Positions 1-64,000 of a DNA stretch of 64,000 bases are shown here, one piece after another. This stretch comes from Candidatus Scalindua sp. GTDB taxonomy: Bacteria > Planctomycetota > Brocadiia > Brocadiales > Scalinduaceae. How positions within the stretch are numbered: position 1 is the stretch's first letter; each line of letters opens with the position of its first letter. Below the pieces are notes generated by a model. It saw only the letters and a program-made list of their open reading frames with translations, did no database searches and had not been told where the DNA came from. The stretch spans positions 62,001-126,000 of the forward strand of contig JAIQZR010000010.1 in NCBI GenBank assembly GCA_021777035.1. Direction: 5' to 3'. A program made the translations under genes and the position numbers.

Positions 1-74
1 GCGACAAGCAAAGGTTTTTATCATGAATTATACTATTACGCGAAACGTGATATGTCAAGCGGGAATTATATGTG

Positions 75-332
75 TCAGCTGAAATTCCACTTTGCCATTT
101 CGTATATATCCTTCAGGCTTTTCCCTGTCTCCAAGACAACTGTTGGCTCGAAGCCGCAATGAACCATGCAATTCTTGTAGCGGGGTTCTTTGTCAGTACT
201 GTATTTATCTCAATCGGTGTTATCCATCAACTCTTTGAAGGTCTTATAATGTGCATCAGTGATCAGATAACAGGGGCCTTTCCACCTAATCTTGTTAATC
301 TTACACTTGCTTTTAAAATCATCTTTCTTCAT
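75..332 (-). pseudogene. hpnH: Relic of the C-terminus of HpnH (hopanoid radical SAM protein)
   Basis: Read on the minus strand, this stretch encodes two blocks characteristic of the HpnH C-terminus: a WKGPCYLITDAHYKTF block and a CMVHCGFEPT block followed by a KSLKDIYEMAKW tail. They lie in one frame but are interrupted by a TGA (plus-strand 210-212) where the family has Trp in the NTDW motif. The catalytic radical SAM domain, with its CxxxCxxC cluster, is absent: a TAA lies just upstream of the apparent start and no HpnH-like sequence follows. HpnH adds an adenosyl group to diploptene in hopanoid synthesis. I read this as a dead 3' fragment left by a rearrangement. Family assignment is from remembered motif similarity. 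Confidence 0.75.
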
Positions 333-493
333 AATACATTCCTTACTTAATGGGTGATAGTTTTTGTTTTCTTAAAAATGTATTATAACAAATTACTATT
401 GTCTCTTAAGTGGGTTTTAAGTCTTTTTATTAGCAAATACAAATCGCTCAATCTAGATAAGAGATAATTGAAATATATTGGATTTCAGAATAA

Positions 494-973
494 ATGCGCG
501 TTATAGGGATAGATCCAGGCACAATGGTAACCGGTTTTGGAGTTGTTGATGATATCAGAGGCAAGTTGTCTTCAGTTGGCTATGGTACCATTGAGGGCAA
601 AAGAAAGGATCCATTTCCGGACAGACTCAAAATCATGTTCGATGGATTGAGTAATGCTATCGAAGATTATAAGCCTGAACAGGTTGCATTAGAGAGTGCG
701 TTTTATGGTAAAAACGTAAAATCCGCTATTAAGATCGGTGAAGCCAGAGGCGTTGCAATATTATGTGCGGCACTGGCAAAAATCCCTCTGTTTGAGTATG
801 CTCCAACTGAAGTGAAGAGGGCTGTTGTCGGTGTAGGCAATGCTCAAAAAATGCAGGTAAGTAAAATGGTGAAGGTTATTTTGTCGTTATCTGAGGTACC
901 TGAAAAGTACGATGCGACAGACGCACTGGCAATCGCCATATGCCATTGTCATAGAATGAAATTGACGGTTTAA
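494..973 (+). CDS. ruvC: Crossover junction endodeoxyribonuclease RuvC
   Basis: RuvC resolves Holliday junctions made during recombination and repair, cutting symmetrically as a dimer with RuvAB. The protein (159 aa, normal length) begins with the GIDPGTMVTGFGV strand carrying the first catalytic Asp (D7). It has the second acidic residue in ALESAFYGKN near residue 67 and the C-terminal acidic pair in YDATDALAIAICH. The ATG lacks a strong Shine-Dalgarno sequence. ruvA and ruvB are not adjacent, unlike in many bacteria where ruvC sits with them. The gene stands alone between the hpnH relic and the arginine genes, all forward. Confidence 0.95.
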   Translation: MRVIGIDPGTMVTGFGVVDDIRGKLSSVGYGTIEGKRKDPFPDRLKIMFDGLSNAIEDYKPEQVALESAFYGKNVKSAIKIGEARGVAILCAALAKIPLFEYAPTEVKRAVVGVGNAQKMQVSKMVKVILSLSEVPEKYDATDALAIAICHCHRMKLTV

Positions 974-1067
974 TCTTGACAGAGATGTTGTAGCAGTTAT
1001 AATTTCGTGTTTGGATAATTTTTTCCAAATTGTTGTAATTCCTGTAAATTAAGCTATTAAGGAAAAT

Positions 1068-2072
1068 ATGGATCTGGCGGTAGCAGAAAATAATATAAAA
1101 AATTGTGAAATCGAAAGTATTTTAAATGAGGATGATTCTCCTTCTGATTTAAGCTTCAAAAAATATAAGATTATTGGCACGAAAGGTATTTCTATGGAAG
1201 AAGCAATTGGCAAATCCAGGGTCTTAATTGAGGCGTTACCTTATATTCAGTCTTTTAAGGATAAGATAGTCGTTGTAAAATTTGGCGGTAGCGCAATGGT
1301 AGACAAGGACACCTTTCAAAGTATACTTCAGGATATGGTATTTATGAAGTCTATAGGTATGAAACCGGTTATAGTCCATGGCGGCGGCCCATTCATAAGC
1401 AGTGAGATGGAAAAAAGAGGCAAAAAACCTCTTTTTATAAATGGGTATCGTGTTACAGATAAAGAGACGTTGGAAATTGCTATTGATGTACTTACCAATC
1501 AGATAGGCAGTTTGATAATAGACCAGATAAATAAAATGGGAGCAAAAGGTGTATGTGTATGGGGGGGGAACAACAGCCCAATAAAGGCCAAAAAGCTTGT
1601 CAGTAAGAGTAATGATGGATCTGATTCTGAAGATCTTGGGTATGTGGGTGAACTTACTGAGATAGAATGTGATAGTTTTATGAATTTATTTGAAGATGAT
1701 CAAATACCGATAGTGTCTCCAATTGCCAAGGGTGTCGATGGGGAAAATTATAATGTAAATGCAGATAATGTGGCATCATTTGTGGCAGGTACTTTGAAGG
1801 CTGAAAAACTGGTTTTTATATCGGATACTCATGGAATTTCAACTGATCCGTCCGATCCGGAATCTTTTGCGTCAACATTGCATGAAGATGAAGTTAATAT
1901 ATTGATAAAGACCGGGGTAATTAGCGGCGGAATGCTCCCGAAAGCGAATGCATGTATTTCTGCCATGAGAGAGGGAGTAAAAAAAGCACATATTATTGAC
2001 GGCCACATACCTCATTCGTTATTACTTGAGATCTTTACTGACAAGGGCATTGGGACCCAGATCATTGTTTAA
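1068..2072 (+). CDS. argB: Acetylglutamate kinase
   Basis: Phosphorylates N-acetyl-L-glutamate with ATP, the second step of arginine biosynthesis in the cytoplasm. The amino acid kinase fold is clear: VVVKFGGSAM near residue 70, the HGGGPFIS loop, NVNADNVA for acetylglutamate/ATP contacts and ISGGMLPK near the C-terminus. At 334 aa it is about 40 residues longer than usual because of an acidic N-terminal extension. A second ATG at 1194 (MEEAIGKSRVL) matches the canonical start and has an AAAGG seven bases upstream, while the ATG at 1068 has an AAGGA just ahead. Both starts are plausible. It heads an argB-argD-argF cluster; argC and argJ are not in the window. Confidence 0.93.
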   Translation: MDLAVAENNIKNCEIESILNEDDSPSDLSFKKYKIIGTKGISMEEAIGKSRVLIEALPYIQSFKDKIVVVKFGGSAMVDKDTFQSILQDMVFMKSIGMKPVIVHGGGPFISSEMEKRGKKPLFINGYRVTDKETLEIAIDVLTNQIGSLIIDQINKMGAKGVCVWGGNNSPIKAKKLVSKSNDGSDSEDLGYVGELTEIECDSFMNLFEDDQIPIVSPIAKGVDGENYNVNADNVASFVAGTLKAEKLVFISDTHGISTDPSDPESFASTLHEDEVNILIKTGVISGGMLPKANACISAMREGVKKAHIIDGHIPHSLLLEIFTDKGIGTQIIV

Positions 2073-2244
2073 TATATAATTAAAACATTACCAGGTTAAT
2101 ATTCTTGATAATGTTGTATTCAAGTGTTTTTAAGAGTTGGCCTTTTTGATATTCACTCACTTCAGAAAGAGCATACAATTATTAAAGCATTCCATTTTTC
2201 TATTTCCTCTCATCGCTGGGAATCCGCATAAAGGAATCTAAATT

Positions 2245-3429
2245 ATGAATAAAAGTAAAGTGTTAGAAAACTATGATAATTATGTAATTCCAAATTACTC
2301 TCGACACCCTTTTGTAATCGCCAGGGGTGAGGGGGTACATCTTTGGGATACAGACGGTAAACGTTACCTGGATCTTTTTTCCGGATGGGCAGTCAGCTCA
2401 CTGGGACATTGCCATCCTGTGGTGACAAAGGCCATGCAGGAGCAGGCGGCTACTCTGGTGCATGTTCCAAATATTTTTTATTCTGAACCACAGGGACGCC
2501 TTGCTAAATATATTTCTGAAAATTCTTTTAATGGGCAATGTTTCTTTTGTAACAGTGGGGCGGAAGCAAACGAGGCAGCTATTAAATTAGCGAGGATCCA
2601 CGGTTCTAAAAAAGGTAAATATAAAATTATCACGATGAAAGACTCGTTTCATGGAAGGACCCTTGCAACGGTAACCGCTACCGCTCAACCAAAGTACCAT
2701 AGTGGCTTTGCCCCGCTTATTGAGGGCTTTACGTATGCATCGTTTAATAACCTGAAAGAAATTGAAAATATTATAGATGATAAGACGTGTGGTATTATGC
2801 TTGAGCCTATTCAGGGAGAGGGTGGGATTAATGTGGCAGATAAAGAATACATGGAAGGGTTAAGGAAAATTTGTGATGACAACGATATCCTCTTGATCCT
2901 TGATGAAGTTCAATGCGGAATGGGAAGGACAGGAAAGTATTTCGCCTACCAACATTATGACATAACACCTGATATAATGACGCTTGCTAAAGCACTGGGA
3001 AATGGTACTGCCGTGGGTGCCATGGAGACAACAAAAGAGATTGCTAAAAGTCTGGTACCGGGGAGCCATGCTTCAACTTTCGGAGGGAATCCTCTTGCCT
3101 GTGCGGCATCAACAGCAGTATTTGAAGTTATTGAGTCTGAAGGCTTGTTGGATAATGCAACAAAAATGGGTAATTACTCTTTTGAACAGATTAGGAATAT
3201 GGCAAAAGAGTTTGATGTTATTAAAGAGGTTAGAGGTATAGGATTGATGATTGGTATCGAACTTAAAATCCCGGCGGCGGAGGTGGTAAAAAAATGTATG
3301 GACGAAGGATTGCTGTTGAACTGTACTCACGACAATGTCATAAGGATCATGCCGCAGCTAAATATTACAAAAGAGTATATAGATGAAGGTCTGGGGATAT
3401 TAAAGAATATTTTAAAGTCTATTAATTAG
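2245..3429 (+). CDS. argD: Acetylornithine aminotransferase
   Basis: PLP-dependent class III aminotransferase converting N-acetylglutamate-5-semialdehyde to N2-acetylornithine. Normal length (394 aa). The substrate/cofactor loop reads FFCNSGAEANEAAIKLAR. The DEVQCGMGRTGKYFAYQHY segment carries the PLP-binding Asp, and the Schiff-base Lys is in TLAKALGNG near residue 250. Another conserved stretch is HASTFGGNPLACAA. It lies 172 bp after argB and 17 bp before argF, so the two downstream genes are probably co-transcribed. The family overlaps succinylornithine and GABA aminotransferases; the arg context decides the call. Confidence 0.93.
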   Translation: MNKSKVLENYDNYVIPNYSRHPFVIARGEGVHLWDTDGKRYLDLFSGWAVSSLGHCHPVVTKAMQEQAATLVHVPNIFYSEPQGRLAKYISENSFNGQCFFCNSGAEANEAAIKLARIHGSKKGKYKIITMKDSFHGRTLATVTATAQPKYHSGFAPLIEGFTYASFNNLKEIENIIDDKTCGIMLEPIQGEGGINVADKEYMEGLRKICDDNDILLILDEVQCGMGRTGKYFAYQHYDITPDIMTLAKALGNGTAVGAMETTKEIAKSLVPGSHASTFGGNPLACAASTAVFEVIESEGLLDNATKMGNYSFEQIRNMAKEFDVIKEVRGIGLMIGIELKIPAAEVVKKCMDEGLLLNCTHDNVIRIMPQLNITKEYIDEGLGILKNILKSIN

Positions 3430-3446
3430 TAGTTATAGGTGAAAAT

Positions 3447-4373
3447 ATGCGGTGTAAAAACCTGGTTTCAATTGCAGATCTTGAGCGTGAAGATATTGAT
3501 GAGTTGTTTGCGCTAACGGCAGAAATGAAGGAGGCCGGTAAAAAAGATGCTACTGACATCTGCCTTGCCGGCAAAACTCTTGGGATGATATTTGAGAAAA
3601 GCTCTATGCGGACAAGAGTCTCCTTTGAGGTTGCAATGACACAAATGGGAGGACATGCAATATATCTGACCAAGCATGATATAAACCTAGGTGAACGTGA
3701 ATCAATAAAAGACGTTTCAAAGGTTCTGTCTCGGTTTGTTGACTGTATTGCGATAAGGACTTATGATCATGAAACGGTTACCGCACTTGCCGAAAACTCC
3801 TCTGTACCTGTAATTAACGCGCTCTCTGACTATACTCACCCGTGTCAGGCGCTTACGGATTTATATACTATAAAAGAAAAGATAGGTAGTCTTGACAATG
3901 TTAAAGTAGCATATGTTGGTGATGGAAATAATGTTGCCAGGTCATTGGCCTATTTGTGTGCAAAGCTTAAAGTTTCGTATGCGGTTTCTTCTCCGGTAAA
4001 TTATGAATTATCTGCAGAGTTTTTAGAGGCGCTTGAAAATAATGTGAATGGTAAGGACTCCTACATTAAACTAATTGGAGATCCAAGGGACGCAGTTAAA
4101 GATGCCGACATAATCTATACAGATACATGGATTAGCATGGGAGAAGAAGAAGAAGCCGAAACCAGACGTAAGGATTTTCAGGATTTCCAGGTTAATAGTG
4201 AATTGATCTCATATGCAAAAAATGGTGTTTTTGTCATGCATTGTCTGCCTGCTCATCGAGGTGAGGAGATTACGGATGATGTTATTGATGGAGTAAATTC
4301 AATTGTATATGATCAGGCAGAAAACAGGTTACACGTCCAGAAAGCGCTTTTAAAGCTTCTCATTAATAAGTAA
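3447..4373 (+). CDS. argF: Ornithine carbamoyltransferase
   Basis: Transfers the carbamoyl group of carbamoyl phosphate to ornithine, giving citrulline. The carbamoyl-phosphate loop is SSMRTRVSFE near residue 52. The DYTHPCQALTDLYT motif and the C-terminal HCLPAHRGEEI (ornithine-binding Cys-Leu-Pro) are both intact. Length (308 aa) is typical. It starts 17 bp after argD and closes the arginine cluster. Directly downstream lies a palindromic insertion element that separates it from rph. Confidence 0.95.
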   Translation: MRCKNLVSIADLEREDIDELFALTAEMKEAGKKDATDICLAGKTLGMIFEKSSMRTRVSFEVAMTQMGGHAIYLTKHDINLGERESIKDVSKVLSRFVDCIAIRTYDHETVTALAENSSVPVINALSDYTHPCQALTDLYTIKEKIGSLDNVKVAYVGDGNNVARSLAYLCAKLKVSYAVSSPVNYELSAEFLEALENNVNGKDSYIKLIGDPRDAVKDADIIYTDTWISMGEEEEAETRRKDFQDFQVNSELISYAKNGVFVMHCLPAHRGEEITDDVIDGVNSIVYDQAENRLHVQKALLKLLINK

Positions 4374-4386
4374 TCTTCGTTTTTAT

Positions 4387-4577
4387 CAGCAGTGTCCGGT
4401 TAGGTGTTTGCGAGTACGGTTTTTTATGCCAGATCTGTCGGAAGATACGTAGGGCGAGGCTTTAGCCTTGCGCGTAATGTACGAAAGCAAACCTACCCGC
4501 CCGAACGTGCCAGTTCGGTACGGGCGGGTAGGTTTGCCCTACGTGCTACATGCAAAAACCTAACCGGACACTGCTGT
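4387..4577. mobile_element. MITE-like palindromic element with terminal inverted repeats
   Basis: A non-coding element of about 190 bp fills the argF-rph gap. Its ends are perfect 19-bp inverted repeats (4387-4405 and 4558-4576, core AGTGTCCGGTTAGGT and its complement). The 10-bp word GTTTTTATCA occurs directly on both sides (4379-4388 and 4578-4587), consistent with a target-site duplication that overlaps the end of the repeat. Inside are nested palindromes: ACGTAGGGC/GCCCTACGT, and CCTACCCGCCCG/CGGGCGGGTAGG at about 4493-4535. The GC-rich interior contrasts with the AT-rich flanks. The short ORF crossing it is not credible. No transposase is encoded, so any movement would depend on an enzyme elsewhere. 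Confidence 0.7.
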
Positions 4578-4644
4578 GTTTTTATCAAAATAAAATTTTA
4601 TTTAATGCGTAATACAGGCAACAAAGATAGAGGGACATAATATA

Positions 4645-5361
4645 ATGCGAATAGATGGAAGGAAGTCGGATGAGATGCGTCCGGTATTAATAGAAAGAAA
4701 TTATACAAAATTTGCACATGGATCTGTTCTCATAGCAGTTGGAAATACCAAGGTAATATGCACTGCTTTTATTGAAGATAGTGTACCTTCACATAAGAAA
4801 AATTCAGGAGAAGGTTGGATTACGGCAGAATATTCTTTGCTGCCTGGATCGACTCCAAGAAGGGTATCAAGGGAATCATCCAGAGGCAAGGTCGGTGGGC
4901 GTACTCATGAAATTCAAAGGCTGATAGGGCGCTCTATGAGGGCCATAGTTGATCTATCAGCAATAGGAGAAAGGACAATTTGGCTTGATTGTGATGTTAT
5001 TCAAGCTGATGGGGGAACGCGTGTAGCATCTATTACAGGCGCATATGTTGCTTTGGCGGATGCAATCAGCTGGTTGAAGAACAAGGCTGATATCGCGGGA
5101 GAACCTCTTTTAGGTAGTGTAGCGGCAGTGAGTGTGGGCGTAGTGGATGGTGTGCCATTGCTGGACTTGTGTTATGAGGAGGACGTTTCTGCAGATGTCG
5201 ATATGAATATCGTGCTGACGGGTGATGGAGAGTATATTGAGTTACAGGGTACTGCGGAAAAGCAGACGTTCTCAGAAGGAGAGCTTGCCCAAATGATAGG
5301 ACAGGCAAAAAAGGGAATAGGCGAATTGACATTGATACAAAAGAAAGTTTTGATGGGCTAG
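4645..5361 (+). CDS. rph: Ribonuclease PH
   Basis: Phosphorolytic 3'-5' exoribonuclease that trims tRNA precursors as a hexameric ring. At 238 aa it has family length. It opens with [14 protein letters not shown]; the phosphate-binding region [17 protein letters not shown] lies near residue 90 and [11 protein letters not shown] near residue 120. The start follows a GAGGGACATAAT stretch. It is separated from rdgB by only 7 bp, a widespread rph-rdgB pairing. Both are probably in one transcript with the cytochrome gene downstream. Confidence 0.95.
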
Positions 5362-5368
5362 TGTAATT

Positions 5369-5986
5369 ATGATCAAGACAAAGGGAATCGTAATTGGAAC
5401 CCAGAATAAAAACAAGAAAGAGGAGATCAGGAAAATCTTAAATGGGTTGTCGTTACCGTTACTGGATTTAGAAGATTTTGATAATGTGCCGGATATTGTT
5501 GAAGATGGCATTACTTTTGAGGAAAATGCGGCTAAAAAGGCACAGCAGCTTGCAATGTTTTGTAATACATCTGTTCTTGCAGATGATTCTGGGTTAGAGG
5601 TTGATGCACTGGATAAGCGGCCGGGTGTTTTTTCCTCAAGATATTGCGGTGAGAATACCGGTTATGAAGAGAAGTGTTTGAAATTGTTTGAGGAATTAGC
5701 GGGTGTTCCTTTAGGCAAGAGAACGGCAAGATTTCGTTGTGCAATTGCTCTGGCAGGGCCTGATAAGTTGCACTTCGTAGTGGAGGCTAGCTGTGAAGGC
5801 CTCATTTATACAGAACCTCTTGGTAGAAAAGGATTCGGGTATGACCCTGTGTTCTACATACCGAAATATAGAAAAACCATGGCTGAATTAGGGCCTGAAA
5901 TAAAGAACCGGATTAGTCACAGGGCATTAGCTCTGAAGCTTTTCAAAGAGCGGTTGGAAAATTTTATAAAGGGAGAGTTGCATTGA
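5369..5986 (+). CDS. rdgB: XTP/dITP pyrophosphatase (RdgB/HAM1)
   Basis: Hydrolyses non-canonical purine nucleoside triphosphates (dITP, XTP) to monophosphates, keeping inosine and xanthosine out of DNA. Motifs: the N-terminal GTQNKNKKEEI (a variant of the usual TGNxxK loop), the metal-binding LADDSGLEVDALDKRPGVFS near residue 70, GFGYDPVF near residue 155 and SHRALALKLF near the end. Length (205 aa) is normal. It follows rph by 7 bp. Its TGA overlaps the TTG start of the cytochrome gene, giving translational coupling to an apparently unrelated product. Confidence 0.93.
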   Translation: MIKTKGIVIGTQNKNKKEEIRKILNGLSLPLLDLEDFDNVPDIVEDGITFEENAAKKAQQLAMFCNTSVLADDSGLEVDALDKRPGVFSSRYCGENTGYEEKCLKLFEELAGVPLGKRTARFRCAIALAGPDKLHFVVEASCEGLIYTEPLGRKGFGYDPVFYIPKYRKTMAELGPEIKNRISHRALALKLFKERLENFIKGELH

Positions 5987-6321
5987 TTAGTAAGGTAATA
6001 GTATCTTTATTGTTTTTAGTTTCAATTTTTTGTTTAGGTTTCTCAAATGTATATGCTGATGATATAGATGCACTTGAGATATATGCTGAAAAATGTGCGT
6101 TATGCCATGGTGAAGACGGCAAGGGCACATCAGCAGGAATAGGCTTTGGAGTGAAGGATTTTACTGATAAAGAGTGGCAGGGTTCACGTACTGATGATGA
6201 GTTTGTAAACTCAATTACACATGGAAATCCTGACAATGATAATTATATTCCATTTGGAGATATGTTGTCAGAAGAAGAGATTACGGCAATGGTGCCTCAT
6301 GTCAGAGCATTTGCTCACTAA
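5983..6321 (+). CDS. Small exported class I cytochrome c
   Basis: A 112-aa monohaem c-type cytochrome. An N-terminal signal peptide (about residues 1-24, ending NVYADD) is followed by CALCHGEDGKG, the CxxCH haem site near residue 38. A Met in FGDMLSEEEI near residue 93 probably serves as the distal ligand. It would carry electrons outside the cytoplasmic membrane; in anammox cells that could be the anammoxosome lumen, which is inference. The start is a TTG overlapping the rdgB stop (TTGA), the only start that leaves the complete signal peptide. A strong inverted repeat follows the stop. The electron partner cannot be told from the sequence. Confidence 0.85.
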   Translation: MISKVIVSLLFLVSIFCLGFSNVYADDIDALEIYAEKCALCHGEDGKGTSAGIGFGVKDFTDKEWQGSRTDDEFVNSITHGNPDNDNYIPFGDMLSEEEITAMVPHVRAFAH

Positions 6322-6329
6322 ACCGTATT

Positions 6330-6367
6330 CGATTTTTCACAGAGCTTATATGCTCTGTGAAAAATCG
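6330..6367. terminator. Perfect 16-bp inverted repeat after the cytochrome c gene
   Basis: Arms CGATTTTTCACAGAGC (6330-6345) and its exact complement (6352-6367) enclose a 6-base loop, nine bases after the cytochrome stop. There is no T-run after the forward stem, so it is not a textbook intrinsic terminator. It may protect the 3' end of the mRNA or separate the rph-rdgB-cytochrome unit from lepA. Confidence 0.55.
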
Positions 6368-6444
6368 GAAACATTTTATATTAATAGTTCCTGCATGCAC
6401 ACACAGGGCACATAATCATTAACTGTAGTATTAAGAGGTTTTAT

Positions 6445-8241
6445 TTGGATATCAATCGCATTCGTAATTTTTGTATAATTGCTCACATCGATCATGGTAA
6501 GTCTACACTTGCCGATTGCCTGCTAAAAACGGCAAAGGCAGTCAATATAAGAAAATTCCGTGATCAGTTACTAGATAATATGGATTTGGAAAGAGAGCGA
6601 GGTATTACCATAAAAGCAAGTGCGGTCTCTCTCAATTATGAAAAAAATGGAGAAGTATACTTTTTAAATTTGATAGATACACCAGGTCATGTTGATTTTA
6701 GTTATGAGGTATCACGTAGCCTCAGCGCCTGTGAGGGTGTATTGCTTCTGGTGGATGCAGCACAGGGGATTGAGGCACAGACGATAACGAACATGTATAT
6801 GGCAATGGAGAAAAACCTTGAAATTATACCGGTTCTCAGCAAGATAGATATAAAATCTGCCAGGCCGGAGCAGGTAAGTGAAGAGATTGTCAGCATACTT
6901 GGTGAAACAGACGAAGAGATCATTGCCGTGAGTGCTAAAACAGGCCTTGGAATAGATGGGGTTTTTGATGCAATAATAACACGTATGCCACCACCAAAGG
7001 GTGATGCAAGCGCACCTTTACGGGCTCTGATCTTTGATTCTGTTTACGATGATTACCGTGGTGTAATAGTATATTTCAGGATTTTTGACGGTTCTGTAAA
7101 AGTAGGTGATAACATTTTGATGATGAAGACCAATAGGTCTTTCTTAATTAGCGATTTGGGTGTATTCAGGCCCGAAATGGTTTCAGTAAAAGAATTAAGC
7201 GCCGGAAGTGTTGGCTATTGTGTTGCAAGTATAAAATCGATACATGATGTCCATGTTGGTGATACAATAACATTAAAAGGGAACAGAACTACTGAGGCCC
7301 TACCTGGTTACCGTAAACCACTCCCAATGGTTTTTTGTGGATTGTACCCTACTGCTAACACAGATTTTATGCCTTTAAGAGATGCGATAGAGAGATTATG
7401 GCTTAACGATTCATCCTTTACCTTTGAACCTGAAACATCTCAGGCCCTGGGATTTGGTTTTAGATGTGGATTTCTCGGGCTTTTGCATATGGAAATTGTC
7501 CAGGAACGATTAGAAAGAGAGAGTAACGTAGGGTTGGTACAAACGGCCCCAACCGTGACATACGAAATATTAACTCATGATGGCAAGACAGTACATATTG
7601 ACAATCCGGAAAAATTGCCTTCAGTTGGTTCCATAAAAGAGTTCAGAGAACCGGTAGTTGAAGCGAGAATTATTCTTCCATCTGAGTTTATAGGGGCAAT
7701 TATGCAGTTGGTAGACGAAAAAAGGGCCACTTACAAGAGTACAGAATATATGGGTGAAAAGAGGGCGGTACTCACGTATGTAATGCCATTAGGAGAAATA
7801 ATCTTTGATTTCTATGATAAACTAAAATCATTAACAAGGGGATTTGGTACCCTGGACTATGACCTTCTCGGTTACGTAGCTGATGATCTTGTAAAACTGG
7901 ATGTACTTGTTGGAGGGCAGAAGGTGGACGCTCTATCGTGTATTGTTCATCGAAAGAAAGCTGATTATAAGGGGAGAAATCTGGTAAAAAATTTAAAGAA
8001 AGATATTGCACGACATATGTTTGAAATTCCCATTCAAGCGGCTATCGGAAGCCGAGTTATTGCGAGAGAAACAATTCGTGCAATGTCGAAAAATGTTACC
8101 GCAAAATGTTATGGCGGAGATGTAACCAGAAAACGAAAGCTCCTTGAGAAGCAGAAAGAAGGGAAAAAGAGGATGAAGAATGTCGGAAATGTAGAAATTC
8201 CACAAAGTGCATTTTTATCTGTACTGTCTATAGATGATTAA
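6445..8241 (+). CDS. lepA: Elongation factor 4 (LepA)
   Basis: Ribosome-associated translational GTPase that back-translocates or remodels stalled ribosomes. At 598 aa it has the full LepA architecture. G1 is AHIDHGKSTL (residues 10-19), G2 is RERGITIKA, G3 is DTPGHVDFSYEVSRS and the G4 position reads SKID instead of the common NKID. The LepA-specific C-terminal domain follows, with ADLVKLDVLVGG-type sequence and HRKKADYKGR. The start is TTG at 6445 behind AAGAGG. It lies after the cytochrome hairpin and before lepB; the lepA-lepB order is common in bacteria. Confidence 0.96.
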   Translation: MDINRIRNFCIIAHIDHGKSTLADCLLKTAKAVNIRKFRDQLLDNMDLERERGITIKASAVSLNYEKNGEVYFLNLIDTPGHVDFSYEVSRSLSACEGVLLLVDAAQGIEAQTITNMYMAMEKNLEIIPVLSKIDIKSARPEQVSEEIVSILGETDEEIIAVSAKTGLGIDGVFDAIITRMPPPKGDASAPLRALIFDSVYDDYRGVIVYFRIFDGSVKVGDNILMMKTNRSFLISDLGVFRPEMVSVKELSAGSVGYCVASIKSIHDVHVGDTITLKGNRTTEALPGYRKPLPMVFCGLYPTANTDFMPLRDAIERLWLNDSSFTFEPETSQALGFGFRCGFLGLLHMEIVQERLERESNVGLVQTAPTVTYEILTHDGKTVHIDNPEKLPSVGSIKEFREPVVEARIILPSEFIGAIMQLVDEKRATYKSTEYMGEKRAVLTYVMPLGEIIFDFYDKLKSLTRGFGTLDYDLLGYVADDLVKLDVLVGGQKVDALSCIVHRKKADYKGRNLVKNLKKDIARHMFEIPIQAAIGSRVIARETIRAMSKNVTAKCYGGDVTRKRKLLEKQKEGKKRMKNVGNVEIPQSAFLSVLSIDD

Positions 8242-8324
8242 TTAACGTTGATAGGTTTATATAGTTAGCAGTTTGAAAAAATATTATTAATAGGTATAAC
8301 TGATTGTTTAACGGTGGATTTAAT

Positions 8325-9830
8325 ATGAACGAACCAGACTTGAAAAACAGTACTGAAAAAAAGAAGAGCAAAAAGGAAAAGGGGTTCTTTCGTGAAAATG
8401 TCGAATCCATTTTGATTGCAGTAGCATTGGCGTTTGTATTGAGGGTCTTTGTGGTGGAAGCGTTTAAAATACCTACAGGCTCAATGGCCCCAACTTTATT
8501 AGGCGTGCATAAAGATGTTAAATGTCCTAACTGTAGTTGGAAATTCAAAAGTAATCACAATATTAATTATGTAAGATGTTCAAATTGTTATTATGAGATA
8601 CGTATTTCTGGCAATGGGAATAGGGGGGGGAGCAGGATACTTGTAAACAAGTTCTCTTACGTTTTTGGTGAGCCCGGGAGATGGGATGTTGCCGTATTCA
8701 AATATCCGTTTGCAGATGTTGCATGTATATCATGTGGATTTTCTTCAAGTCAGTCAATGATCTGCGAAAAATGTACTAATACGTTGAAAACAGAGAATTT
8801 TTTAAAGAGTAAGGTTAATGACTATTTTAAACGCCCTTTTGGTATCAACCAATATCACAATGTAGTGTGTAAGTCGTGTGATTCAGAGAATGCTATTAGT
8901 TGTGAACAATGTAGCTCTACTAATGTCAATGTTGTTCGTAAAAATTACATAAAACGTTTGATTGGCTTACCTGATGAAAAGCTACAGGTTGTAAATGGGG
9001 ATATTTATATTAATGATAAGATAACGAGAAAACCGGAAAATGTTCAGGACTCACTTTGGGTGCCGATTTTTGATAGTAATTATCCTGCGAAACAGAAAAT
9101 AGTTGAGAATTGGGAAGCACAGAGCGGAAATTGGGATATCAGTAAAGAGAAATTACATTTAACAACATCTGATGGGATTAAACAAAAATCATATATAACG
9201 TTTAAAAGAGAGATTACAGATAATAGTGTTTATAATGGCGAAATTACAGATGCAGTAAGTGCAGATGTGATGTTGGCCTTCGATGTTGTTGCCACGGGGG
9301 AAAATGGAGGTATCTTAATACTACTGGAAGAAGACGAAAAAACTTATGAAATCTTTGTACGTTTACGTGGAGAGAAAAAGAAGTCTCATTTAATGATTTC
9401 AGGTTCGATTGTTGATAGCAATCCTGACGTTTTTATAGAACCGGAAAAGGTAAGCAGAATTGAATTTTCAAGTGCTGACAATAGAATCATTTTGAAACTG
9501 AACGATTCGGTTGCTTTTTCTAAAACCTACGATACCGATTTAGAATCGTTGGCTGATTTCACAAAATCCAGCAAATTAAAATTTGGTGGAATTAATACTG
9601 AAGCAGTTTTTAAAAATATTTCAATATTCCGTGATGTTTACTATTCAGACTCAGGTGAATGGGGGACTTTTAAACCTGTAGAGATCGGTGAAAAGGAGTA
9701 TTTCTTTCTTGGTGATAATAGCAGAAATAGTAACGATAGCCGGTATTGGAAATTTGTTCCTGAAAGCAGTATGGTGGGAAATGCATTTATGGTATTTTGG
9801 CCTTTAAGGACTATTAAAATTATAAGGTAG
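8325..9830 (+). CDS. lepB: Signal peptidase I, enlarged form with zinc ribbons
   Basis: Membrane serine protease removing signal peptides from exported proteins. From ATG 8325 (a TTG at 8304 is possible) the protein has 501 aa, about twice the usual size. One membrane helix (about 27-47) is followed by catalytic Ser53 in KIPTGSMAPTL. The general-base Lys210 is in YIKRLIGLPDEK, and the GDNSRNSNDSRYW box is near the C-terminus. Between Ser and Lys are six CxxC pairs (67/70, 85/88, 134/137, 147/150, 182/185, 193/196), enough for three zinc ribbons. Residues of about 250-445 form a second insertion that looks like a beta-sandwich, before the final box. The catalytic core is complete. The ribbons may bind partner or substrate; that is inference. 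Confidence 0.92.
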   Translation: MNEPDLKNSTEKKKSKKEKGFFRENVESILIAVALAFVLRVFVVEAFKIPTGSMAPTLLGVHKDVKCPNCSWKFKSNHNINYVRCSNCYYEIRISGNGNRGGSRILVNKFSYVFGEPGRWDVAVFKYPFADVACISCGFSSSQSMICEKCTNTLKTENFLKSKVNDYFKRPFGINQYHNVVCKSCDSENAISCEQCSSTNVNVVRKNYIKRLIGLPDEKLQVVNGDIYINDKITRKPENVQDSLWVPIFDSNYPAKQKIVENWEAQSGNWDISKEKLHLTTSDGIKQKSYITFKREITDNSVYNGEITDAVSADVMLAFDVVATGENGGILILLEEDEKTYEIFVRLRGEKKKSHLMISGSIVDSNPDVFIEPEKVSRIEFSSADNRIILKLNDSVAFSKTYDTDLESLADFTKSSKLKFGGINTEAVFKNISIFRDVYYSDSGEWGTFKPVEIGEKEYFFLGDNSRNSNDSRYWKFVPESSMVGNAFMVFWPLRTIKIIR

Positions 9831-9847
9831 CAATATTAGAGTATAAG

Positions 9848-10609
9848 ATGAAACTAATACAGGCTGTTGAAATAACTAAGACATATGGTAAAAAGACTGC
9901 TGTCGATCACATCAGCTTTGAGGTTCATTCCGGCGAAATAGCGGGTCTCTTGGGACAAAATGGTGCCGGAAAAAGTACGGCTTTTTCAATGGTTATTGGA
10001 ATGATAAAACCAGACCACGGAAAGGTTTACTTTCGTGGGGTAGATGTTACGGATATGCCGATATATATGCGCGCAAGATTAGGCATGGGGTACCTTTCGC
10101 AAGAACCATCTGTTTTTCAGCGTTTAACTGTTGAAGAGAATATATTAGTAGTGCTGGAGACGCTTAAGATTACTTATAGAGAAAGAATGAAAAAGCAGAA
10201 CCAGGTTTTAGGAGAGTTGGGGCTAACGCATTTATCAAAGAAGATGGCTTTTACGCTCTCAGGCGGTGAAAGAAGACGACTTGAGATTGCAAGAGCCATT
10301 TCAACATCACCTTCACTTATTCTTCTGGATGAACCATTTTCCTTTATCGATCCAATAGCGGTTGCTGAAATACAGGACATTGTTATCAGCCTCAAAGAAA
10401 AGGGTATTGGCATATTACTAACAGACCACAATGTGAGGGAAGCGTTAAGTATTACGGATCATTCTTACATTTTGAATTCGGGTTCAATAATAACAAGTGG
10501 GACAACTCAAAAGTTAATTAATGATCCACTTGCAAGAAAATCATATCTTGGAGAAAGCTTCATGGGCAACGATATAAGGCCTCGAGATTCTTTTAAGTCT
10601 TATACATAA
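9848..10609 (+). CDS. lptB: LptB-like ABC transporter ATPase
   Basis: ATP-binding subunit of the lipopolysaccharide export type. Walker A is GQNGAGKST near residue 38, the signature is LSGGERRRLEIARA near residue 140, Walker B is LILLDEPFSFIDP and the switch His is in LTDHNVREAL. The SFIDPIAVAEIQ and DHNVREALSITD stretches are characteristic of LptB over other ABC ATPases. Length is 253 aa. It starts 18 bp after lepB. LptF/LptG permeases are not in the window, so the call rests on the sequence. It is consistent with an outer membrane carrying LPS-like lipid. Confidence 0.85.
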   Translation: MKLIQAVEITKTYGKKTAVDHISFEVHSGEIAGLLGQNGAGKSTAFSMVIGMIKPDHGKVYFRGVDVTDMPIYMRARLGMGYLSQEPSVFQRLTVEENILVVLETLKITYRERMKKQNQVLGELGLTHLSKKMAFTLSGGERRRLEIARAISTSPSLILLDEPFSFIDPIAVAEIQDIVISLKEKGIGILLTDHNVREALSITDHSYILNSGSIITSGTTQKLINDPLARKSYLGESFMGNDIRPRDSFKSYT

Positions 10610-10712
10610 AGTAGTAAAAAGAGGGAGTTCGAGAGGTAAAAACAGGATAGAGGTTAATAATTTATCGCAAGAATACATATCGCATGGTTATTCGTATCGT
10701 ATTATGGTTTTT

Positions 10713-11618
10713 TTAGTAAAAGACATAGATATCCACAAGCGTTACACACATCAATATCATACTTATAATGCCGTTCACCGTAAAAAAAGCTAAATTAATT
10801 TTTCTCAAGTCATGTGGTTTTATAAGGGAATGTTCATAAACCAACATTATACCCACAAAAACAACTCCTCCAAAGTAGATATAATTTAGGTCAGTAAAGT
10901 ACATAAACAAAAATAAGGTGATTACTACAAGAAAGTGTAACACTGAAGACAGTATGAGAGAATTCTTAATTCCCATCATTTTAGGTATAGAATGCAGTTT
11001 GGTTTCTATGTCATGCTGTAGATCCTGGCAAGCATAGATAATATCAAATCCTGCAGTCCAAAGAAGTACTGCAAGAGCAAGTATAAAAGGGGCAATCGTA
11101 ATTTCTCCTGTTACACCTATCCAGGCACCTATTGGGGATAAAGATAGAGAGAGTCCCAACACAAGATGTGAAAAATTAGTAAATCTCTTGGTGAATGAGT
11201 ATCCGAAAATTACCAAGAGTGCTAACGGAGATATGATTAGGGATAGACGATTTAGCAACCCGGCACAGACAATAAACAAGATCGTACAAGATATTGTAAA
11301 AAACCATAAATTCGTTTTACCTATATGGTTCTGTAGCTGAATACGGTAGGCTGTTCTGGGGTTATGGATATCATATTTGGCGTCCACAAGTCTGTTAAAT
11401 GACATCGCACAACTACGAGCCATTATAAGCGCGCCAATTATTAACAAAAGTTGCCTTATATCAGGCATTCCTCCTGCTGCAATAAAAGCGCTCATCACGG
11501 CAAATGGAAACGAAAAAATGGTATGAGAAAATTTTATTAATTTAAAAATAGTATAAAATCTTAGTAGGCTGTTCTGTTCATGCTTCATCGCAGATTCTTT
11601 ATTATTAGTGTTATTCAT
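10713..11618 (-). CDS. UbiA-family prenyltransferase (probable menaquinone pathway MqnP)
   Basis: Integral membrane aromatic prenyltransferase of 301 aa with about eight predicted helices. The first Mg-diphosphate motif is FNRLVDAKYDIHNPRTAYR near residue 75 (NxxxDxxxD); the second is DIIYACQDLQHDIE near residue 190. The annotated relatives are UbiA-like 4-hydroxybenzoate or futalosine-pathway (MqnP) enzymes. No ubiquinone genes are visible, so a menaquinone role is more likely. This is inference, as no mqn gene is adjacent. It converges on lptB and stands alone, with an 800-bp AT-rich gap upstream. Confidence 0.8.
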   Translation of the reverse strand: MNNTNNKESAMKHEQNSLLRFYTIFKLIKFSHTIFSFPFAVMSAFIAAGGMPDIRQLLLIIGALIMARSCAMSFNRLVDAKYDIHNPRTAYRIQLQNHIGKTNLWFFTISCTILFIVCAGLLNRLSLIISPLALLVIFGYSFTKRFTNFSHLVLGLSLSLSPIGAWIGVTGEITIAPFILALAVLLWTAGFDIIYACQDLQHDIETKLHSIPKMMGIKNSLILSSVLHFLVVITLFLFMYFTDLNYIYFGGVVFVGIMLVYEHSLIKPHDLRKINLAFFTVNGIISMILMCVTLVDIYVFY

Positions 11619-12416
11619 TATAATTTTCAGACCAATCGATTTGCAAGCCGATATAATACCTTAATTTTGTCTCTAGCATCGGTTAATCGCCATAATATGA
11701 TAAGGGTTTCCCTGATTGACTAGTTAGCTTCATTCTAATATACTTACTGCACTAAACTATATTGTTTCACAATTAAAATCAATGCTATTCTATTTATCTA
11801 CAATTTATTAATGCGGATATTGACATATAGTCATGTTAATAGTCATGTTAATTACTTGACTTACGCTTGTTTGTTATATAAGATTCAATTTATTTTTTAA
11901 TTATCCGGTACTATTTATACACATAAGTTTTCGCGTATATAATATTTTTAAGTTACATGTATTATGTAGCATAATAAAGGTACCGGTTTATATAGATTTT
12001 CTTTATGAAAATAGAGAATTGAGGAAGGAAAACCATTTAACTTAACATGGAATGTTTAATTGGTTTTAGATGAAATTCGGTTAAAATACAACTATAGTCA
12101 AATCAATCTGTTGCTATTTTGATTTGGTATATGTCATGACTGTTTTGTATAAAAAAACTTTATGTGATTCAATGGATTGTTCATTTTTTGACTCTGATTT
12201 TTTATAACACAAGTTTTTTTATGGATAAACAATTTTTCGCTATTTATAAGACTATTTCATACGAAATTAATATTCGCGTGTTAATTGTAAATCCTTTCCG
12301 TTAGTATTCTTCCATACTTCAATTCTCTAGTGCGTCGGCGTATTGTGTTTTCGTAAAAACGCCAGGATTACACGTCAATTCTATTTTAATTTTTTCGTGC
12401 AAGGAGGGGATGACTT
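11619..12416. other. Long AT-rich intergenic region between divergent ubiA-like gene and rny
   Basis: I find no convincing gene here on either strand. It must contain the promoters of the two divergent genes. A short tandem repeat, TAGTCATGTTAA twice, sits at about 11827-11850 after a TTGACA. The only clear translational signal is AAGGAGG at 12401-12407 in front of rny. Confidence 0.5.
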
Positions 12417-13982
12417 ATTAATTACATTACTTCAAATCCATTAATATATTTCCCAATACTTCCCGTTTGCATAATTTTTGGTTTTTTAATATGTTATCTG
12501 TTTTTTAAATTACGCCAGGTAAGCAGAGAAAAAGCATCCAGAAGCGTAATCAAAGAGGCAAAAACAGAAGCGGAAAGAATAATAAAGGGCGCTGATATTG
12601 CCGCCAGAGAAGAATTGTACAAAAGGAAGGAAGGCTTTGAGAAGGAAACCCAGGATACAAGACAAGAATTACGTCAGTTGGAAAAACGTTTGAGTAAAAG
12701 GGAAGACAACCTTGAAAGAAAGATTGATATCTTGACAAAAAAGGAGAAATACATAGAGAGTATGGCTTCGAACTTGTCAAACAAGGAAAGTGAGGTTAAT
12801 AAGAAAAGCTTACAACTTGATGACCTGATTCAGGAAGAGAAGCACGCCCTTTACAAAGCTTCAGGACTATCTGCAGAAGCTGCAGAAAAATTATTGCTAA
12901 GCCGTCTGGACAAAGAGCTTGAATTGGAGTGTGCAAGCTTAATAGAAAAACACACAAATAAGGCTAAAGAAGAAGCGGAAAAAAAAGCCATATCAATAGT
13001 AGGTACTGCTATACAGCGATGTACGGCAAATAACACGATTGATAATGTTGTGAGTACTATAGAGTTGCCAGGCGACGAGATGAAGGGGAGAATTATTGGT
13101 CGTGAAGGAAGAAATATTCGTGCGTTTGAGAAAGCAACCGGTATAGATGTAATAGTAGATGATACTCCCGGAATTATTGTTCTTTCCGGGTTTGACGGCG
13201 TGCGAAGAGAAGTTGCCAGGTTGGCTATGAAAAAACTAATAGTGGATGGTAGAATTCACCCTGCTCGCATTGAAGAAGTCGTGCAAGAGACAGAAAAAGA
13301 TATTGAACAGATTATTATGGAAACAGGAAAGCAAACAAGCTTCGAGTTGGGAATGCATGATTTGCATCCGGAGATTATTAAATTAATTGGTCGTTTGAGG
13401 TACCGTACCAGCTATGGGCAGAACCAACTTCAACATTCAATAGAGGTCTCTAATCTTGCAGGCGTATTGGCTGGCGAATTGAAACTGGACGAACAGTTAG
13501 CAAAGAGGTGTGGCCTTTTACATGATATAGGTAAAGCGCTTAGTGCGGATATTGAAGGCACTCATGCACTGGTTGGGGCAGAGTTTGCAAAGAGGTATGA
13601 TGAAAAGCCAGAGGTTATAAACGCGATTGCATCACATCACGAGGAGGTACCTTCTGAAACGGTATATTCTGTTTTGATAAATGCTGCAGATGCAATTTCA
13701 GCTAGCCGGCCAGGGGCAAGACGTGAAAGTCTTGAGAAATATGTTAAACGACTCGAGAAGCTGGAGAGTGTAGCAATGTCTTTTAGTGGTGTTGAGAGTG
13801 CGTATGCCATACAGGCTGGCAGAGAAGTAAGGGTTATTGTCCATCCGGATAAAGTCAGCGACAAAATTGCCGCAAAAATATGCTATGATATTGCTAAAAA
13901 TGTTGAAGAAGAACTTGAGTATCCAGGAGAGGTGACAGTTACTGTGATTAGGGAAAAACGGGTAGTTCAGAAGGCGAAATGA
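12417..13982 (+). CDS. rny: Ribonuclease Y, probable ATT start
   Basis: Membrane-anchored endoribonuclease initiating mRNA decay. The conventional start would be TTG at 12615 (455 aa), but the frame stays open to a TGA at 12411-12413. The 66 codons from ATT 12417 encode exactly what the family needs: a membrane anchor (PLIYFPILPVCIIFGFLICY region, residues 9-30) and the start of the long coiled coil. AAGGAGG at 12401-12407 lies nine bases before the ATT, and the total becomes 521 aa, the usual RNase Y length. A KH domain (GRIIGREGRNIRAFEKATGID) and HD domain (LLHDIGKALSAD) follow. The in-between ATG at 12410 is out of frame and stops after three codons. The stop overlaps the mnmG start. Confidence 0.85.
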   Translation: MNYITSNPLIYFPILPVCIIFGFLICYLFFKLRQVSREKASRSVIKEAKTEAERIIKGADIAAREELYKRKEGFEKETQDTRQELRQLEKRLSKREDNLERKIDILTKKEKYIESMASNLSNKESEVNKKSLQLDDLIQEEKHALYKASGLSAEAAEKLLLSRLDKELELECASLIEKHTNKAKEEAEKKAISIVGTAIQRCTANNTIDNVVSTIELPGDEMKGRIIGREGRNIRAFEKATGIDVIVDDTPGIIVLSGFDGVRREVARLAMKKLIVDGRIHPARIEEVVQETEKDIEQIIMETGKQTSFELGMHDLHPEIIKLIGRLRYRTSYGQNQLQHSIEVSNLAGVLAGELKLDEQLAKRCGLLHDIGKALSADIEGTHALVGAEFAKRYDEKPEVINAIASHHEEVPSETVYSVLINAADAISASRPGARRESLEKYVKRLEKLESVAMSFSGVESAYAIQAGREVRVIVHPDKVSDKIAAKICYDIAKNVEEELEYPGEVTVTVIREKRVVQKAK

Positions 13983-15817
13983 TGCACATTAGCTATGATG
14001 TCATTGTTGTTGGTGGTGGGCATGCGGGATGTGAGGCCGCACTGGCATCTGCAAGGATGGGTATGCAGACCGCATTGCTATCAATGAATCTTGATACAAT
14101 TGCACAAATGTCTTGTAACCCTGCTGTTGGTGGGTTGGCAAAAGGCCAACTAGTACGTGAAGTTGATGCGCTTGGTGGCGAAATGGGGAAGGTAATTGAT
14201 GAGACCGCTATCCAGTTCAGACTTCTTAACGCAAGTAAGGGCCATGCGGTCAGATCGCCTCGTGCTCAGGCAGACAAAAAACGTTATCAATTTACAATGA
14301 AAAGGAGATTGGAAGATCAGGACAATCTCTACCTACGTCAGGATAGCGTTGAGAAAATTGTAATTGAAGAGAAAGAAATACTGGATTTAGTTGCTAAAAG
14401 TGGTACAAAGTACAGATGCAAGGTTGTAATTATTACAACTGGCACCTTTCTGAATGGATTGATCCACATCGGTAGCTCACAGGTACGTGGTGGAAGATCA
14501 AGCGAGCCATCATCTGATATCTTATCCTCTAGTTTGCAGAATTTGGGTTTTGAGACCGCCAGACTTAAAACGGGCACTTCACCTCGCCTAAACGGTAGCA
14601 AGATAAATTATGGTATTTTGCAAGGGCAAGAGGGAGACAAAAATCCTACGGCTTTCTCTTTTTCTACTAAAACCATCCAAAGGCCTCAAGTCAATTGTTT
14701 TATAACACATACAAACAGACTAACACACGAAATCATTAAATCAAACTTGGATCGCTCTCCACTCTATACGGGACAAATCAAAGCTATTGGGCCAAGGTAC
14801 TGCCCCTCTATTGAAGACAAGATAACCAGGTTTCCTGATAAAGAGCAACATCAAATATTCATTGAACCTGAAGGATTGGATACAACAGAGGTCTATTGTA
14901 ATGGTATATCTACCAGCGCTCCATTTGATGTTCAGGAAGCTATGGTTCGTTCCATAAAGGGGCTAGAAGAAACAAATATTACGCGTTATGGATATGCCAT
15001 AGAATACGATTATGTTCCACCTACTCAAATTAAACCTTCATTAGAGGCAAAAAATGTTGATAACGTTTTCCTGGCAGGTCAAATAAACGGTACTTCCGGT
15101 TATGAAGAAGCCGCAGCACAGGGAATCATGGCTGGGATAAATTCAGTATTAAAAATTCGTGGCCACAAGCCTTTTGTCCTGGATCGCTCAGAGGCTTATA
15201 TCGGTGTTTTGATTGATGACCTGGTTACAAAGGGTACTCGTGAACCATATAGAATGTTCACTTCAAGGGCGGAGTATCGACTTGTTCTTAGACATGATAA
15301 TGCTGATAGAAGGCTTATGAAATACGGCTATCAGTATGGTCTGATTGGTAAAAAACAATGGGAAGAACTATTAAAAAAAGAAGAAATTATTTCTGAAACA
15401 AATGAGTATATTGAGCATAAAAAAAATGGGGCAGATTCATTGTTAAAACTGTTGAGGCGTCCAGATATGAATTTTAATAACTTGTTGGAGCTCGATAGAG
15501 AATTAAGTAGAAAAAATATTCCTCCTTCCGTTCAAGAACAGGTAGAAATTGAGGCTAAATATAAAGGCTATATCAGCAGGCAAAATCAACAAATAGAGAA
15601 GTTTAAAAAGATGGAAAATTTTACACTTCCATCACAGTTCCACTATGAAACCATACCGGGATTAAGGAAAGAAGCGCAACAGAAACTAGAACAACTTCGT
15701 CCAGTCTCACTAGGACAGGCTTCTCGCATCTCAGGAGTTTCGCCTGCAGATATCTCAATCCTTATGGTTTACTTATTGGGTAAAGGCAAGAAGTGTATTC
15801 AATCGATACCCACTTGA
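13979..15817 (+). CDS. mnmG: tRNA uridine 5-carboxymethylaminomethyl modification enzyme MnmG (GidA)
   Basis: FAD-dependent partner of MnmE that installs the cmnm5 group at wobble U34 of certain tRNAs. The protein (612 aa, family length) begins with the dinucleotide fold VIVVGGGHAGCEAALASARMG. It contains SCNPAVGGLAKGQLVREVDALGG and, later, the second FAD-binding stretch NGTSGYEEAAAQG near residue 370 and FTSRAEYRLVLRHDNAD. It is translationally coupled to rny by an ATGA overlap. mnmE is not adjacent, and rho converges on it 36 bp after its stop. Confidence 0.96.
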   Translation: MMHISYDVIVVGGGHAGCEAALASARMGMQTALLSMNLDTIAQMSCNPAVGGLAKGQLVREVDALGGEMGKVIDETAIQFRLLNASKGHAVRSPRAQADKKRYQFTMKRRLEDQDNLYLRQDSVEKIVIEEKEILDLVAKSGTKYRCKVVIITTGTFLNGLIHIGSSQVRGGRSSEPSSDILSSSLQNLGFETARLKTGTSPRLNGSKINYGILQGQEGDKNPTAFSFSTKTIQRPQVNCFITHTNRLTHEIIKSNLDRSPLYTGQIKAIGPRYCPSIEDKITRFPDKEQHQIFIEPEGLDTTEVYCNGISTSAPFDVQEAMVRSIKGLEETNITRYGYAIEYDYVPPTQIKPSLEAKNVDNVFLAGQINGTSGYEEAAAQGIMAGINSVLKIRGHKPFVLDRSEAYIGVLIDDLVTKGTREPYRMFTSRAEYRLVLRHDNADRRLMKYGYQYGLIGKKQWEELLKKEEIISETNEYIEHKKNGADSLLKLLRRPDMNFNNLLELDRELSRKNIPPSVQEQVEIEAKYKGYISRQNQQIEKFKKMENFTLPSQFHYETIPGLRKEAQQKLEQLRPVSLGQASRISGVSPADISILMVYLLGKGKKCIQSIPT

Positions 15818-15853
15818 GTAAATTTAGAAAAAAATTGGCACTGAAAAAAATAA

Positions 15854-17224
15854 CTACCTTTTGAGGTTCATACTCATCAGGAATTCGGCGTTTGTTTGAG
15901 TTTTTGACAGTTTTTTCGAAAGCAGCTCTAGTACTTCCGGTGGGTTCATTTCACTAAGAACTCTTCGTAGTACCCATACTCTTTTTAATTCCTCCGGATC
16001 AAGTATTAACTCTTCTTTCCTTGTTCCGGATCTGTTTATGTCTATTGCCGGGAACAGCCGTTTGTCTGCCAATCTTCTGTCTAAATGTAATTCCATGTTG
16101 CCAGTACCTTTAAACTCTTCAAAGATAACTTCATCCATTCTGCTGCCGGTATCTACAAGGGCTGTAGCAATTATAGTCAGGCTTCCTCCTTCTTCAATAT
16201 TTCTAGCAGCACCAAAAAATCTTTTAGGTTTCTGAAGAGCATTGGCATCAACACCACCTGACAATATTTTCCCACTATGTGGTATTTCGGTATTATAAGC
16301 CCTTGCAAGGCGCGTGATTGAGTCAAGTAGTATTACAACATCTTTTTTATATTCTACCATTCGTTTGGCCTTTTCTATCACCATTTCAGCCACCTGTACA
16401 TGACGACTTGCCGGTTCATCAAATGTGGAACCGATTACCTCGGCATCAACAGCTCTGTCCATCTCTGTTACCTCTTCCGGACGTTCATCAATTAATAGTA
16501 TTATCAGGTAAACTTCCGGATGGTTTTTAGTAATGCTATTTGCAATTTCCTTAATGAGTACTGTTTTACCAGTTCGAGGTGGGGCGACAATTAAACCGCG
16601 CTGTCCTTTGCCTATTGGAGTGACTAAGTCCATTATTCGCATCTCTATCTCATCTTTATTCGCTTCCAACAAAATACGTTCATCAGGATGAAGAGGTGTC
16701 AAATCATCAAAAACACTCATTTCATTCAAAAGATCAGGATTTTCATAGTTTATAGCCTCCACTCTGAGCAGGGCAAAATATCTTTCATTTTCTTTGGGAG
16801 GGCGTATTTGACCAGAAACTGTAGCGCCAGTTCTAATGCCAAATCTCCTTATTTGTGAAGGTGAAATATATATATCATCAGGACATGGTAAATAATTATA
16901 GTCTGGAGAACGTAAGAAACCGAAACCTTCCGGTAGTACTTCAACCACTCCCTCCCCATACATAAGACCATTCTGGTTTACTCGTTCCTTAAGTATTTTA
17001 AATATTAATTCTTGTTTTTTGAGTCCGGAATACTCTTGTATACCTTCTTTCTTGGCCGAATTCTGAAGTGCTTTTATTGTCATCTTCTGTAATGCGGTGA
17101 TATGCATATCACCCTTTTTTATCTCTTCATACTTTTCGTTTATATTTTTATCTACGACAGGTTCACTGGCCTTTTTGACTGGCTTGGTTGCTTTCGTAGT
17201 CTTTGTAGCTTTTGCTAAAACCAT
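15854..17224 (-). CDS. rho: Transcription termination factor Rho with Lys/Thr-rich N-terminus
   Basis: Hexameric RNA-dependent ATPase that terminates transcription. Start at ATG 17224 is preferred because GGAG lies six bases ahead; a TTG 12 bases upstream is also open. Residues about 1-30 are a basic [15 protein letters not shown]-type tail. The Rho N-terminal and cold-shock RNA-binding domains ([20 protein letters not shown] near residue 110) follow. Walker A is [11 protein letters not shown] near residue 225, then [12 protein letters not shown]. The Q/R loop region and the C-terminal segment are intact (456 aa). The tail resembles that of the FNT channel at 38.9-40 kb. It is followed closely by mnmG in convergent orientation and preceded by coaE. 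Confidence 0.95.
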
Positions 17225-17237
17225 ATTATTCTCCAAA

Positions 17238-17849
17238 TTACTTTTTTGTTATAAATTGACACCAAAAATCTTTAATCTGATTTAGTGTGTCCTCTTTAGA
17301 ATGATTATTGTTAATGACAACGTCTGCGATTTCTCTTTTTTGCGGTAATAGGCCTTGGAATTTTTCTCTTTTTGTTATTTCGTCTAAAGGCCATTTGCGG
17401 TTGTTTTGAACTCTTACCTTGCATCTCTCTTTGTTAGTATCAACAAACAGTACGATATTACAAATGTTTGTCAAGTTTGATTCAACTAATAGTGCCGCAT
17501 CAAGAACAATGGCCTGTGTTACTGCTTCATTACGAAGCTTGGAAATTCTACTCTTAATTTGTTCTATTGCCTTTGGGTGAATTATGCGATTTAATGCAGA
17601 CAACTCTTCTCTATCTGAAAATACGATTTCTGCTAATACGTGTCTTTTGATTTTACCGTGAATGTCTTGTACATGGTTTCCCCATTTTTTTGTTATATCA
17701 AGCGCAATATCTTTGGTGTTAATGAGTTGATGACAAATTTTGTCGGCATCAATAACGTCCGCTCCCAACGATTCCAACATGCCTGCTATAGTACTCTTTC
17801 CACTTGCTATACCACCCACAATACCTATTACCTTAATTTGCTGCTTCAT
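17238..17849 (-). CDS. coaE: Dephospho-CoA kinase
   Basis: Last step of coenzyme A synthesis: phosphorylates the 3'-hydroxyl of dephospho-CoA. The P-loop [17 protein letters not shown] is near residue 10, followed by the [14 protein letters not shown] segment for substrate binding and later [11 protein letters not shown]. Length (203 aa) is normal. The ATG directly abuts the stop of the upstream 5' nuclease gene, so the two are co-translated. Rho lies 13 bp downstream on the same strand. Confidence 0.93.
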
Positions 17850-18707
17850 TCAGTTGTTATCGTGATTCTCAGCAAGGAAGGAGTTAAAACCATATTTGGT
17901 AAATATCTCATTAAGCCTATCATTATTAAAATTTGTGAGGTGGCAAGCTTTGAGATTAAAATCCAGAGAAATTCCAATATTTATAGTTACCAGGCGTTTT
18001 GATAGTCTGGCCAGTTCTGCGTATTTCAACAAATTTTCTTGTTTTTTATTTCCCTTTATCTTTTCAATATTTGATAACACATTTTCCAATGATTTCCATT
18101 CTCTAATAAGATTCAAAGCTGTTTTAATGCCAATACCAGGAATGCCTGGTATGTTGTCGCTTGAGTCTCCACTAAGCGCAAGTACATCAATAAAACTTTT
18201 TGGCTCAATTCCCATTTCATTTTGTATCTTGGTAATATCCCGAATCTCCTTCTTCCTGGGATTAAAAACTTTTATATGCTCATCAATTAGCTGATCCATG
18301 TCTTTATCTGTAGTTATAATCGTGCATTCGATATTTTCCATAGATACTTTTTTTGAAATTGTTCCAATTATGTCATCAGCTTCAAAACCCTGAATTGCAA
18401 AGATCGGTATATTGTAAGCGTTAATTACGTCAAACATAAGAGGTATCTGAGATACAAGATCATCAGGAGTAGGTTTTCTATGCGCTTTATATTCTTTATA
18501 TTCCAGGTGTCTGAATGTTGGCCCTTTAGAATCAAAAGCTATTGCCATGTAATAAGGCCTGTCCTCTTTTAAAATTTTACGTAACATTCTGGTAAAACCA
18601 TAGACAGCATTAATTGGTTGACCAGAAGGTGTTGTTAATCCTGTGATCGCATAGTAAGCCTGGTATAACTGAGAATGCCCGTCAATAATAAAGAAATTTT
18701 TCGACAC
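17850..18707 (-). CDS. Stand-alone PolA-type 5'-3' exonuclease
   Basis: A 285-aa protein corresponding to the N-terminal 5' nuclease domain of DNA polymerase I. Motifs: FIIDGHSQLYQAYYA near residue 7, AFDSKGPTFRHLEYKEYKAHR, the acidic GFEADDIIGT, TTDKDMDQL, and the helix-hairpin-helix region SGDSSDNIPGIPGIGIKTA. It removes RNA primers or flaps. The start is GTG. The gene ends cleanly at a stop next to coaE with no 3'-5' exonuclease or polymerase domain. polA often precedes coaE in bacteria, so this may be a polA that lost or split off its polymerase half, or a dedicated ExoIX-like nuclease. Which one cannot be told from this window. Confidence 0.85.
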   Translation of the reverse strand: MSKNFFIIDGHSQLYQAYYAITGLTTPSGQPINAVYGFTRMLRKILKEDRPYYMAIAFDSKGPTFRHLEYKEYKAHRKPTPDDLVSQIPLMFDVINAYNIPIFAIQGFEADDIIGTISKKVSMENIECTIITTDKDMDQLIDEHIKVFNPRKKEIRDITKIQNEMGIEPKSFIDVLALSGDSSDNIPGIPGIGIKTALNLIREWKSLENVLSNIEKIKGNKKQENLLKYAELARLSKRLVTINIGISLDFNLKACHLTNFNNDRLNEIFTKYGFNSFLAENHDNN

Positions 18708-19131
18708 TTATGGATATTTTAATATGGGCTTGTCTAGTGATTTAAATACTTCTTCATGTTTTCGGAAATAAGCAAGTAGTAGAGAGGTTTTACGAGAAAA
18801 GATTTTCAGGTGACTTTTGCTTATACTTTCAATAAATTATCATAAACATGCAGAATAATACTGATTATTAAGTTTCCAAAGTCCACTTCGCATTCAATTC
18901 CAGCACTAAATACTATAGGAACTCAGAAGTATGCTACTACACAAAAGCTGAACCATGAAGTGTTGATTACCGAATCAGATGGTATGTAGAGGTAGATTAC
19001 AACGAATACTAATTGCGTTTATCGTATTTGTCAAGGTATTTTTTGAAATTAATTTTTTAGAATATTTTAAGTCTGTGCAGCAACAACGTATAACACATTG
19101 ATATAGATTATACAGTTATGTATAGAGATCC
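18708..19131. other. Intergenic gap, no gene seen
   Basis: This stretch separates the 5' nuclease gene from gcvT, both in reverse. It is rich in stops in all frames. I see no RNA gene, clear promoter or terminator hairpin. Confidence 0.5.
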
Positions 19132-20232
19132 TTATCTCTTATGGTCTTTAGTGAAAGGAGTATTTGTAATTTTTGCAGGAAAATCTGTTCCCCTGATCCT
19201 TACACTGATCTGCCTTTTGTGCTCTGCTATATGATTGAGTACATAGCCCATGCCGATGCCGATCTCCAATGTAGGACTGAAAGTCCCACTTGTCACTTTT
19301 CCTATTACGTTGTTTTGGTGGACTATTTCATTATCAGTTCTGGGAATTCCCTTATCAATCATCTTAAATGCAATAAGCGTCCTCTTTGATCCGTATTTAT
19401 TAGCCTTTGATAACGATTCTTTTCCAATAAAGTCCGGTTTCTCAAATTTAACTGTCCAGCCGATACCGGCTTCCATTGGTGTTATAAAATCATCAATCTC
19501 GTTGCCAAAGAGCAGATAGCCTGCCTCAAGTCTCAACGTGTCTCTCGCACCAAGACCAACTGGTTTAATACCCATGTCTCTTCCTTTTTCGAGCAATATG
19601 TTCCATAGTCTTATGCAATGTGAATTGTCGACAAATATCTCAAATCCATCTTCCCCAGTGTAGCCTGTCCTTGATATAGTGAGCTTCATTTCATTTTTAG
19701 TTACTTCTGAAAATTGGAAACGTGAGAGTGAGGCACATTTTTCGCCAAAGATAAGTCGTATTACCTCTTCAGATCTTGGTCCTTGGACTGCCAGAAGCGA
19801 TACCTTATCACTCAGATTAATTATGTTTGTATTATCTGTTTTTAATTTACTTATCCACTTTAAGTCTCTTTTGGTAGTAGCACAATTTACTACGAACATG
19901 TATTTTTCGAGACTATATTTATAAACGATGATATCATCGATTGTACCACCTTCTTCATCACAGATAGGGGAGTATAATGCTTTGCCATCTGGCAGGTTGC
20001 TTACATCATTAGTTATAATTTTTTGGACTAATTCCGTTGCCCCTTTGCCATCTATAACTATTTCCCCCATATGTGAAATGTCAAAAAGGCCCACATTGTT
20101 TCTTACATTTTTGTGTTCACTTATAATGCTATCATATTGTAATGGCATTTTAAAACCGTAGTAATCTACAATCTTGGCTCCGGCGCATACGTGTGCATCA
20201 TATAATGGTGTTTTTTTGTAACTATTGTCCAA
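19132..20232 (-). CDS. gcvT: Aminomethyltransferase (glycine cleavage T protein)
   Basis: T protein of the glycine cleavage system: transfers the methylene of the H-protein-bound aminomethyl group to tetrahydrofolate, releasing ammonia. At 366 aa it has full length. Motifs: YGFKMPLQYDS with the folate-binding region, NVGLFDISHMGEI, SRTGYTGEDGFEI near residue 200 and LGARDTLRLEAGY near residue 240. The start is TTG with AAGAGG eight bases upstream. gcvH and gcvP are not in the window. I looked for a glycine riboswitch in the 187 bp upstream and saw none. Confidence 0.94.
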   Translation of the reverse strand: MDNSYKKTPLYDAHVCAGAKIVDYYGFKMPLQYDSIISEHKNVRNNVGLFDISHMGEIVIDGKGATELVQKIITNDVSNLPDGKALYSPICDEEGGTIDDIIVYKYSLEKYMFVVNCATTKRDLKWISKLKTDNTNIINLSDKVSLLAVQGPRSEEVIRLIFGEKCASLSRFQFSEVTKNEMKLTISRTGYTGEDGFEIFVDNSHCIRLWNILLEKGRDMGIKPVGLGARDTLRLEAGYLLFGNEIDDFITPMEAGIGWTVKFEKPDFIGKESLSKANKYGSKRTLIAFKMIDKGIPRTDNEIVHQNNVIGKVTSGTFSPTLEIGIGMGYVLNHIAEHKRQISVRIRGTDFPAKITNTPFTKDHKR

Positions 20233-20419
20233 CAGAATAACCTCTTTCTATAACAATTTCACCATAAGTGCATATAGACAAGAGAATAGAGTGAAGAGCA
20301 TCCCTCATTCTCTAATGGTTAATGGCATTTTAAGATAAACAAGAATTCTCTTGTAAAGTATAGGTCGTATTAATATATTAAACCTAGAAGTAAATATCAA
20401 ATGGAATTATTATGGAAAC

Positions 20420-21007
20420 ATGCAATTAACTCAAGATGATAAAATTAAAAAGGTTCTCGTTGTCAGTGGAGTATTAGTTGTTATCTGTATAGTGTGTCTA
20501 TTAATTTCTATAAGATTTATTGACAAATATAGAAACAAGGTTGCAGAGACGATCTTGTTAAGACAAAGGATAGAAGACCTTGAAAATGACATAAAAAAAC
20601 TCGATATCAAAACTAAAGAACTGGAAGTTATGAGGTATGACCTGAGTGTGGAGAAGAGGCAAATAGGTAAGGATTATACAACTATCAAAGAAAAATATTC
20701 ATTTCTTGAGAAGACTATAAAAACACTTGAAAATGACGTTAATGATTTACAGCAAACAATAAAATCTGTTGAGGATAATTCAACCGATCCGATGATAGGG
20801 GACATGGGTAGCAGTACTGAGGAGGCACGACTGGTAGAGTTGAGAAGGAAGAATGATAAATTAGTGAAAAAACTTGCTACAAAAACCAAAGAGAAGATGA
20901 TACTCAAAATTGCACTAGAGTCACAGGCGAAAAGATTGGGACTGGCAGAAAGCTACAATCCTGAGTTAAAGAATATATTTAAAAATCTTGTAATTAGTTT
21001 GCAGTAA
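20420..21007 (+). CDS. Membrane-anchored coiled-coil protein, unknown function
   Basis: Family not recognised. The 195-aa protein has one membrane helix (about residues 13-32, VLVVSGVLVVICIVCLLISI) with a short cytoplasmic N-terminus. A long charged, heptad-like region follows (about 40-175, with repeated E/K/L-rich segments such as KKLDIKTKELEVM and LRRKNDKLVKKLATKTKEK) interrupted by a D/G/S-rich linker near residue 120. This fits a bitopic protein with a periplasmic coiled coil, of the kind seen in cell-envelope scaffolds. It lies divergently from gcvT and upstream of the P-II pair, with no evident functional link. Confidence 0.7.
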   Translation: MQLTQDDKIKKVLVVSGVLVVICIVCLLISIRFIDKYRNKVAETILLRQRIEDLENDIKKLDIKTKELEVMRYDLSVEKRQIGKDYTTIKEKYSFLEKTIKTLENDVNDLQQTIKSVEDNSTDPMIGDMGSSTEEARLVELRRKNDKLVKKLATKTKEKMILKIALESQAKRLGLAESYNPELKNIFKNLVISLQ

Positions 21008-21216
21008 AATAATCATTTCAGATTATCATATTTGCATGATGACTGTTGTTATCTGTTTCCTATTCACATCTGCTTGCGTATTGTGTCCATACCGAGAATA
21101 GACGAAATTCAGATATAAGCAAAATGTGGCACTTAAAATGGTGGGAGGGAATGCCAATCGATGGCTAGGTCCTTCTCCGGGAGTAGCATAATAATAGATG
21201 AACGGATTAACATAGA

Positions 21217-21246
21217 TTGAAACTAACCGAAGCAATCGTGTAGAAT
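21217..21246 (+). promoter_or_regulatory. Sigma-70-like promoter before the first P-II gene
   Basis: TTGAAA (21217-21222) and TAGAAT (21241-21246) are spaced by 18 bp, ending 48 bp before the first P-II start codon. A purine-rich AAGAGGGGGGG ribosome-binding tract lies between. The match is moderate. Confidence 0.4.
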
Positions 21247-21294
21247 GCGTTTTAATACGAGTAATAATTTTTTTGTTTTCAAGAGGGGGGGGAT

Positions 21295-21669
21295 ATGAAA
21301 CTTATCAGAGTTATTTTGAAACCTGAAAAGACTATGGATGTGAAAGACTTACTGACAAATTTAGGATATCATGGCATTACGTCTAAACATACTTTGGGAT
21401 ATGGGGAATGTAAAAAAACAGTTAAGCAGGTCTATCGTGGAAAAGTTTATGAGCAAAGGACAGACGCGGTAAAAAGAGAAGAATTAGAGTTTATCGTGGC
21501 GGATTATAGAGTCAAAAGTGTTATGGAAGCGATAAGGAATGTTACTAAAACAGATGAAGGGGCTGATGGGAGAATATATGTATTTCCTATAGAACAATCA
21601 ATCCACATTCATACCGGCGACAGGCATATAGGTGACTCCACGGAGACAGGTTTTTACGGTGATATTTAG
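21295..21669 (+). CDS. P-II family nitrogen regulator, copy 1
   Basis: Trimeric sensor of 2-oxoglutarate, ATP and ADP that binds and regulates nitrogen enzymes or transporters. The 124-aa protein begins MKLIRVILKPEK. The T-loop segment reads KQVYRGKVYEQRTDAV, with Tyr52 at the position of the uridylylated Tyr51 of E. coli GlnB. The C-terminal signature TKTDEGADGRIYVFPIEQSI is intact; family members usually have GDGKIFV here. No amtB or glnA is adjacent. A close paralogue follows 142 bp downstream. The MK(L/M)IRxIxxPEK start resembles NifI/GlnK-type members, but I cannot assign a subgroup with certainty. Confidence 0.87.
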   Translation: MKLIRVILKPEKTMDVKDLLTNLGYHGITSKHTLGYGECKKTVKQVYRGKVYEQRTDAVKREELEFIVADYRVKSVMEAIRNVTKTDEGADGRIYVFPIEQSIHIHTGDRHIGDSTETGFYGDI

Positions 21670-21811
21670 GTTTTCAATATAGAGTTATTTTTTGTATGGG
21701 TATTCCGGTTAAAATATAAATTGAGTATTTCTGCTTTGAATGATAAAAGGCAAAGGATAGAGATGCTTTTATAATATAAAATATCATTTGAGAAGAATGG
21801 GGTGAAGTATT

Positions 21812-22186
21812 ATGAAACTTATTAGAGCTATTATCAGGCCGGAAAAGGCATTGGAACTAAAGGACATCTTGTCCGGATCAGGGTATCATGGGATTAATAC
21901 TACTGATTGTCACGGATATGGAGAGAGTAAAAAAATAGTTAAGCAGATATATCGTGGAAAATCTTTTGAGCAAAGAGCAGATGCGGTCAAAAGAACAGAA
22001 CTGGAACTTGTTGTGCCGGATAATAAAGTCGACAATGTTATAAGAACAATTAGAAACATTGCCGTAACCAATCACGGTGCTGATGGGCGTATATATGTAT
22101 TTTCAATGAATGACTCAGTACATATTCATTCAGGTGAAGTACATTTGGGTGATGCCAGTGAAAAGGAATTAAAAGACGAACTTTGA
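21812..22186 (+). CDS. P-II family nitrogen regulator, copy 2
   Basis: Tandem paralogue of the preceding gene, same length (124 aa) and clearly derived by duplication (MKLIRAIIRPEK start, GADGRIYVF signature). The T-loop reads KQIYRGKSFEQRADAV: the residue at the uridylylation position is Phe52, so this copy should not be modified there even if copy 1 is. The rest of the T-loop is nearly the same, so the two may form mixed trimers with different modification states (inference). Ribosome-binding site GGGGTG lies before ATG 21812. Confidence 0.87.
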   Translation: MKLIRAIIRPEKALELKDILSGSGYHGINTTDCHGYGESKKIVKQIYRGKSFEQRADAVKRTELELVVPDNKVDNVIRTIRNIAVTNHGADGRIYVFSMNDSVHIHSGEVHLGDASEKELKDEL

Positions 22187-22327
22187 GATACAATACCGGC
22201 TCGTCCAGTTTGTTGAATGAGAACGTAGTTCAAGAGTCGGTATTACAATACTAAGGAGTTTAGGACTTACAAATTGAGGAATCAATTTACTCCATGAATT
22301 ACCCAATTCCTAAATTCTGATTTTTGT

Positions 22328-22729
22328 TCAATAACCGTGCTTCTCAAGTTCCGGATAGAATTTTTCTTCTTCAAACGCTATTCTGTCTGAAATTGCACCT
22401 TTAATGCCGCTGAAATCAGCCATAAATTCGTTATTGTCTACTGTATCAGATGAAGAGTACTTGTCAAAAAATGGTAATAACGCTGCTTGGGCAATGTTGC
22501 CGAGTTCTTCCAGGAAATTTTGTGCATAAGACTTAAAAGATGCATCCGAGTCCGGCTTTTCCATTGCTTCCTGTATTGCACTGTTTTCTTCTCCAATATG
22601 TGCCAGTAAAGTCTCCTTTAAGCTATTAAGTATTTCTACCCTTTGTTGCCCGCTTGCCGAACCAATTTGTTCGAATAAACTAACTGCTGCCTGATGTGTT
22701 GTTTTAAAACTATCTACAGTTGCTCCCAT
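22328..22729 (-). CDS. Hemerythrin-like HHE-domain protein
   Basis: A 133-aa cytosolic protein with the spacing of a hemerythrin HHE cation-binding fold. His12 is in FKTTHQAAV, LLAHIGEENSAI lies near residue 50, and the C-terminal EEEKFYPELEKHGY carries further Glu/His ligands. The family binds a di-iron centre and is linked to O2, NO or iron handling. A strong AAGGAGG precedes the ATG. Some expected His ligands in the third helix are not obvious, so iron binding is inferred. It is a single gene between the P-II pair (convergent) and the pnt operon. Confidence 0.72.
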   Translation of the reverse strand: MGATVDSFKTTHQAAVSLFEQIGSASGQQRVEILNSLKETLLAHIGEENSAIQEAMEKPDSDASFKSYAQNFLEELGNIAQAALLPFFDKYSSSDTVDNNEFMADFSGIKGAISDRIAFEEEKFYPELEKHGY

Positions 22730-22942
22730 ATGGTCATCCTCCTTGTTTTATTTTAAAAAATTAAGAAATCATGGAAATAATAAATATCTGCTTAAGATGG
22801 TATTTGTTACAATATACGGTATTATTATCTCGAAAACCTGGCAAAATATTTCTAGTTAAAGTCTATTAGTTTGGTAATTTAACAATAGTTAAATACAATA
22901 ACAACAAAAAATATTTTAAAGGAGCTATATTCAACACGATAA

Positions 22943-24310
22943 TTACGTTTTAAGCAACTTTATCATCGTATTGATACTATCTTTAGCATCACCAAAAATC
23001 ATCAGTGTTTTTTTCTGGTAAAAAAGCCCATTGTCTACACCGCTGAAACCTGGACTTAAACTTCTCTTACATATAATCACACTCCTTGCCTGGTCTGCGT
23101 TAAGAATAGGCATGCCATAGAGTGGACTCTCTTTGTCAGACCTTGCCGAAGGGTTAACAACATCATTTGCACCAACAACTAACGCAACGTCGGCATTTTG
23201 AAAATCATCATTAATATCTCCCAGGTCGAAAAGCAGATCATACGATACATTAGCCTCTGCAAGCAAGACGTTCATATGCCCAGGCATACGCCCCGCAACA
23301 GGGTGTATTGCATAGCGTACGTCAATGCCATTACTTATGAGCATTGTTACAAGTTCCTGTAAGGCAAATTGTGCCTGCGCTACTGCAAGCCCATACCCAG
23401 GGACGATAATGATTTTTTGAGCAGCCTCAAGCATTATTGATGCATCTTCTTCGGTATAATTAATAACCTTTCGTTTCTCATTATTATTGTTATTTTCTGA
23501 AACTGTTCCGACTGGTCCAAAAATAATATTAGAAATAGAGCGATTCATGGCCTTACACATAATCCGGGTAAGTATAATTCCTGATGCACCAACTAATGCA
23601 CCGCATATTATGAGTATGTTATTTGATAGGACAAAACCTGTCGCGGCAGCAGCAAGACCTGAACAGGAGTTTAGCGTTGATATTACAACAGGCATATCTG
23701 CTCCGCCAATTGGCATGACGAACAGGACTCCAAGTATTAAGGCTATTGCGAGGATGACAAGTAAACCTGTGCTGTTGGCAGGATTGATTGTGACAATAAT
23801 ACCCATAATCGGAAACAGGGCAAAAAGTAACATGTTGAGAAGTCGTTGGGCCTTGAACACTACAGGCGCTCCCCTGATAAGTCCCTGTAGCTTGCCAAAA
23901 GCGACAAGGCTGCCGGTAAAAGTGATAGCACCAATGAACAGGCTTACAACCATCGAGATGATGACGTCGATCTTTATATCTCCGGACAGCCGATTGTATT
24001 CTGCCAGTGCTACAAGTGCGGATGCGCCACCCCCAAGTCCGTTAAAGAGCGCCACCATCTGTGGCACGGCTGTCATTTGGATTTTCCTGGCTATTATGGC
24101 ACCAATTGCACTACCGATGATGAGGCCAATAATTATTAGAGTGAAATCCAGTATCTCGTTCTTTGTTAATGTTACTACGATGGCTATCAGCATTGCAGAC
24201 ATTGCAAGCTGATTACCCCTCCGAGCGGTCTTAGGTGAACCAAGGTTCTTTAAACCGAGAATGAATAATATAGATGAGAGGAGATATGCAAGTGCGATGA
24301 CAATATTCAT
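22943..24310 (-). CDS. pntB: NAD(P) transhydrogenase subunit beta
   Basis: Proton-translocating transhydrogenase: the membrane domain plus NADP(H)-binding domain III. At 455 aa it has about eight N-terminal helices (residues 1-250), with GLGGGASALVALAEYNR and GGADMPVVISTLNSCSG as conserved membrane segments. The C-terminal domain has IVPGYGLAVAQAQ near residue 300, HPVAGRMPGHMNVLLAEA, VVGANDVVNPSAR and the C-terminal KRSLSPGFSGVDN. It is the last gene of pntAA-pntAB-pntB, 5 bp after pntAB. The enzyme would make NADPH from NADH using the proton motive force. Confidence 0.95.
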   Translation of the reverse strand: MNIVIALAYLLSSILFILGLKNLGSPKTARRGNQLAMSAMLIAIVVTLTKNEILDFTLIIIGLIIGSAIGAIIARKIQMTAVPQMVALFNGLGGGASALVALAEYNRLSGDIKIDVIISMVVSLFIGAITFTGSLVAFGKLQGLIRGAPVVFKAQRLLNMLLFALFPIMGIIVTINPANSTGLLVILAIALILGVLFVMPIGGADMPVVISTLNSCSGLAAAATGFVLSNNILIICGALVGASGIILTRIMCKAMNRSISNIIFGPVGTVSENNNNNEKRKVINYTEEDASIMLEAAQKIIIVPGYGLAVAQAQFALQELVTMLISNGIDVRYAIHPVAGRMPGHMNVLLAEANVSYDLLFDLGDINDDFQNADVALVVGANDVVNPSARSDKESPLYGMPILNADQARSVIICKRSLSPGFSGVDNGLFYQKKTLMIFGDAKDSINTMIKLLKT

Positions 24311-24315
24311 CTGTT

Positions 24316-24609
24316 TTAGCTTTTTTTCTTTCCTTTCTTAAACATTTCCAGCATTCTGTCTGTGACCATGAACCCGCCGACAACGTTTATCGTGGCTATT
24401 ATTACGGCTAGTAGCCCCAGTACTGTGCTGAGCAGTGAGTGGCCTGCACCTGCGCTTATCAGGGCTCCTACAAGCGTTATACCGGAGATTGCATTGGTGC
24501 CTGACATGAGTGGTGTATGCAGCAGGGGAGGAACCTTAGCGATTGTTTCAAACCCGACAAAGATTGCAAGGACAAAGATATACACTGACACTAAAAGAGG
24601 ATCGATCAT
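24316..24609 (-). CDS. pntAB: NAD(P) transhydrogenase subunit alpha, membrane part
   Basis: A 97-aa protein with three predicted helices, equivalent to the membrane C-terminal part of E. coli PntA. Motifs: FVGFETIAKVPPLLHTPLMSGTNAISGI near residue 20 and the last helix GLLAVIIATINVVGGFMVTDRML. It supplies part of the proton path. It overlaps pntAA by 4 bp and lies 5 bp ahead of pntB, the usual three-gene arrangement of split alpha subunits. Confidence 0.94.
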   Translation of the reverse strand: MIDPLLVSVYIFVLAIFVGFETIAKVPPLLHTPLMSGTNAISGITLVGALISAGAGHSLLSTVLGLLAVIIATINVVGGFMVTDRMLEMFKKGKKKS

Positions 24610-25748
24610 GTATCAACTCCTTTCCAGATTGCCTTTCTAACGTGATCGTTTACAATCTTTCCATTGTATGTAACACATGAGTTCTTCGTTATTTTATCTT
24701 CAAAATCGAGTTTTCTATCCTCAGCCATGTACAAATGTTTGAAAAATTCTGTGATATTTCTGGAATACATAGCGCTGGCATCAATTGGGAGTGTAGATGG
24801 AAGGTTTAATACACCGCATATGGTAACACCATGTTTGCAGATGTTTTTCCCGGGTTCTGTGATCTCGCAGTTTCCTCCCTGTTCGGCTGCCAGATCTATT
24901 ATGACAGAACCTTTCTGCATTTTCTTTACTATCTCTTCCGTTATAAGGATGGGGGCTCTCTTTCCAAATAGCTGGGCAGTAGTTATTACTACATGGTTTT
25001 GCGCAGCTCTGTCACCAATGATTTCGTGCTCTCTCTTCATGAACTCTTCCGTCATCTCTTTTGCATAACCAGTGGATGTTTCGGCGTCTGCAACAAGTTC
25101 CATCTCTACGAACTGCGCCCCGAGACTCTCTACCTGCTCTTTCACTGCGGGCCTTGTATCAAATGCTTCCACTCTTGCGCCCAATCTGCGTGCCGTCGCA
25201 ATCGCCTGTAGCCCGGCGACACCAGCGCCCACTACCAGTACCCTTGCTGGTGGTATAGTTCCGGCAGCCGTCATCATGAGAGGGAAGAATTTGCCAAGGT
25301 ATTGTGCCGCTATCAATACAGCGCGATACCCTGCTATACTGGCCATAGAACTGAGCGCATCCATGCTTTGTGAGCGTGATATACGTGGTATAAACTCCAT
25401 CGCAAAACTGGTAATAGATTTTTCACTCATTAGTTTGAAAAAATCATCAGTTAAGGCAGAAGAGAGAAAACCGATATAAGTTGAACCGTTTTTCAACATC
25501 TCAAGTTCATGTTTTTGAGGAGGCTGGATCTTCATGATCACCTCAATTCCTGAATAAAGAAGTTGCGTGTCTGTAACAATAACAGCACCTGCCTGCTTAT
25601 ATTCAGCATCAGGAAAACAGGCTTTTTCTCCTGCACCGGCTTCAATGAACAGTTCATGGCCCTCTTTTAAAAGATGTGTGGCTATTTTCGGAATAATCGC
25701 CACACGTTTTTCCCCCTTATAAATCTCTTTAGGAATACCTATCTTCAT
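24606..25748 (-). CDS. pntAA: NAD(P) transhydrogenase subunit alpha, NAD(H)-binding part
   Basis: The soluble domain I (380 aa), related to alanine dehydrogenase. It begins MKIGIPKEIYKGEKRVAIIP, has the Rossmann motif VLVVGAGVAGLQAIATARRLGA near residue 170, then FDTRPAVKEQVESLGAQF and GSVIIDLAAEQGGNCE near residue 285. It ends with a segment that couples directly to pntAB (ATGA-type overlap). It starts a reverse operon divergent from the corrinoid operon. Confidence 0.95.
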   Translation of the reverse strand: MKIGIPKEIYKGEKRVAIIPKIATHLLKEGHELFIEAGAGEKACFPDAEYKQAGAVIVTDTQLLYSGIEVIMKIQPPQKHELEMLKNGSTYIGFLSSALTDDFFKLMSEKSITSFAMEFIPRISRSQSMDALSSMASIAGYRAVLIAAQYLGKFFPLMMTAAGTIPPARVLVVGAGVAGLQAIATARRLGARVEAFDTRPAVKEQVESLGAQFVEMELVADAETSTGYAKEMTEEFMKREHEIIGDRAAQNHVVITTAQLFGKRAPILITEEIVKKMQKGSVIIDLAAEQGGNCEITEPGKNICKHGVTICGVLNLPSTLPIDASAMYSRNITEFFKHLYMAEDRKLDFEDKITKNSCVTYNGKIVNDHVRKAIWKGVDT

Positions 25749-26116
25749 AATTTTATTGAATATATGTTTTAGTGAAATTGGTTATTATCATATTGGCATT
25801 ACGGTAAACAAGTCAAGAAGTTATTTGATTTCATATTTTGCATGTTTGGGTTGCTTTTTTTCTGATTACTTGTAATTTTTTTTTAGAGGGCTTTAATATT
25901 GGTATTTGAATCGTTACAGGTGAATAAAAGTGCTCTTTTGCGACAAAAATTTTCCAAAAGAACTTGATTTTTTTTTAAAGTGTAATCAAAATATCTAATG
26001 ATTATTAACAATGACTTTTAGTTGACAGCACTAATTATTACCGTAATATATTAAAGGAATATTTAGAGACAGTCTGCTTTTACGTCAAGACATTTAATTA
26101 ATTGGATTCTCATAGT
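25749..26116. other. Divergent pnt/cbiG intergenic region
   Basis: AT-rich region between two divergent operons. A good forward promoter is present (listed separately). I searched by eye for the conserved B12-box of cobalamin riboswitches ahead of cbiG and did not find it. Nothing gene-like is seen. Confidence 0.5.
26022..26049 (+). promoter_or_regulatory. Sigma-70-like promoter of the corrinoid operon
   Basis: Perfect TTGACA at 26022-26027, a 16-bp spacer and TAATAT at 26044-26049. The transcript would start near 26056, about 60 bases before the cbiG ATG. This is the best promoter match I found in the window. Confidence 0.6.
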
Positions 26117-26902
26117 ATGAACTTAGCATTAATAGCTATAACAGGTGATGGAATTAATGTGGCTAAACGCATTAAAGAAAATCTGGCTGCCGAGGTTACG
26201 GTTTTTTTGCCACAGAAATTAAAGCAAACTACGCTGAGAGCAACTTACTATTCCAAAAAATTTGGTGATCAGATAGCCGAACTATTTTCTCATTATGATG
26301 GATTTATTTTTATCATGGCATCTGGCATTGTAGTACGTACTATTGCACCGCATATTACTGACAAATATACTGATCCCGCAGTGGTAGTGGTCGACGATGT
26401 AGGTCGTTATGTTATCAGTATCCTTTCCGGGCACGAGGGGGGAGCAAACAATTTAGCGCATAATGTTGCAAACGTTCTCCATACAGATGCTGTTATTACA
26501 ACTGGGACAGAGGCAAAGAAGGACATAATTATCGGCATAGGTTGTAAACGAGGTATTGGAAGTAACGAAGTTAAAGAGGCAATTAATAATGCCCTCCAGA
26601 ATGCTGAAGTGTCTATTGACCGGGTCAGGCTTGCAGGCACTGTTGACTTGAAAGCTGACGAAGCTGGATTATTATGTGCGCTGGATGAACTTGGAATTCC
26701 ACTACGAGTGGTTTCAAGGTCAGAGATTGATACTTGTGCGAAAGATTATTCTACATCAGATTTTGTAATAGAGAAGATTGGAGTGGGAGGTGTTAGTGAA
26801 CCGGCAGCTCTTATTTCAGGGAGGAAGACAAAATTAATACTAAAGAAGCAGAAATATCCCGGGATAACAGTCGCAATAGCACAGGAAAACTTTTCGTGGT
26901 AG
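26117..26902 (+). CDS. cbiG: Cobalt-precorrin-5A hydrolase CbiG
   Basis: Opens the lactone ring of cobalt-precorrin-5A, releasing the C20 fragment, in the anaerobic corrin pathway. ATG at 26117 gives 261 aa starting MNLALIAITGDGINVAKRI, matching the family start; a TTG five codons earlier is open but adds nothing recognisable. Motifs: IFIMASGIVVRTIAPHI near residue 75, ISILSGHEGGANNLAHNVA near residue 105, GIGCKRGIGSNEVKEAI near residue 140 and the C-terminal KYPGITVAIA. It overlaps cobJ by 7 bp. Its presence indicates the early-cobalt (anaerobic) route. Confidence 0.92.
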   Translation: MNLALIAITGDGINVAKRIKENLAAEVTVFLPQKLKQTTLRATYYSKKFGDQIAELFSHYDGFIFIMASGIVVRTIAPHITDKYTDPAVVVVDDVGRYVISILSGHEGGANNLAHNVANVLHTDAVITTGTEAKKDIIIGIGCKRGIGSNEVKEAINNALQNAEVSIDRVRLAGTVDLKADEAGLLCALDELGIPLRVVSRSEIDTCAKDYSTSDFVIEKIGVGGVSEPAALISGRKTKLILKKQKYPGITVAIAQENFSW

Positions 26903-27612
26903 GTATTGGTCCCGGCAATATGGAAAATATGAGCATCAGGGCAGTTGAGGTTATTAAAAATTCTGACTGTGTTATTGGTTATAAGACATATATTAATTTA
27001 ATAAAAGAGCTGATTAAGGACAAAGAGGTGATTACTTCAGGAATGCGTGCAGAAATAGACCGCGCTTCTCTGGCTATTGAAAAAGCAGAAGCGGGAAAAG
27101 TTGTTTCTGTGATAAGCAGTGGTGATCCGGGTGTCTTCGGAATGGCAGGTCTGGTCTTAGAAGTTGCAAAAAATTGCAAACAAAGAATTCCAGTTGAAGT
27201 TGTGCCCGGTATTCCATCAGAGAATGCGGCAGCAGCGCTCTTAGGCGCTCCGCTGATGCATGATCATGTTACCATAAGCTTGAGTGATCTTCTGACCCCG
27301 TGGGATGTTATTGAGAAAAGGATAACACTTGCGGCAGAGGGAGATTTTGTAGTTGTCCTGTATAATCCAAAAAGTTCGGAGAGGAAATGGCAAATTGAAA
27401 AGACGATTGAGATACTGTTAACCGAAAAACCTTCTGACACGCCTGTTGGTATTGTAAAAAGTGCCATGCGTAAAAAGCAAAATGTAACAATCACTGATCT
27501 TGGCTCAGTATTGGAACACCCGATAGATATGACCACAATATTGATCGTTGGTAATTCAACAACATTTGTTTATGATAATTACATGGTGACAAAGAGAGGT
27601 TACAACGTTTGA
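26896..27612 (+). CDS. cobJ: Precorrin-3B / cobalt-precorrin-3 C17-methyltransferase
   Basis: SAM-dependent tetrapyrrole methylase that methylates C17 with ring contraction (CobJ/CbiH). The 238-aa protein starts at GTG with VGIGPGNMENMSIRAVEVI. It has GYKTYINLI, ISSGDPGVFGMAGLVLE near residue 75 and VVPGIPSENAAAALLGAPLMHDHVTISLSD near residue 100. The C-terminal part includes VVLYNPKSSERKW. It is embedded between cbiG and cobK with overlaps at both ends. In the anaerobic pathway the name cbiH would be used. Confidence 0.92.
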   Translation: MVGIGPGNMENMSIRAVEVIKNSDCVIGYKTYINLIKELIKDKEVITSGMRAEIDRASLAIEKAEAGKVVSVISSGDPGVFGMAGLVLEVAKNCKQRIPVEVVPGIPSENAAAALLGAPLMHDHVTISLSDLLTPWDVIEKRITLAAEGDFVVVLYNPKSSERKWQIEKTIEILLTEKPSDTPVGIVKSAMRKKQNVTITDLGSVLEHPIDMTTILIVGNSTTFVYDNYMVTKRGYNV

Positions 27613-28400
27613 TATTGGTGATGTCCGGTACTGAAGAGGGCAGGGAAATCGTAAAAATGCTGAATGATAAAGGCCAGGGTGTTGTCACAACGGTCGCTAC
27701 TGAGTACGGTCATAAAATATACGAGAAAATTGGATTGGGCCATTTGTGTATTCAGGGGAGGCTTGATATAAGGGAATTATCTGAGTTCATACGAGAAAAA
27801 AATATTGTTACTCTGATTGATGCAACTCATCCATACGCAACTCAAGTTTCACTTAACGCAATAAAGGCAAGCGAAGAAAGCAATATTAAATATATCAGAT
27901 TTCAGAGGTCTGCATCGGTAACAGAAGACGGTGACCTTGGTAAAACTTCTTTGGAAAAACAGAGGTTTGTACACGTTGTCAAGGATATGGATGAAGCGGT
28001 CGGTTGGTGCAGAAAATCTGACAAAAAGAGAATATTATTAACAACCGGTTTTTCCGCTGCTGAAAAGTTTGTAAAATTAAAAGATGAAAAAGAGATTTAC
28101 ATCAGGATATTACCTATGTCAACGCATATTGAGGCGTGTGTCGATATGGGTATTAAGCCGTCAAACATTCTCGCTCTCCAGGGGCCTTTCTCATTAGAAC
28201 TTAATAAGGCAATATACAACCAATATAAGATTGATGTTGTGGTTACAAAGGATAGTGGCAAGACAGGTGGTGTTCCTGAAAAGATGCAATCTGCAAGAGA
28301 AGCAGGAATTGATATCGTTATAATTAAGAGAGAAGAGATAGATTATCCGGTAGAGTGTTCATCAATTGATGAGGTTTTTTGTTTGTTGGGGATGGGATAG
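27609..28400 (+). CDS. cobK: Precorrin-6A / cobalt-precorrin-6A reductase
   Basis: NADPH-dependent reduction of the corrin macrocycle (CobK/CbiJ). The 263-aa protein starts at TTG with ILVMSGTEEGREIVKML, overlapping cobJ by 4 bp. The LIDATHPYATQVSLNAIKA motif near residue 75 is typical. ILLTTGFSAAEKFVKL near residue 145 and VVTKDSGKTGGVPEKMQSA near residue 215 complete the match. It ends the three-gene unit; the other corrinoid genes must lie elsewhere. Confidence 0.9.
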   Translation: MILVMSGTEEGREIVKMLNDKGQGVVTTVATEYGHKIYEKIGLGHLCIQGRLDIRELSEFIREKNIVTLIDATHPYATQVSLNAIKASEESNIKYIRFQRSASVTEDGDLGKTSLEKQRFVHVVKDMDEAVGWCRKSDKKRILLTTGFSAAEKFVKLKDEKEIYIRILPMSTHIEACVDMGIKPSNILALQGPFSLELNKAIYNQYKIDVVVTKDSGKTGGVPEKMQSAREAGIDIVIIKREEIDYPVECSSIDEVFCLLGMG

Positions 28401-28420
28401 AAACAGTTTAAGTCTAGACA

Positions 28421-28693
28421 CGAATTGCACGAATTAGCACATAGGTTGTATTCATAAATTGACAGTTTTCAAAATATCATGGATGATAGGTTAATTTACA
28501 TGGAAGAAGCATATAGAATAATCGATTTGTATGGAAGTACATAGAACGCCTTAACAAGAGCCATGTAAGGCAGACCTTTAAATTACCTTGCCGCATCAAA
28601 GCTCAAATTAGGATTACTGGTAAATTTTGGTGAGGAGAGTCTAACCCACAAATGAGTTGTTTTATGAAAATTGGTGTTAATTAGTGTAATTCG
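28421..28693. repeat. Possible degenerate element with imperfect terminal inverted repeats
   Basis: CGAATTGCACGAATTAGCAC at 28421-28440 matches the complement of 28674-28693 at about 16 of 20 bases. The roughly 270 bp between contain no gene I can support. AATTCGTG/AATTAG words repeated like this are common in dispersed non-coding repeats, so this may be an old MITE filling the cobK-hutH gap. The pairing is imperfect and no target duplication is visible. Confidence 0.3.
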
Positions 28694-28711
28694 GTACGCC
28701 ATGAGGCGTAC
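28694..28711 (+). other. Hairpin in the hutH leader
   Basis: A perfect GTACGCC-ATGA-GGCGTAC stem-loop ends 24 bases before the hutH ATG. It could be an RNA hairpin affecting translation or an operator palindrome. Function unknown. Confidence 0.45.
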
Positions 28712-28735
28712 ATATGTCTGAAGTGACAATCTGAG

Positions 28736-30274
28736 ATGGTTATGAAAAAAATAGAAATCAATGGTGGCGATCTGTCCTTTTCTCAAGTTGAGTATGTCGT
28801 AAGAGGTGATGCAAAGATATCCCTTGATAAGGAAGTCAAGAAAAGGGTGAGTTCTGCACAGAAAATTATTAAGAAGGCGATAGATGGGAAAAAAGAAATT
28901 TACGGAGTAACAACAGGGTTTGGGGCGTTGAGTGGAACCTTTATATCTGAAGACAGAAGGAGACAGCTGCAGAGAAATATCATTCTGAGTCATTCTGCTG
29001 GTGTTGGTGATTGCTTTGATCAAGAAGTTGTCCGTGCCGTAATGCTACTGAAAATAAATGATCTTGCGAAAGGTCATTCAGGGATCAGGTTCGATACATT
29101 ACAGACATTAGTGAAAATGTTGAATACAAGAGTGCATCCGGTTATTCCGGAAAAGGGTTCGGTTGGTGCAAGCGGTGATTTAGCCCCATTGGCGCATTTG
29201 GCATTGGTGTTAATCGGTGAAGGTAAAGCAGTTTTCAATGACAAATTGCTGTCTGGCAAAAAAGCGATGAAGAGTGCAGGAATTGAATTACGCGAGCTTG
29301 AGGCGGGTGAAGGATTGGCATTAGTTAATGGAACCCAGGTGATGACCGGTGTCGGTGCGTTAGCTTTAAATGATTCAATAAATCTGCTAAAGGCTGCAGA
29401 TATTGTGGCAGGTATGACTCTTGAGGTGCTGCTGGGTTCAAATATTGAATTAAACGAAAAAATTCATAATGTAAGGCCGCATAAAGGGCAAATAATCAGT
29501 GCTGATAATCTAAGAAGGATAACTGAAAATAGTGAGATAATGACCTCGCACAAAGATTGTTCAAGAGTGCAGGATGCATATTCGATAAGGTGTTCTCCTC
29601 AAGTACACGGCGCTTCTATTGATGCCTTGAATTATGTAAAGAACGTGGTAGAGACAGAGATGAATTCTGCCACTGGTAATCCTCTGATTTTTCAGGAGAC
29701 AGAAGAGATATTTAATAATGGTGGTAATTTCCATGGACAGCCAATTGCGCTGGCTATGGATTTTCTTGCAATTGCCATTTCGGAGATTGCAAATATATCA
29801 GAGAGGAGAATTGAGAGACTGGTGAACCCTCTCTTGAGTGGCTTACCGGCATTTTTAATAGATGACCCGGGACTAAATTCAGGTTTAATGATAGCACAAT
29901 ATACGGCCGCTTCTCTGGTTTCGGAAAATAAAGTATTATCACACCCTGCAAGTGTTGATTCTATACCTACTTCTGCGAATAAAGAAGATCATGTAAGTAT
30001 GGGTACTATTGCGGCAAGAAAGTGCAGGCAGGTGCTTTATAATACGGAAAATGTAATCGCTATCGAACTGTTGTGCGCTGCTCAGGCGCTTGATCTCTTT
30101 ACGAATCTCAAAGCTGGTACCGGGAGCATTGATGCTTACAGAGTGATAAGAAAACATATTTCTCACCTGAAAGAAGATAGAATCATTTCAAATGATATAG
30201 AAATAATGTATAATCTGGTTCACGATGGCAAAATAGTTTCATCGGTAGAAAAAAAAATTGGAGCACTAAAGTAG
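28736..30274 (+). CDS. hutH: Histidine ammonia-lyase
   Basis: Eliminates ammonia from L-histidine to give urocanate. The self-forming MIO cofactor comes from the Ala-Ser-Gly in GSVGASGDLAPLAHLAL near residue 145. YGVTTGFGALSGTF near residue 55 and LQRNIILSHSAGVGD near residue 82 follow the histidine-type pattern (Ser-His in the selectivity position, unlike phenylalanine or tyrosine lyases). VQDAYSIRCSPQVHG, ATGNPLIF and GGNFHGQPIAL are conserved downstream. Length (512 aa) is normal. No hutU, hutI or hutG is adjacent, so degradation beyond urocanate is not shown here; urocanate or ammonia could serve another purpose. There is no good Shine-Dalgarno sequence; ATG 28742 is an alternative. Confidence 0.88.
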   Translation: MVMKKIEINGGDLSFSQVEYVVRGDAKISLDKEVKKRVSSAQKIIKKAIDGKKEIYGVTTGFGALSGTFISEDRRRQLQRNIILSHSAGVGDCFDQEVVRAVMLLKINDLAKGHSGIRFDTLQTLVKMLNTRVHPVIPEKGSVGASGDLAPLAHLALVLIGEGKAVFNDKLLSGKKAMKSAGIELRELEAGEGLALVNGTQVMTGVGALALNDSINLLKAADIVAGMTLEVLLGSNIELNEKIHNVRPHKGQIISADNLRRITENSEIMTSHKDCSRVQDAYSIRCSPQVHGASIDALNYVKNVVETEMNSATGNPLIFQETEEIFNNGGNFHGQPIALAMDFLAIAISEIANISERRIERLVNPLLSGLPAFLIDDPGLNSGLMIAQYTAASLVSENKVLSHPASVDSIPTSANKEDHVSMGTIAARKCRQVLYNTENVIAIELLCAAQALDLFTNLKAGTGSIDAYRVIRKHISHLKEDRIISNDIEIMYNLVHDGKIVSSVEKKIGALK

Positions 30275-30396
30275 CGTAATGACCTTTTTCGTTCTAAATT
30301 TTCACATAAGGTAAATTCATTACTATTTGCATACGATAGAGCTATTTGATCTGAAATAAACGGTAGTATACTTAAATTGAATGAAAGGAGTTGTTG

Positions 30397-30918
30397 ATGA
30401 AAGGTATGGTAAAGGTCAAAATTGGTTTGGCTGTTTTAATTTCTCTCGCCTGTATTGATGGTTTAATATTAAAAAGTGTTCATGCGCAACATACAGATGT
30501 TTTCAACCTATATCAGGACAAGGGGCCAAACAATCCAAATAATCTAAATAAAAATGATTTGACCAAGGATGTTAAGCCTGGTATGCCGGAAGTGGAGTTG
30601 ATTGAAGTGGAAAATCACATTACGTACAAAGTTTCGGTTGAAAAGGGTAAATACGATGCAAAAGATCTCACAATGGCAGATATTGAACTATGGGAGATTG
30701 TGGATAAAACACCATTTGAGTGGCATCAGATCGATTTCTATCAGGAGAGTGATATAGAGGAAATACACACGAGGACTTTTGGCAAACAAGGCTGTATTCG
30801 CAAACGTAATGGTAGTGTGTTCTGGCTTAAGGATGGCAGGAAGTGTGTATATTGGACACCGTGGTCTACGTGGGATTGCAGACCGGAAGGAGAAAGGGAC
30901 ATTGCAGTCTATCCTTAG
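30397..30918 (+). CDS. Exported protein of unknown function
   Basis: Not recognised. ATG 30397 has AAGGAG six bases upstream and opens a signal peptide (about residues 1-28, ending KSVHAQ). The mature part (about 145 aa) has a Pro/Asn-rich segment (GPNNPNNLNKND), then a compact acidic domain with many Trp and aromatic residues and two Cys near the end (KQGCIRKR, GRKCVYWTPW, TWDCRPEGE). It sits 116 bp after hutH in the same direction and may share its transcript. A periplasmic or anammoxosomal location is inferred from the signal peptide alone. Confidence 0.65.
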   Translation: MKGMVKVKIGLAVLISLACIDGLILKSVHAQHTDVFNLYQDKGPNNPNNLNKNDLTKDVKPGMPEVELIEVENHITYKVSVEKGKYDAKDLTMADIELWEIVDKTPFEWHQIDFYQESDIEEIHTRTFGKQGCIRKRNGSVFWLKDGRKCVYWTPWSTWDCRPEGERDIAVYP

Positions 30919-30986
30919 ACATATAAGATCAGATTATTGACGCCTTACTATCAAATAGATTCTATCTGTTAGCAAAGAGTGAAAAT

Positions 30987-32621
30987 ATGACTGTTGCAAG
31001 AACTATAGGTGATTATCTCATTCAGAAACTTTATGCACATGACGTTAGGCATGTATTTGGCGTGCCTGGTGATTATGTTCTGAGTTTTTTTCACAAACTG
31101 GAATCCGGTGATCTACAGGTAGTAAACACGTGTGACGAACAGGGGGCCGGTTTCGCGGCAGATGCTTATGCAAGAATAAATGGGCTGGGTGTAGTCTGTG
31201 TTACATACTGTGTCGGCGGCTTGAAAGTTGCAAATTCTACTGCTCAGGCGTTTGCTGAAAAGTCTCCGGTTGTTGTAATAAGTGGAGCGCCTGGTACAAA
31301 CGAAAGAATAAAATCACCGCTTTTGCATCATAAGGTTCGAGATTTTGATACGCAATTGAAGATCTTCGAACAGATAACAGTGGCCTCAACTATACTCGAC
31401 AATCCCCAAACAGCATGTCGTGAAATTGATCGAGTAATCGATGCCGCCTTACAACACAAGAGACCTGTCTATATTGAACTACCACGTAATATGGTTTCTA
31501 TTACTGCAGTACCATATTATTTGCCTCAGGAAATACCTCTACCTCGTGATAACAATGTCCTTAATGAGGCACTACTTGAAGCAACAGAAATTATTAACGC
31601 ATCTGTCAAACCTGCTATTATTGCGGGTATAGAGTTACATAGATATGGGCTACAAGATGAATTTGTTCAGTTTATAGAAGAAACTCATATTCCGGTTGCT
31701 TCTACTCCACTGAGTAAATCAGTTATCAGCGAGCACCATCCAAAATATATGGGAATTTATGAGGGTGCTATTGGTTGTGAGAAAGTAAGAGAATATATAG
31801 AATCAAGTGATTGCCTGATTCTTATGGGTACATTTATGACAGATATAAATCTCGGCATGTTCACGGCACATCTTGATCAAGGTAAATCTATATACGCTAC
31901 CAGCGAGAAGGTGTACATCCATTATCACACTTATGAAGATGTAAGTTTAAGTGCTTTTCTTAAGGGCCTTTTAAATGGCAGGATCAACCGATGTCAGCCT
32001 GCAGAGAGCCCCCATCCGGAACACCCTCAATCATCCCAACCTGTTCCAGGAAAGAAAATTACTATAAAATATCTATACCAGTACCTTAACTCCTTTATCG
32101 GTAGAAATACCGTAATTATTGCCGATACAGGGGACGCGATGTTTGCCGCTATGGACATGACAATTCACAAGGAGACTAAGTTTCTGTCAACGGCATATTA
32201 TGCCTCAATGGGGTTTGCTGTACCAGCAAGCCTTGGGGTACAGCTAGCTGACCCAACTCTACGTCCTCTTGTACTTGTAGGAGACGGGGCTTTTCAAATG
32301 ACAGGAATGGAGTTGTCAACATCTGCAAGATATCAGCTTAGCCCAATTGTTATTGTTTTAAATAATGGTGGCTATGGGACTGAACGTCCGATGTTGGATG
32401 GTCATTTCAATGACGTCAAATCCTGGGAATATGGTTGTATACCTGATATCATTAAGTCAGGTAGAGGGTTTGACATTAAGACAGAAGACCAACTCGAAGA
32501 AGCGTTGCAACTTTCAAGTCAATATACGAAAGACATCTGTATACTTAATGTGCAAATAGACGCTGATGACAAGTCGCTGTCTCTTGAGCGTATGACCAAA
32601 GCATTTGCTAAATACGTATAA
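30987..32621 (+). CDS. Thiamine-diphosphate 2-oxoacid decarboxylase (pyruvate/indolepyruvate type)
   Basis: Non-oxidative decarboxylase turning a 2-oxo acid into an aldehyde and CO2. At 544 aa it has the three-domain PDC fold. The catalytic Glu is in VNTCDEQGAGFAADAYAR near residue 50, the PDC-type His-His pair in PLLHHKVRDFDTQ near residue 115, and the ThDP/Mg motif in VGDGAFQMTGMELS with NNGGYGTERPM near residue 465. The HH pair separates it from acetolactate synthase. Substrate (pyruvate, indolepyruvate, phenylpyruvate) cannot be fixed by eye. An unusual Pro/His/Ser-rich linker lies at about residues 335-355. It follows the exported protein by 68 bp. Confidence 0.87.
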   Translation: MTVARTIGDYLIQKLYAHDVRHVFGVPGDYVLSFFHKLESGDLQVVNTCDEQGAGFAADAYARINGLGVVCVTYCVGGLKVANSTAQAFAEKSPVVVISGAPGTNERIKSPLLHHKVRDFDTQLKIFEQITVASTILDNPQTACREIDRVIDAALQHKRPVYIELPRNMVSITAVPYYLPQEIPLPRDNNVLNEALLEATEIINASVKPAIIAGIELHRYGLQDEFVQFIEETHIPVASTPLSKSVISEHHPKYMGIYEGAIGCEKVREYIESSDCLILMGTFMTDINLGMFTAHLDQGKSIYATSEKVYIHYHTYEDVSLSAFLKGLLNGRINRCQPAESPHPEHPQSSQPVPGKKITIKYLYQYLNSFIGRNTVIIADTGDAMFAAMDMTIHKETKFLSTAYYASMGFAVPASLGVQLADPTLRPLVLVGDGAFQMTGMELSTSARYQLSPIVIVLNNGGYGTERPMLDGHFNDVKSWEYGCIPDIIKSGRGFDIKTEDQLEEALQLSSQYTKDICILNVQIDADDKSLSLERMTKAFAKYV

Positions 32622-32682
32622 TACTGATGTTTATCGTCTTATAATTAAAATAATTTTATAAAAGATTGATGATAATAAGTTA

Positions 32683-32711
32683 TTGTGTTTGTCAAGATTT
32701 AGGTATATAAT
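32683..32711 (+). promoter_or_regulatory. Possible sigma-70 promoter
   Basis: TTGTGT (32683-32688), 17-bp spacer, perfect TATAAT (32706-32711). It lies ahead of the exported protein gene at 32823. A hairpin at 32774-32798 (AAGCC-A-TCTG, loop CCAGG, CAGA-C-GGCTT) lies in the predicted leader. Confidence 0.35.
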
Positions 32712-32822
32712 GAAGAGTTATCAGTACAGGAGTTTTTTTGTTGTAATATTTAAAGATAGATAATTTTAAAGTTAAGCCATCTGCCAGGCAGACGGCTTTC
32801 GTTATATTTGGGTAGATTAATA

Positions 32823-33632
32823 ATGTTCAAAAATTCACTTTTAGTAGTTCTGGTTCTACTGTTTACAAGTCCAGCCTTTGCAATTGAAAATAGAGCTAAA
32901 GACGTTTTGGAGACAACAGATTTTAGTGTTGATCAGGTACTTAATGACGTGTACGCACTTGTCGATTCTGAAAATGTAAAATTGTTCGATCAAAAAAATG
33001 AGGAGATGGATATGGAGCTTATCTCACTTTTTGATACATCTATTCTCAGGTCTAAGCTCGAGCAGTTTTATACAATGCTTTTTTACATATCCAGTTATGC
33101 AACAATCGATAAAAATGAGTTTACTATTGATCGTGATTTGACAATCAAACTTTTGATCTCAAGTAGAGTTTTTACTGATAGAGAATTTCCACAAAACATT
33201 TCGAATGTTTTCCTGTCCAGAGAAAATAGAAAAACACCATTCTATAAGGTTTCATTCAGTAGCGACAGAGTAGAGCTTGGCTTGAATTATGGTGATGGAT
33301 ACGGAATAGTAAAAGTGGGAATGGAGCAGGAAGCTCAGGCGCTTGTGTTTTACGGTGCATTTTCTTTCAAGCTAAGAAAAAAGGTGGAGAATGTTGAGGC
33401 GTATGATTTTGATGGTGTCGATATTTATGGTAACTTTGGTTCACGAGGCATTGTTAATGTTGATGTAAATTATGTTGCTGTGAAGTCTGTAGAATTTCAT
33501 AAAGAGTCTGAAATGGCCCTTGTTAAAGCAAAGGTATCAAGGAAAGAGTTTGAAATAAATAAGCATACATGGCTTCTTGGTCTTGTTACAAGATTTGTTA
33601 CTGATAAATCTCTTCAGCCGATTGATTGGTAA
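32823..33632 (+). CDS. Exported protein of unknown function
   Basis: Not recognised. ATG 32823 starts a 270-residue protein with a signal peptide (FKNSLLVVLVLLFTSPAFA, cleavage near residue 20); a TTG five codons earlier only lengthens the leader. The mature protein has an acidic alpha-helical first part (about 25-120) and a beta-rich second part (about 125-260, with FYKVSFSSDRVELGLNYGDGYGIVKVG and repeated valine/tyrosine strands). It carries no cysteines, haem motif or lipobox. Expected to be periplasmic or attached to the outer membrane. It stands alone between the decarboxylase and a 700-bp gap. Confidence 0.6.
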   Translation: MFKNSLLVVLVLLFTSPAFAIENRAKDVLETTDFSVDQVLNDVYALVDSENVKLFDQKNEEMDMELISLFDTSILRSKLEQFYTMLFYISSYATIDKNEFTIDRDLTIKLLISSRVFTDREFPQNISNVFLSRENRKTPFYKVSFSSDRVELGLNYGDGYGIVKVGMEQEAQALVFYGAFSFKLRKKVENVEAYDFDGVDIYGNFGSRGIVNVDVNYVAVKSVEFHKESEMALVKAKVSRKEFEINKHTWLLGLVTRFVTDKSLQPIDW

Positions 33633-33914
33633 CCTATTGTTTCTGAAGAACTCATCAGCAATAATAATGAATGGTAAAATTGCTCTCTGTTGAATATCGT
33701 GATTAGGTTGCATTGTAGAAGGATGTGTTACAAATGTCTCATCCATTTTCTTTTAATCCGGGGGGCCTTACGGTGACTAACAATCACCTGAAAAAATCTC
33801 CTCCACCGAGTCTATCTCTCTAACCATCAAACATAAACAGCATCATCATAACGTGATACATTCAAGCCCAAAAGCCTCTGCCGTAAACCCTTGATCTTCC
33901 AACTAATAATATAG

Positions 33915-34082
33915 GAAGAATTAAAAAGCTTTATAGATAGAAAGAGAAAAAGCGGTATCTTTTTGTCTGTCCTGGGATTCGGTCAGGGAAATTATAATGA
34001 TGCCTTGATGCAGAAGCTGGCACAGAATGGTAATGGGAACGCTTCTTATATTGACAACCTCAATGAGGCAAGAATTCCTTAA
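33915..34082 (+). pseudogene. Relic of a von Willebrand factor A-domain protein
   Basis: One frame reads EELKSFIDRKRKSGIFLSVLG, then GFGQGNYNDALMQKLAQNG and NGNASYIDNLNEA, closing at a TAA (34080-34082). These are the last strands and helix of the vWA domain in YfbK-type proteins, which normally continue with a long C-terminal region. An in-frame TAG (33912-33914) closes it on the 5' side, and no MIDAS DxSxS motif is present. It lies inside the otherwise empty 33633-34340 gap. Nothing else in that gap is recognisable. Confidence 0.7.
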
Positions 34083-34340
34083 TTTGGTCAGACTGGCAAA
34101 AGTGATTGAATAGATTTCCGTCACAATAACAGTTATAGAAGAAATTTACTTAACAGAGAATCTGGACAAAGCAGGAGTTATTAAACAGGATTTGAGATGC
34201 TGAAATGCTCTGACGAGGACACTCCGGATTCTCCCTAGAGAGAATCCGATGAGCTTCCTGCTAAAGCCTCTCCATCTACACAAAAAGAAGTCAAAGATTT
34301 ATATTTTTTTATAATGTAATGCAAGGAGGTAGGAAATATT

Positions 34341-35960
34341 ATGATAAGAGTTGGAGGAAAACTTAATTGGATTTTGCTTAGTGCAATTTTGTTGGTGGTT
34401 GGATGTAGCACGATGGCCGTTGATACTCCTATATCAGAAACGACAACCTCAGATAGTACAAGAAAGATTGAAAAAACCCTGGAAGCTGAATATGGAGATA
34501 TTGGGTCCCAAGAGAAGTCGGTCATTGCTCAAAAGGGTGAAAGTAGTAATATTTCAAATCAGTCCTCGCTTATTACAGTTGGTGAGGAAGAACAAGAGTC
34601 ATTTGAAACATTACACCCTTATGATGGTACAGGAGTTGTGTGGAACCGAGCATTTCATTGGCCAAATGCGAGTTACATTAGTATCCATTTCTCAAAATTC
34701 GATCTTGCTCCTGGTGATTACGTTGAGATATCAAGTCCTGACGGAAAATACAAATATAGGTATGAGGGAAGAGGTAAAGTTGTTAGAGGGGGAAAGGCCG
34801 TCATCAGTTCCTTCTGGGCCAGTCACATACCTGGCGATACTGCTCTTGTAATGCTATACAAAAATAATTCTACTAGAGGGTTTGGTTTTGAGATTGATAA
34901 ATGGTCACATGGATTTGAGAGCGGTACTTTGCAGAATATGCTCAAAATTGAAGATCAAACAGATATTGAGGCAATCTGTGGAAATGATGATAAAGAGTGG
35001 GCCTTATGTTACGATGGGACTACTATATACGAAAAGAGCAGAGCTGTTGCAAGGCTTTTAATAAATGGCACTAGTGCATGTACAGGCTGGTTGATTGGTA
35101 GTGCAGGCCATCTCATGACAAACAATCACTGTATTGACACCCAGTCTGATGCAGATAATACGGATTACGAATTTATGGCAGAAGGTGCTACATGTCAAAC
35201 CGATTGCTCCTCGGGGTTTGCATGTCCAGGCACAGTGGAGGCAAGCTCAGGCGCTCTTGTTAAGACAGATTTTGCTTTGGATTATACCCTAGTTCTTCTG
35301 CCCACAAACCTTACTCAGACTTATGGGTTCCTCCAAATAAGGGACGCGCTACCCAATGTCGGTGAAAGGATATATATTCCACAACATCCACATGCCTGGG
35401 GCAAACAAATTGCCGTTAATGATGACCAGACAGGTGGATTTTGTCAAATTCATAGCACTAATGAAATTCCATGTCTTAGCGGGCCAGGAGATATAGGTTA
35501 TTTAGCTGATACCGCCGGTGGAAGTTCAGGATCACCAGTTATTTCATATAGTGACAATCTGGTTGTAGCATTGCATCATTGTGCTAATTGTCCCAATAGA
35601 GGAGTCCCTATTCCCTCCATTATTGACCACCTTGGCCCTGATTTGCCTCCAGGCGCAGTAGGTGACGCGTCCTGTACACTGGGCCTGGATCTTAGCTTCA
35701 TAGCCGGTACTTTTAACATGGACTTCACGGTGGGTCTGACTTCGCCAGCAACCTGGAACGTTTATTTATCTGTAGCAAATGTTGTCGTGCCTCTGTTTTC
35801 AATCCCACTTCCTGCGATCAATCCTCCGTTCTCTTTCCCTCTAGCGGTCCCGGGGTTTCCATCCCTTGGAGGTGTTGGCGTTTTGACGACACTTACTACA
35901 GCAGGCGGAATAGAATGTTCTGCTTGGAAAACTGTTAATACCGGTCCAATAGCACCGTAA
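34341..35960 (+). CDS. Trypsin-like serine protease lipoprotein, lysyl-endopeptidase type
   Basis: A 539-aa exported protease. The N-terminus is a lipoprotein signal with lipobox LVVGC near residue 22. Residues about 85-205 form a beta-rich domain (HPYDGTGVVWNRAF to FGFEIDKWSHGFE) like the N-terminal region of Achromobacter protease I relatives. The peptidase S1 domain has His in GHLMTNNHCID near residue 260, Asp probably in KTDFALDYTLVLLP, and Ser in DTAGGSSGSPVISYS near residue 397, with several Cys for disulfides. A C-terminal hydrophobic, Pro-rich tail (about 440-539) is of unknown role. AAGGAGG precedes the ATG. It is probably exposed on a membrane surface; the substrate is unknown. Confidence 0.82.
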   Translation: MIRVGGKLNWILLSAILLVVGCSTMAVDTPISETTTSDSTRKIEKTLEAEYGDIGSQEKSVIAQKGESSNISNQSSLITVGEEEQESFETLHPYDGTGVVWNRAFHWPNASYISIHFSKFDLAPGDYVEISSPDGKYKYRYEGRGKVVRGGKAVISSFWASHIPGDTALVMLYKNNSTRGFGFEIDKWSHGFESGTLQNMLKIEDQTDIEAICGNDDKEWALCYDGTTIYEKSRAVARLLINGTSACTGWLIGSAGHLMTNNHCIDTQSDADNTDYEFMAEGATCQTDCSSGFACPGTVEASSGALVKTDFALDYTLVLLPTNLTQTYGFLQIRDALPNVGERIYIPQHPHAWGKQIAVNDDQTGGFCQIHSTNEIPCLSGPGDIGYLADTAGGSSGSPVISYSDNLVVALHHCANCPNRGVPIPSIIDHLGPDLPPGAVGDASCTLGLDLSFIAGTFNMDFTVGLTSPATWNVYLSVANVVVPLFSIPLPAINPPFSFPLAVPGFPSLGGVGVLTTLTTAGGIECSAWKTVNTGPIAP

Positions 35961-36334
35961 GTGTAAAAAAAATTCAAGATTCAACAATATTGAATATGAA
36001 CATGAAGGCCTAAAAAACGTAGTAGCTGACAAGCTTGTTACAAGGCACTGGCGACAGCCATCTTATCAATGACTCCGGTAATATATACAATGATGCCCAA
36101 TCTTATGCTCTGATTACTGAAATAGATGAATTAAACATATAAATTCAAAAAAATACTTGAATTATATTATCAATTTGTCTAGAAACTACCTGTTCTCTAA
36201 AACGTAATTTTATATCATCTAAATATAGCATGTTTTAAACAAGAGCCATCTTGAGAGACAGAGTTGTCGTCATTTTATTATGTATTTTGTTTTGATAGAA
36301 ATTAAATAATATTTTTGAAAGGAGAGAAACAATC
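35961..36334. other. Intergenic gap with a short ORF relic
   Basis: No intact gene. Around 36019-36141 a forward frame stays open for about 40 codons (containing QGTGDSHLINDSGNIYND and YALITEIDELNI, then TAA) after two adjacent stops, and reads like the end of a lost gene. I cannot name a family. AGGAGAG before 36335 is the ribosome-binding site of the next gene. Confidence 0.35.
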
Positions 36335-36874
36335 ATGAAGAAAAAATTGTTCGTTACTTACGCTATTCTGTTTATGTACAGCTTGTTTAGTTTTGCGTCA
36401 CAATCGCAAGCCAAAGGAATAAACAGCGCACAGACTGTTCCTGTTCCGGCAGTTGGGATAGTGGAAGGGCCAACTACCAATGTCATGGTAGTAAATTCCT
36501 TTCTTTCCAATTATATGCCTTATGGACCTGTTGTGGCCCAACCTGCTACCCCATTATTCACAGATGATGCAGAATGGTCTCATTTTCTTTTTTCAATTGC
36601 AGTTACAGATTCTCCGGTTCCGAAAAATCAGCTTTTCTATATAGCCCTGTTTTACGACACATCCACAAGTCAGATCCTAACGGCTAACATAGGGACGAAC
36701 GCCGATCTTTTAAACGCAGGGCAAATATTTACGTACAGCGTGTCATACACAAGCTTGGACGTTATACTTAACCGCGGGAGTACGTATGCCGTTAATGTAT
36801 ACGTTTATCCCATTGGGCCAATTGATGTTGACAGCCTGAACAACAATACCTGGCATATATGTACATTTAGATAG
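36335..36874 (+). CDS. Exported protein of unknown function
   Basis: Not recognised. A 179-aa protein with a clear signal peptide (MKKKLFVTYAILFMYSLFSF, cleaved near QSQAK at residue 27). The mature part is rich in Val, Thr, Asn and aromatic residues and looks all-beta (SHFLFSIAVTDSPVPKNQLFYIALFYDTS). It has one Cys near the C-terminus and no catalytic motif. AAAGGAG lies upstream, and a strong intrinsic terminator follows 37 bases after the stop, so it is transcribed alone or as the end of the protease unit. Confidence 0.62.
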   Translation: MKKKLFVTYAILFMYSLFSFASQSQAKGINSAQTVPVPAVGIVEGPTTNVMVVNSFLSNYMPYGPVVAQPATPLFTDDAEWSHFLFSIAVTDSPVPKNQLFYIALFYDTSTSQILTANIGTNADLLNAGQIFTYSVSYTSLDVILNRGSTYAVNVYVYPIGPIDVDSLNNNTWHICTFR

Positions 36875-36911
36875 TCCTGATCAGACTTAACCAGTGTGCA
36901 GAGAGAAAATT

Positions 36912-36951
36912 AAAAAGCCCTGATTCCGATGTCAAGAAATCAGGGCTTTTT
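36912..36951 (+). terminator. Intrinsic terminator
   Basis: Perfect 14-bp arms (AAAAAGCCCTGATT, 36912-36925, and its complement at 36938-36951) with a 12-base loop. The stem ends in TTTTT forward and the mirror A-run serves the reverse strand. Confidence 0.85.
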
Positions 36952-37052
36952 ATGCCTTACATGCGTTGATATATAGTCAAACGGATTTAGTTTTCGAAAA
37001 AAATATTCTTTTTTTCTGGACCTGCTGGTAGCAGTGTGTTATAAGCGGAGTT

Positions 37053-37637
37053 ATGACACTACAACTAAATATATACCAGAGGGCTGAATTAAAGAATGTT
37101 CATAAACAAGAACTTTATAGGCGATGTGCAGACCGAATAAAAGCAGTGTTACTTATTGATTCAGGTTTAAGCTTTGAAAAAGTATCTGAATATTTGCTAT
37201 TGGATGACCAAACTATTCGAAATTACATTGATCGATACGAACGTAATGGAATAGATGGTCTTCTCAACGACAGTTACACAGGCTGTGCAACAAAGCTTTC
37301 AAAGGAACAAGAAGAGCGGTTAAAAGAGAACATCAAGCAAAACACATACGGGGCCTCAAAAGAAGTGGTTGATTACGTAATAATTGCAGATAATGCGAGG
37401 TACTATCGTGCAAAATTAGTGAAACAATACCTTGAAAGTAGTCGGATAAGAATCGAATTCTTACCTTCATATTCACCGAATTTAAATTTAATCGAAAGGC
37501 TTTGGAAGTTTTTTTATAAAAAGACGTTGTATAACAAATACTACGAAACTTATGAAGAGTTTAAAGATAAGTGTTTAGGCTTTTTTGTTTTGTCCTGTTT
37601 TGCGGATTTAGGTAAATTTTTTAAAACTGGAACTTAG
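37053..37637 (+). pseudogene. IS630-family transposase, internally deleted
   Basis: The first 108 residues are the helix-turn-helix region of IS630 transposases (DRIKAVLLIDSGLSFEKVSEY, QTIRNYIDRYERNGIDGLL). They run straight into the C-terminal DDE block: IIADNARYYRAKLVKQYLE, then FLPSYSPNLNLIERLWKFF. About 150 residues in between, including the first catalytic Asp, are missing without loss of frame (junction near KEVVDY/VIIADN). After YEEFKDKCLGFF the frame drifts; the expected ending (LRDEELRS) is found in another frame near 37634. The product cannot be an active transposase. I could not define the inverted ends of the element. Confidence 0.82.
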
Positions 37638-37873
37638 AGATGAAGAATTAAGGTCGTGCCTCCATCTCATTCATCTAAATTTAAAAAGCGTAATTACATT
37701 ACCAAATGTCTCATTGGAATCAAAAGGCGCAAGCACAAGTGAAATGATATCCCTAACTGCTTGCCTCCGAAGATGCATAGTACTTGACTGCTACAGCCCC
37801 GAACAGGAGCACTGATAGAATGTAAAGTCTTTATAAACCTTTCCTGCGGATGACCAAAGATTGAAAACATTCA

Positions 37874-38623
37874 TTATTCCCATACATTATATTTCATATC
37901 ACTAACAAGACTCTCTTCTTCAGGATGCGTACCCATCCATTTCACAGTTCCTGTCTCTATATTATACACAGCGCCAACAACTGTTACTCTCCCATCATTC
38001 GTTCTCCTTCGGGTTGAAGAACTTCTTTGGAAAAGATCCTCTATTGACTGCCACACGTTTGCCTCAACCAGTGCAGAGACAAGGGCTTTGCCGTATAATC
38101 TCGGATTGGCCGCTTGCACTTTCTCTAAAGCCGGCTTGATAGGCGCAATTAAGTCGGGGATAGAGCCGCCGTGGACGTCTGCACCTGTGGCAACCGCAGT
38201 ACACGCGCCACAGTGAGTATGTCCTAATACTACCATTATAGGTGTATTTAAATGATCAACTCCGTATTCAATAGAACCAATTTCATCAGTATTGCAGACA
38301 TTTCCCGCAACCTTTATTACAAAAATATCTCCCACTCCCTGATCAAATAACATCTCTACCGGAACCCTTGAATCAGAGCAGGCAATTACGGTTACAAAAG
38401 GATGCTGTCCGCCTCTGGTTACCTGTTTTCTCCGTTCTGCAGAAATATCCGAATGAGCAGACTGCCCTGAGCTAAAACGTACATTACCAGCTATTAATTT
38501 AAGAAGTGCATCAGTTGGATCATGTGGATTTGCAGATGTACCAGATGCGCCCATCATACCAACGAAAACTATCAAACTCACTAAACAACATATAATATAC
38601 TTTGTCAGTACACTTTTCTTCAT
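37874..38623 (-). CDS. Exported beta-class carbonic anhydrase
   Basis: Interconverts CO2 and bicarbonate with a zinc ion. Zinc ligands: Cys in VIACSDSRVP with the Asp/Arg dyad, then His and Cys in LGHTHCGACTAV. The 249-aa form from ATG 38623 begins MKKSVLTKYIICCLVSLIVF, a signal peptide cleaved near SGTSA at about residue 30; a longer start at 38653 has no ribosome-binding site. Beta enzymes are usually cytosolic, so the signal peptide is notable and implies a periplasmic or anammoxosomal place. It lies beside two FNT anion channels on the same strand, with a terminator between. Confidence 0.88.
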   Translation of the reverse strand: MKKSVLTKYIICCLVSLIVFVGMMGASGTSANPHDPTDALLKLIAGNVRFSSGQSAHSDISAERRKQVTRGGQHPFVTVIACSDSRVPVEMLFDQGVGDIFVIKVAGNVCNTDEIGSIEYGVDHLNTPIMVVLGHTHCGACTAVATGADVHGGSIPDLIAPIKPALEKVQAANPRLYGKALVSALVEANVWQSIEDLFQRSSSTRRRTNDGRVTVVGAVYNIETGTVKWMGTHPEEESLVSDMKYNVWE

Positions 38624-38720
38624 CTCCACAATTTCCTCTTTTCCATATTTCATTAAATAATTTATTTACCAGACATATGACGGTTATTAAAACTGTCTAA
38701 CGGAATAGTAGGTGCGTATA

Positions 38721-38752
38721 AAAAAAGGCTCACCGAAAGTGGTGAGCCTTTT
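38721..38752 (-). terminator. Intrinsic terminator of the FNT operon
   Basis: Arms AAAAGGCTCACC (38723-38734) and GGTGAGCCTTTT (38741-38752) with a 6-base loop. Read on the minus strand the stem is followed by a T-run (A-run 38721-38726), about 100 bases after the second FNT stop. Confidence 0.8.
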
Positions 38753-38852
38753 ATCAGTAATTAAATAAATTAAACTTTTAGCATTTGAACTCATGACGAT
38801 TTTACATCTTACATATAGCGCCTCTAGATTCAACTCAGTAGAAAATCACATT

Positions 38853-39950
38853 CTACCTCTTAAAATCTTCTTTAATCGTAAATGAAAAGTTGAGTTTTGG
38901 TCGCAAGTATATAAACCAGAACGCTACTCCTGCCAGAACAACCCCACCAAAAACATTTCCAAGAAACACAGGGAATTGATTGATAACAAAGAACCCTTTC
39001 CAGGTAAGATTGGAGAGGTCTAATGTCTTTCCTGCCATCTTTTCCGCAGCAGCAACAACTTCCGGTTTACTCTTTAAGACTATGCCCATTGGAATAAAAT
39101 ACATATTTGCAACTAAATGCTCAAATCCACTGGCGACGAAACCTGCTATGGGAAATACTAGCGTCATGATCTTGTCTGCCACATTCCTGGCACTGAAACA
39201 TACCCATACTGCCATACACACCATAGCATTGCAGAGTACCGCCTTTGAAAAGGCATTGGTAAATGTGAGATTGACCTTTTTGTTGGCAATAAGCAGTGCC
39301 TTTCCGCCGACCATATAATCATAGAAAGAAAATTGTTGCGCCTTATACACAAAGAATACAATTAATAGACTTCCTACGAAATTTCCAATCAATGAAATCG
39401 TCCAGTGATCGAATATTCGTTTAGTTGTAATCCTTTTCTCTATATATCCAATAAAAATCAGACAGTTACCCGTAAAGAGCTCCGCACCACCAACTACAAC
39501 CAATATCAGGCCAAGACAGAATACAATTGCTCCGACTACTGCTGTAAGCCCGCCGTGCAGTCCGGAATCACATACTACTAAGGTAGCAAATTGTGCACCC
39601 ATCGCTATAAAAGCGCCGGCATTAACACCCAGCAAAAATGTATTCACAGCGGAATCTTTTGCCTTTACACCTGCTACTGCGTCAAGCCGTGCTGCAATTT
39701 GTGGGGGTGAATAGGCGTCTATATCATAAACAGCATTGGTTCTTATTGGAACCTCTGCAGGTTTTGTTGTCTTAACAGATTTTGCAGGCTTAACGGTCTT
39801 TGCTGCTTTCGTCGACTTAACAGGTTTTGCAACCTTTGTTGTCCTGACAGTTTTCGACGTTTTAGTAGGTTTTGTTACCTTAACAGCCTTTTTTGTAGTC
39901 CTGCTGCTTTTTGCAGTCTTAACAGTTTTTCCAGTCTTGTTTTCAGCCAT
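38853..39950 (-). CDS. Formate/nitrite transporter family channel with Lys/Thr-rich tail
   Basis: Pentameric six-helix anion channel for formate, nitrite or related small acids (FocA/NirC family). The first 67 residues are a low-complexity basic tail built from KxxKTTKPxK-like units, without precedent in the FNT members I know. The channel domain follows: NTFLLGVNAGAFIAMGAQF, GGAELFTGNCLIF near residue 155, a central helix pair, and GFEHLVANMYFIPMG near residue 280, which carries the conserved gate His. It overlaps the upstream FNT gene by 8 bp. In an anammox cell nitrite is the expected cargo; that is inference. Confidence 0.9.
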   Translation of the reverse strand: MAENKTGKTVKTAKSSRTTKKAVKVTKPTKTSKTVRTTKVAKPVKSTKAAKTVKPAKSVKTTKPAEVPIRTNAVYDIDAYSPPQIAARLDAVAGVKAKDSAVNTFLLGVNAGAFIAMGAQFATLVVCDSGLHGGLTAVVGAIVFCLGLILVVVGGAELFTGNCLIFIGYIEKRITTKRIFDHWTISLIGNFVGSLLIVFFVYKAQQFSFYDYMVGGKALLIANKKVNLTFTNAFSKAVLCNAMVCMAVWVCFSARNVADKIMTLVFPIAGFVASGFEHLVANMYFIPMGIVLKSKPEVVAAAEKMAGKTLDLSNLTWKGFFVINQFPVFLGNVFGGVVLAGVAFWFIYLRPKLNFSFTIKEDFKR

Positions 39951-40878
39951 TTTGACCTACTTTCTTATTCTTTGGTGCTCGTAAAAACACAAACCAGTAT
40001 ACACCCGCAACTAATATGATACCGCCAAATAAGTTTCCAAGGACAACGGGAATCAAATTATCAACTAAGAAGCCTTTACCGCAGGTAAGATTCGAAACAT
40101 CTAAAGGCCCTCCATTTACTCTTTCAACAGCCTCCATTACGAAACGGTTACCTTTCAAGAGAAGACCCATCGGAATGAGCCACATATTAACGACACAGTG
40201 CTCGAACCCACAAGCTATCAAACAAGCTATTGGCCAGAGTAAAGATAAAACCTTATCCATGTTATTTCTGGCGCTATAACACAACCAGATACCCAGGCAT
40301 ACCAGAACATTACAGAGAACCCCTCTGGCAAAAGCAACGCCAAACGCAAGATTAACCTTATCATTGGCAGCAATGACAATTTTGGCCCCAAGCAGATGGT
40401 TGTTGGTTGTCCACTGTGCGGAAATGTATATCCAGAAAACTATACTCAATGCGCCTAGAAGATTTCCGATAAAAGCGATAACCAGATTCCTGGTTAGATC
40501 ACCACTCGTAATCTTTCCGGCAAAAAAGGACATAGCAATAAGACAATTGCCCGTAAAAAGCTCCGCACCAGTAATTACGATTAGAACCAAAGCCATGGTA
40601 AAAGTGACACCACCAACTAACGCATTTAAACCGAAACTGGAGGTTGCTGTATGTGTTACCATCATCATTAGCTGTGCTCCTAATGCAATAAAAACACCGG
40701 CAAGGATGCTAAGGGAAAGCGTTGTCAGGAAACCCATATTCGCTTTTGATATTCCCACCTGCCCTACTCTGTTTGCCATCATCTTGGGAGCATAAGCGTC
40801 GATATCAATGAATGGCGTGTTGGCCAGCTGAGTTGTACTTGAAATGCTTTCTACTTCATTCTTACTCTTATCAGACAT
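39943..40878 (-). CDS. Formate/nitrite transporter family channel
   Basis: FNT paralogue of about 311 aa when started at ATG 40878 (MSDKSKNEVES), which has AAAGGCGG upstream; a longer frame reaches 41016 but adds unlikely sequence. Motifs: LSILAGVFIALGAQLMMM near residue 55, TGAELFTGNCLIAMSFFAGK near residue 110, LCNVLVCLGIWLCYSARN near residue 195 and GFEHCVVNMWLIPMG near residue 230 with the conserved His. It is the first gene of the pair. It shares the DIDAYAPKMMANR segment ahead of helix 1 with its neighbour (DIDAYSPPQIAAR), so the two arose by duplication. Confidence 0.9.
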   Translation of the reverse strand: MSDKSKNEVESISSTTQLANTPFIDIDAYAPKMMANRVGQVGISKANMGFLTTLSLSILAGVFIALGAQLMMMVTHTATSSFGLNALVGGVTFTMALVLIVITGAELFTGNCLIAMSFFAGKITSGDLTRNLVIAFIGNLLGALSIVFWIYISAQWTTNNHLLGAKIVIAANDKVNLAFGVAFARGVLCNVLVCLGIWLCYSARNNMDKVLSLLWPIACLIACGFEHCVVNMWLIPMGLLLKGNRFVMEAVERVNGGPLDVSNLTCGKGFLVDNLIPVVLGNLFGGIILVAGVYWFVFLRAPKNKKVGQNG

Positions 40879-41742
40879 AAATGTACCGCCTTTCAATATG
40901 AAAATAACGGAATATACAGAAAAAACAAAGTATTGGCTGTATATGCCGGTGAAACTCGTCGTATTCCTAATATATATACAAAGACATCCTTTAAATACTA
41001 CGTGGATGAAGCGCAAATTGAATACCTAGATTTTAATAAAGTAGCAGTTCGATATTTTATCTGACAATTTATACCAATCGCCAGGTAGCTATGAATGCAT
41101 CATGAGAAAATTTCCAAACTACTGTAAGTTTACTCAATATCGCAAATGCATTAGACTTATATAAATCTAAAACCTCGGTTTGTATTTTTTGAAAGATCCC
41201 AGAATTCGCGGCATTGTACTGTTCAAAACGGTAAAAGTAAAATAAAATTTTAATATCTGAAGTTTTTTATTCTAGCAAGACAGCGTCTTATTTCAGCCAC
41301 ATTACTGCTCGGTCTAATATTACATCAAATATTCAATATTACATCAAATATTCAATTTTCTCACAATACCGATATGTACTTATATATATGCACAACAAGA
41401 AGATACAAATATTCACCCTGCTCTTTTTTTTATGTTATCTGGAACTCTGGTGTTATTTGAAGTACAAAAAAACAGTTATTAGCAATGGTTCATATTCGCC
41501 TTTTTCATAGACAAAAAATGGTTTTTTCTGAATTACCCTATATAATCAACAGAACTTACAACGCACAACTGGATACATTACCGGTAGCATAGCCCAACAG
41601 AAACCTTCCAAAAATGGAAAATCCAGCAAGGACGTTGTTGACATGTGATGCAAAATAAGGTAGTCATATCATAACGAAACCATTTAAACGTCTCTTTAGA
41701 GAACAGAAGTAATTTTCTAGTCTTGTTTAAAGGAGGAGAAAG
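40879..41742. other. Long divergent intergenic region, FNT pair / yceI
   Basis: AT-rich, with stops in all frames. No gene or RNA recognised. It should contain the promoters of both divergent units. A 19-bp tandem duplication lies at 41316-41353. An AAAGGAGGAG ribosome-binding site precedes yceI. Confidence 0.5.
41316..41353. repeat. 19-bp perfect tandem duplication
   Basis: AATATTACATCAAATATTC occurs twice end to end (41316-41334, 41335-41353), with three more matching bases after. Each copy contains the palindrome AATATT. It could be a replication-slippage product or a double protein-binding site. Confidence 0.6.
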
Positions 41743-42297
41743 ATGTCTTTAAAACCCGGTTCTTATTGCCTTGATACAAATTCAGGAAGTTTGAATGTTT
41801 ATACTTTCAAAGAAGGCTTGCTTAGTAAATTAGCACATGATTTACTGATCGATATAACCGAATTCAAAGTTAATCTGGATGTACCGGAAGCAGGTTTTGA
41901 TTCAGGAAGTTTGAAACTGGAGATACAGACAAACACGCTAAAAGTCATTTGCGCCCTGAAAGATGGAGAAAGGACAGACGCGTTAAAAGAGAAAGATATC
42001 GCAGATATTGAAAAAGATATGGGTGGTAAAGTATTACATCCGGATAAATACCCTACCGCTAATTTTTGTTCTAAAGCCATTCATGAAAAAGAGGGTGGCT
42101 ATAAAATAAATGGAGATTTAAGTCTGCACGGTGTTACCAAATCTATTGATTTTGATATCGACACCAGCGGTGGAAATTTAAAGGGAATGATTACTTTACT
42201 TCAGAAAGACTATGGGATCAAACCTTTCAAGGCAATGATGGGCACTTTGAAGATAAAGAATGAAATTAATATCGGCTTTGATTTGACTTTGGGCTGA
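41743..42297 (+). CDS. YceI-family protein
   Basis: A 184-aa lipocalin-like protein of the YceI family, which binds polyisoprenoid lipids and is often induced by stress or base. Features: YTFKEGLLSKLAHDLLIDITEF near residue 24 and FCSKAIHEKEGGYKINGDLSLHGVTKSIDF near residue 105, the typical C-terminal half. Most YceI proteins have a signal peptide; this one begins MSLKPGSYCLDTNSG and has none, so it may act in the cytosol. It has an excellent ribosome-binding site (AAAGGAGGAG). It converges on the NtrC-type regulator across a large nested hairpin. Confidence 0.85.
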   Translation: MSLKPGSYCLDTNSGSLNVYTFKEGLLSKLAHDLLIDITEFKVNLDVPEAGFDSGSLKLEIQTNTLKVICALKDGERTDALKEKDIADIEKDMGGKVLHPDKYPTANFCSKAIHEKEGGYKINGDLSLHGVTKSIDFDIDTSGGNLKGMITLLQKDYGIKPFKAMMGTLKIKNEINIGFDLTLG

Positions 42298-42356
42298 CCC
42301 TGATTATATGAGACAACCATCATAGACATACTTAGACTTTCTTGAAAAATTAACCT

Positions 42357-42432
42357 GGGGTATTCACTACGCTAATACAGAAAAGCTACACGTGTTTATG
42401 TAAACCTCTTGTATTAATAAAGTGAATACCCC
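42357..42432. terminator. Large nested hairpin between convergent genes
   Basis: Outer arms GGGGTATTCACT (42357-42368) and its exact complement (42421-42432). A second 7-bp pair (TAATACA 42373-42379, TGTATTA 42410-42416) and a small inner palindrome (GTTTATGTAAAC at 42394-42405) nest inside. It lies exactly between the stops of two convergent genes, so a bidirectional terminator is likely. The multi-tier structure is larger than needed and could be a small mobile palindrome. Confidence 0.6.
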
Positions 42433-42464
42433 GGACGCATTATGTTTTATCAAGGTATCCGGTT

Positions 42465-43847
42465 TTATTCCTTCAGCACTTTTGACTCATCGCTATTTGA
42501 CCATTCTTTGATTTTATATTCGACCTTTCTTGTAGAGATACCAAGTATCTTCGCTGCTTTAGACTTACTACCGTTAGTAGCTTGAAGTGTTTCAAGGATG
42601 ACTTTCCTCTCGACCTCTTTCATAGTTGTGCCCGATGGTATACGAAATGTGTCTTTCTTCGCCTTTCTTAAACTTTGACCTATGTTTGAGGGAAGATTGT
42701 CCGGCTGGATAAATTCATTCCTCGCCATCACCACCGCCCTTTCAACCGCATTTTCAAGCTCTCTTACATTGCCAGGCCAGTCATAATTATTCAACACCCT
42801 GGCACTCTGTGCACTAAACCCCTTAACATCCTTTTTGTTTTTCTCCGCATATTTTACCAAAAAACTATCTGCCAACAGCCCAATGTCCTCTCTCCTCTCT
42901 CTTAACGGTGGAAGCTCCAGATTGATTACATTTAACCTATAATATAAATCCTCCCTAAACCGCCCCTCTCTGATCTCCTCCTCCAAATCCTTGTTTGTCG
43001 CCGCAATTATCCTGACATCCGACTCCAGCGTCTTCTCCCCGCCTACCCTCTCAAAACATCCTGTCTCAAGTACCCTTAATAGCTTTATTTGTACATATAA
43101 ATTCAACTCTCCAATTTCATCAAGAAAAAGACTACCACCATCCGCCAACTCAAACCGGCCTCGCCTCTCACTCACCGCACCCGTAAATGCCCCTTTCTCA
43201 TGTCCAAACAACTCACTCTCCAATACACCCTCAGACAACGACGCGCAATGAAGCGCTATAAACGGTTTATCCCTTCTGTCGCTATTATGATGAACCGCAT
43301 GGGCAACCAGCTCCTTGCCAGTTCCGGTCTCACCATATACTAACACCGTAGCCACAGTTGGCGCAATCTCTGTAATCGTCTTAAAAATAAGCTGCATCTT
43401 CGGCGTATTACCAATAAAACCGGAAAAACCATACTTATCGTCCAGCTTCTGCCTCAACTCTCGATTCTGTAATACAAGAAGTTGCTTTTCCCATATCTTC
43501 TTAAGTATCAATTCCAACTCATCAATGTTTACAGGCTTCGTCAGGTAATCATCAGCTCCTTTCTTCATTGCATCAATCGCCGTTTGCAGAGAACTGAATG
43601 CCGTTATCATTATGACAGGTATGTCCGCATCTTTTTTCTTGACCTTCTCTATAATAGAAAAGCCACTAATGTCCGGCAACTTCATATCAGTAATAACTAT
43701 ATCAAAGTGCTCGGTATCGATTAAGCTTAACGCCTCATTGCCCGTATACACGCAACTGGTATCATAACCGTCCTGTAAGAGAATTTTCCTCAAACCATTG
43801 GCCGCGTTTTTATCATCATCTATTAATAGTATTCCTGGTTTCTTCAT
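42465..43847 (-). CDS. Sigma-54-dependent response regulator, NtrC type
   Basis: A 460-aa regulator with three domains. The receiver (residues 1-120) has the phosphoacceptor Asp in DIVITDMKLPDISG near residue 53 and the switch Lys in YLTKPVN. The AAA+ domain has Walker A GETGTGKELVAHAVHH near residue 168, the sigma-54 contact loop GAFTGA and Walker B GGSLFLDEIGEL. The Fis-type helix-turn-helix is at the C-terminus (NGSKSKAAKILGISTRKVEYKIKEW). It activates sigma-54 promoters on phosphorylation. The adjacent sensor kinase is only a fragment, so phosphate must come from elsewhere or the system is dead. Target genes are unknown. Confidence 0.95.
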   Translation of the reverse strand: MKKPGILLIDDDKNAANGLRKILLQDGYDTSCVYTGNEALSLIDTEHFDIVITDMKLPDISGFSIIEKVKKKDADIPVIMITAFSSLQTAIDAMKKGADDYLTKPVNIDELELILKKIWEKQLLVLQNRELRQKLDDKYGFSGFIGNTPKMQLIFKTITEIAPTVATVLVYGETGTGKELVAHAVHHNSDRRDKPFIALHCASLSEGVLESELFGHEKGAFTGAVSERRGRFELADGGSLFLDEIGELNLYVQIKLLRVLETGCFERVGGEKTLESDVRIIAATNKDLEEEIREGRFREDLYYRLNVINLELPPLRERREDIGLLADSFLVKYAEKNKKDVKGFSAQSARVLNNYDWPGNVRELENAVERAVVMARNEFIQPDNLPSNIGQSLRKAKKDTFRIPSGTTMKEVERKVILETLQATNGSKSKAAKILGISTRKVEYKIKEWSNSDESKVLKE

Positions 43848-43855
43848 TTTCTGTA

Positions 43856-44098
43856 TTAAGAAAAAGGTAATTCAATTATAAACTCGGCACCATCATTAAT
43901 TTCTTTAAACCTTATATTGCCACCATGAGCATGAATATGTGTTTCAATATCTTCTGCAAAAAAATCTTTCAAATAGAATTTTCTTGTCAGCTGAGAGATG
44001 AGATTAAAGAAGAGTATGTAAACATGATTTATCCATATGCTATATCCCTTCTCAATTGCCGATTCATGGATGCCCGTTGTTGAGAAAAAACGAAACAT
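43856..44098 (-). pseudogene. Histidine kinase C-terminal fragment
   Basis: Eight bases upstream of the regulator is an 80-codon frame. Its end, IHAHGGNIRFKEINDGAEFIIELPFS with a residual FFSTTGIHES at the start, matches the C-terminal part of the HATPase domain of sensor kinases (G1 to G2 boxes). The middle is garbled, and the H-box, N-box and sensor domains are absent. This is the residue of the cognate kinase of the regulator, so the two-component pair is broken. Confidence 0.72.
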
Positions 44099-44595
44099 GT
44101 ATTTATTTTAGTGATGTTAAGTCCCCGCGCAATTACTTAACCGGCGCAATAATTATGCCTATAATTACATATTTATGAAAATGCATTATAATTTGATGTA
44201 TAAATATTTTACTGATAACAGCTTACAACCTCAAGGTATAATTCAAAAACAAACACCCGATTTCGCAACACATAAGCAATGCGAATAATTTACAGAAACC
44301 GCCTTTTTGCATCCCTTATATTCCGCAATTATTGCGTATATATAAATAAAAACGTATAACAGGATCTTTTCCATTATTTTGTTTAAAGCCCTAAGACCCT
44401 ATTTTCCCCAGCCTTAATGTATTGCAGCAATCTTTTGCATACGAAAGATTATTATTGGTATGGACATTGCGATGTGTTATTAGTATAAGATCATCTGTGA
44501 AGAAATTTTCTATAAAATAAATGATGTATCGATTCATGTAGAATTAATAGCTCGTTCCGTCTCAATACAAAGAACATCTGAAAGGAGAGTATCAA
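44099..44595. other. Intergenic gap, no gene seen
   Basis: A 500-bp AT-rich interval between the kinase fragment and the rubrerythrin-like gene. No kinase sequence is recognisable here, so the missing part has been deleted and not just frameshifted. GAAAGGAG before 44596 is a good ribosome-binding site. Confidence 0.5.
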
Positions 44596-45084
44596 ATGGA
44601 TATATATAAATACGCAATGAAAATGGAATTAGATGGCAGGCATTATTACCTTGATTTGGCAGAGAAAACCAAGAATACGGGTATTAAGAATATACTGACG
44701 ATGATGGCGGAATCTGAGGCCAAGCACTACAACATAATCTTGAGTATGCAAAAAAAAGATAAAACACAATATTCTATGGATAGTGAGAACTTAACAAAAG
44801 TAAGGAATATTTTCGAGAGAATGAAAGAAGAAAAAAAAGAGCTTGATGTTGATGTCTCACAGGTAGAATTTTATAAAGAGGCTTTAGAAGTTGAGACAGA
44901 TAGCGAAAAATTTTATCTGGAAAGAGCAGATGAAGAGAAAGACCCACATAACAAGCAAATATTTTTAACATTAGCAAAAGAAGAAAAAAGCCATTGCATT
45001 CTCCTGGAAAACCTGGTCAATCTTGTATCACAACCTGATACCTGGGTTGAAAATCCTGAGTGGTACCATGTAGAGGAAGATTAA
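44596..45084 (+). CDS. Rubrerythrin-like ferritin-family protein
   Basis: A 162-aa four-helix protein with the duplicated Glu/ExxH pattern of a di-iron site. The first Glu is in MKMELDGRHYY near residue 11, followed by AESEAKHYNII near residue 40, LEVETDSEKFYLE near residue 96 and AKEEKSHCILLENL near residue 130. It lacks the C-terminal rubredoxin domain (no CxxC pairs), so it is a rubrerythrin variant without its own electron donor. Family members reduce peroxide or handle iron. It opens a forward group of GDH and peroxiredoxins. Confidence 0.82.
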   Translation: MDIYKYAMKMELDGRHYYLDLAEKTKNTGIKNILTMMAESEAKHYNIILSMQKKDKTQYSMDSENLTKVRNIFERMKEEKKELDVDVSQVEFYKEALEVETDSEKFYLERADEEKDPHNKQIFLTLAKEEKSHCILLENLVNLVSQPDTWVENPEWYHVEED

Positions 45085-45211
45085 AGTATTATGTTGTACC
45101 GACCTGTCCGGCAATAAGAACATGCAACATTTTTGTTATTATTCCAGACCGTGATACAACCTACGTGACTCTAACCAGACAAGTTAATAACCTCTTTAAA
45201 CATTACATAAA

Positions 45212-46450
45212 ATGCCTTTTCTGAAATCGGTTCTAAAACAGTATGACCTTGTCATTGACAAGCTCGAACTGCCTGACGGCGTTCGGGAAAGATTACGACA
45301 TCCCAAACGGTCATTGATTGTCTCTATTCCTATTGAAATGGATAGTGGGGCAATTAAGGTATACACGGGGTATAGAGTTCAGCATGATATTACATTGGGG
45401 CCGTCAAAAGGTGGAATACGTTATCACCCCAACGTAAACCTCGAAGAAGTAACTGCCCTGGCCATGTTGATGAGTTGGAAATGCGCATTGATGCAGCTTC
45501 CATACGGCGGGGCAAAGGGAGGAATTTGTTGCAACCCCGCAGTAATGTCACTAAAGGAAAAAGAGCGGCTTACCAGAAGATTTACATCTGAAATTATCTG
45601 GGCCATCGGACCGGAAGAAGATATACCCGCCCCCGATATGAATACCAATATGCAGACAATGGCATGGATGATGGATACATACAGCATGCTGAAAGGCCAT
45701 ACCACCTTGGGAGTTGTTACCGGCAAACCTCTGGTATTAGGAGGTTCTCTAGGAAGAGAGGAAGGGACGGGAAGAGGGGTTTATTACATGGTAGAAGAGG
45801 CAGCAAAGATCGTGGGGAAAGAGCTGAAAGGACTTAAAGTCGCTATACAGGGCTTTGGAAATGTCGGCTCAACCGCTGCCAGGTTGCTTTGCGAGCAAAA
45901 AAGTCAAATTATTGCCGTAAGCAATAGCAAAGGTGGGATTTATAATAAAGATGGAATTGACATTGAAAGCCTGGCCCAGCACGTTAGTGAAAACAAGGCG
46001 ATCTCCGATTTTCCTGACGTTGAAATAATAACAAACGAAGAGCTTCTTACCATGGATTGCGATGTCTTGATTCCCGCATCGGTAGAAGGACAAATCACCA
46101 GGTACAATGCGGACAATATCAAAGCCGGAATAATTGTTGAGGGCGCTAACGGGCCGACAACACCTGAAGCAGGCAGGATTTTATCAGACCGAAACATTTG
46201 TGTAATACCTGATATACTTGCAAACTCAGGAGGTGTTGTCATATCATATTTCGAGTGGGTGCAGGATCTTCAATTTTATTTCTGGAAAGAGAATGAAATA
46301 CAGCAACGATTAAAAACAATAATGACAGATATATTTAATAGTGTTTTATCAATGTCACAAGAAAAGAAAGTTGATATGAGGATGGCAGCATGGACGCTCG
46401 GTATCAATCGCATTGCAGAAGCGCAGAAACTCAGAGGGCTGTATCCATGA
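45212..46450 (+). CDS. gdhA: Glutamate dehydrogenase
   Basis: Reversible reductive amination of 2-oxoglutarate with ammonium. The 412-aa protein belongs to the hexameric short type. The catalytic Lys is in LPYGGAKGGICCNP near residue 105, followed by PEEDIPAPDMNTNMQTMAW, the dinucleotide fold VAIQGFGNVGSTAARLL near residue 210 and the C-terminal IPDILANSGGVVISYFEWVQ. NAD versus NADP preference cannot be set by eye. It has a poor ribosome-binding site and lies 127 bp after the rubrerythrin gene. It links ammonium to carbon metabolism alongside the P-II genes 23 kb away. Confidence 0.95.
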   Translation: MPFLKSVLKQYDLVIDKLELPDGVRERLRHPKRSLIVSIPIEMDSGAIKVYTGYRVQHDITLGPSKGGIRYHPNVNLEEVTALAMLMSWKCALMQLPYGGAKGGICCNPAVMSLKEKERLTRRFTSEIIWAIGPEEDIPAPDMNTNMQTMAWMMDTYSMLKGHTTLGVVTGKPLVLGGSLGREEGTGRGVYYMVEEAAKIVGKELKGLKVAIQGFGNVGSTAARLLCEQKSQIIAVSNSKGGIYNKDGIDIESLAQHVSENKAISDFPDVEIITNEELLTMDCDVLIPASVEGQITRYNADNIKAGIIVEGANGPTTPEAGRILSDRNICVIPDILANSGGVVISYFEWVQDLQFYFWKENEIQQRLKTIMTDIFNSVLSMSQEKKVDMRMAAWTLGINRIAEAQKLRGLYP

Positions 46451-46519
46451 CAAATTATTTTTTTAAATCGTAAAAAAGTAGAATGTTTTTAATGTTATTT
46501 TTTTGAAAGGAGTATTGAT

Positions 46520-47122
46520 ATGAGCGTATTAGTTACTAAAGAAGCACCGGATTTTACGGCGGCAGCCGTGTTAGCTGACGGCAGCATCAAGGAAGATTTT
46601 CGCTTGTCCGATTTGAGGAGGAAATATGTAGTGCTTTTCTTCTACCCGCTGGACTTTACCTTTGTATGTCCTACAGAGATAATTGCCCACAGCAAACGAA
46701 TGGATGAGTTTAAAAAACGAAACGTGGAAGTTGTTGCTGTCTCTATTGATTCACAATTCAGCCATTATTCCTGGCGTAATACGCCTGTTGAAAAAGGTGG
46801 AATTGGCGCGATAAAGTTTCCAATGGTAGCAGATGTAAAACACGAAATTGCTCAAGCCTATGGAATTGAATTTGCCGATGCCGGGGTCGCATTACGCGCG
46901 TCATTTTTGATCGACAAAGATGGCATTGTCCAACATCAGGTAGTTAACAATCTCCCACTTGGGCGAAATGTCGACGAAATGCTTCGCCTGGTTGATGCCC
47001 TACAGTTCCATGAGAAGCATGGAGAAGTATGCCCTGCCGGATGGCAAAAGGGTGAGGATGGCATGAAAGCGACGGCAGATGGTGTGGCAGATTATCTATC
47101 TTCCCACTCTGAAGATCTATAA
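46520..47122 (+). CDS. Typical 2-Cys peroxiredoxin (AhpC/Prx1)
   Basis: Reduces hydrogen peroxide and organic peroxides. Peroxidatic Cys in FYPLDFTFVCPTEI near residue 51 and resolving Cys in HGEVCPAGWQ near residue 172. Length 200 aa. AAAGGAG lies eight bases before the ATG. A strong stem-loop follows about 80 bases after the stop. No dedicated reductase (AhpF) is adjacent; thioredoxin is the likely donor. Confidence 0.94.
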   Translation: MSVLVTKEAPDFTAAAVLADGSIKEDFRLSDLRRKYVVLFFYPLDFTFVCPTEIIAHSKRMDEFKKRNVEVVAVSIDSQFSHYSWRNTPVEKGGIGAIKFPMVADVKHEIAQAYGIEFADAGVALRASFLIDKDGIVQHQVVNNLPLGRNVDEMLRLVDALQFHEKHGEVCPAGWQKGEDGMKATADGVADYLSSHSEDL

Positions 47123-47205
47123 ACAAACCAAGTTTGCCTGCCCGGCAAGCCGTTCGGACGGGAAGTGTCTACCTGTCCGCCTGTTTGTTAGGCGGGAAGT
47201 GAACT

Positions 47206-47257
47206 AAAGTGCCTAAAGTTGAAAAATAAGAGTTATTACGACTTTAGGCACTTTTAA
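47206..47257 (+). terminator. Stem-loop between the two peroxiredoxin genes
   Basis: Perfect 14-bp arms AAAGTGCCTAAAGT (47206-47219) and complement (47241-47254), 21-base loop, then TTTTAATTT. It fits an intrinsic terminator for the first peroxiredoxin. It ends only 15-18 bases before the next ATG, so it could also affect the start of the second. A GC-rich patch with CGGGAAGTG repeated twice lies just before it (about 47158-47201). Confidence 0.7.
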
Positions 47258-47271
47258 TTTGAGGAAATACT

Positions 47272-47793
47272 ATGATTACAGTCGGAACAAAAGCACCGAA
47301 TTTTTCTTTAAAAAACCAGGACGACAAGGAAGTATCACTAAAAGATAACAAGGGCAAATGGACAGTGCTATACTTCTACCCAAAAGATAATACATCCGGA
47401 TGTACAAAAGAGGCCTGTGATTTTACCGAATCCCTTAAAGATTACAAAAAACTGAACGCAACTGTTTTGGGAGTCAGCCCTGACAGTACGGAATCACATA
47501 GAAGCTTCATTGAGAAGCAGGATCTGGGCATTACCTTGTTAAGCGATCCCGATAAAAATGTGCATAAAGCATACGGCGCCTGGGGAATGAAGAAAAACTA
47601 TGGTAAAGAATACGAGGGAGTTATCCGGTCAACCTTTATCATATCTCCTGAGGGTAAGATTGCTGAAGCATGGAGTAATGTGAAGGTGCGGGTTAAACGC
47701 TCCCCGGACAAAAAACGCCGAGGACAAGAGGACGGAGAAACACGTCATGCAGACGTTGTTAAGGGACGGCTCAAAGAGCTTCAGAATGAGTAA
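47272..47793 (+). CDS. bcp: Thiol peroxidase of the BCP/PrxQ type
   Basis: Thioredoxin-dependent peroxiredoxin of 173 aa. YFYPKDNTSGCTKEACDF near residue 38 gives the peroxidatic Cys and, five residues on, the atypical resolving Cys. GAWGMKKNYGKEYEGVIRSTFII is conserved. Near the C-terminus a basic stretch (KRSPDKKRRGQEDGETR, nucleotides about 47692-47742) interrupts the usual transition from NVKV to the final HADVVKGRLKEL helix. It looks like a small in-frame insertion. It should not touch the active site. Confidence 0.92.
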   Translation: MITVGTKAPNFSLKNQDDKEVSLKDNKGKWTVLYFYPKDNTSGCTKEACDFTESLKDYKKLNATVLGVSPDSTESHRSFIEKQDLGITLLSDPDKNVHKAYGAWGMKKNYGKEYEGVIRSTFIISPEGKIAEAWSNVKVRVKRSPDKKRRGQEDGETRHADVVKGRLKELQNE

Positions 47794-47877
47794 GGGTTTT
47801 TTATCGAAGGCACACCGTAAAAAAGATTGAGAGAATCCGGGTCGTCACTCACTCCAATACTCCAACCTGCCCAAGAC

Positions 47878-47907
47878 GCGTTCCCAAACTCCGGAATTTG
47901 GGAACGC
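47878..47907. repeat. Palindromic repeat at the truncation point of the hsdR relic
   Basis: GCGTTCCCAAA and its complement TTTGGGAACGC flank the 8-base loop CTCCGGAA. The hsdR homology stops at the base where this palindrome begins, which suggests that an insertion or recombination at the palindrome truncated the gene. Confidence 0.65.
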
Positions 47908-47908
47908 A

Positions 47909-48075
47909 CAAAGCTTCCGGTTGTGTATCTTTTATAAAATCGATAAGCTTTGCAAGGTCAACGGCATACTCTCGCCCAAAGTCATTGGAGTCACCCTGCA
48001 CATAACATACCCGGCATCATGTATAAGCGAATCACAAATGATGGTCTCAATGCCTTTTTCTGATGCATCAGTCAT
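47909..48075 (-). pseudogene. hsdR: Relic of type I restriction enzyme HsdR, N-terminus
   Basis: The minus strand from ATG 48075 reads MTDASEKGIETIICDSLIHD, then AGYVM in the next codons, the typical first residues of HsdR. After about 25 codons the match shifts by one base and continues as QGDSNDFGREYAVDLAKLID and FIKDTQPEAL. The homology ends at a palindromic repeat. So this is about 55 codons of a protein near 1000 aa, with one frameshift. HsdR is the translocase/nuclease subunit of type I restriction systems. It sits directly downstream of the AlbA_2 gene, as in type I operons that carry such accessory genes. Confidence 0.82.
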
Positions 48076-48254
48076 TTTTATAATTTATTACCCACCTTAA
48101 CTGGAACAGTAGACGAAAATAGACGAAAATAAACACAAAACAGCAAGCATACAATATGAAGTATATTTCATGATAAGATGCACAATATATTGAACTATCA
48201 TCCTCTTTCGTCCCTCCATAAGAGGCTACTGCGATTATAGCCGAAAATAAGCTC

Positions 48255-49733
48255 CTAACTCCAATAAGGAACATACTTTGCGTCTTTCCTTGCTTCAGAT
48301 ACACCTGTTTTTTTTACCAACTCACCCTCCAAAGTCGCATTTATAACTCGTGTAACCTGTGCCGATTTAGGCTCTTCAAGCCCGAACCTTTCACGTAAGC
48401 TCTTATTTGTCATATACTTTCGCTGAACATATTGTAAACATGCATGCAGATAACAGGCACGCACTCTATCTTCTTTTCCCATATCTTCAAAATCCTGATG
48501 CGCAAACAAAACCGATCGTGTATGTTCATCCGTTTCCTCAAACAAAGGTGCAGGTAGTTGATAAAACTCAGTTTGAAATATAATCTTATCCACCCCGCTT
48601 CCCCGCTCTTCACACACACCAATCCTTCGCATGAAGGAAGCCAATGCTTCATTGCGTGATTTTGGAGGACTGTCAAGAAAACGGTCTGTCTTTACCAATG
48701 GCCTGCCAGGATTTGTAATTTCTACCCGATTTGAGAATATTTCTATCATGGGTGCCGTGCCTGTAAGATAAAAATCCTGATGGATCAAGGCGTTTGCCAC
48801 CAACTCCCGAATGGCAATATCAGGAAACATCGGAACATCTTTTCTCAGGGCCTTTCCAATAACCTCGTTTGAAGGCAAAACAGTATTAAGAAAATCTATT
48901 AATCCTTCAAACCCGCACGCGTAACCTTTGCTTCCAACCTGTTCACGAATTGTCTCTATCTTGTTCTCACCTTTATATTGAATAACCCTGATTGCCTTAC
49001 GTTTTAAAGATGAGAATTTAGAAATATCCCTGGCAAATAATATTGCGCCTAGATTTGTTATATTCCATTTGCCATTATCCCCTAACAATACCATTTCCTC
49101 TGATTCTAAGGCATTGATAATTCCATCACGAGAATCCGGTAGCGGCAAATTGAGAAGAGAAAAATACGCAGGATAATCAATCAATAACAAAACATCTTCC
49201 GCCAGGAGATTCTCCTGTGCGATCCCACGTTCAAACGGAGTTTCGTCAAAAATACGCCACAACTCACGTTCTTTTTCAGGAAAATCTTTGAGTTTTTTCA
49301 GGTATGATCCGACTCGAATATATTCTATATTCTTAAATTGAACCGGATGACGAAATGCAGATCCGATTTCCAATAAAACTACCGGCTTGTCCTCCAAAGT
49401 CAATTCATAAAAATCGAACTTAATCTTTGGCGATAGATGCTGCAACAACCAGTTTTCAACTTCCTCATCCCCAACTTTAGACTCTCTTGGTTTAAATGTG
49501 GTTCCAATAATGTCATGACTTCCATCTTCAATTCCCCAAATCAAATATGCCTTAACTTTTCCGACCAGAGCCGCTGAGTTAGAGAGCGCGGAGAGATACT
49601 GACCGATCTCTTCAGCATCTGCTTTATTATGCTTGAATTCAACCCATTCTGTTTCTGTGGGTAGTCTACGCAACTCTTGGACAACACTACAATAATACTC
49701 AGTTGATCTGCCTGAATTCATGTTTCTTTCCAA
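48255..49733 (-). CDS. AlbA_2 / HATPase_c_4 protein (putative ATP-binding regulator)
   Basis: A 492-aa protein often annotated as ATP-dependent helicase RecG-like or Schlafen AlbA_2 transcriptional regulator, though no helicase motifs are present. Residues about 20-150 form the AlbA_2 domain (TEWVEFKHNKADAEEIGQYLSALSNSA, YLIWGIEDG). About 310-400 form a GHKL-type ATPase fold (FPDIAIRELVANALIHQDFY, VEITNPGRP). The C-terminus is a winged-helix region (TNKSLRERFGLEEP). ATG 49721 is an alternative start. Such proteins commonly sit inside type I restriction operons. Here it is the only intact gene between hsdR, DUF1016 and HigA relics, on the same strand. Its molecular role is not established. Confidence 0.85.
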   Translation of the reverse strand: MERNMNSGRSTEYYCSVVQELRRLPTETEWVEFKHNKADAEEIGQYLSALSNSAALVGKVKAYLIWGIEDGSHDIIGTTFKPRESKVGDEEVENWLLQHLSPKIKFDFYELTLEDKPVVLLEIGSAFRHPVQFKNIEYIRVGSYLKKLKDFPEKERELWRIFDETPFERGIAQENLLAEDVLLLIDYPAYFSLLNLPLPDSRDGIINALESEEMVLLGDNGKWNITNLGAILFARDISKFSSLKRKAIRVIQYKGENKIETIREQVGSKGYACGFEGLIDFLNTVLPSNEVIGKALRKDVPMFPDIAIRELVANALIHQDFYLTGTAPMIEIFSNRVEITNPGRPLVKTDRFLDSPPKSRNEALASFMRRIGVCEERGSGVDKIIFQTEFYQLPAPLFEETDEHTRSVLFAHQDFEDMGKEDRVRACYLHACLQYVQRKYMTNKSLRERFGLEEPKSAQVTRVINATLEGELVKKTGVSEARKDAKYVPYWS

Positions 49734-49827
49734 TCTCCCAAACCAATTTCAACTTCTTATCTGTAATCTGAAATCTCAGTAAAATACCATTATCGAGAAT
49801 TATCGTTTCAATCTTCAAAAGTAATTG

Positions 49828-49971
49828 CTATTGTGTCCAGATCAGCTCTTCCCGTATTTCAGGAAGGGAATCGATATCCGATGATTTGTGACGCACTGCA
49901 TCACGAATGGTAAGGCGCAACTGAACCACTCTGGACTGAAAGTCCAGAGGTTCAAAATCACGGGCTAAAAG
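49828..49971 (-). other. Unidentified 47-codon ORF relic
   Basis: One minus-strand frame is open from a TAA near 49975 to a TAG at 49828-49830. It contains RVVQLRLTIRDAVRHK and SSDIDSLPEIREELIWTQ, which look like real protein. No start codon or family is recognised. Its upstream half coincides with the REP-like hairpins at 49923-49979, so it may be a gene end truncated by that repeat. Confidence 0.4.
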
Positions 49972-49979
49972 CCCTTTTT
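49923..49979. repeat. REP/IS200-end-like double hairpin
   Basis: CTCTGGACT-GAA-AGTCCAGAG (49929-49949, flanked by GAACC and GGTTC) is followed by GGGCT-AAA-AGCCC (49962-49974) and TTTTT. A third, similar stem TGCACT-GAA-AGTGCA lies at 50084-50098. Hairpins with this CTGAAAG loop resemble REP palindromes or IS200/IS605 ends; that identification is from memory. The second stem could also work as a forward terminator, although no forward gene precedes it. Confidence 0.5.
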
Positions 49980-50162
49980 ATTCCGATAGAAAATCTACTG
50001 TTAAACTATAAACGGTATAGTTTCAGTGTCCGTTATTAGCCAACTTATTGTCAACAAATTTTTTAAAAAACAGCTGAAAGCCTTGCACTGAAAGTGCATA
50101 GTTTTAAACTAGCATGCTGATACAATAAAAAAGGTGCATATAGCGTAGATTGGAGGAGTCAC

Positions 50163-50396
50163 AAACCCTTTGCCTAACTGTGCCGTCAATTTCTGAGACA
50201 ACTCTTCCAGCACGGCTTTGCCGTATTCTGCCCTCGATTTCCCCGCCTGTTCATTCTAAACAATCTGCTGTCCAATCCACCAATAGGCATGTACCATAGT
50301 GCGATTTATGGAGCGATAAGTGGTCGTTTGCACGTCTTCCAGAATTTCAACGATTTTTTGATAGAGAGGCAATACCGGAACTGGTCTGCTCTTCAT
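50163..50396 (-). pseudogene. Relic of a DUF1016 (YhcG-type) nuclease, N-terminal domain
   Basis: From ATG 50396 the frame reads LYQKIVEILEDVQ, then RSINRTMVHAYWWIGQQIV, a TAG (50256-50258), then EQAGKSRAEYGKAVLEELSQ and KLTAQLGKGF. This is the N-terminal helical domain of YhcG/DUF1016 proteins, whose C-terminus is a PDDEXK nuclease. The nuclease half is gone: the sequence ends near the REP-like hairpins. In-frame stop and truncation make it a pseudogene. Its ATG overlaps the stop of the HigA-like relic (ATGA). These proteins are common companions of type I restriction genes. Confidence 0.8.
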
Positions 50397-50563
50397 GTGT
50401 CTTTCTCCTCATCCCCTGTTTCATACGTTATAGGTTGTTCTCCCCTGGAAATGCGATTAATAGCCTGGACTGTAAGGCCAGTGCGAACGGAAAACTCCTT
50501 TTGGATCATATCCAACGATTCCATTATCTCTTTAAGGATTTCAGCCGGAGGTACTGGATGGGT
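50393..50563 (-). pseudogene. Relic of a HigA-family antitoxin (XRE helix-turn-helix)
   Basis: The frame reads THPVPPAEILKEIMESLDMI, then QKEFSVRTGLTVQAINRI and SRGEQPITYETGDEEKDT before TGA. That is the HigA-type DNA-binding domain (family pattern HPGEILKE, QKELAERTGL, GxxPITPETA), cut off just where the last helix should continue. It has no start codon: a TAA lies three bases upstream. The TGA overlaps the DUF1016 ATG. No HigB toxin is next to it; the neighbour at 50641 is unrelated. Confidence 0.72.
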
Positions 50564-50640
50564 TTATCTCTTCAGATCTAATAGCCTTTGGAATCGCATA
50601 AAATCTCGTATTTTCAAATAACGGTTCACATGTTTGTCAG

Positions 50641-51456
50641 TTATTGACCTTGATTCCCAAACATTTTTTGCATGGCCTCAATTGCTTCCCTGGCTTTTTC
50701 CATATCAGGCATTGTTCCAGGATTTGACGGGTCTCTCAAGTGCCTGCCACTACCTTTATCACTTGCCTGATTTCCGGGCATATTTTTCCCGGTATTGATC
50801 TGACCCAAAATATCCCCGACATTGGGTGCATCTACAATTTTTACCCCTTTTGGCAACGTGATATCTTCTTTCGCGAAAGAGACGCCTTCCTCAAACCGAA
50901 CAGCTTCTGACTTCACCTTCATTCCTCCCATGTTAGTCTCTGATCTTACGGGAAAATTTTTATGAAACCAAACTGTTGAAAAAAATTGAGAAAATTCTAC
51001 TACATCACACTTCAATCCTAAAAATTCTTCAGTACGAACCTTCTTACCACCCCACTCCTTGAGCGCTTCCTCGCTATAAACATACTGCTTGTTCCCTTTA
51101 TTCATACCCTCCATGAATTCTGAAATATCTATTTTTGTCGCCTGATTCATCTTAGGGTTATAATTGTAAACAACATTTTCGTTACGGTCTGTGTAGGTAA
51201 AACTCTCATTCTTTTGTTCCATACCAAACATCTTTATAGTACCGGAACTGTGATGCGCTTCGTATTCACCCCACTTATCAATACGTACGATATCCGTTAT
51301 CACATTTCCCATCGGGTCTACTGTCTTTATTTCAATCTCTGCAGACTTAAAATCATAAACCTCTTGTGCAGAATACCCCTTTCCACACACTCCTATTACC
51401 AAGGCAATCGTCAAAATGCCCACAGACAACACTTTCAACATTTCTGATCGTTTCAT
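50641..51456 (-). CDS. Exported DUF4412-like protein
   Basis: A 271-aa protein with a signal peptide (about residues 1-29, ending GKGYSA). The mature part reads like a LolA/DUF4412-type beta sheet that could bind a lipid or hydrophobic ligand: DPMGNVITDIVRIDKWGEYEAHH, a TYTDRNENVVYNYNPKMNQA segment and FLGLKCDVVEFSQFFSTVWFH. The C-terminal 60 residues are a Gly/Asn/Asp-rich linker followed by an amphipathic helix (MEKAREAIEAMQKMFG). Precise function unknown. It has GC-rich codons compared with its flanks but nothing clearly foreign. It lies 78 bp from the HigA relic. Confidence 0.6.
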   Translation of the reverse strand: MKRSEMLKVLSVGILTIALVIGVCGKGYSAQEVYDFKSAEIEIKTVDPMGNVITDIVRIDKWGEYEAHHSSGTIKMFGMEQKNESFTYTDRNENVVYNYNPKMNQATKIDISEFMEGMNKGNKQYVYSEEALKEWGGKKVRTEEFLGLKCDVVEFSQFFSTVWFHKNFPVRSETNMGGMKVKSEAVRFEEGVSFAKEDITLPKGVKIVDAPNVGDILGQINTGKNMPGNQASDKGSGRHLRDPSNPGTMPDMEKAREAIEAMQKMFGNQGQ

Positions 51457-51784
51457 TCCCGGCCCCCTTCTTTAAAAAAAGTAATGACTAAAATCAGGCT
51501 AAGCATAATGGTCTTTCGGCAAAAAAACACTTTGGACACCAAAGGTTATTTCTATTTTTCAACCTCTTCTACCATGCATTTATTCTATAATCAATCTTTT
51601 TCCTGTAGTCTGATGTTGGTGTTGAGTATGGGCTGAATGGGTTGCCATGTGGTGGATAGAGGTAGAGAACAAGCGTAGTTTTTCCCCGAACAAATCCTGA
51701 TCGCATCCAGTACCAAATCAAAGTTATAACGTATAGCGTTATGGTACGGAAGCGGTATCTCCCTGCATGATTGCAAAAAAGAGA
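51457..51784. other. Intergenic gap, no gene seen
   Basis: About 330 bp between the DUF4412-like gene and the ParA partner gene. A 65-codon reverse frame is open, but it has no start context, no recognisable motif and unlikely composition. A short palindrome, TATAACG.TATAGCGTTATGG, is near 51724. Confidence 0.45.
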
Positions 51785-52315
51785 TCAAACCTGCCTGTCA
51801 CTCAACAGATCATAACCCCTCTTGTTTGCAAACCCCAGTTTGAATATCTTATCAACAAGTACGTCCTTCGTTTGTTTGGAATTAGCTGTAATGTTTAATC
51901 TTGAGGAGAGTTCCAGGAGTGTATTTTTCTTATGTCTTGAAAGCTCTCCCATAAGTTGATCTGTAGGTAATTCTTCCAGATATTTAAACAGATCGTCGAT
52001 ATTAACGGAACTGACTTTTGCTTTCCTTGCCTTTTTCAGCTTAGGAAGGATAATATCGGCAAGGTGTGGCTTCTCTTTTAACGAATCTAGAAAAGAGACA
52101 AGTGTATTAATAGACTGGGACAGTTGGCGCTGCTCTGGTTCGTCCGGAAGTTGAGCAATGTTATTTCTCAGTGTATCAAGCTCCGTAATTATCTCCTGGA
52201 TACCCTCTCCCATACTCTGCTTTTCATCATCTCCGGGCAGGAGAGAAATGCACTCTTTTATTTTCGATAATGCATCATGTATATTCAGGCTCTTTTTTTT
52301 CTTTGCCATATTCAA
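51785..52315 (-). CDS. ParA-coupled protein of unknown function with SAP/Rho-N-like C-terminus
   Basis: Not recognised as a known ParB. The 176-aa protein starts with a Lys-rich segment, then two helical segments that may be coiled coils (LLPGDDEKQSMGEGIQEIITELDTLRNN; QRQLSQSINTLVSFLDSLKE). Its end, ELSRHKKNTLLELSSRLNI, then KQTKDVLVDKIFKLG, resembles SAP or Rho-N DNA/RNA-binding motifs (helix-extended-helix with a conserved basic turn). It overlaps the stop of parA by 4 bp (ATGA), so it is translationally coupled and probably a partner. Partition, or positioning of another cargo, is inference. Confidence 0.65.
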   Translation of the reverse strand: MNMAKKKKSLNIHDALSKIKECISLLPGDDEKQSMGEGIQEIITELDTLRNNIAQLPDEPEQRQLSQSINTLVSFLDSLKEKPHLADIILPKLKKARKAKVSSVNIDDLFKYLEELPTDQLMGELSRHKKNTLLELSSRLNITANSKQTKDVLVDKIFKLGFANKRGYDLLSDRQV

Positions 52316-53331
52316 TCACCAATTTTATTCAAAAATTCCTCCGTTACCCGTTTGTATTGCTCAGCTACGCGTTTAGAGTTGTCATCTTTCAACAGAAAAA
52401 CCGGTACCGCCTGTGCTGCTGCCTCCGTATAACCTGCACCCCATGAAATAAAATCTTCAAAACAGAGACCACCGTAATGTCTGCGAAGATCATTCATCTT
52501 ATCTTTATGTGTGTTTACTACACCCTGCCCAAAAGTACGTACCATGGTAAACAGTATTCCCTTAAGTATAATGTCACTAATTTCAGAGCCAGCTAAAGCG
52601 CATTTCTTATGCATCATGTCATTCAACTCCCTGATTTTTTTCATTAGTATACTTATTCCGATTGTTGACATGTGATCCGGTATTGCTGTTATTACATAAC
52701 AATCGCTAGAAGCAAGTGCATTTTGAGTAACAAGATAAAGATTTGGCGGACAATCTATAAGGACATAATCGTAGTCATCTTTGACCCTGTTAATAAAATC
52801 TCTAAGGATACGGCGCTGATCCACATAGAAAAGAGCATCTCTTATATCGTCCGACGTATCCATGCCAAAAGTTTCTTTTACCTTTTTCAATGTACGCTTA
52901 AGGACAAACATCTGTTCCTGCAAAATACCGGATTCTATTTTTCTCCAAACCTTTGCGGCCAAGTCAATATCAATACCCAACAGATCTACGTCCGACGGAA
53001 TCAGGTCAAGACCCCTTACCACATCTTTTACAATCTTGCCACCGGAAAACAGTTCAATGGGTGATTTCCATATAATACTTTTGTATTGAGGCTTTTCATC
53101 ACTATCCTTTAGATAATGTTCAAAGAGTTTGGCAGTAGTCCCATCTTCACTTTTAAACACTTCCCATCGTTCGGGAACAACACACAAAAAAGTAAGATTA
53201 GTCTGAGGGTCAACATCAACAAGCAGAACCTTCTTATTGTGATAAAGAGAGAGTGCACAACCAATATGGTAGGTCGTAGTCGTCTTTCCAACTCCGCCTT
53301 TATAGTTAATAAATGAAACAACTTTTCCCAT
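52312..53331 (-). CDS. ParA/MinD-family ATPase
   Basis: A 339-aa deviant Walker A ATPase. Walker A is INYKGGVGKTTTTYHIG near residue 9 with the signature Lys, A' is VLLVDVDPQTNLTFL near residue 36 and Walker B is YDYVLIDCPPNLYLVTQNAL near residue 180. It is longer than chromosomal Soj because of inserts at about residues 50-150, and resembles plasmid or accessory ParA. No ParB or parS-like sequence is adjacent; instead it is coupled to the SAP-like protein. Upstream on the same strand is a small membrane protein. It may position plasmid-like DNA or a cell-surface machine near the polysaccharide locus. Confidence 0.85.
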   Translation of the reverse strand: MGKVVSFINYKGGVGKTTTTYHIGCALSLYHNKKVLLVDVDPQTNLTFLCVVPERWEVFKSEDGTTAKLFEHYLKDSDEKPQYKSIIWKSPIELFSGGKIVKDVVRGLDLIPSDVDLLGIDIDLAAKVWRKIESGILQEQMFVLKRTLKKVKETFGMDTSDDIRDALFYVDQRRILRDFINRVKDDYDYVLIDCPPNLYLVTQNALASSDCYVITAIPDHMSTIGISILMKKIRELNDMMHKKCALAGSEISDIILKGILFTMVRTFGQGVVNTHKDKMNDLRRHYGGLCFEDFISWGAGYTEAAAQAVPVFLLKDDNSKRVAEQYKRVTEEFLNKIGD

Positions 53332-53395
53332 AGTAACACTGCCTTCTTGTCAAAAGCCACCCAATCTACATTTTGAAGAATAGTTTCATGCTTTA

Positions 53396-53620
53396 TCACT
53401 TTGAAATATAACGAACACCTTTTACGACAAGCCAGACAAAACCGGCAGATGCAGAGATACCTCCCAGGACAGCTATGACCAGGTGTGGATTGCCAAGATC
53501 ACGCTCATAAGCAAGCATTAAAAGCCCTGAGAACAGGAAAAACAAGGGCAGAATATACCATTTCCCGTATTTCTTTACTTTGACCGAATGTTCACATTTT
53601 TCACATTTACCAAAAGCCAT
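53396..53620 (-). CDS. Small zinc-ribbon-like membrane protein
   Basis: Not recognised. From ATG 53620 (MAFGKCEKCEHSVKVKKYG) it has 74 aa; a start six codons earlier is also open. One CxxC pair near residue 6 could be half a zinc site. Two hydrophobic helices follow (LPLFFLFSGLLMLAY and LVIAVLGGISASAGFVWLVV) with a basic end. It lies 64 bp upstream of parA on the same strand. It could anchor the ParA pair to the membrane (inference). Confidence 0.5.
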   Translation of the reverse strand: MAFGKCEKCEHSVKVKKYGKWYILPLFFLFSGLLMLAYERDLGNPHLVIAVLGGISASAGFVWLVVKGVRYISK

Positions 53621-53638
53621 TTTTTCTCTAAATACCAC

Positions 53639-53973
53639 TCACTAATTTCTATTCTTGTTCTTCTACCAGGCAAGGATACATTTCCTACATTAGAAATTCA
53701 ATCTATTTGTGCAATTCATTTCTCAAAACATATCTGCTTGTTTTCTGTAACTGGCCAACTAGTAATCCCTAATCGATACTTCGGCGCCCAAAGAATATAA
53801 TATTGACAATGCTGTATTGTATATGATAATTTGTGAGGCCGCTTCGTTTCCTGCTCCTTATATTGATGCCGTGAGAACAAATCAGACCGTAACAGTGGGA
53901 TATTTTTACGTTGGGGCTTTTATATTCTGGCAAAGTCCAAAGGAAGTGTTTTTTACATTTATGGACAAAGTTG
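53639..53973. other. Divergent intergenic region before the polysaccharide locus
   Basis: Contains several overlapping open frames on both strands (53817-54053 forward, 53769-54083 reverse), none with a ribosome-binding site or known motif. Promoters for the small membrane protein/parA unit and for the sugar transferase must be here. Nothing else is recognised. Confidence 0.4.
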
Positions 53974-55398
53974 ATGCCGACCAGAAAATTACTACAAACA
54001 ATGCAGTCGAGAAGATTACCAATAATATTTGTTTTACTTCGAATTATAACTGACATTTGTGTGACTTTTTTTGTTTTAATCACCGTATATACATTAAGAC
54101 ATTATACAGATCTAATCCCAGGTACAGATTTAATCCCAGGAGTTGAAATTGTAACAGTTAGTACACCAAATTTTCCGCCATTTCTCAAGATGTCGGTTTA
54201 CTTTGCCCCACTTTTTGCGGTTGTAAATGCACTTGCCGGACATTACGTAATTTCTACGAAAAGAGGAATACGTGAAGTTCCCGGTTTAATAGTCTCTGCT
54301 ACTGCATGGATTGCTACTATTAATTCACTGCTTTTCTTTGTAATGGGCACCGACTTCTTTTCACGTTTGGTTTTAGCGTGGAGCTGGGTCGGGGTTATAT
54401 TCTTATCCTCTGTTGGAAGACTGCTTGTAGCAAAACTAGAAGTTTTCACACGTGAGAAAGTTAGAACAAAAATTCTAATACTTGGTGAAGGAGAAATCCC
54501 TGAAAGGTTATCACAAATAATTTGCAAGAGTGGTGTAAAAATAGCGAAAGAGTGGGAAGGCAAAGCAGACGCAACAGAAATTTGGGACGCAAGAACAATG
54601 GTTGGGCCAGAAGAAAATGCATCTGTTGTTTTAACCTGGTGTAGAGAAAATCATGTGCGTTACTTTACAATACCAAGCGCACTAATGCTGCAAACCAGAA
54701 ATGTAGTGACGCATGAGGTCGCAGGTCTATCAGTAGTTGAATTTAAGTCAACCCCCTTAGATGGATGGGGAGCACTAGTAAAAAGAATTTTTGATTTTTT
54801 TGGGTCCATAATTGCGTTAATCATTTTTTCTCCCTTACTACTACTATGCGCTATTGCAATCAGGCTTGACTCACGTGGTAGCATAATATTCAAGAATACA
54901 CGTGTTGGATATAGAGGGAAAATTATTAAAGTTTGGAAATTTAGAAGACTTAAAACAGAAATGTGTGTTGACTCCGAAAATGATTCATATGCGTCACAAT
55001 ATGAAAAAGAATTGATTTCTAGTGAGAAAAACAAGAGGAAAGGCCCACTTTATAAAATAGTAAACGACCCAAGGGAGACAAGAGTAGGGACGTTTTTAAA
55101 CAGAACATCTCTTGATGATCTTCCTCAACTTTGGAATGTACTTATAGGAGAAATGTCATTTGTAGGCCCTCGTCCTCATCAAGTACGAGAAGTAGCAAAG
55201 TATGAGCCTTGGCAAAAAAGATTATTTGCTGTTCGCCCCGGTATTACCGGCCTTGCTCAAGTTAGTGGAAGAGATGATTTGAATTTTGACGAAGAAGCCA
55301 AATTAGACATAGAGTATATAGAACTATGGAGTCTTTGGGATGATATTATAATAATATGTAAAACATTTTTTGCAATTTTCGTAAGGGCTTTAAAATAG
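53974..55398 (+). CDS. Undecaprenyl-phosphate sugar-1-phosphate transferase (WbaP/EpsE-like)
   Basis: Initiates a surface polysaccharide by moving a sugar-1-phosphate to undecaprenyl phosphate. Started at ATG 53974 it has 474 aa; ATG 54001 and an upstream TTG are alternatives, with no decisive ribosome-binding site. The N-terminal half has four membrane helices and a degenerate CoA-binding-like domain. The C-terminal half is the transferase domain: membrane re-entrant helix (KRIFDFFGSIIALIIFSPLLLL), WKFRRLKTEM, and the catalytic TSLDDLPQLWNVLIGEMSFVGPRP and RPGITGLAQVSGR. It is the only forward gene in the locus, divergent from parA and convergent with glycosyltransferases. Confidence 0.9.
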   Translation: MPTRKLLQTMQSRRLPIIFVLLRIITDICVTFFVLITVYTLRHYTDLIPGTDLIPGVEIVTVSTPNFPPFLKMSVYFAPLFAVVNALAGHYVISTKRGIREVPGLIVSATAWIATINSLLFFVMGTDFFSRLVLAWSWVGVIFLSSVGRLLVAKLEVFTREKVRTKILILGEGEIPERLSQIICKSGVKIAKEWEGKADATEIWDARTMVGPEENASVVLTWCRENHVRYFTIPSALMLQTRNVVTHEVAGLSVVEFKSTPLDGWGALVKRIFDFFGSIIALIIFSPLLLLCAIAIRLDSRGSIIFKNTRVGYRGKIIKVWKFRRLKTEMCVDSENDSYASQYEKELISSEKNKRKGPLYKIVNDPRETRVGTFLNRTSLDDLPQLWNVLIGEMSFVGPRPHQVREVAKYEPWQKRLFAVRPGITGLAQVSGRDDLNFDEEAKLDIEYIELWSLWDDIIIICKTFFAIFVRALK

Positions 55399-55553
55399 TT
55401 TATATCCAAAAATAGCGTTGTAAAAGCTGCCCACTGACAGATTCCCTAGGATACTTATTTCGTCTACTTCAATTTTCGTGACTACCACTGGCTTCGTATC
55501 GAACTATTATGTCTAATTTCCATAGCCATGTTACACTGTCCTTTCGTGTGCTC

Positions 55554-56660
55554 TCAATTACTACGGACTGTTTGTTCATAAACATTAACTGTCTGCTCGG
55601 CAATCTTCAGCCAGTTATATTTTTCTGCTATCTGGAGTTGAAAATCTCTTTTCTCAGTACATGAAATACCTTTGACTAAAAGCTTTTTCATTTTATTTTT
55701 CAAGTCATTAATATCACCACATTTAAAAAATCTCTCACTTGGAAGATCAACTTCAAGGTTAGCAGGAATATCGGAAACCAATACAGAAAGGCCGTAGCTC
55801 ATTGCTTCCAGGAGGGCAATGGGAAGCCCTTCGTGATAAGATGGCAGAACAAATAGGCAGGCGTGGGAGAAAAGTTGATTTAAAGGCTCTCCTGTAATAT
55901 ATCCTGTCCTGGTAATCCTTTTGTCCTGATCAATTCTCTCTTTCAGCTCTTTGCTATACTCTGTTTCATGATCCGCATCCCCTGCTATAACCAGTTTACA
56001 GTCGGTATCTATTGACTGAAATGCATCAACAAGCAGATCAAGTCCTTTTTCAGGGACGAATCTGGAAACGGCAATCAGATACTTCCCTGGTCTTACATTG
56101 AGTTTATCAAGGAAACCGGTCTGCTCAGATGACTCCGGCAAAGTCACACCATTGTAAATAATATAGGAACTCTTTTTGCACCGTTTTCTGATTATGCCTT
56201 GTATGACCGTTGATATTACAATAATATTGTCCGCAAATTTCCCCCCGACGTATTCACCAGCACGCAACATGGCCTTTGCCGCTTTTCCCCATTTCTGCCT
56301 GTCATAATCAGGGCCATGGTTTGTTACAACGACTTTAAGGCGGAGCATTTTTGCAAAAGGAACCATAAGCCCCGGGCCGACAGCATGAATATGGATGATA
56401 TCAGCGTTTAGTCTCCGGGCTTTTAAAACGGCAAGAAAGGTGTGAATAATAGCTTCAATACTTTTTTTGTGTGGGGCATAGAGATGGACAAGCTTTACAC
56501 CGTTCCATTCAAGCAGCCTTTTTGATACATAAGGTGTACGCGTTGCGACAAAAACCTCATGTCCCATTTGTGCAATCAAGGGATAAAGCTCCTGACAATG
56601 CTTTTCAACGCCCCCCGGAATGTCAGGTATGCCTCTCGTCCCAGCCACAAAAATCCTCAT
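55554..56660 (-). CDS. GT4-family glycosyltransferase
   Basis: A 368-aa GT-B fold enzyme. The N-terminal domain opens with VAGTRGIPDIPGGVEKHCQ and has HIHAVGPGLMVPFA near residue 95. The C-terminal nucleotide-sugar domain has AVSRFVPEKGLDLLVDAF near residue 195 and the E-x7-E motif SYHEGLPIALLEAMSYG near residue 275. GIPxxPGGVE is typical of GT4 enzymes acting in exopolysaccharide or O-antigen synthesis; donor and acceptor are not predictable here. Its start follows a weak ribosome-binding site. Confidence 0.88.
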   Translation of the reverse strand: MRIFVAGTRGIPDIPGGVEKHCQELYPLIAQMGHEVFVATRTPYVSKRLLEWNGVKLVHLYAPHKKSIEAIIHTFLAVLKARRLNADIIHIHAVGPGLMVPFAKMLRLKVVVTNHGPDYDRQKWGKAAKAMLRAGEYVGGKFADNIIVISTVIQGIIRKRCKKSSYIIYNGVTLPESSEQTGFLDKLNVRPGKYLIAVSRFVPEKGLDLLVDAFQSIDTDCKLVIAGDADHETEYSKELKERIDQDKRITRTGYITGEPLNQLFSHACLFVLPSYHEGLPIALLEAMSYGLSVLVSDIPANLEVDLPSERFFKCGDINDLKNKMKKLLVKGISCTEKRDFQLQIAEKYNWLKIAEQTVNVYEQTVRSN

Positions 56661-56811
56661 TCTATTCTCTATAGCCTGACATGTTAATGGTTATTAATGA
56701 CAAATCTAATTGAATTTAAAAAGCCTGAAAGTCTCTTACCGGTCGCATCTCCTACGATGCTAAAATCATTCCTGCGTGGACTGAAAACCCAACTCTTTTT
56801 GTTAAATATAA

Positions 56812-57816
56812 TCAGGAGGTCAATTCAAGTTCTTTTCCCATCATAACCCGTAGTTTGTTCTTTAAAATCCATTTGATAGCGACACTCATATTCTTCTTTA
56901 TCACTGGCACTGCATTACCGACCATCCAACACTCCTTATTACAGACATCAACCGCTTTACGAACTTCGGACGCCCGTTTACTGTTCCATATGTCTTCGAA
57001 AGTTTGTTCACGAATGTTACCCATTGACATTTTAGAATTCATTCCATTACAAGGGAGCACATCACCGGAAGGGTCTATGAAACAGGACTCTGTACCCGTT
57101 TCACATTTTAAAAACCTCTTTCCTCCCTGTGCATAATTTATAAGGCCATAATTAAAATATGCCCTGAACCATTTTTTAGGTGACTTAGATTTTAACAGTT
57201 CTACTACTAATTTAGAAAATTCATTACTTACAATGTCGGGTTTTTCCAGGCGGTTATCGAGCTTACAAAAATAGTGGGAGTTATGTAGTGTTGCCGTGGC
57301 AAATTCATAACCTAAAGCATCTGACAACTCATAGAGAGGCAACAAATCCTTACAGTTCATATCCTGTACCGTCATACCAAACCCGATATCCTTGATACCC
57401 ATCTTTCTTAATGTTAGCAGTGTCCTTAGCCCTCTATCAAACCCATTACGTATTCCCCTGATAGTGTCATTAGATTTTTGAAGCCCTTCAATACTTATCC
57501 TTATCCCCAGATCCGGATATTTTTTACACAGTTCTATTATTCTTTCTGTAAAGAAGCCATTGGTGCTTATTACGATACGCTTTGTTTTAGGCCGTAACAG
57601 ATTAACAATTTCTGCAATATCCTTTCTGATAAAAGGTTCTCCTCCGGTTATATTTATAAATCTTAACCCCGCAGGTAGTTTCTCAATATCCTGCAATGTG
57701 ATCTCTTTATCAGCCTTTGTAGGATGACGCCAGACATCACACATATTGCATTTTGCATTGCATCTGTATGTGAGTATGACGCATATTTCTTTTGGAAGAT
57801 GAATTGTATGACTCAT
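56812..57816 (-). CDS. Radical SAM protein with SPASM-like C-terminus
   Basis: The N-terminal ICVILTYRCNAKCNMCDVW carries the CxxxCxxC cluster for the SAM-binding [4Fe-4S]. INITGGEPFIRKDIAEIV near residue 55 is the conserved GGEP loop. The C-terminal region CETGTESCFIDPSGDVLPCNG and GNIREQTFEDIWNSKRA, with later Cys in DVCNKECW, fits a SPASM auxiliary cluster domain. Length is 334 aa. Such enzymes in polysaccharide loci may modify sugars or peptides; the substrate here is unknown. It lies between two glycosyltransferase genes. Confidence 0.88.
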   Translation of the reverse strand: MSHTIHLPKEICVILTYRCNAKCNMCDVWRHPTKADKEITLQDIEKLPAGLRFINITGGEPFIRKDIAEIVNLLRPKTKRIVISTNGFFTERIIELCKKYPDLGIRISIEGLQKSNDTIRGIRNGFDRGLRTLLTLRKMGIKDIGFGMTVQDMNCKDLLPLYELSDALGYEFATATLHNSHYFCKLDNRLEKPDIVSNEFSKLVVELLKSKSPKKWFRAYFNYGLINYAQGGKRFLKCETGTESCFIDPSGDVLPCNGMNSKMSMGNIREQTFEDIWNSKRASEVRKAVDVCNKECWMVGNAVPVIKKNMSVAIKWILKNKLRVMMGKELELTS

Positions 57817-57899
57817 TTATAATTTTACTTTCTATAAATTTTACCAATAGACCTATGTGATATTTTTTTATTTCATACTACACATATGTGAATTAGTTA

Positions 57900-59204
57900 T
57901 CAAGATTTCTTAATTACTCTTTGATATATATTCAGCAAATCCTGATAATGTTTTTCTGGATTAAATTCTGACTCTACGAACCTTCTGGCATTTAGTCCCA
58001 TTTTGATACATGCCGCATTATCATAAAAAAGTGTTTTTATCTTCTCGCTTAAATCCTTTGCATTACCAGGTTCAAAGGTAAAGCCGGTTTCTCCGTTTTT
58101 TACTAATTCAGGTATTCCACCTATTCTAGAGCCAATGATTGGTTTTCCCATGGCGAAAGCTTCCAGTGCAGACATAGGATTGTTTTCATACCACTCAGAT
58201 GGGATTACAACGAACATGCTCTTTTGTATTTCCTTATATAAATTTTCACCTTTCATATATCCAAGAAATTTAACATTGTCCATACTATCCAGTTCGACCC
58301 TCTCTTCAAGCTCATCTTTTATTGGTCCATCCCCGATTATTTTTAAGATAATTCTGTTTTCAGTATTTAATATTTTAACTGCCCCGAGCAGCGTATGTAG
58401 TCCCTTTTCAGGCGAAAGCCTGCCATAATAAACAACAGAATTTTCATTACTTATTTCATTTTTTGGATATGTAAACTTTGTTGCGTCTATAAAATTCGGT
58501 AAATGTACTATTTTTTTTGAGAACCCCATCTCTTCTAATTTCTTTTTAAGAAATTTACTCGGAGTAATGAAGAGATCTACATTATCATAAATATCTATTA
58601 GTTTGTGATGAAGAAACATCTCAAAAGCAGCTAACATGCTTTTGCCAAACGATTGTTTTACGCATCTTTTTTTAACAATCTGAAAAAATTTCTTTCCCCC
58701 ACATGCATCACAAGGCTTCCCGTTAGACAGCATAGAATAAGATGCACAAACCATCTTATAATCGTGAAGCGTCATAACAACAGGAACTCCCCTTCTTTTC
58801 AGTTCATGAAGGATAGAAGGAGAAATCTGATGGTGAATATTGTGAAGATGTGCAATGTCTATAGAATATTTGTCCAACAATTTTGAAAGCCTGGTTTTCG
58901 CTTTAAAAGAGTAGAGTATTCGTCCTGCAGTCTTAATCTTTTCCATAATGCCATTACCATTACTATCCAACTCTACATACGGCATAAAATAATTATTGGT
59001 TTCACTGGGCATATTCGCCTGGTGATGCATAGAAAAATAGATGGAGTTATGACCATGAGATTCCATCAGTTTTGAAGTATTAAAATAAACAACTTCACTT
59101 CCACCGCGTAAGTAATGGAATTTATTTATATGAAGAATATTCAATTTTTGTTGCAGTTCTGATGTTTTCTGTATGTTTACTTTAGTCATGATATTTTTTT
59201 GCAT
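57900..59204 (-). CDS. GT4-family glycosyltransferase
   Basis: A 434-aa GT-B enzyme. The N-terminal domain reads KLNILHINKFHYLRGGSEVVYF, with IDIAHLHNIHHQISPSILHEL near residue 105. An insert with a Cys pair is at about 165-185 (GKPCDACGGKKFF), typical of a subgroup with a possible metal site. The C-terminal VVYYGRLSPEKGLHTLLGAV and VIPSEWYENNPMSALEAFAMGKPIIGSR motifs bind the nucleotide sugar. ATG 59189 is an alternative start. Sugar specificity unknown. Confidence 0.88.
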   Translation of the reverse strand: MQKNIMTKVNIQKTSELQQKLNILHINKFHYLRGGSEVVYFNTSKLMESHGHNSIYFSMHHQANMPSETNNYFMPYVELDSNGNGIMEKIKTAGRILYSFKAKTRLSKLLDKYSIDIAHLHNIHHQISPSILHELKRRGVPVVMTLHDYKMVCASYSMLSNGKPCDACGGKKFFQIVKKRCVKQSFGKSMLAAFEMFLHHKLIDIYDNVDLFITPSKFLKKKLEEMGFSKKIVHLPNFIDATKFTYPKNEISNENSVVYYGRLSPEKGLHTLLGAVKILNTENRIILKIIGDGPIKDELEERVELDSMDNVKFLGYMKGENLYKEIQKSMFVVIPSEWYENNPMSALEAFAMGKPIIGSRIGGIPELVKNGETGFTFEPGNAKDLSEKIKTLFYDNAACIKMGLNARRFVESEFNPEKHYQDLLNIYQRVIKKS

Positions 59205-59325
59205 TTAGCAAAAAAGAATATAGTGAAGGGACGCCAGATGTATTTTTTTTGGTGTTATACTTACCATTAAGAAAGATCTGATCGGAAACAATTAATCTGC
59301 TTTAACCTAACAATAACTGCGGAAA

Positions 59326-60504
59326 TTATTTACGCGCGTCAATTTGTAATTGATCAATAAGTCCTAACAAATTTTCTGCCTGTTTGCGCCAGGTGTATCC
59401 TTTATTAACAATCTCAATACCCTCTTTACCCCACTCAGATAAAAACTCTCTATTTTCGTAACAATAATTTATTGCCGCCGCAATTGATTCCGCATTATTA
59501 TTGCTCAGGTAATACGCGCATTTTTTCCTGTCCATTACATTTTTAAAAGTCCACATATCTGTACAGATCACAACCTTTCCCATCGAAATATATTCAATCA
59601 ATTTTATAGGGTTATTATTATTCCAATATTGAATATCCGGATATGCCATAATCGCACAGTCACAATAACTAATATACTTTGGAATTTCAGAATGCGTTAC
59701 AGGGGGCAATAAATAAACCCGTTCTTCTAATTTAAGTTTTTTTATTAATTGTTTGATATCTTCCTTTGCATTGCTGCCAGCGACTGAATCACCTATAAGC
59801 AATAAACAAACCTCCTTATTGTTTATCATGCTTATTGCTTCTATTGTTTCAAATAAACCTCTGTTGTAGGAAATTTCACCATGTTGCATCAAAACAAATT
59901 TCCCTTTTAAGAAAGCAGGTTTATTGTTGTTGCGTTTTTGTGAAAACCTTTCTACATCCACCCCTGAGCCCCATACTCCCACGGCAGAATAAGGAAATTT
60001 GAAATTTTTACAGACTTGCTGCCGGTAATGTTCGGTTATCACAGTCATTCCATGTAAGAAAAGGTTACAATACCAATAACATAATTTCGTATAAGACGCC
60101 ATTAACACATCGAGAAGCGTAGACTCTTGAGATAATGAATTATAAAATGGTGTTCTATTATCGACAATAAATAATGGCTTGTTCTTGCTATTAAATATTG
60201 CGAGTGGAAAGCTAAACCAGATAGAATAAATATCCAATATAATTACATCTGGTTTAAAGCTGAAATAGTTTATGGCAAATTTAATATATCCGTCTATCAA
60301 GAATGAAAAAAGCCTCAGAAACTTCTTCTTAATGACTGCAATCCTTATGTAAGGCATGTTAAATATATTACCATCATCATAACCAACGATAGCAATTTTT
60401 GCGTTGACCCCTTTACGACCCAGCTCTTTACACATTTCCCTCCACGTAGTAATGTGTAATTTATCAATATCTGTCTGCAATCTTGGAAACCATAATATTT
60501 TCAT
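59326..60504 (-). CDS. Glycosyltransferase (GT4-like)
   Basis: A 392-aa protein of the GT-B type, more divergent than its neighbours. The N-terminal domain starts MKILWFPRLQTDIDKLH. The C-terminal domain has FVLMQHGEISYNRGLFETIEAI near residue 205, VCLLLIGDSVAGS and ISYCDCAIMAYPDIQYWNNNNPIKLIEYISMGKVVI near residue 290, with the Glu of the donor-binding motif. Membrane-associated hydrophobic stretches lie near residue 70. It is downstream of the polymerase gene, same strand. Confidence 0.82.
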   Translation of the reverse strand: MKILWFPRLQTDIDKLHITTWREMCKELGRKGVNAKIAIVGYDDGNIFNMPYIRIAVIKKKFLRLFSFLIDGYIKFAINYFSFKPDVIILDIYSIWFSFPLAIFNSKNKPLFIVDNRTPFYNSLSQESTLLDVLMASYTKLCYWYCNLFLHGMTVITEHYRQQVCKNFKFPYSAVGVWGSGVDVERFSQKRNNNKPAFLKGKFVLMQHGEISYNRGLFETIEAISMINNKEVCLLLIGDSVAGSNAKEDIKQLIKKLKLEERVYLLPPVTHSEIPKYISYCDCAIMAYPDIQYWNNNNPIKLIEYISMGKVVICTDMWTFKNVMDRKKCAYYLSNNNAESIAAAINYCYENREFLSEWGKEGIEIVNKGYTWRKQAENLLGLIDQLQIDARK

Positions 60505-60641
60505 AATTATCTTACAAATGTATTAGTATGCGGATATCGTTAGTTTTAAATGATAAACATATTAATATATCTTCTCCTGGAAAGCATTCTAGAATCGTCA
60601 TTTTAAACATCGATTCGGAATCAAAAACTCAAATAAGACAA

Positions 60642-62141
60642 TCAAAATACACCTTTTTTTCTTCCCATAGAAAATATTATAGCGGCCATTACCCAAAATA
60701 GAGCAGAAGTTTGTTCGACCACCCACAACTGTTTATAAAAAGAGGCTATGCAGTATAATAAAATGATCCCGCTGAATCCGAATGATATTGTTTTCCAATA
60801 TTCATCCTCTATTGCAATATAAAATTTCCTATTCATTAAATATATTCTGGCTATTATAACAAAATATAAGCCAAGCCCCAGAAAACCCCATTCAAACATC
60901 ATAAATGCCAATTGAGAGTTAACAAAAGACGTCGCATCTTTTACCAGTCCATTTCCAAGCAGGTATTTAAGCATGTTCCCGGAATGTTCATCCCCCAGCG
61001 CACTAATAGACACACTATTTGGTCCAAAACCGAAGATATAATCGGTCTTGGATTTCATCAAATGCGTCGCAAAAATAATGTTTGCAAATCTGCCTACAGG
61101 TTGACCCTCCCCGGAAAAATGAGATTGATCCGTGAATTCGTCTTGCGGTGACAAAAGCATACCTTCCATGTCATAGCCAAGAAATGTAGTGGTTTTAACC
61201 AGGGCAATATAAACAATAAAAAAAACCAGCGCAATACCAATACCCTTTTTTACATCGGTGAATATTTTCCTGCGTAACATAAACACTACCATTACTGGCA
61301 GAAATAAAAAACTTGCCCTTGAAGATCCAATCAATATCGGGAGAAACAATAAAAAAAATTTGAAAATATCGGTAATACGAATCTTATTTCGCGACATAAA
61401 TGCCATGAGAACACACATAAAACCCATTACGTATAAAGCGGTTATCCCGCTTATACCCGTTGTACCACTGGCAAAATCTAATATATCTGATCCCCCGGCA
61501 GTTTCAAAACCTTGCGCGTTCGAGTCCAATTTCATTTGCAATTCCGGCGTCCAGATAAGGCGCTGTAATAGCGAAACGGGGCCTTGTATTAACGCGGTAA
61601 CAAACAGGAAATTAATGATTTTTTTAAAAAAACCTTCCTCTAAATCGAGATGAATAATACAATAAAAAAGCAGTACCATCCTCAGCATATTACGACAACC
61701 GAGAAGCGTAGATATAAGCGAATTGTGATTTAAGAATGATGAGATTAACCCTCCCGTTACAAATAACAATAATAGATAATCTATAGGACTTTTTTTAATT
61801 TTCTTTTTGTCAAGACTCTTCTGTAGTAAGACTATGCCGACCATTACAACAAACGAGATTTCGATGACCCACGTTACCGTACCCGGAATAAAAAAAAGTT
61901 CATCCGCAAGATAATTGATATAGAACACAAAAATCAATATTAGCCATATACCAGTTTCAGGCTTGATAATTATCATCATCACCGGAATAACAAAAAGACC
62001 AAAAAATGGAATTTTTGATGCCGGGTTAGTGATTGCCATACCAAATAAAATAGCTGCTACTAATACAATTGCGTATGTACTAGTCAACCATTTACTAGTA
62101 GAAACCAGTTTCTTAAACGTGTTATTATTTATCAAATACAT
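60642..62141 (-). CDS. O-antigen polymerase/ligase family membrane protein
   Basis: A 499-aa integral membrane protein with about eleven helices. The large loop in the C-terminal third (about residues 330-400, with FANIIFATHLMKSKTDYIFGFGPNS) matches the Wzy_C domain of WaaL/Wzy proteins, which contains the functional His/Arg residues. It either joins O-antigen to a lipid carrier or polymerises repeat units; sequence alone does not separate these. Genes on both sides are glycosyl and sulfo transferases. Confidence 0.8.
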   Translation of the reverse strand: MYLINNNTFKKLVSTSKWLTSTYAIVLVAAILFGMAITNPASKIPFFGLFVIPVMMIIIKPETGIWLILIFVFYINYLADELFFIPGTVTWVIEISFVVMVGIVLLQKSLDKKKIKKSPIDYLLLLFVTGGLISSFLNHNSLISTLLGCRNMLRMVLLFYCIIHLDLEEGFFKKIINFLFVTALIQGPVSLLQRLIWTPELQMKLDSNAQGFETAGGSDILDFASGTTGISGITALYVMGFMCVLMAFMSRNKIRITDIFKFFLLFLPILIGSSRASFLFLPVMVVFMLRRKIFTDVKKGIGIALVFFIVYIALVKTTTFLGYDMEGMLLSPQDEFTDQSHFSGEGQPVGRFANIIFATHLMKSKTDYIFGFGPNSVSISALGDEHSGNMLKYLLGNGLVKDATSFVNSQLAFMMFEWGFLGLGLYFVIIARIYLMNRKFYIAIEDEYWKTISFGFSGIILLYCIASFYKQLWVVEQTSALFWVMAAIIFSMGRKKGVF

Positions 62142-62256
62142 TGGTGAAAGCGAAGGAATAACATAGGATTGTTATTTTTTTTATGGCAGTAAACGAGAAA
62201 TTGTACTGTAGTGCGGAAATTTGTAAAGTGGAGTTAATGACTTTTGCTCTTATTTG

Positions 62257-63048
62257 CTATTGATCTAACTTTGAAAGTAACTGTCTTGCCTCTTCATAAA
62301 CAGGCATGCACCGTTTCTCTATGATCGATTTTTTCTTCACCGAAAATTGCTCGGCCTTTTTTAGGTTTTTGGGACGAATTGACTCTCCGTATTCAGGCTT
62401 ATAAGGTAAATCAATGAACTTATAAATTAAAGGAAGGATTTGTTCCTTATTTAGGACAAGCTCGTCATAGTCAATCATGAGTATAATTGCATCTCCAAGA
62501 CGTTTCTTCAATTCTAATACTTGAGAAGTTTTTGCATTATAAGAGAGACAGGCGCGTTTTAATCTGCCAATGCCCCAGATACCAAATAACTCATATCGTC
62601 GTTTTTCCTTGCCAGTAAGCAAATCAGAAGCACATCCTTTAAAAAGTTCATTAAGGGCAAATGTTTCCCAATTATTGAGCATCGAATAGACAACAGAATA
62701 CGGATTTCTCAACACCCAGATTATTTTGTACCCGTTGTGTTCAAAATATTCATGGTAATTTTCATTTAAGTAAGTGGTCTGAAAGCAGTAACGCCCTGTC
62801 TGTTTATGGTCAATACATCCTGACAAAATAATGGCAGCGTCCAACTCATCATCATGCCCAAACCAGTAATTTACCATCCCTTCACTCTTGGTAATAATTC
62901 TGGCAAGCATTGTAGTGCCGGAACGTTGGCATCCGGCAACAAGCACTGAATCTGGAAACTTGTCCAACTCCTTAAGTAAATGGCAACCATTTGATCTCAC
63001 ATATTTTGCAAACTTTTGCCAGGAATCTATTCGGTTTATATTTTTCAT
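62257..63048 (-). CDS. Sulfotransferase
   Basis: A 263-aa enzyme transferring sulfate from PAPS. The 5'-phosphosulfate loop is SVLVAGCQRSGTTMLARII near residue 38. A 3'-phosphate region is KIIWVLRNPYSVVYSMLNNW near residue 112 (RxPxxxxxS). YDELVLNKEQIL near residue 205 is conserved in the Sulfotransfer family. It may sulfate the polysaccharide made by the locus (inference), which would give a strongly acidic surface layer. It has a normal length for single-domain bacterial enzymes. Confidence 0.85.
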   Translation of the reverse strand: MKNINRIDSWQKFAKYVRSNGCHLLKELDKFPDSVLVAGCQRSGTTMLARIITKSEGMVNYWFGHDDELDAAIILSGCIDHKQTGRYCFQTTYLNENYHEYFEHNGYKIIWVLRNPYSVVYSMLNNWETFALNELFKGCASDLLTGKEKRRYELFGIWGIGRLKRACLSYNAKTSQVLELKKRLGDAIILMIDYDELVLNKEQILPLIYKFIDLPYKPEYGESIRPKNLKKAEQFSVKKKSIIEKRCMPVYEEARQLLSKLDQ

Positions 63049-63125
63049 TCCTTTTGGACGTCTGAGAGAATGACACTTTGTCTATCAATAAGTTATAATA
63101 TTTCTAGCTTAATATATAAAAATTA

Positions 63126-64000
63126 TCATTGCTTTTTAAAGAACAAGTAGGTTTTTCTCATTAATCTATTATACACAGGGCGCAAAATGTTTTTCAAAAA
63201 TGCCTTGTTACTGTAACTGAGCATACAAGTATATTCAAATTTATATGGGATATTTATATGTTTAAAATCAGATTTTGTAACCATATTAATAAGATTTTTA
63301 TAGTTAAAACAATTAATATGTATAAGTGGTGTTATTGGCAATAGAAAGCTATTAGAGCTTCTTTTCGCACCCCAATCCATAAATTTTAATCTTTTCTTTA
63401 TCCCTCTACCATCGGGCACACTAATTTTGAGTATGCCCCCTGTTTTCAAAGAATTTTTCAATAAAGTGAGAGTTTCTTTTGGATTTGGTAGATGTTCAAA
63501 AACTTGTTCGGAGTTAATAAAATCAAATTTGTAATTACGCAATTCATTAAGATTAATAACATTGATACCAAGTGATTTTACTAAGTCCACTCTTTTGTCT
63601 GACAAATCGGTACCATACGCATTACACCCAAATGCTTTTGCCATTAATACCCATTTGCCATATCCCATTCCAAAATCAAGAACATTAATATCACTGGGTC
63701 GTTTTTTGAGATATAGAATTACTTTCATTATTTCTTGAGCATAAAAGGTTGATGTATTAAGCTCAAAAATATTTTTATTTATCATAATTTCATTGGATTC
63801 CATCTCGTTATCAAATAAGTTTAGCCATTCATCATATAGCTTTGTCATAAAAAAATCATTTAATATGTATTTCTGAAATATTAAATTACATTCTTTGCAT
63901 TCTTGCAAACTGTACCTAGCATCTTTGAAATTATCCAATATGTTTTTATTACTGAATTTTCTATCGAGAAATTTATAAATAGGTTTTTCTAGAAAAGGTG
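63126..64000 (-). CDS. SAM-dependent methyltransferase, partial at window edge
   Basis: Class I methyltransferase: INVLDFGMGYGKWVLMAKAFG is motif I for SAM, followed by NAYGTDLSDKRVD, FINSEQVFEHLPNP and LKISVPDG. Upstream a YSLQECKECNLIFQKYI stretch resembles the second half of the zinc-knuckle region that begins this subfamily. The frame stays open through the TTG at 63938 to the window end at 64000 (PFLEKPIYKFLDRK before it), so the start, and probably the first CxxC, lie outside. It is probably a sugar or glycan methyltransferase from its place in the locus. Confidence 0.82.
   Translation of the reverse strand, partial: PFLEKPIYKFLDRKFSNKNILDNFKDARYSLQECKECNLIFQKYILNDFFMTKLYDEWLNLFDNEMESNEIMINKNIFELNTSTFYAQEIMKVILYLKKRPSDINVLDFGMGYGKWVLMAKAFGCNAYGTDLSDKRVDLVKSLGINVINLNELRNYKFDFINSEQVFEHLPNPKETLTLLKNSLKTGGILKISVPDGRGIKKRLKFMDWGAKRSSNSFLLPITPLIHINCFNYKNLINMVTKSDFKHINIPYKFEYTCMLSYSNKAFLKNILRPVYNRLMRKTYLFFKKQ

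Follow-up and report, generated by a model that had tools for sequence, protein, structure and literature searches.

A bacterium related to the anammox bacteria has a 190-bp piece of non-coding mobile DNA between the housekeeping genes argF and rph. Judging from sequence comparisons, it is very probably a MITE that an IS4-family DDE transposase mobilises in trans, and its interior a REPIN-like pair of GTAG REPs. Short of experimental proof, its identity as an IS4-ended MITE is practically established; its mobilisation by the IS4-family transposase with matching ends is what we infer, and there is good support for reading its core (type I below) as two REPs paired in the manner of a REPIN.

The window (the whole stretch of DNA that was analysed, 64 kb) contains only one such element, at positions 4387-4576. 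It starts 13 bp past the stop codon of argF (ornithine carbamoyltransferase, 3447-4373, plus strand; TIGR00658, 407.9 bits) and ends 68 bp before rph (ribonuclease PH, 4645-5361, plus strand; TIGR01966, 369.6 bits). Its boundaries are 30-nt inverted arms (4387-4416 on the plus strand, 4547-4576 on the minus strand), which are 90% complementary; the outer 19 bp (4387-4405 and 4558-4576) are perfect, as stated in an earlier reading made from the sequence only. That sequence-only reading also described a 10-bp direct repeat at the edges. GTTTTTATCA is indeed present at both, at 4379-4388 and 4578-4587, but the duplication itself is 9 bp long, and the trailing CA of the left GTTTTTATCA already belongs to the inverted repeat, as its first two bases. 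The two copies of the duplication, CGTTTTTAT at 4378-4386 and TGTTTTTAT at 4577-4585, are identical at eight of nine positions, with one mismatch. The element has no transposase gene, and the longest frame that overlaps it (78 aa, GTG start) extends into the flank.

Concerning the interior, the nested GC-rich palindromes claimed earlier are present but not specific to the element; they are REP-type repeats which are also found outside it. The first half of the inverted pair is REP_A, a GTAG-type palindrome (4448-4472, plus strand; C194:66448-66472), and the second REP lies inverted at 4487-4543 on the minus strand (GCAAACCTA...TAGGTTTGCCCTACG). The apex of the latter is interrupted by a further palindrome of 33 nt, REP_B (4496-4528). 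An inner inverted repeat, 95% matched, joins 4487-4506 and 4518-4537. Within 4487-4543 the inner arms are nearer to perfect (GGGCGGGTAGGTTTGCCC) than in the usual form of the family (GGGCGGGAAGGATTGCCC), which resembles quasipalindrome correction.

The element is one of many in its genome. The 15-mer proposed earlier for a genome search has 25 exact sites in the 4.16-Mb genome (17 forward, 8 reverse; 0 for the reversed-pattern control), and a 14-mer with up to one mismatch has 44. BLAST with the element gave at least 78 pieces at roughly 40 places or more, the best 40 of 107 candidates having been scored; several contigs of the draft assembly end inside MITE copies. For the analysis of the flanks we used a set of 84 elements (27 from the own genome, 57 from other genomes) with both ends present and up to four substitutions per end, which leaves out decayed copies and copies cut by contig ends. 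The copies are dispersed and have common boundaries, and the length of their target-site duplication is constant at 9 bp. At least eight of nine positions match in 22 of the 27 own copies (16 perfect, six with one mismatch) versus 0.4% of 702 mismatched flank pairings; the other five match at seven (one copy) or at two to four positions (four copies). Not one of these 27 copies reaches n-1 if the register is set to 8 or 10 bp. In the other genomes 46 of 57 copies reach eight of nine, versus 0.8% of 3192 mismatched pairings. Copies with differing flanking duplications, for which the sequence-only reading proposed to look, were found at different places of the genome. By a crude test, no frame of at least 100 aa is interrupted in 23 of the 24 own copies with enough flank (three are short-flanked). 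Two own copies have a common left flank: G000:C34:1-303 (L004/L022) and G000:C165:1-302 (L017/L023) share about 110 bp of left flank and the MITE, and then continue into different right flanks, with a matching 9-bp duplication in C165 only. This points to recombination at the MITE or to a switch of the assembly there.

The site between argF and rph is empty in relatives. Our search covered 20 genomes (the own genome and 19 relatives), and both genes were found in 12 of 12 relatives of the same genus. The argF and rph blocks of these genomes either overlap or are separated by no more than 71 bp, and therefore none of the 12 has the 190-bp insert. In G006 the blocks overlap by 8 bp, which are exactly the eight identical bases of the duplication, and in G004 by 10 bp. 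The alternative picture, a single genomic copy with no empty site in relatives, is not what was found; the MITE-like palindromic element first proposed from the sequence is a 190-bp element with many copies, duplications and empty sites.

The ends of the MITE are common to autonomous elements which encode an IS4-family transposase. Among at least 101 public loci with the exact end motif there are 49 short end pairs, seven pairs 1.1-1.6 kb apart (one of which, L132, more likely represents two separate ends) and 46 loci with neither. Three elements of 1310-1337 bp (L111, L141 and L178) have the MITE's ends and one gene each, and all three proteins match PF01609 and NF033592 (IS4 family). At E 1e-20 the profile built from these three proteins finds 26 of 59 genomes, in a list which includes the own genome and, towards its weaker end, more distant transposases. 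Within the genus, G002 and G003 contain a full-length IS4-family gene without a stop and G005 one with a single in-frame stop (TAG); the same-genus elements L201, L211 and L212 have the MITE's ends. Of 15 full-length IS4-family elements with both ends (L201-L212 with L111, L141 and L178), four (L204, L207, L208 and L212) show a perfect 9-bp duplication, the same length as that of the MITE, and the remaining 11 match at one to five of nine positions, that is, have no duplication; recombination between copies is a possible cause. Same ends on IS4-family elements elsewhere support the earlier description of a small non-autonomous element between argF and rph. A transposase with the same ends, for which that reading also proposed to look, exists in other genomes but not in the window's own assembly, where the three-protein profile found no IS4-family transposase of this type at E <= 0.001. 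This assembly is 95% complete, in 204 contigs, several of which end inside MITE copies, so an IS4 copy may be missing from it; the own genome may have lost its IS4 copy, or may be represented by an assembly without it. The profile found no PDB chains at E 0.01 and the L178 transposase no plasmid records at E 1e-40; the end sequence had two matches in plasmid records at E 3, which is chance level. At three further public loci (L188, L189 and L195, the title of one naming Alphaproteobacteria) the same ends are spaced by 1317-1333 bp, so that the range of the IS may be wider than the groups covered here.

In copies without the third palindrome, the core consists of CGTAGGGCGAGGCTTTAGCCTTGCG, a spacer and GCAAACCTAAAGGATTGCCCTACG, i.e. 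two inverted palindromes with an outer GTAG on each, as in a REPIN. The own genome contains 18 Y1_Tnp places, 17 of them above the cut-off, and at one of the 18 the same REP lies beside a RAYT gene. This locus (C169:24821-25144; L273/L306) encodes a protein that matches NF047646, REP-associated tyrosine transposase, at 107.7 bits (cut-off 80), and is flanked by the 25-bp REP palindrome of the MITE core: one exact copy, one with one mismatch and one with two. The REPs there form two complete inverted pairs and one half, and have no MITE ends. REP_A was not seen in the retrieved flanks of the other 17 Y1_Tnp loci. With up to three mismatches REP_A has 49 sites in the own genome, 46 in the MITE or its remnants and three at the RAYT locus; the repeat therefore travels almost only inside the MITE in this genome. 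Independent dispersal as REP pairs, a trait of REPINs, was not found there, the RAYT locus being the only place free of the MITE. One of the 46 sites, on C41, has no ends near the REP, and the right half of the MITE follows 180 bp further on. A stretch of C41 (G000:C41:1000-1700; L334) is a mosaic of REP-like units, in which the MITE is interrupted by, or lies next to, additional inverted palindromes (GGCGGGTAAGAAACCCGCC, GTCGGG...CCCGAC). REP_A is also present in L235 and L241, 3-kb loci that lack MITE ends and come from two further genera of the order.

In the mechanism we propose, an IS4-family DDE transposase would recognise ends close to CAGYRKTGTCCGGTTAGGTTTTTGC, duplicate 9 bp of the target and move the MITE in trans. 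A RAYT-associated repeat of the same genome would have landed between, or been enclosed by, the IS4 ends, both the capture and its direction being presumed. The enclosed REP pair would then have multiplied by the IS4 route, and in some of the copies a further palindrome would have inserted at the apex of the second REP.

In other genomes, anammox-related and deltaproteobacterial, the MITEs that share these ends contain different inverted palindrome pairs. The hosts named in the record titles are Candidatus Scalindua, Candidatus Brocadia carolinensis, Planctomycetota, Deltaproteobacteria, Desulfuromonadales and, for some, 'bacterium'. The 84 cores form eight clusters between which BLAST makes no connection at E 1e-5 over 60% of a core: type I, with 44 elements of the own genome and relatives; type II, with 27 (ATTCCCGC..GCGGGAAT with ATACCCGA..TCGGGTAT); the CCTCTCCCC type, with six; a similar longer one, with three; and four singles. 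An inverted palindrome pair is recognised by eye in seven of the eight clusters, and neither in L162 nor in L140 (fourth cluster). Some of the pairs (L106, type II) look CGTC-like by eye. A strict hairpin scan found no hairpin in the type I representative, L117 or L162. Twelve cores, one or two from each cluster, were folded: the z values are -2.1 and -3.6 for the two of type I and -0.2 for L140, and lie between -3.9 and -8.4 in the remaining nine, among them L162 with -4.9 yet no clear REP pair. In G008, G010 and G015, 27 of 34 exact type II palindromes are located within 200 bp of a MITE end, where about 0.4-0.5% would be expected per site; four of the seven found away from MITE ends have a different loop. 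The type II MITEs L136, L160, L171, L234 and L243 contain additional short sequences, in part palindromic, close to their REP hairpin tips.

Repeated capture of REP pairs is a reasonable but unproved reading of these cores, whose putative REP identity outside type I is given by palindromic form only; a link to RAYT was shown for type I. We put forward tentatively, with somewhat less than even confidence, that IS4-type MITE ends have been a recurrent vehicle which enclosed unrelated REP pairs in several lineages and spread them instead of RAYT, the apexes gaining palindromes up to three-deep nesting.

Different accounts can be given of the element and of its core. A REPIN/BIME cluster, a structured intergenic RNA or a terminator could mimic a MITE, with the outer inverted repeat as part of a stem; the location between collinear genes and the REP pair in the interior suit this account, as does the fold, since the element as single-stranded DNA reaches -63.5 kcal/mol versus -27.7 (sd 3.3) in 200 shuffles (z -10.8). 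As a full account it is refuted by the 9-bp duplications at 22 of 27 copies, and it is also contradicted by the lack of the insert in each of the 12 relatives of the same genus and by protein-coding IS4 elements that have the same ends. No terminator-like or promoter-like site was found by simple pattern in 4300-4700, and Rfam gave no match near a gathering score, the sole match at E <= 1 being psRNA6, with 17 bits versus a gathering score of 60, at 4581-4625 and thus outside the element. We regard this account as very improbable; a hairpin effect could still be secondary, if transcripts end or are processed there. A second account concerns the origin of the inner palindromes, which might have arisen within the MITE family by fold-back mutation (template switching), the RAYT locus having received its REPs from the MITE. 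The concentration of REP_A in MITEs or remnants (46 of 49 sites) and of the type II palindrome inside MITEs in three relatives (27 of 34) would be expected on it, and the inner arms of the window copy, closer to perfect than is usual in the family, recall quasipalindrome correction. Against this, GTAG-tagged REP_A flanks the RAYT gene as two complete inverted pairs without MITE ends, occurs without such ends in L235 and L241 of other genera, and REP_B is found in several contexts; we consider a fold-back origin unlikely.

Slightly less unlikely, though still the weaker reading in our estimate, is that the MITE family obtained a REP pair once, so that the differing cores would be divergent descendants and not separate captures. 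The inverted-pair layout is common to nearly all cores, and the left shoulder of type I (TTTATACCCGAA) resembles, by eye, half a type II palindrome. A single assembly has to be set against eight clusters which BLAST does not join at the above thresholds and against palindromes as unlike as GGCGAGGCTTTAGCC, ATTCCCGC..GCGGGAAT and CCTCTCCCC..GGGGAGAGG. Also, since the two CCTCTCCCC clusters look alike by eye, independent captures would number fewer than eight.

Among known systems, bacterial IS-derived MITEs such as QMITE2 of Coxiella burnetii are, in the part of the review consulted here (PMC10969869), likewise short and non-coding, with inverted and short direct repeats, a strong fold and many copies; here the ends belong to an IS4-family group and the core is an identifiable REP pair. 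In that review a whole-word text search finds no mention of RAYT, IS4 or nested. REPINs are described, in the section of PMC3116915 used, as REP doublets proposed to be moved by RAYTs. The core studied here agrees with them in its two inverted REPs and spacer and in the same REPs flanking a RAYT gene, and differs in that the pair is enclosed by DDE-transposase ends with 9-bp duplications and in that 46 of 49 REP sites lie in the MITE or remnants. According to the sections of PMC3733652 used, the GTAG-15 dimers of A. variabilis and the CGTC-1 dimers of H. neapolitanus lie inside longer palindromes, and no such palindromes occur there without REPs. A REP pair within a larger palindrome is also the arrangement of the present MITE; section 7 of that paper, however, does not recognise transposon ends in the outer palindrome, whereas here there are transposon ends, a partner IS and duplications. 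The same sections report the CGTC group without a dedicated transposase and leave its mobiliser open, a role for which transposon ends flanked by 9-bp duplications can be named as a concrete candidate. For a hupL MITE of Thiomargarita, a direct repeat of 10 bp and an inverted repeat of 19 bp are described. The 13-base motif GTGTCCGGTTAGG is in no paper text searched, and no description of REP pairs inside IS4 MITEs was found in the open literature as judged by titles and the starts of abstracts. We thus have a new MITE family of a known kind, whose structure, a "REP pair in an IS4 MITE", apparently recurs. As a MITE the element is ordinary; the combination offers a testable answer to how some REP families spread without or besides RAYT, namely as passengers between the ends of a DDE transposon, and REP counts in such genomes can mirror MITE copy number.

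The third palindrome, REP_B (27-33 nt), has 17 own-genome sites at up to three mismatches. In 11 of the 27 own copies, that of the window among them, it splits the second REP at its apex; the apex is uninterrupted in 14 and otherwise altered in two. In L155, a relative's copy, it is the first REP that contains REP_B. ISPpu9, an IS which inserts into REPs (as described in the part of PMC8450116 used), is likewise a mobile unit within a REP; REP_B differs from it as a short palindrome without a gene. In related genomes REP_B is also found outside the MITE, in several contexts. Among the REP_B places listed in relatives, 40 were analysed, with a clean unit in 37. CTT precedes and TAG follows the unit in seven of the 37, two of which are on one contig, and a flank-pairing score of at least 6/7 is reached by five (13.5%) versus 7.4% of mismatched pairs. 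These values weaken the idea that REP_B always sits at REP apexes (CTT^TAG), and a preference for apexes is not established. Many of the other REP_B copies in relatives belong to a different composite repeat (AAATTGAGCGATT...): in L348, L349, L351-L354, L358, L361, L368, L371 and L372 a AAATTGAGCGATT-like stretch is followed by REP_B and often then by TAGCCGC.
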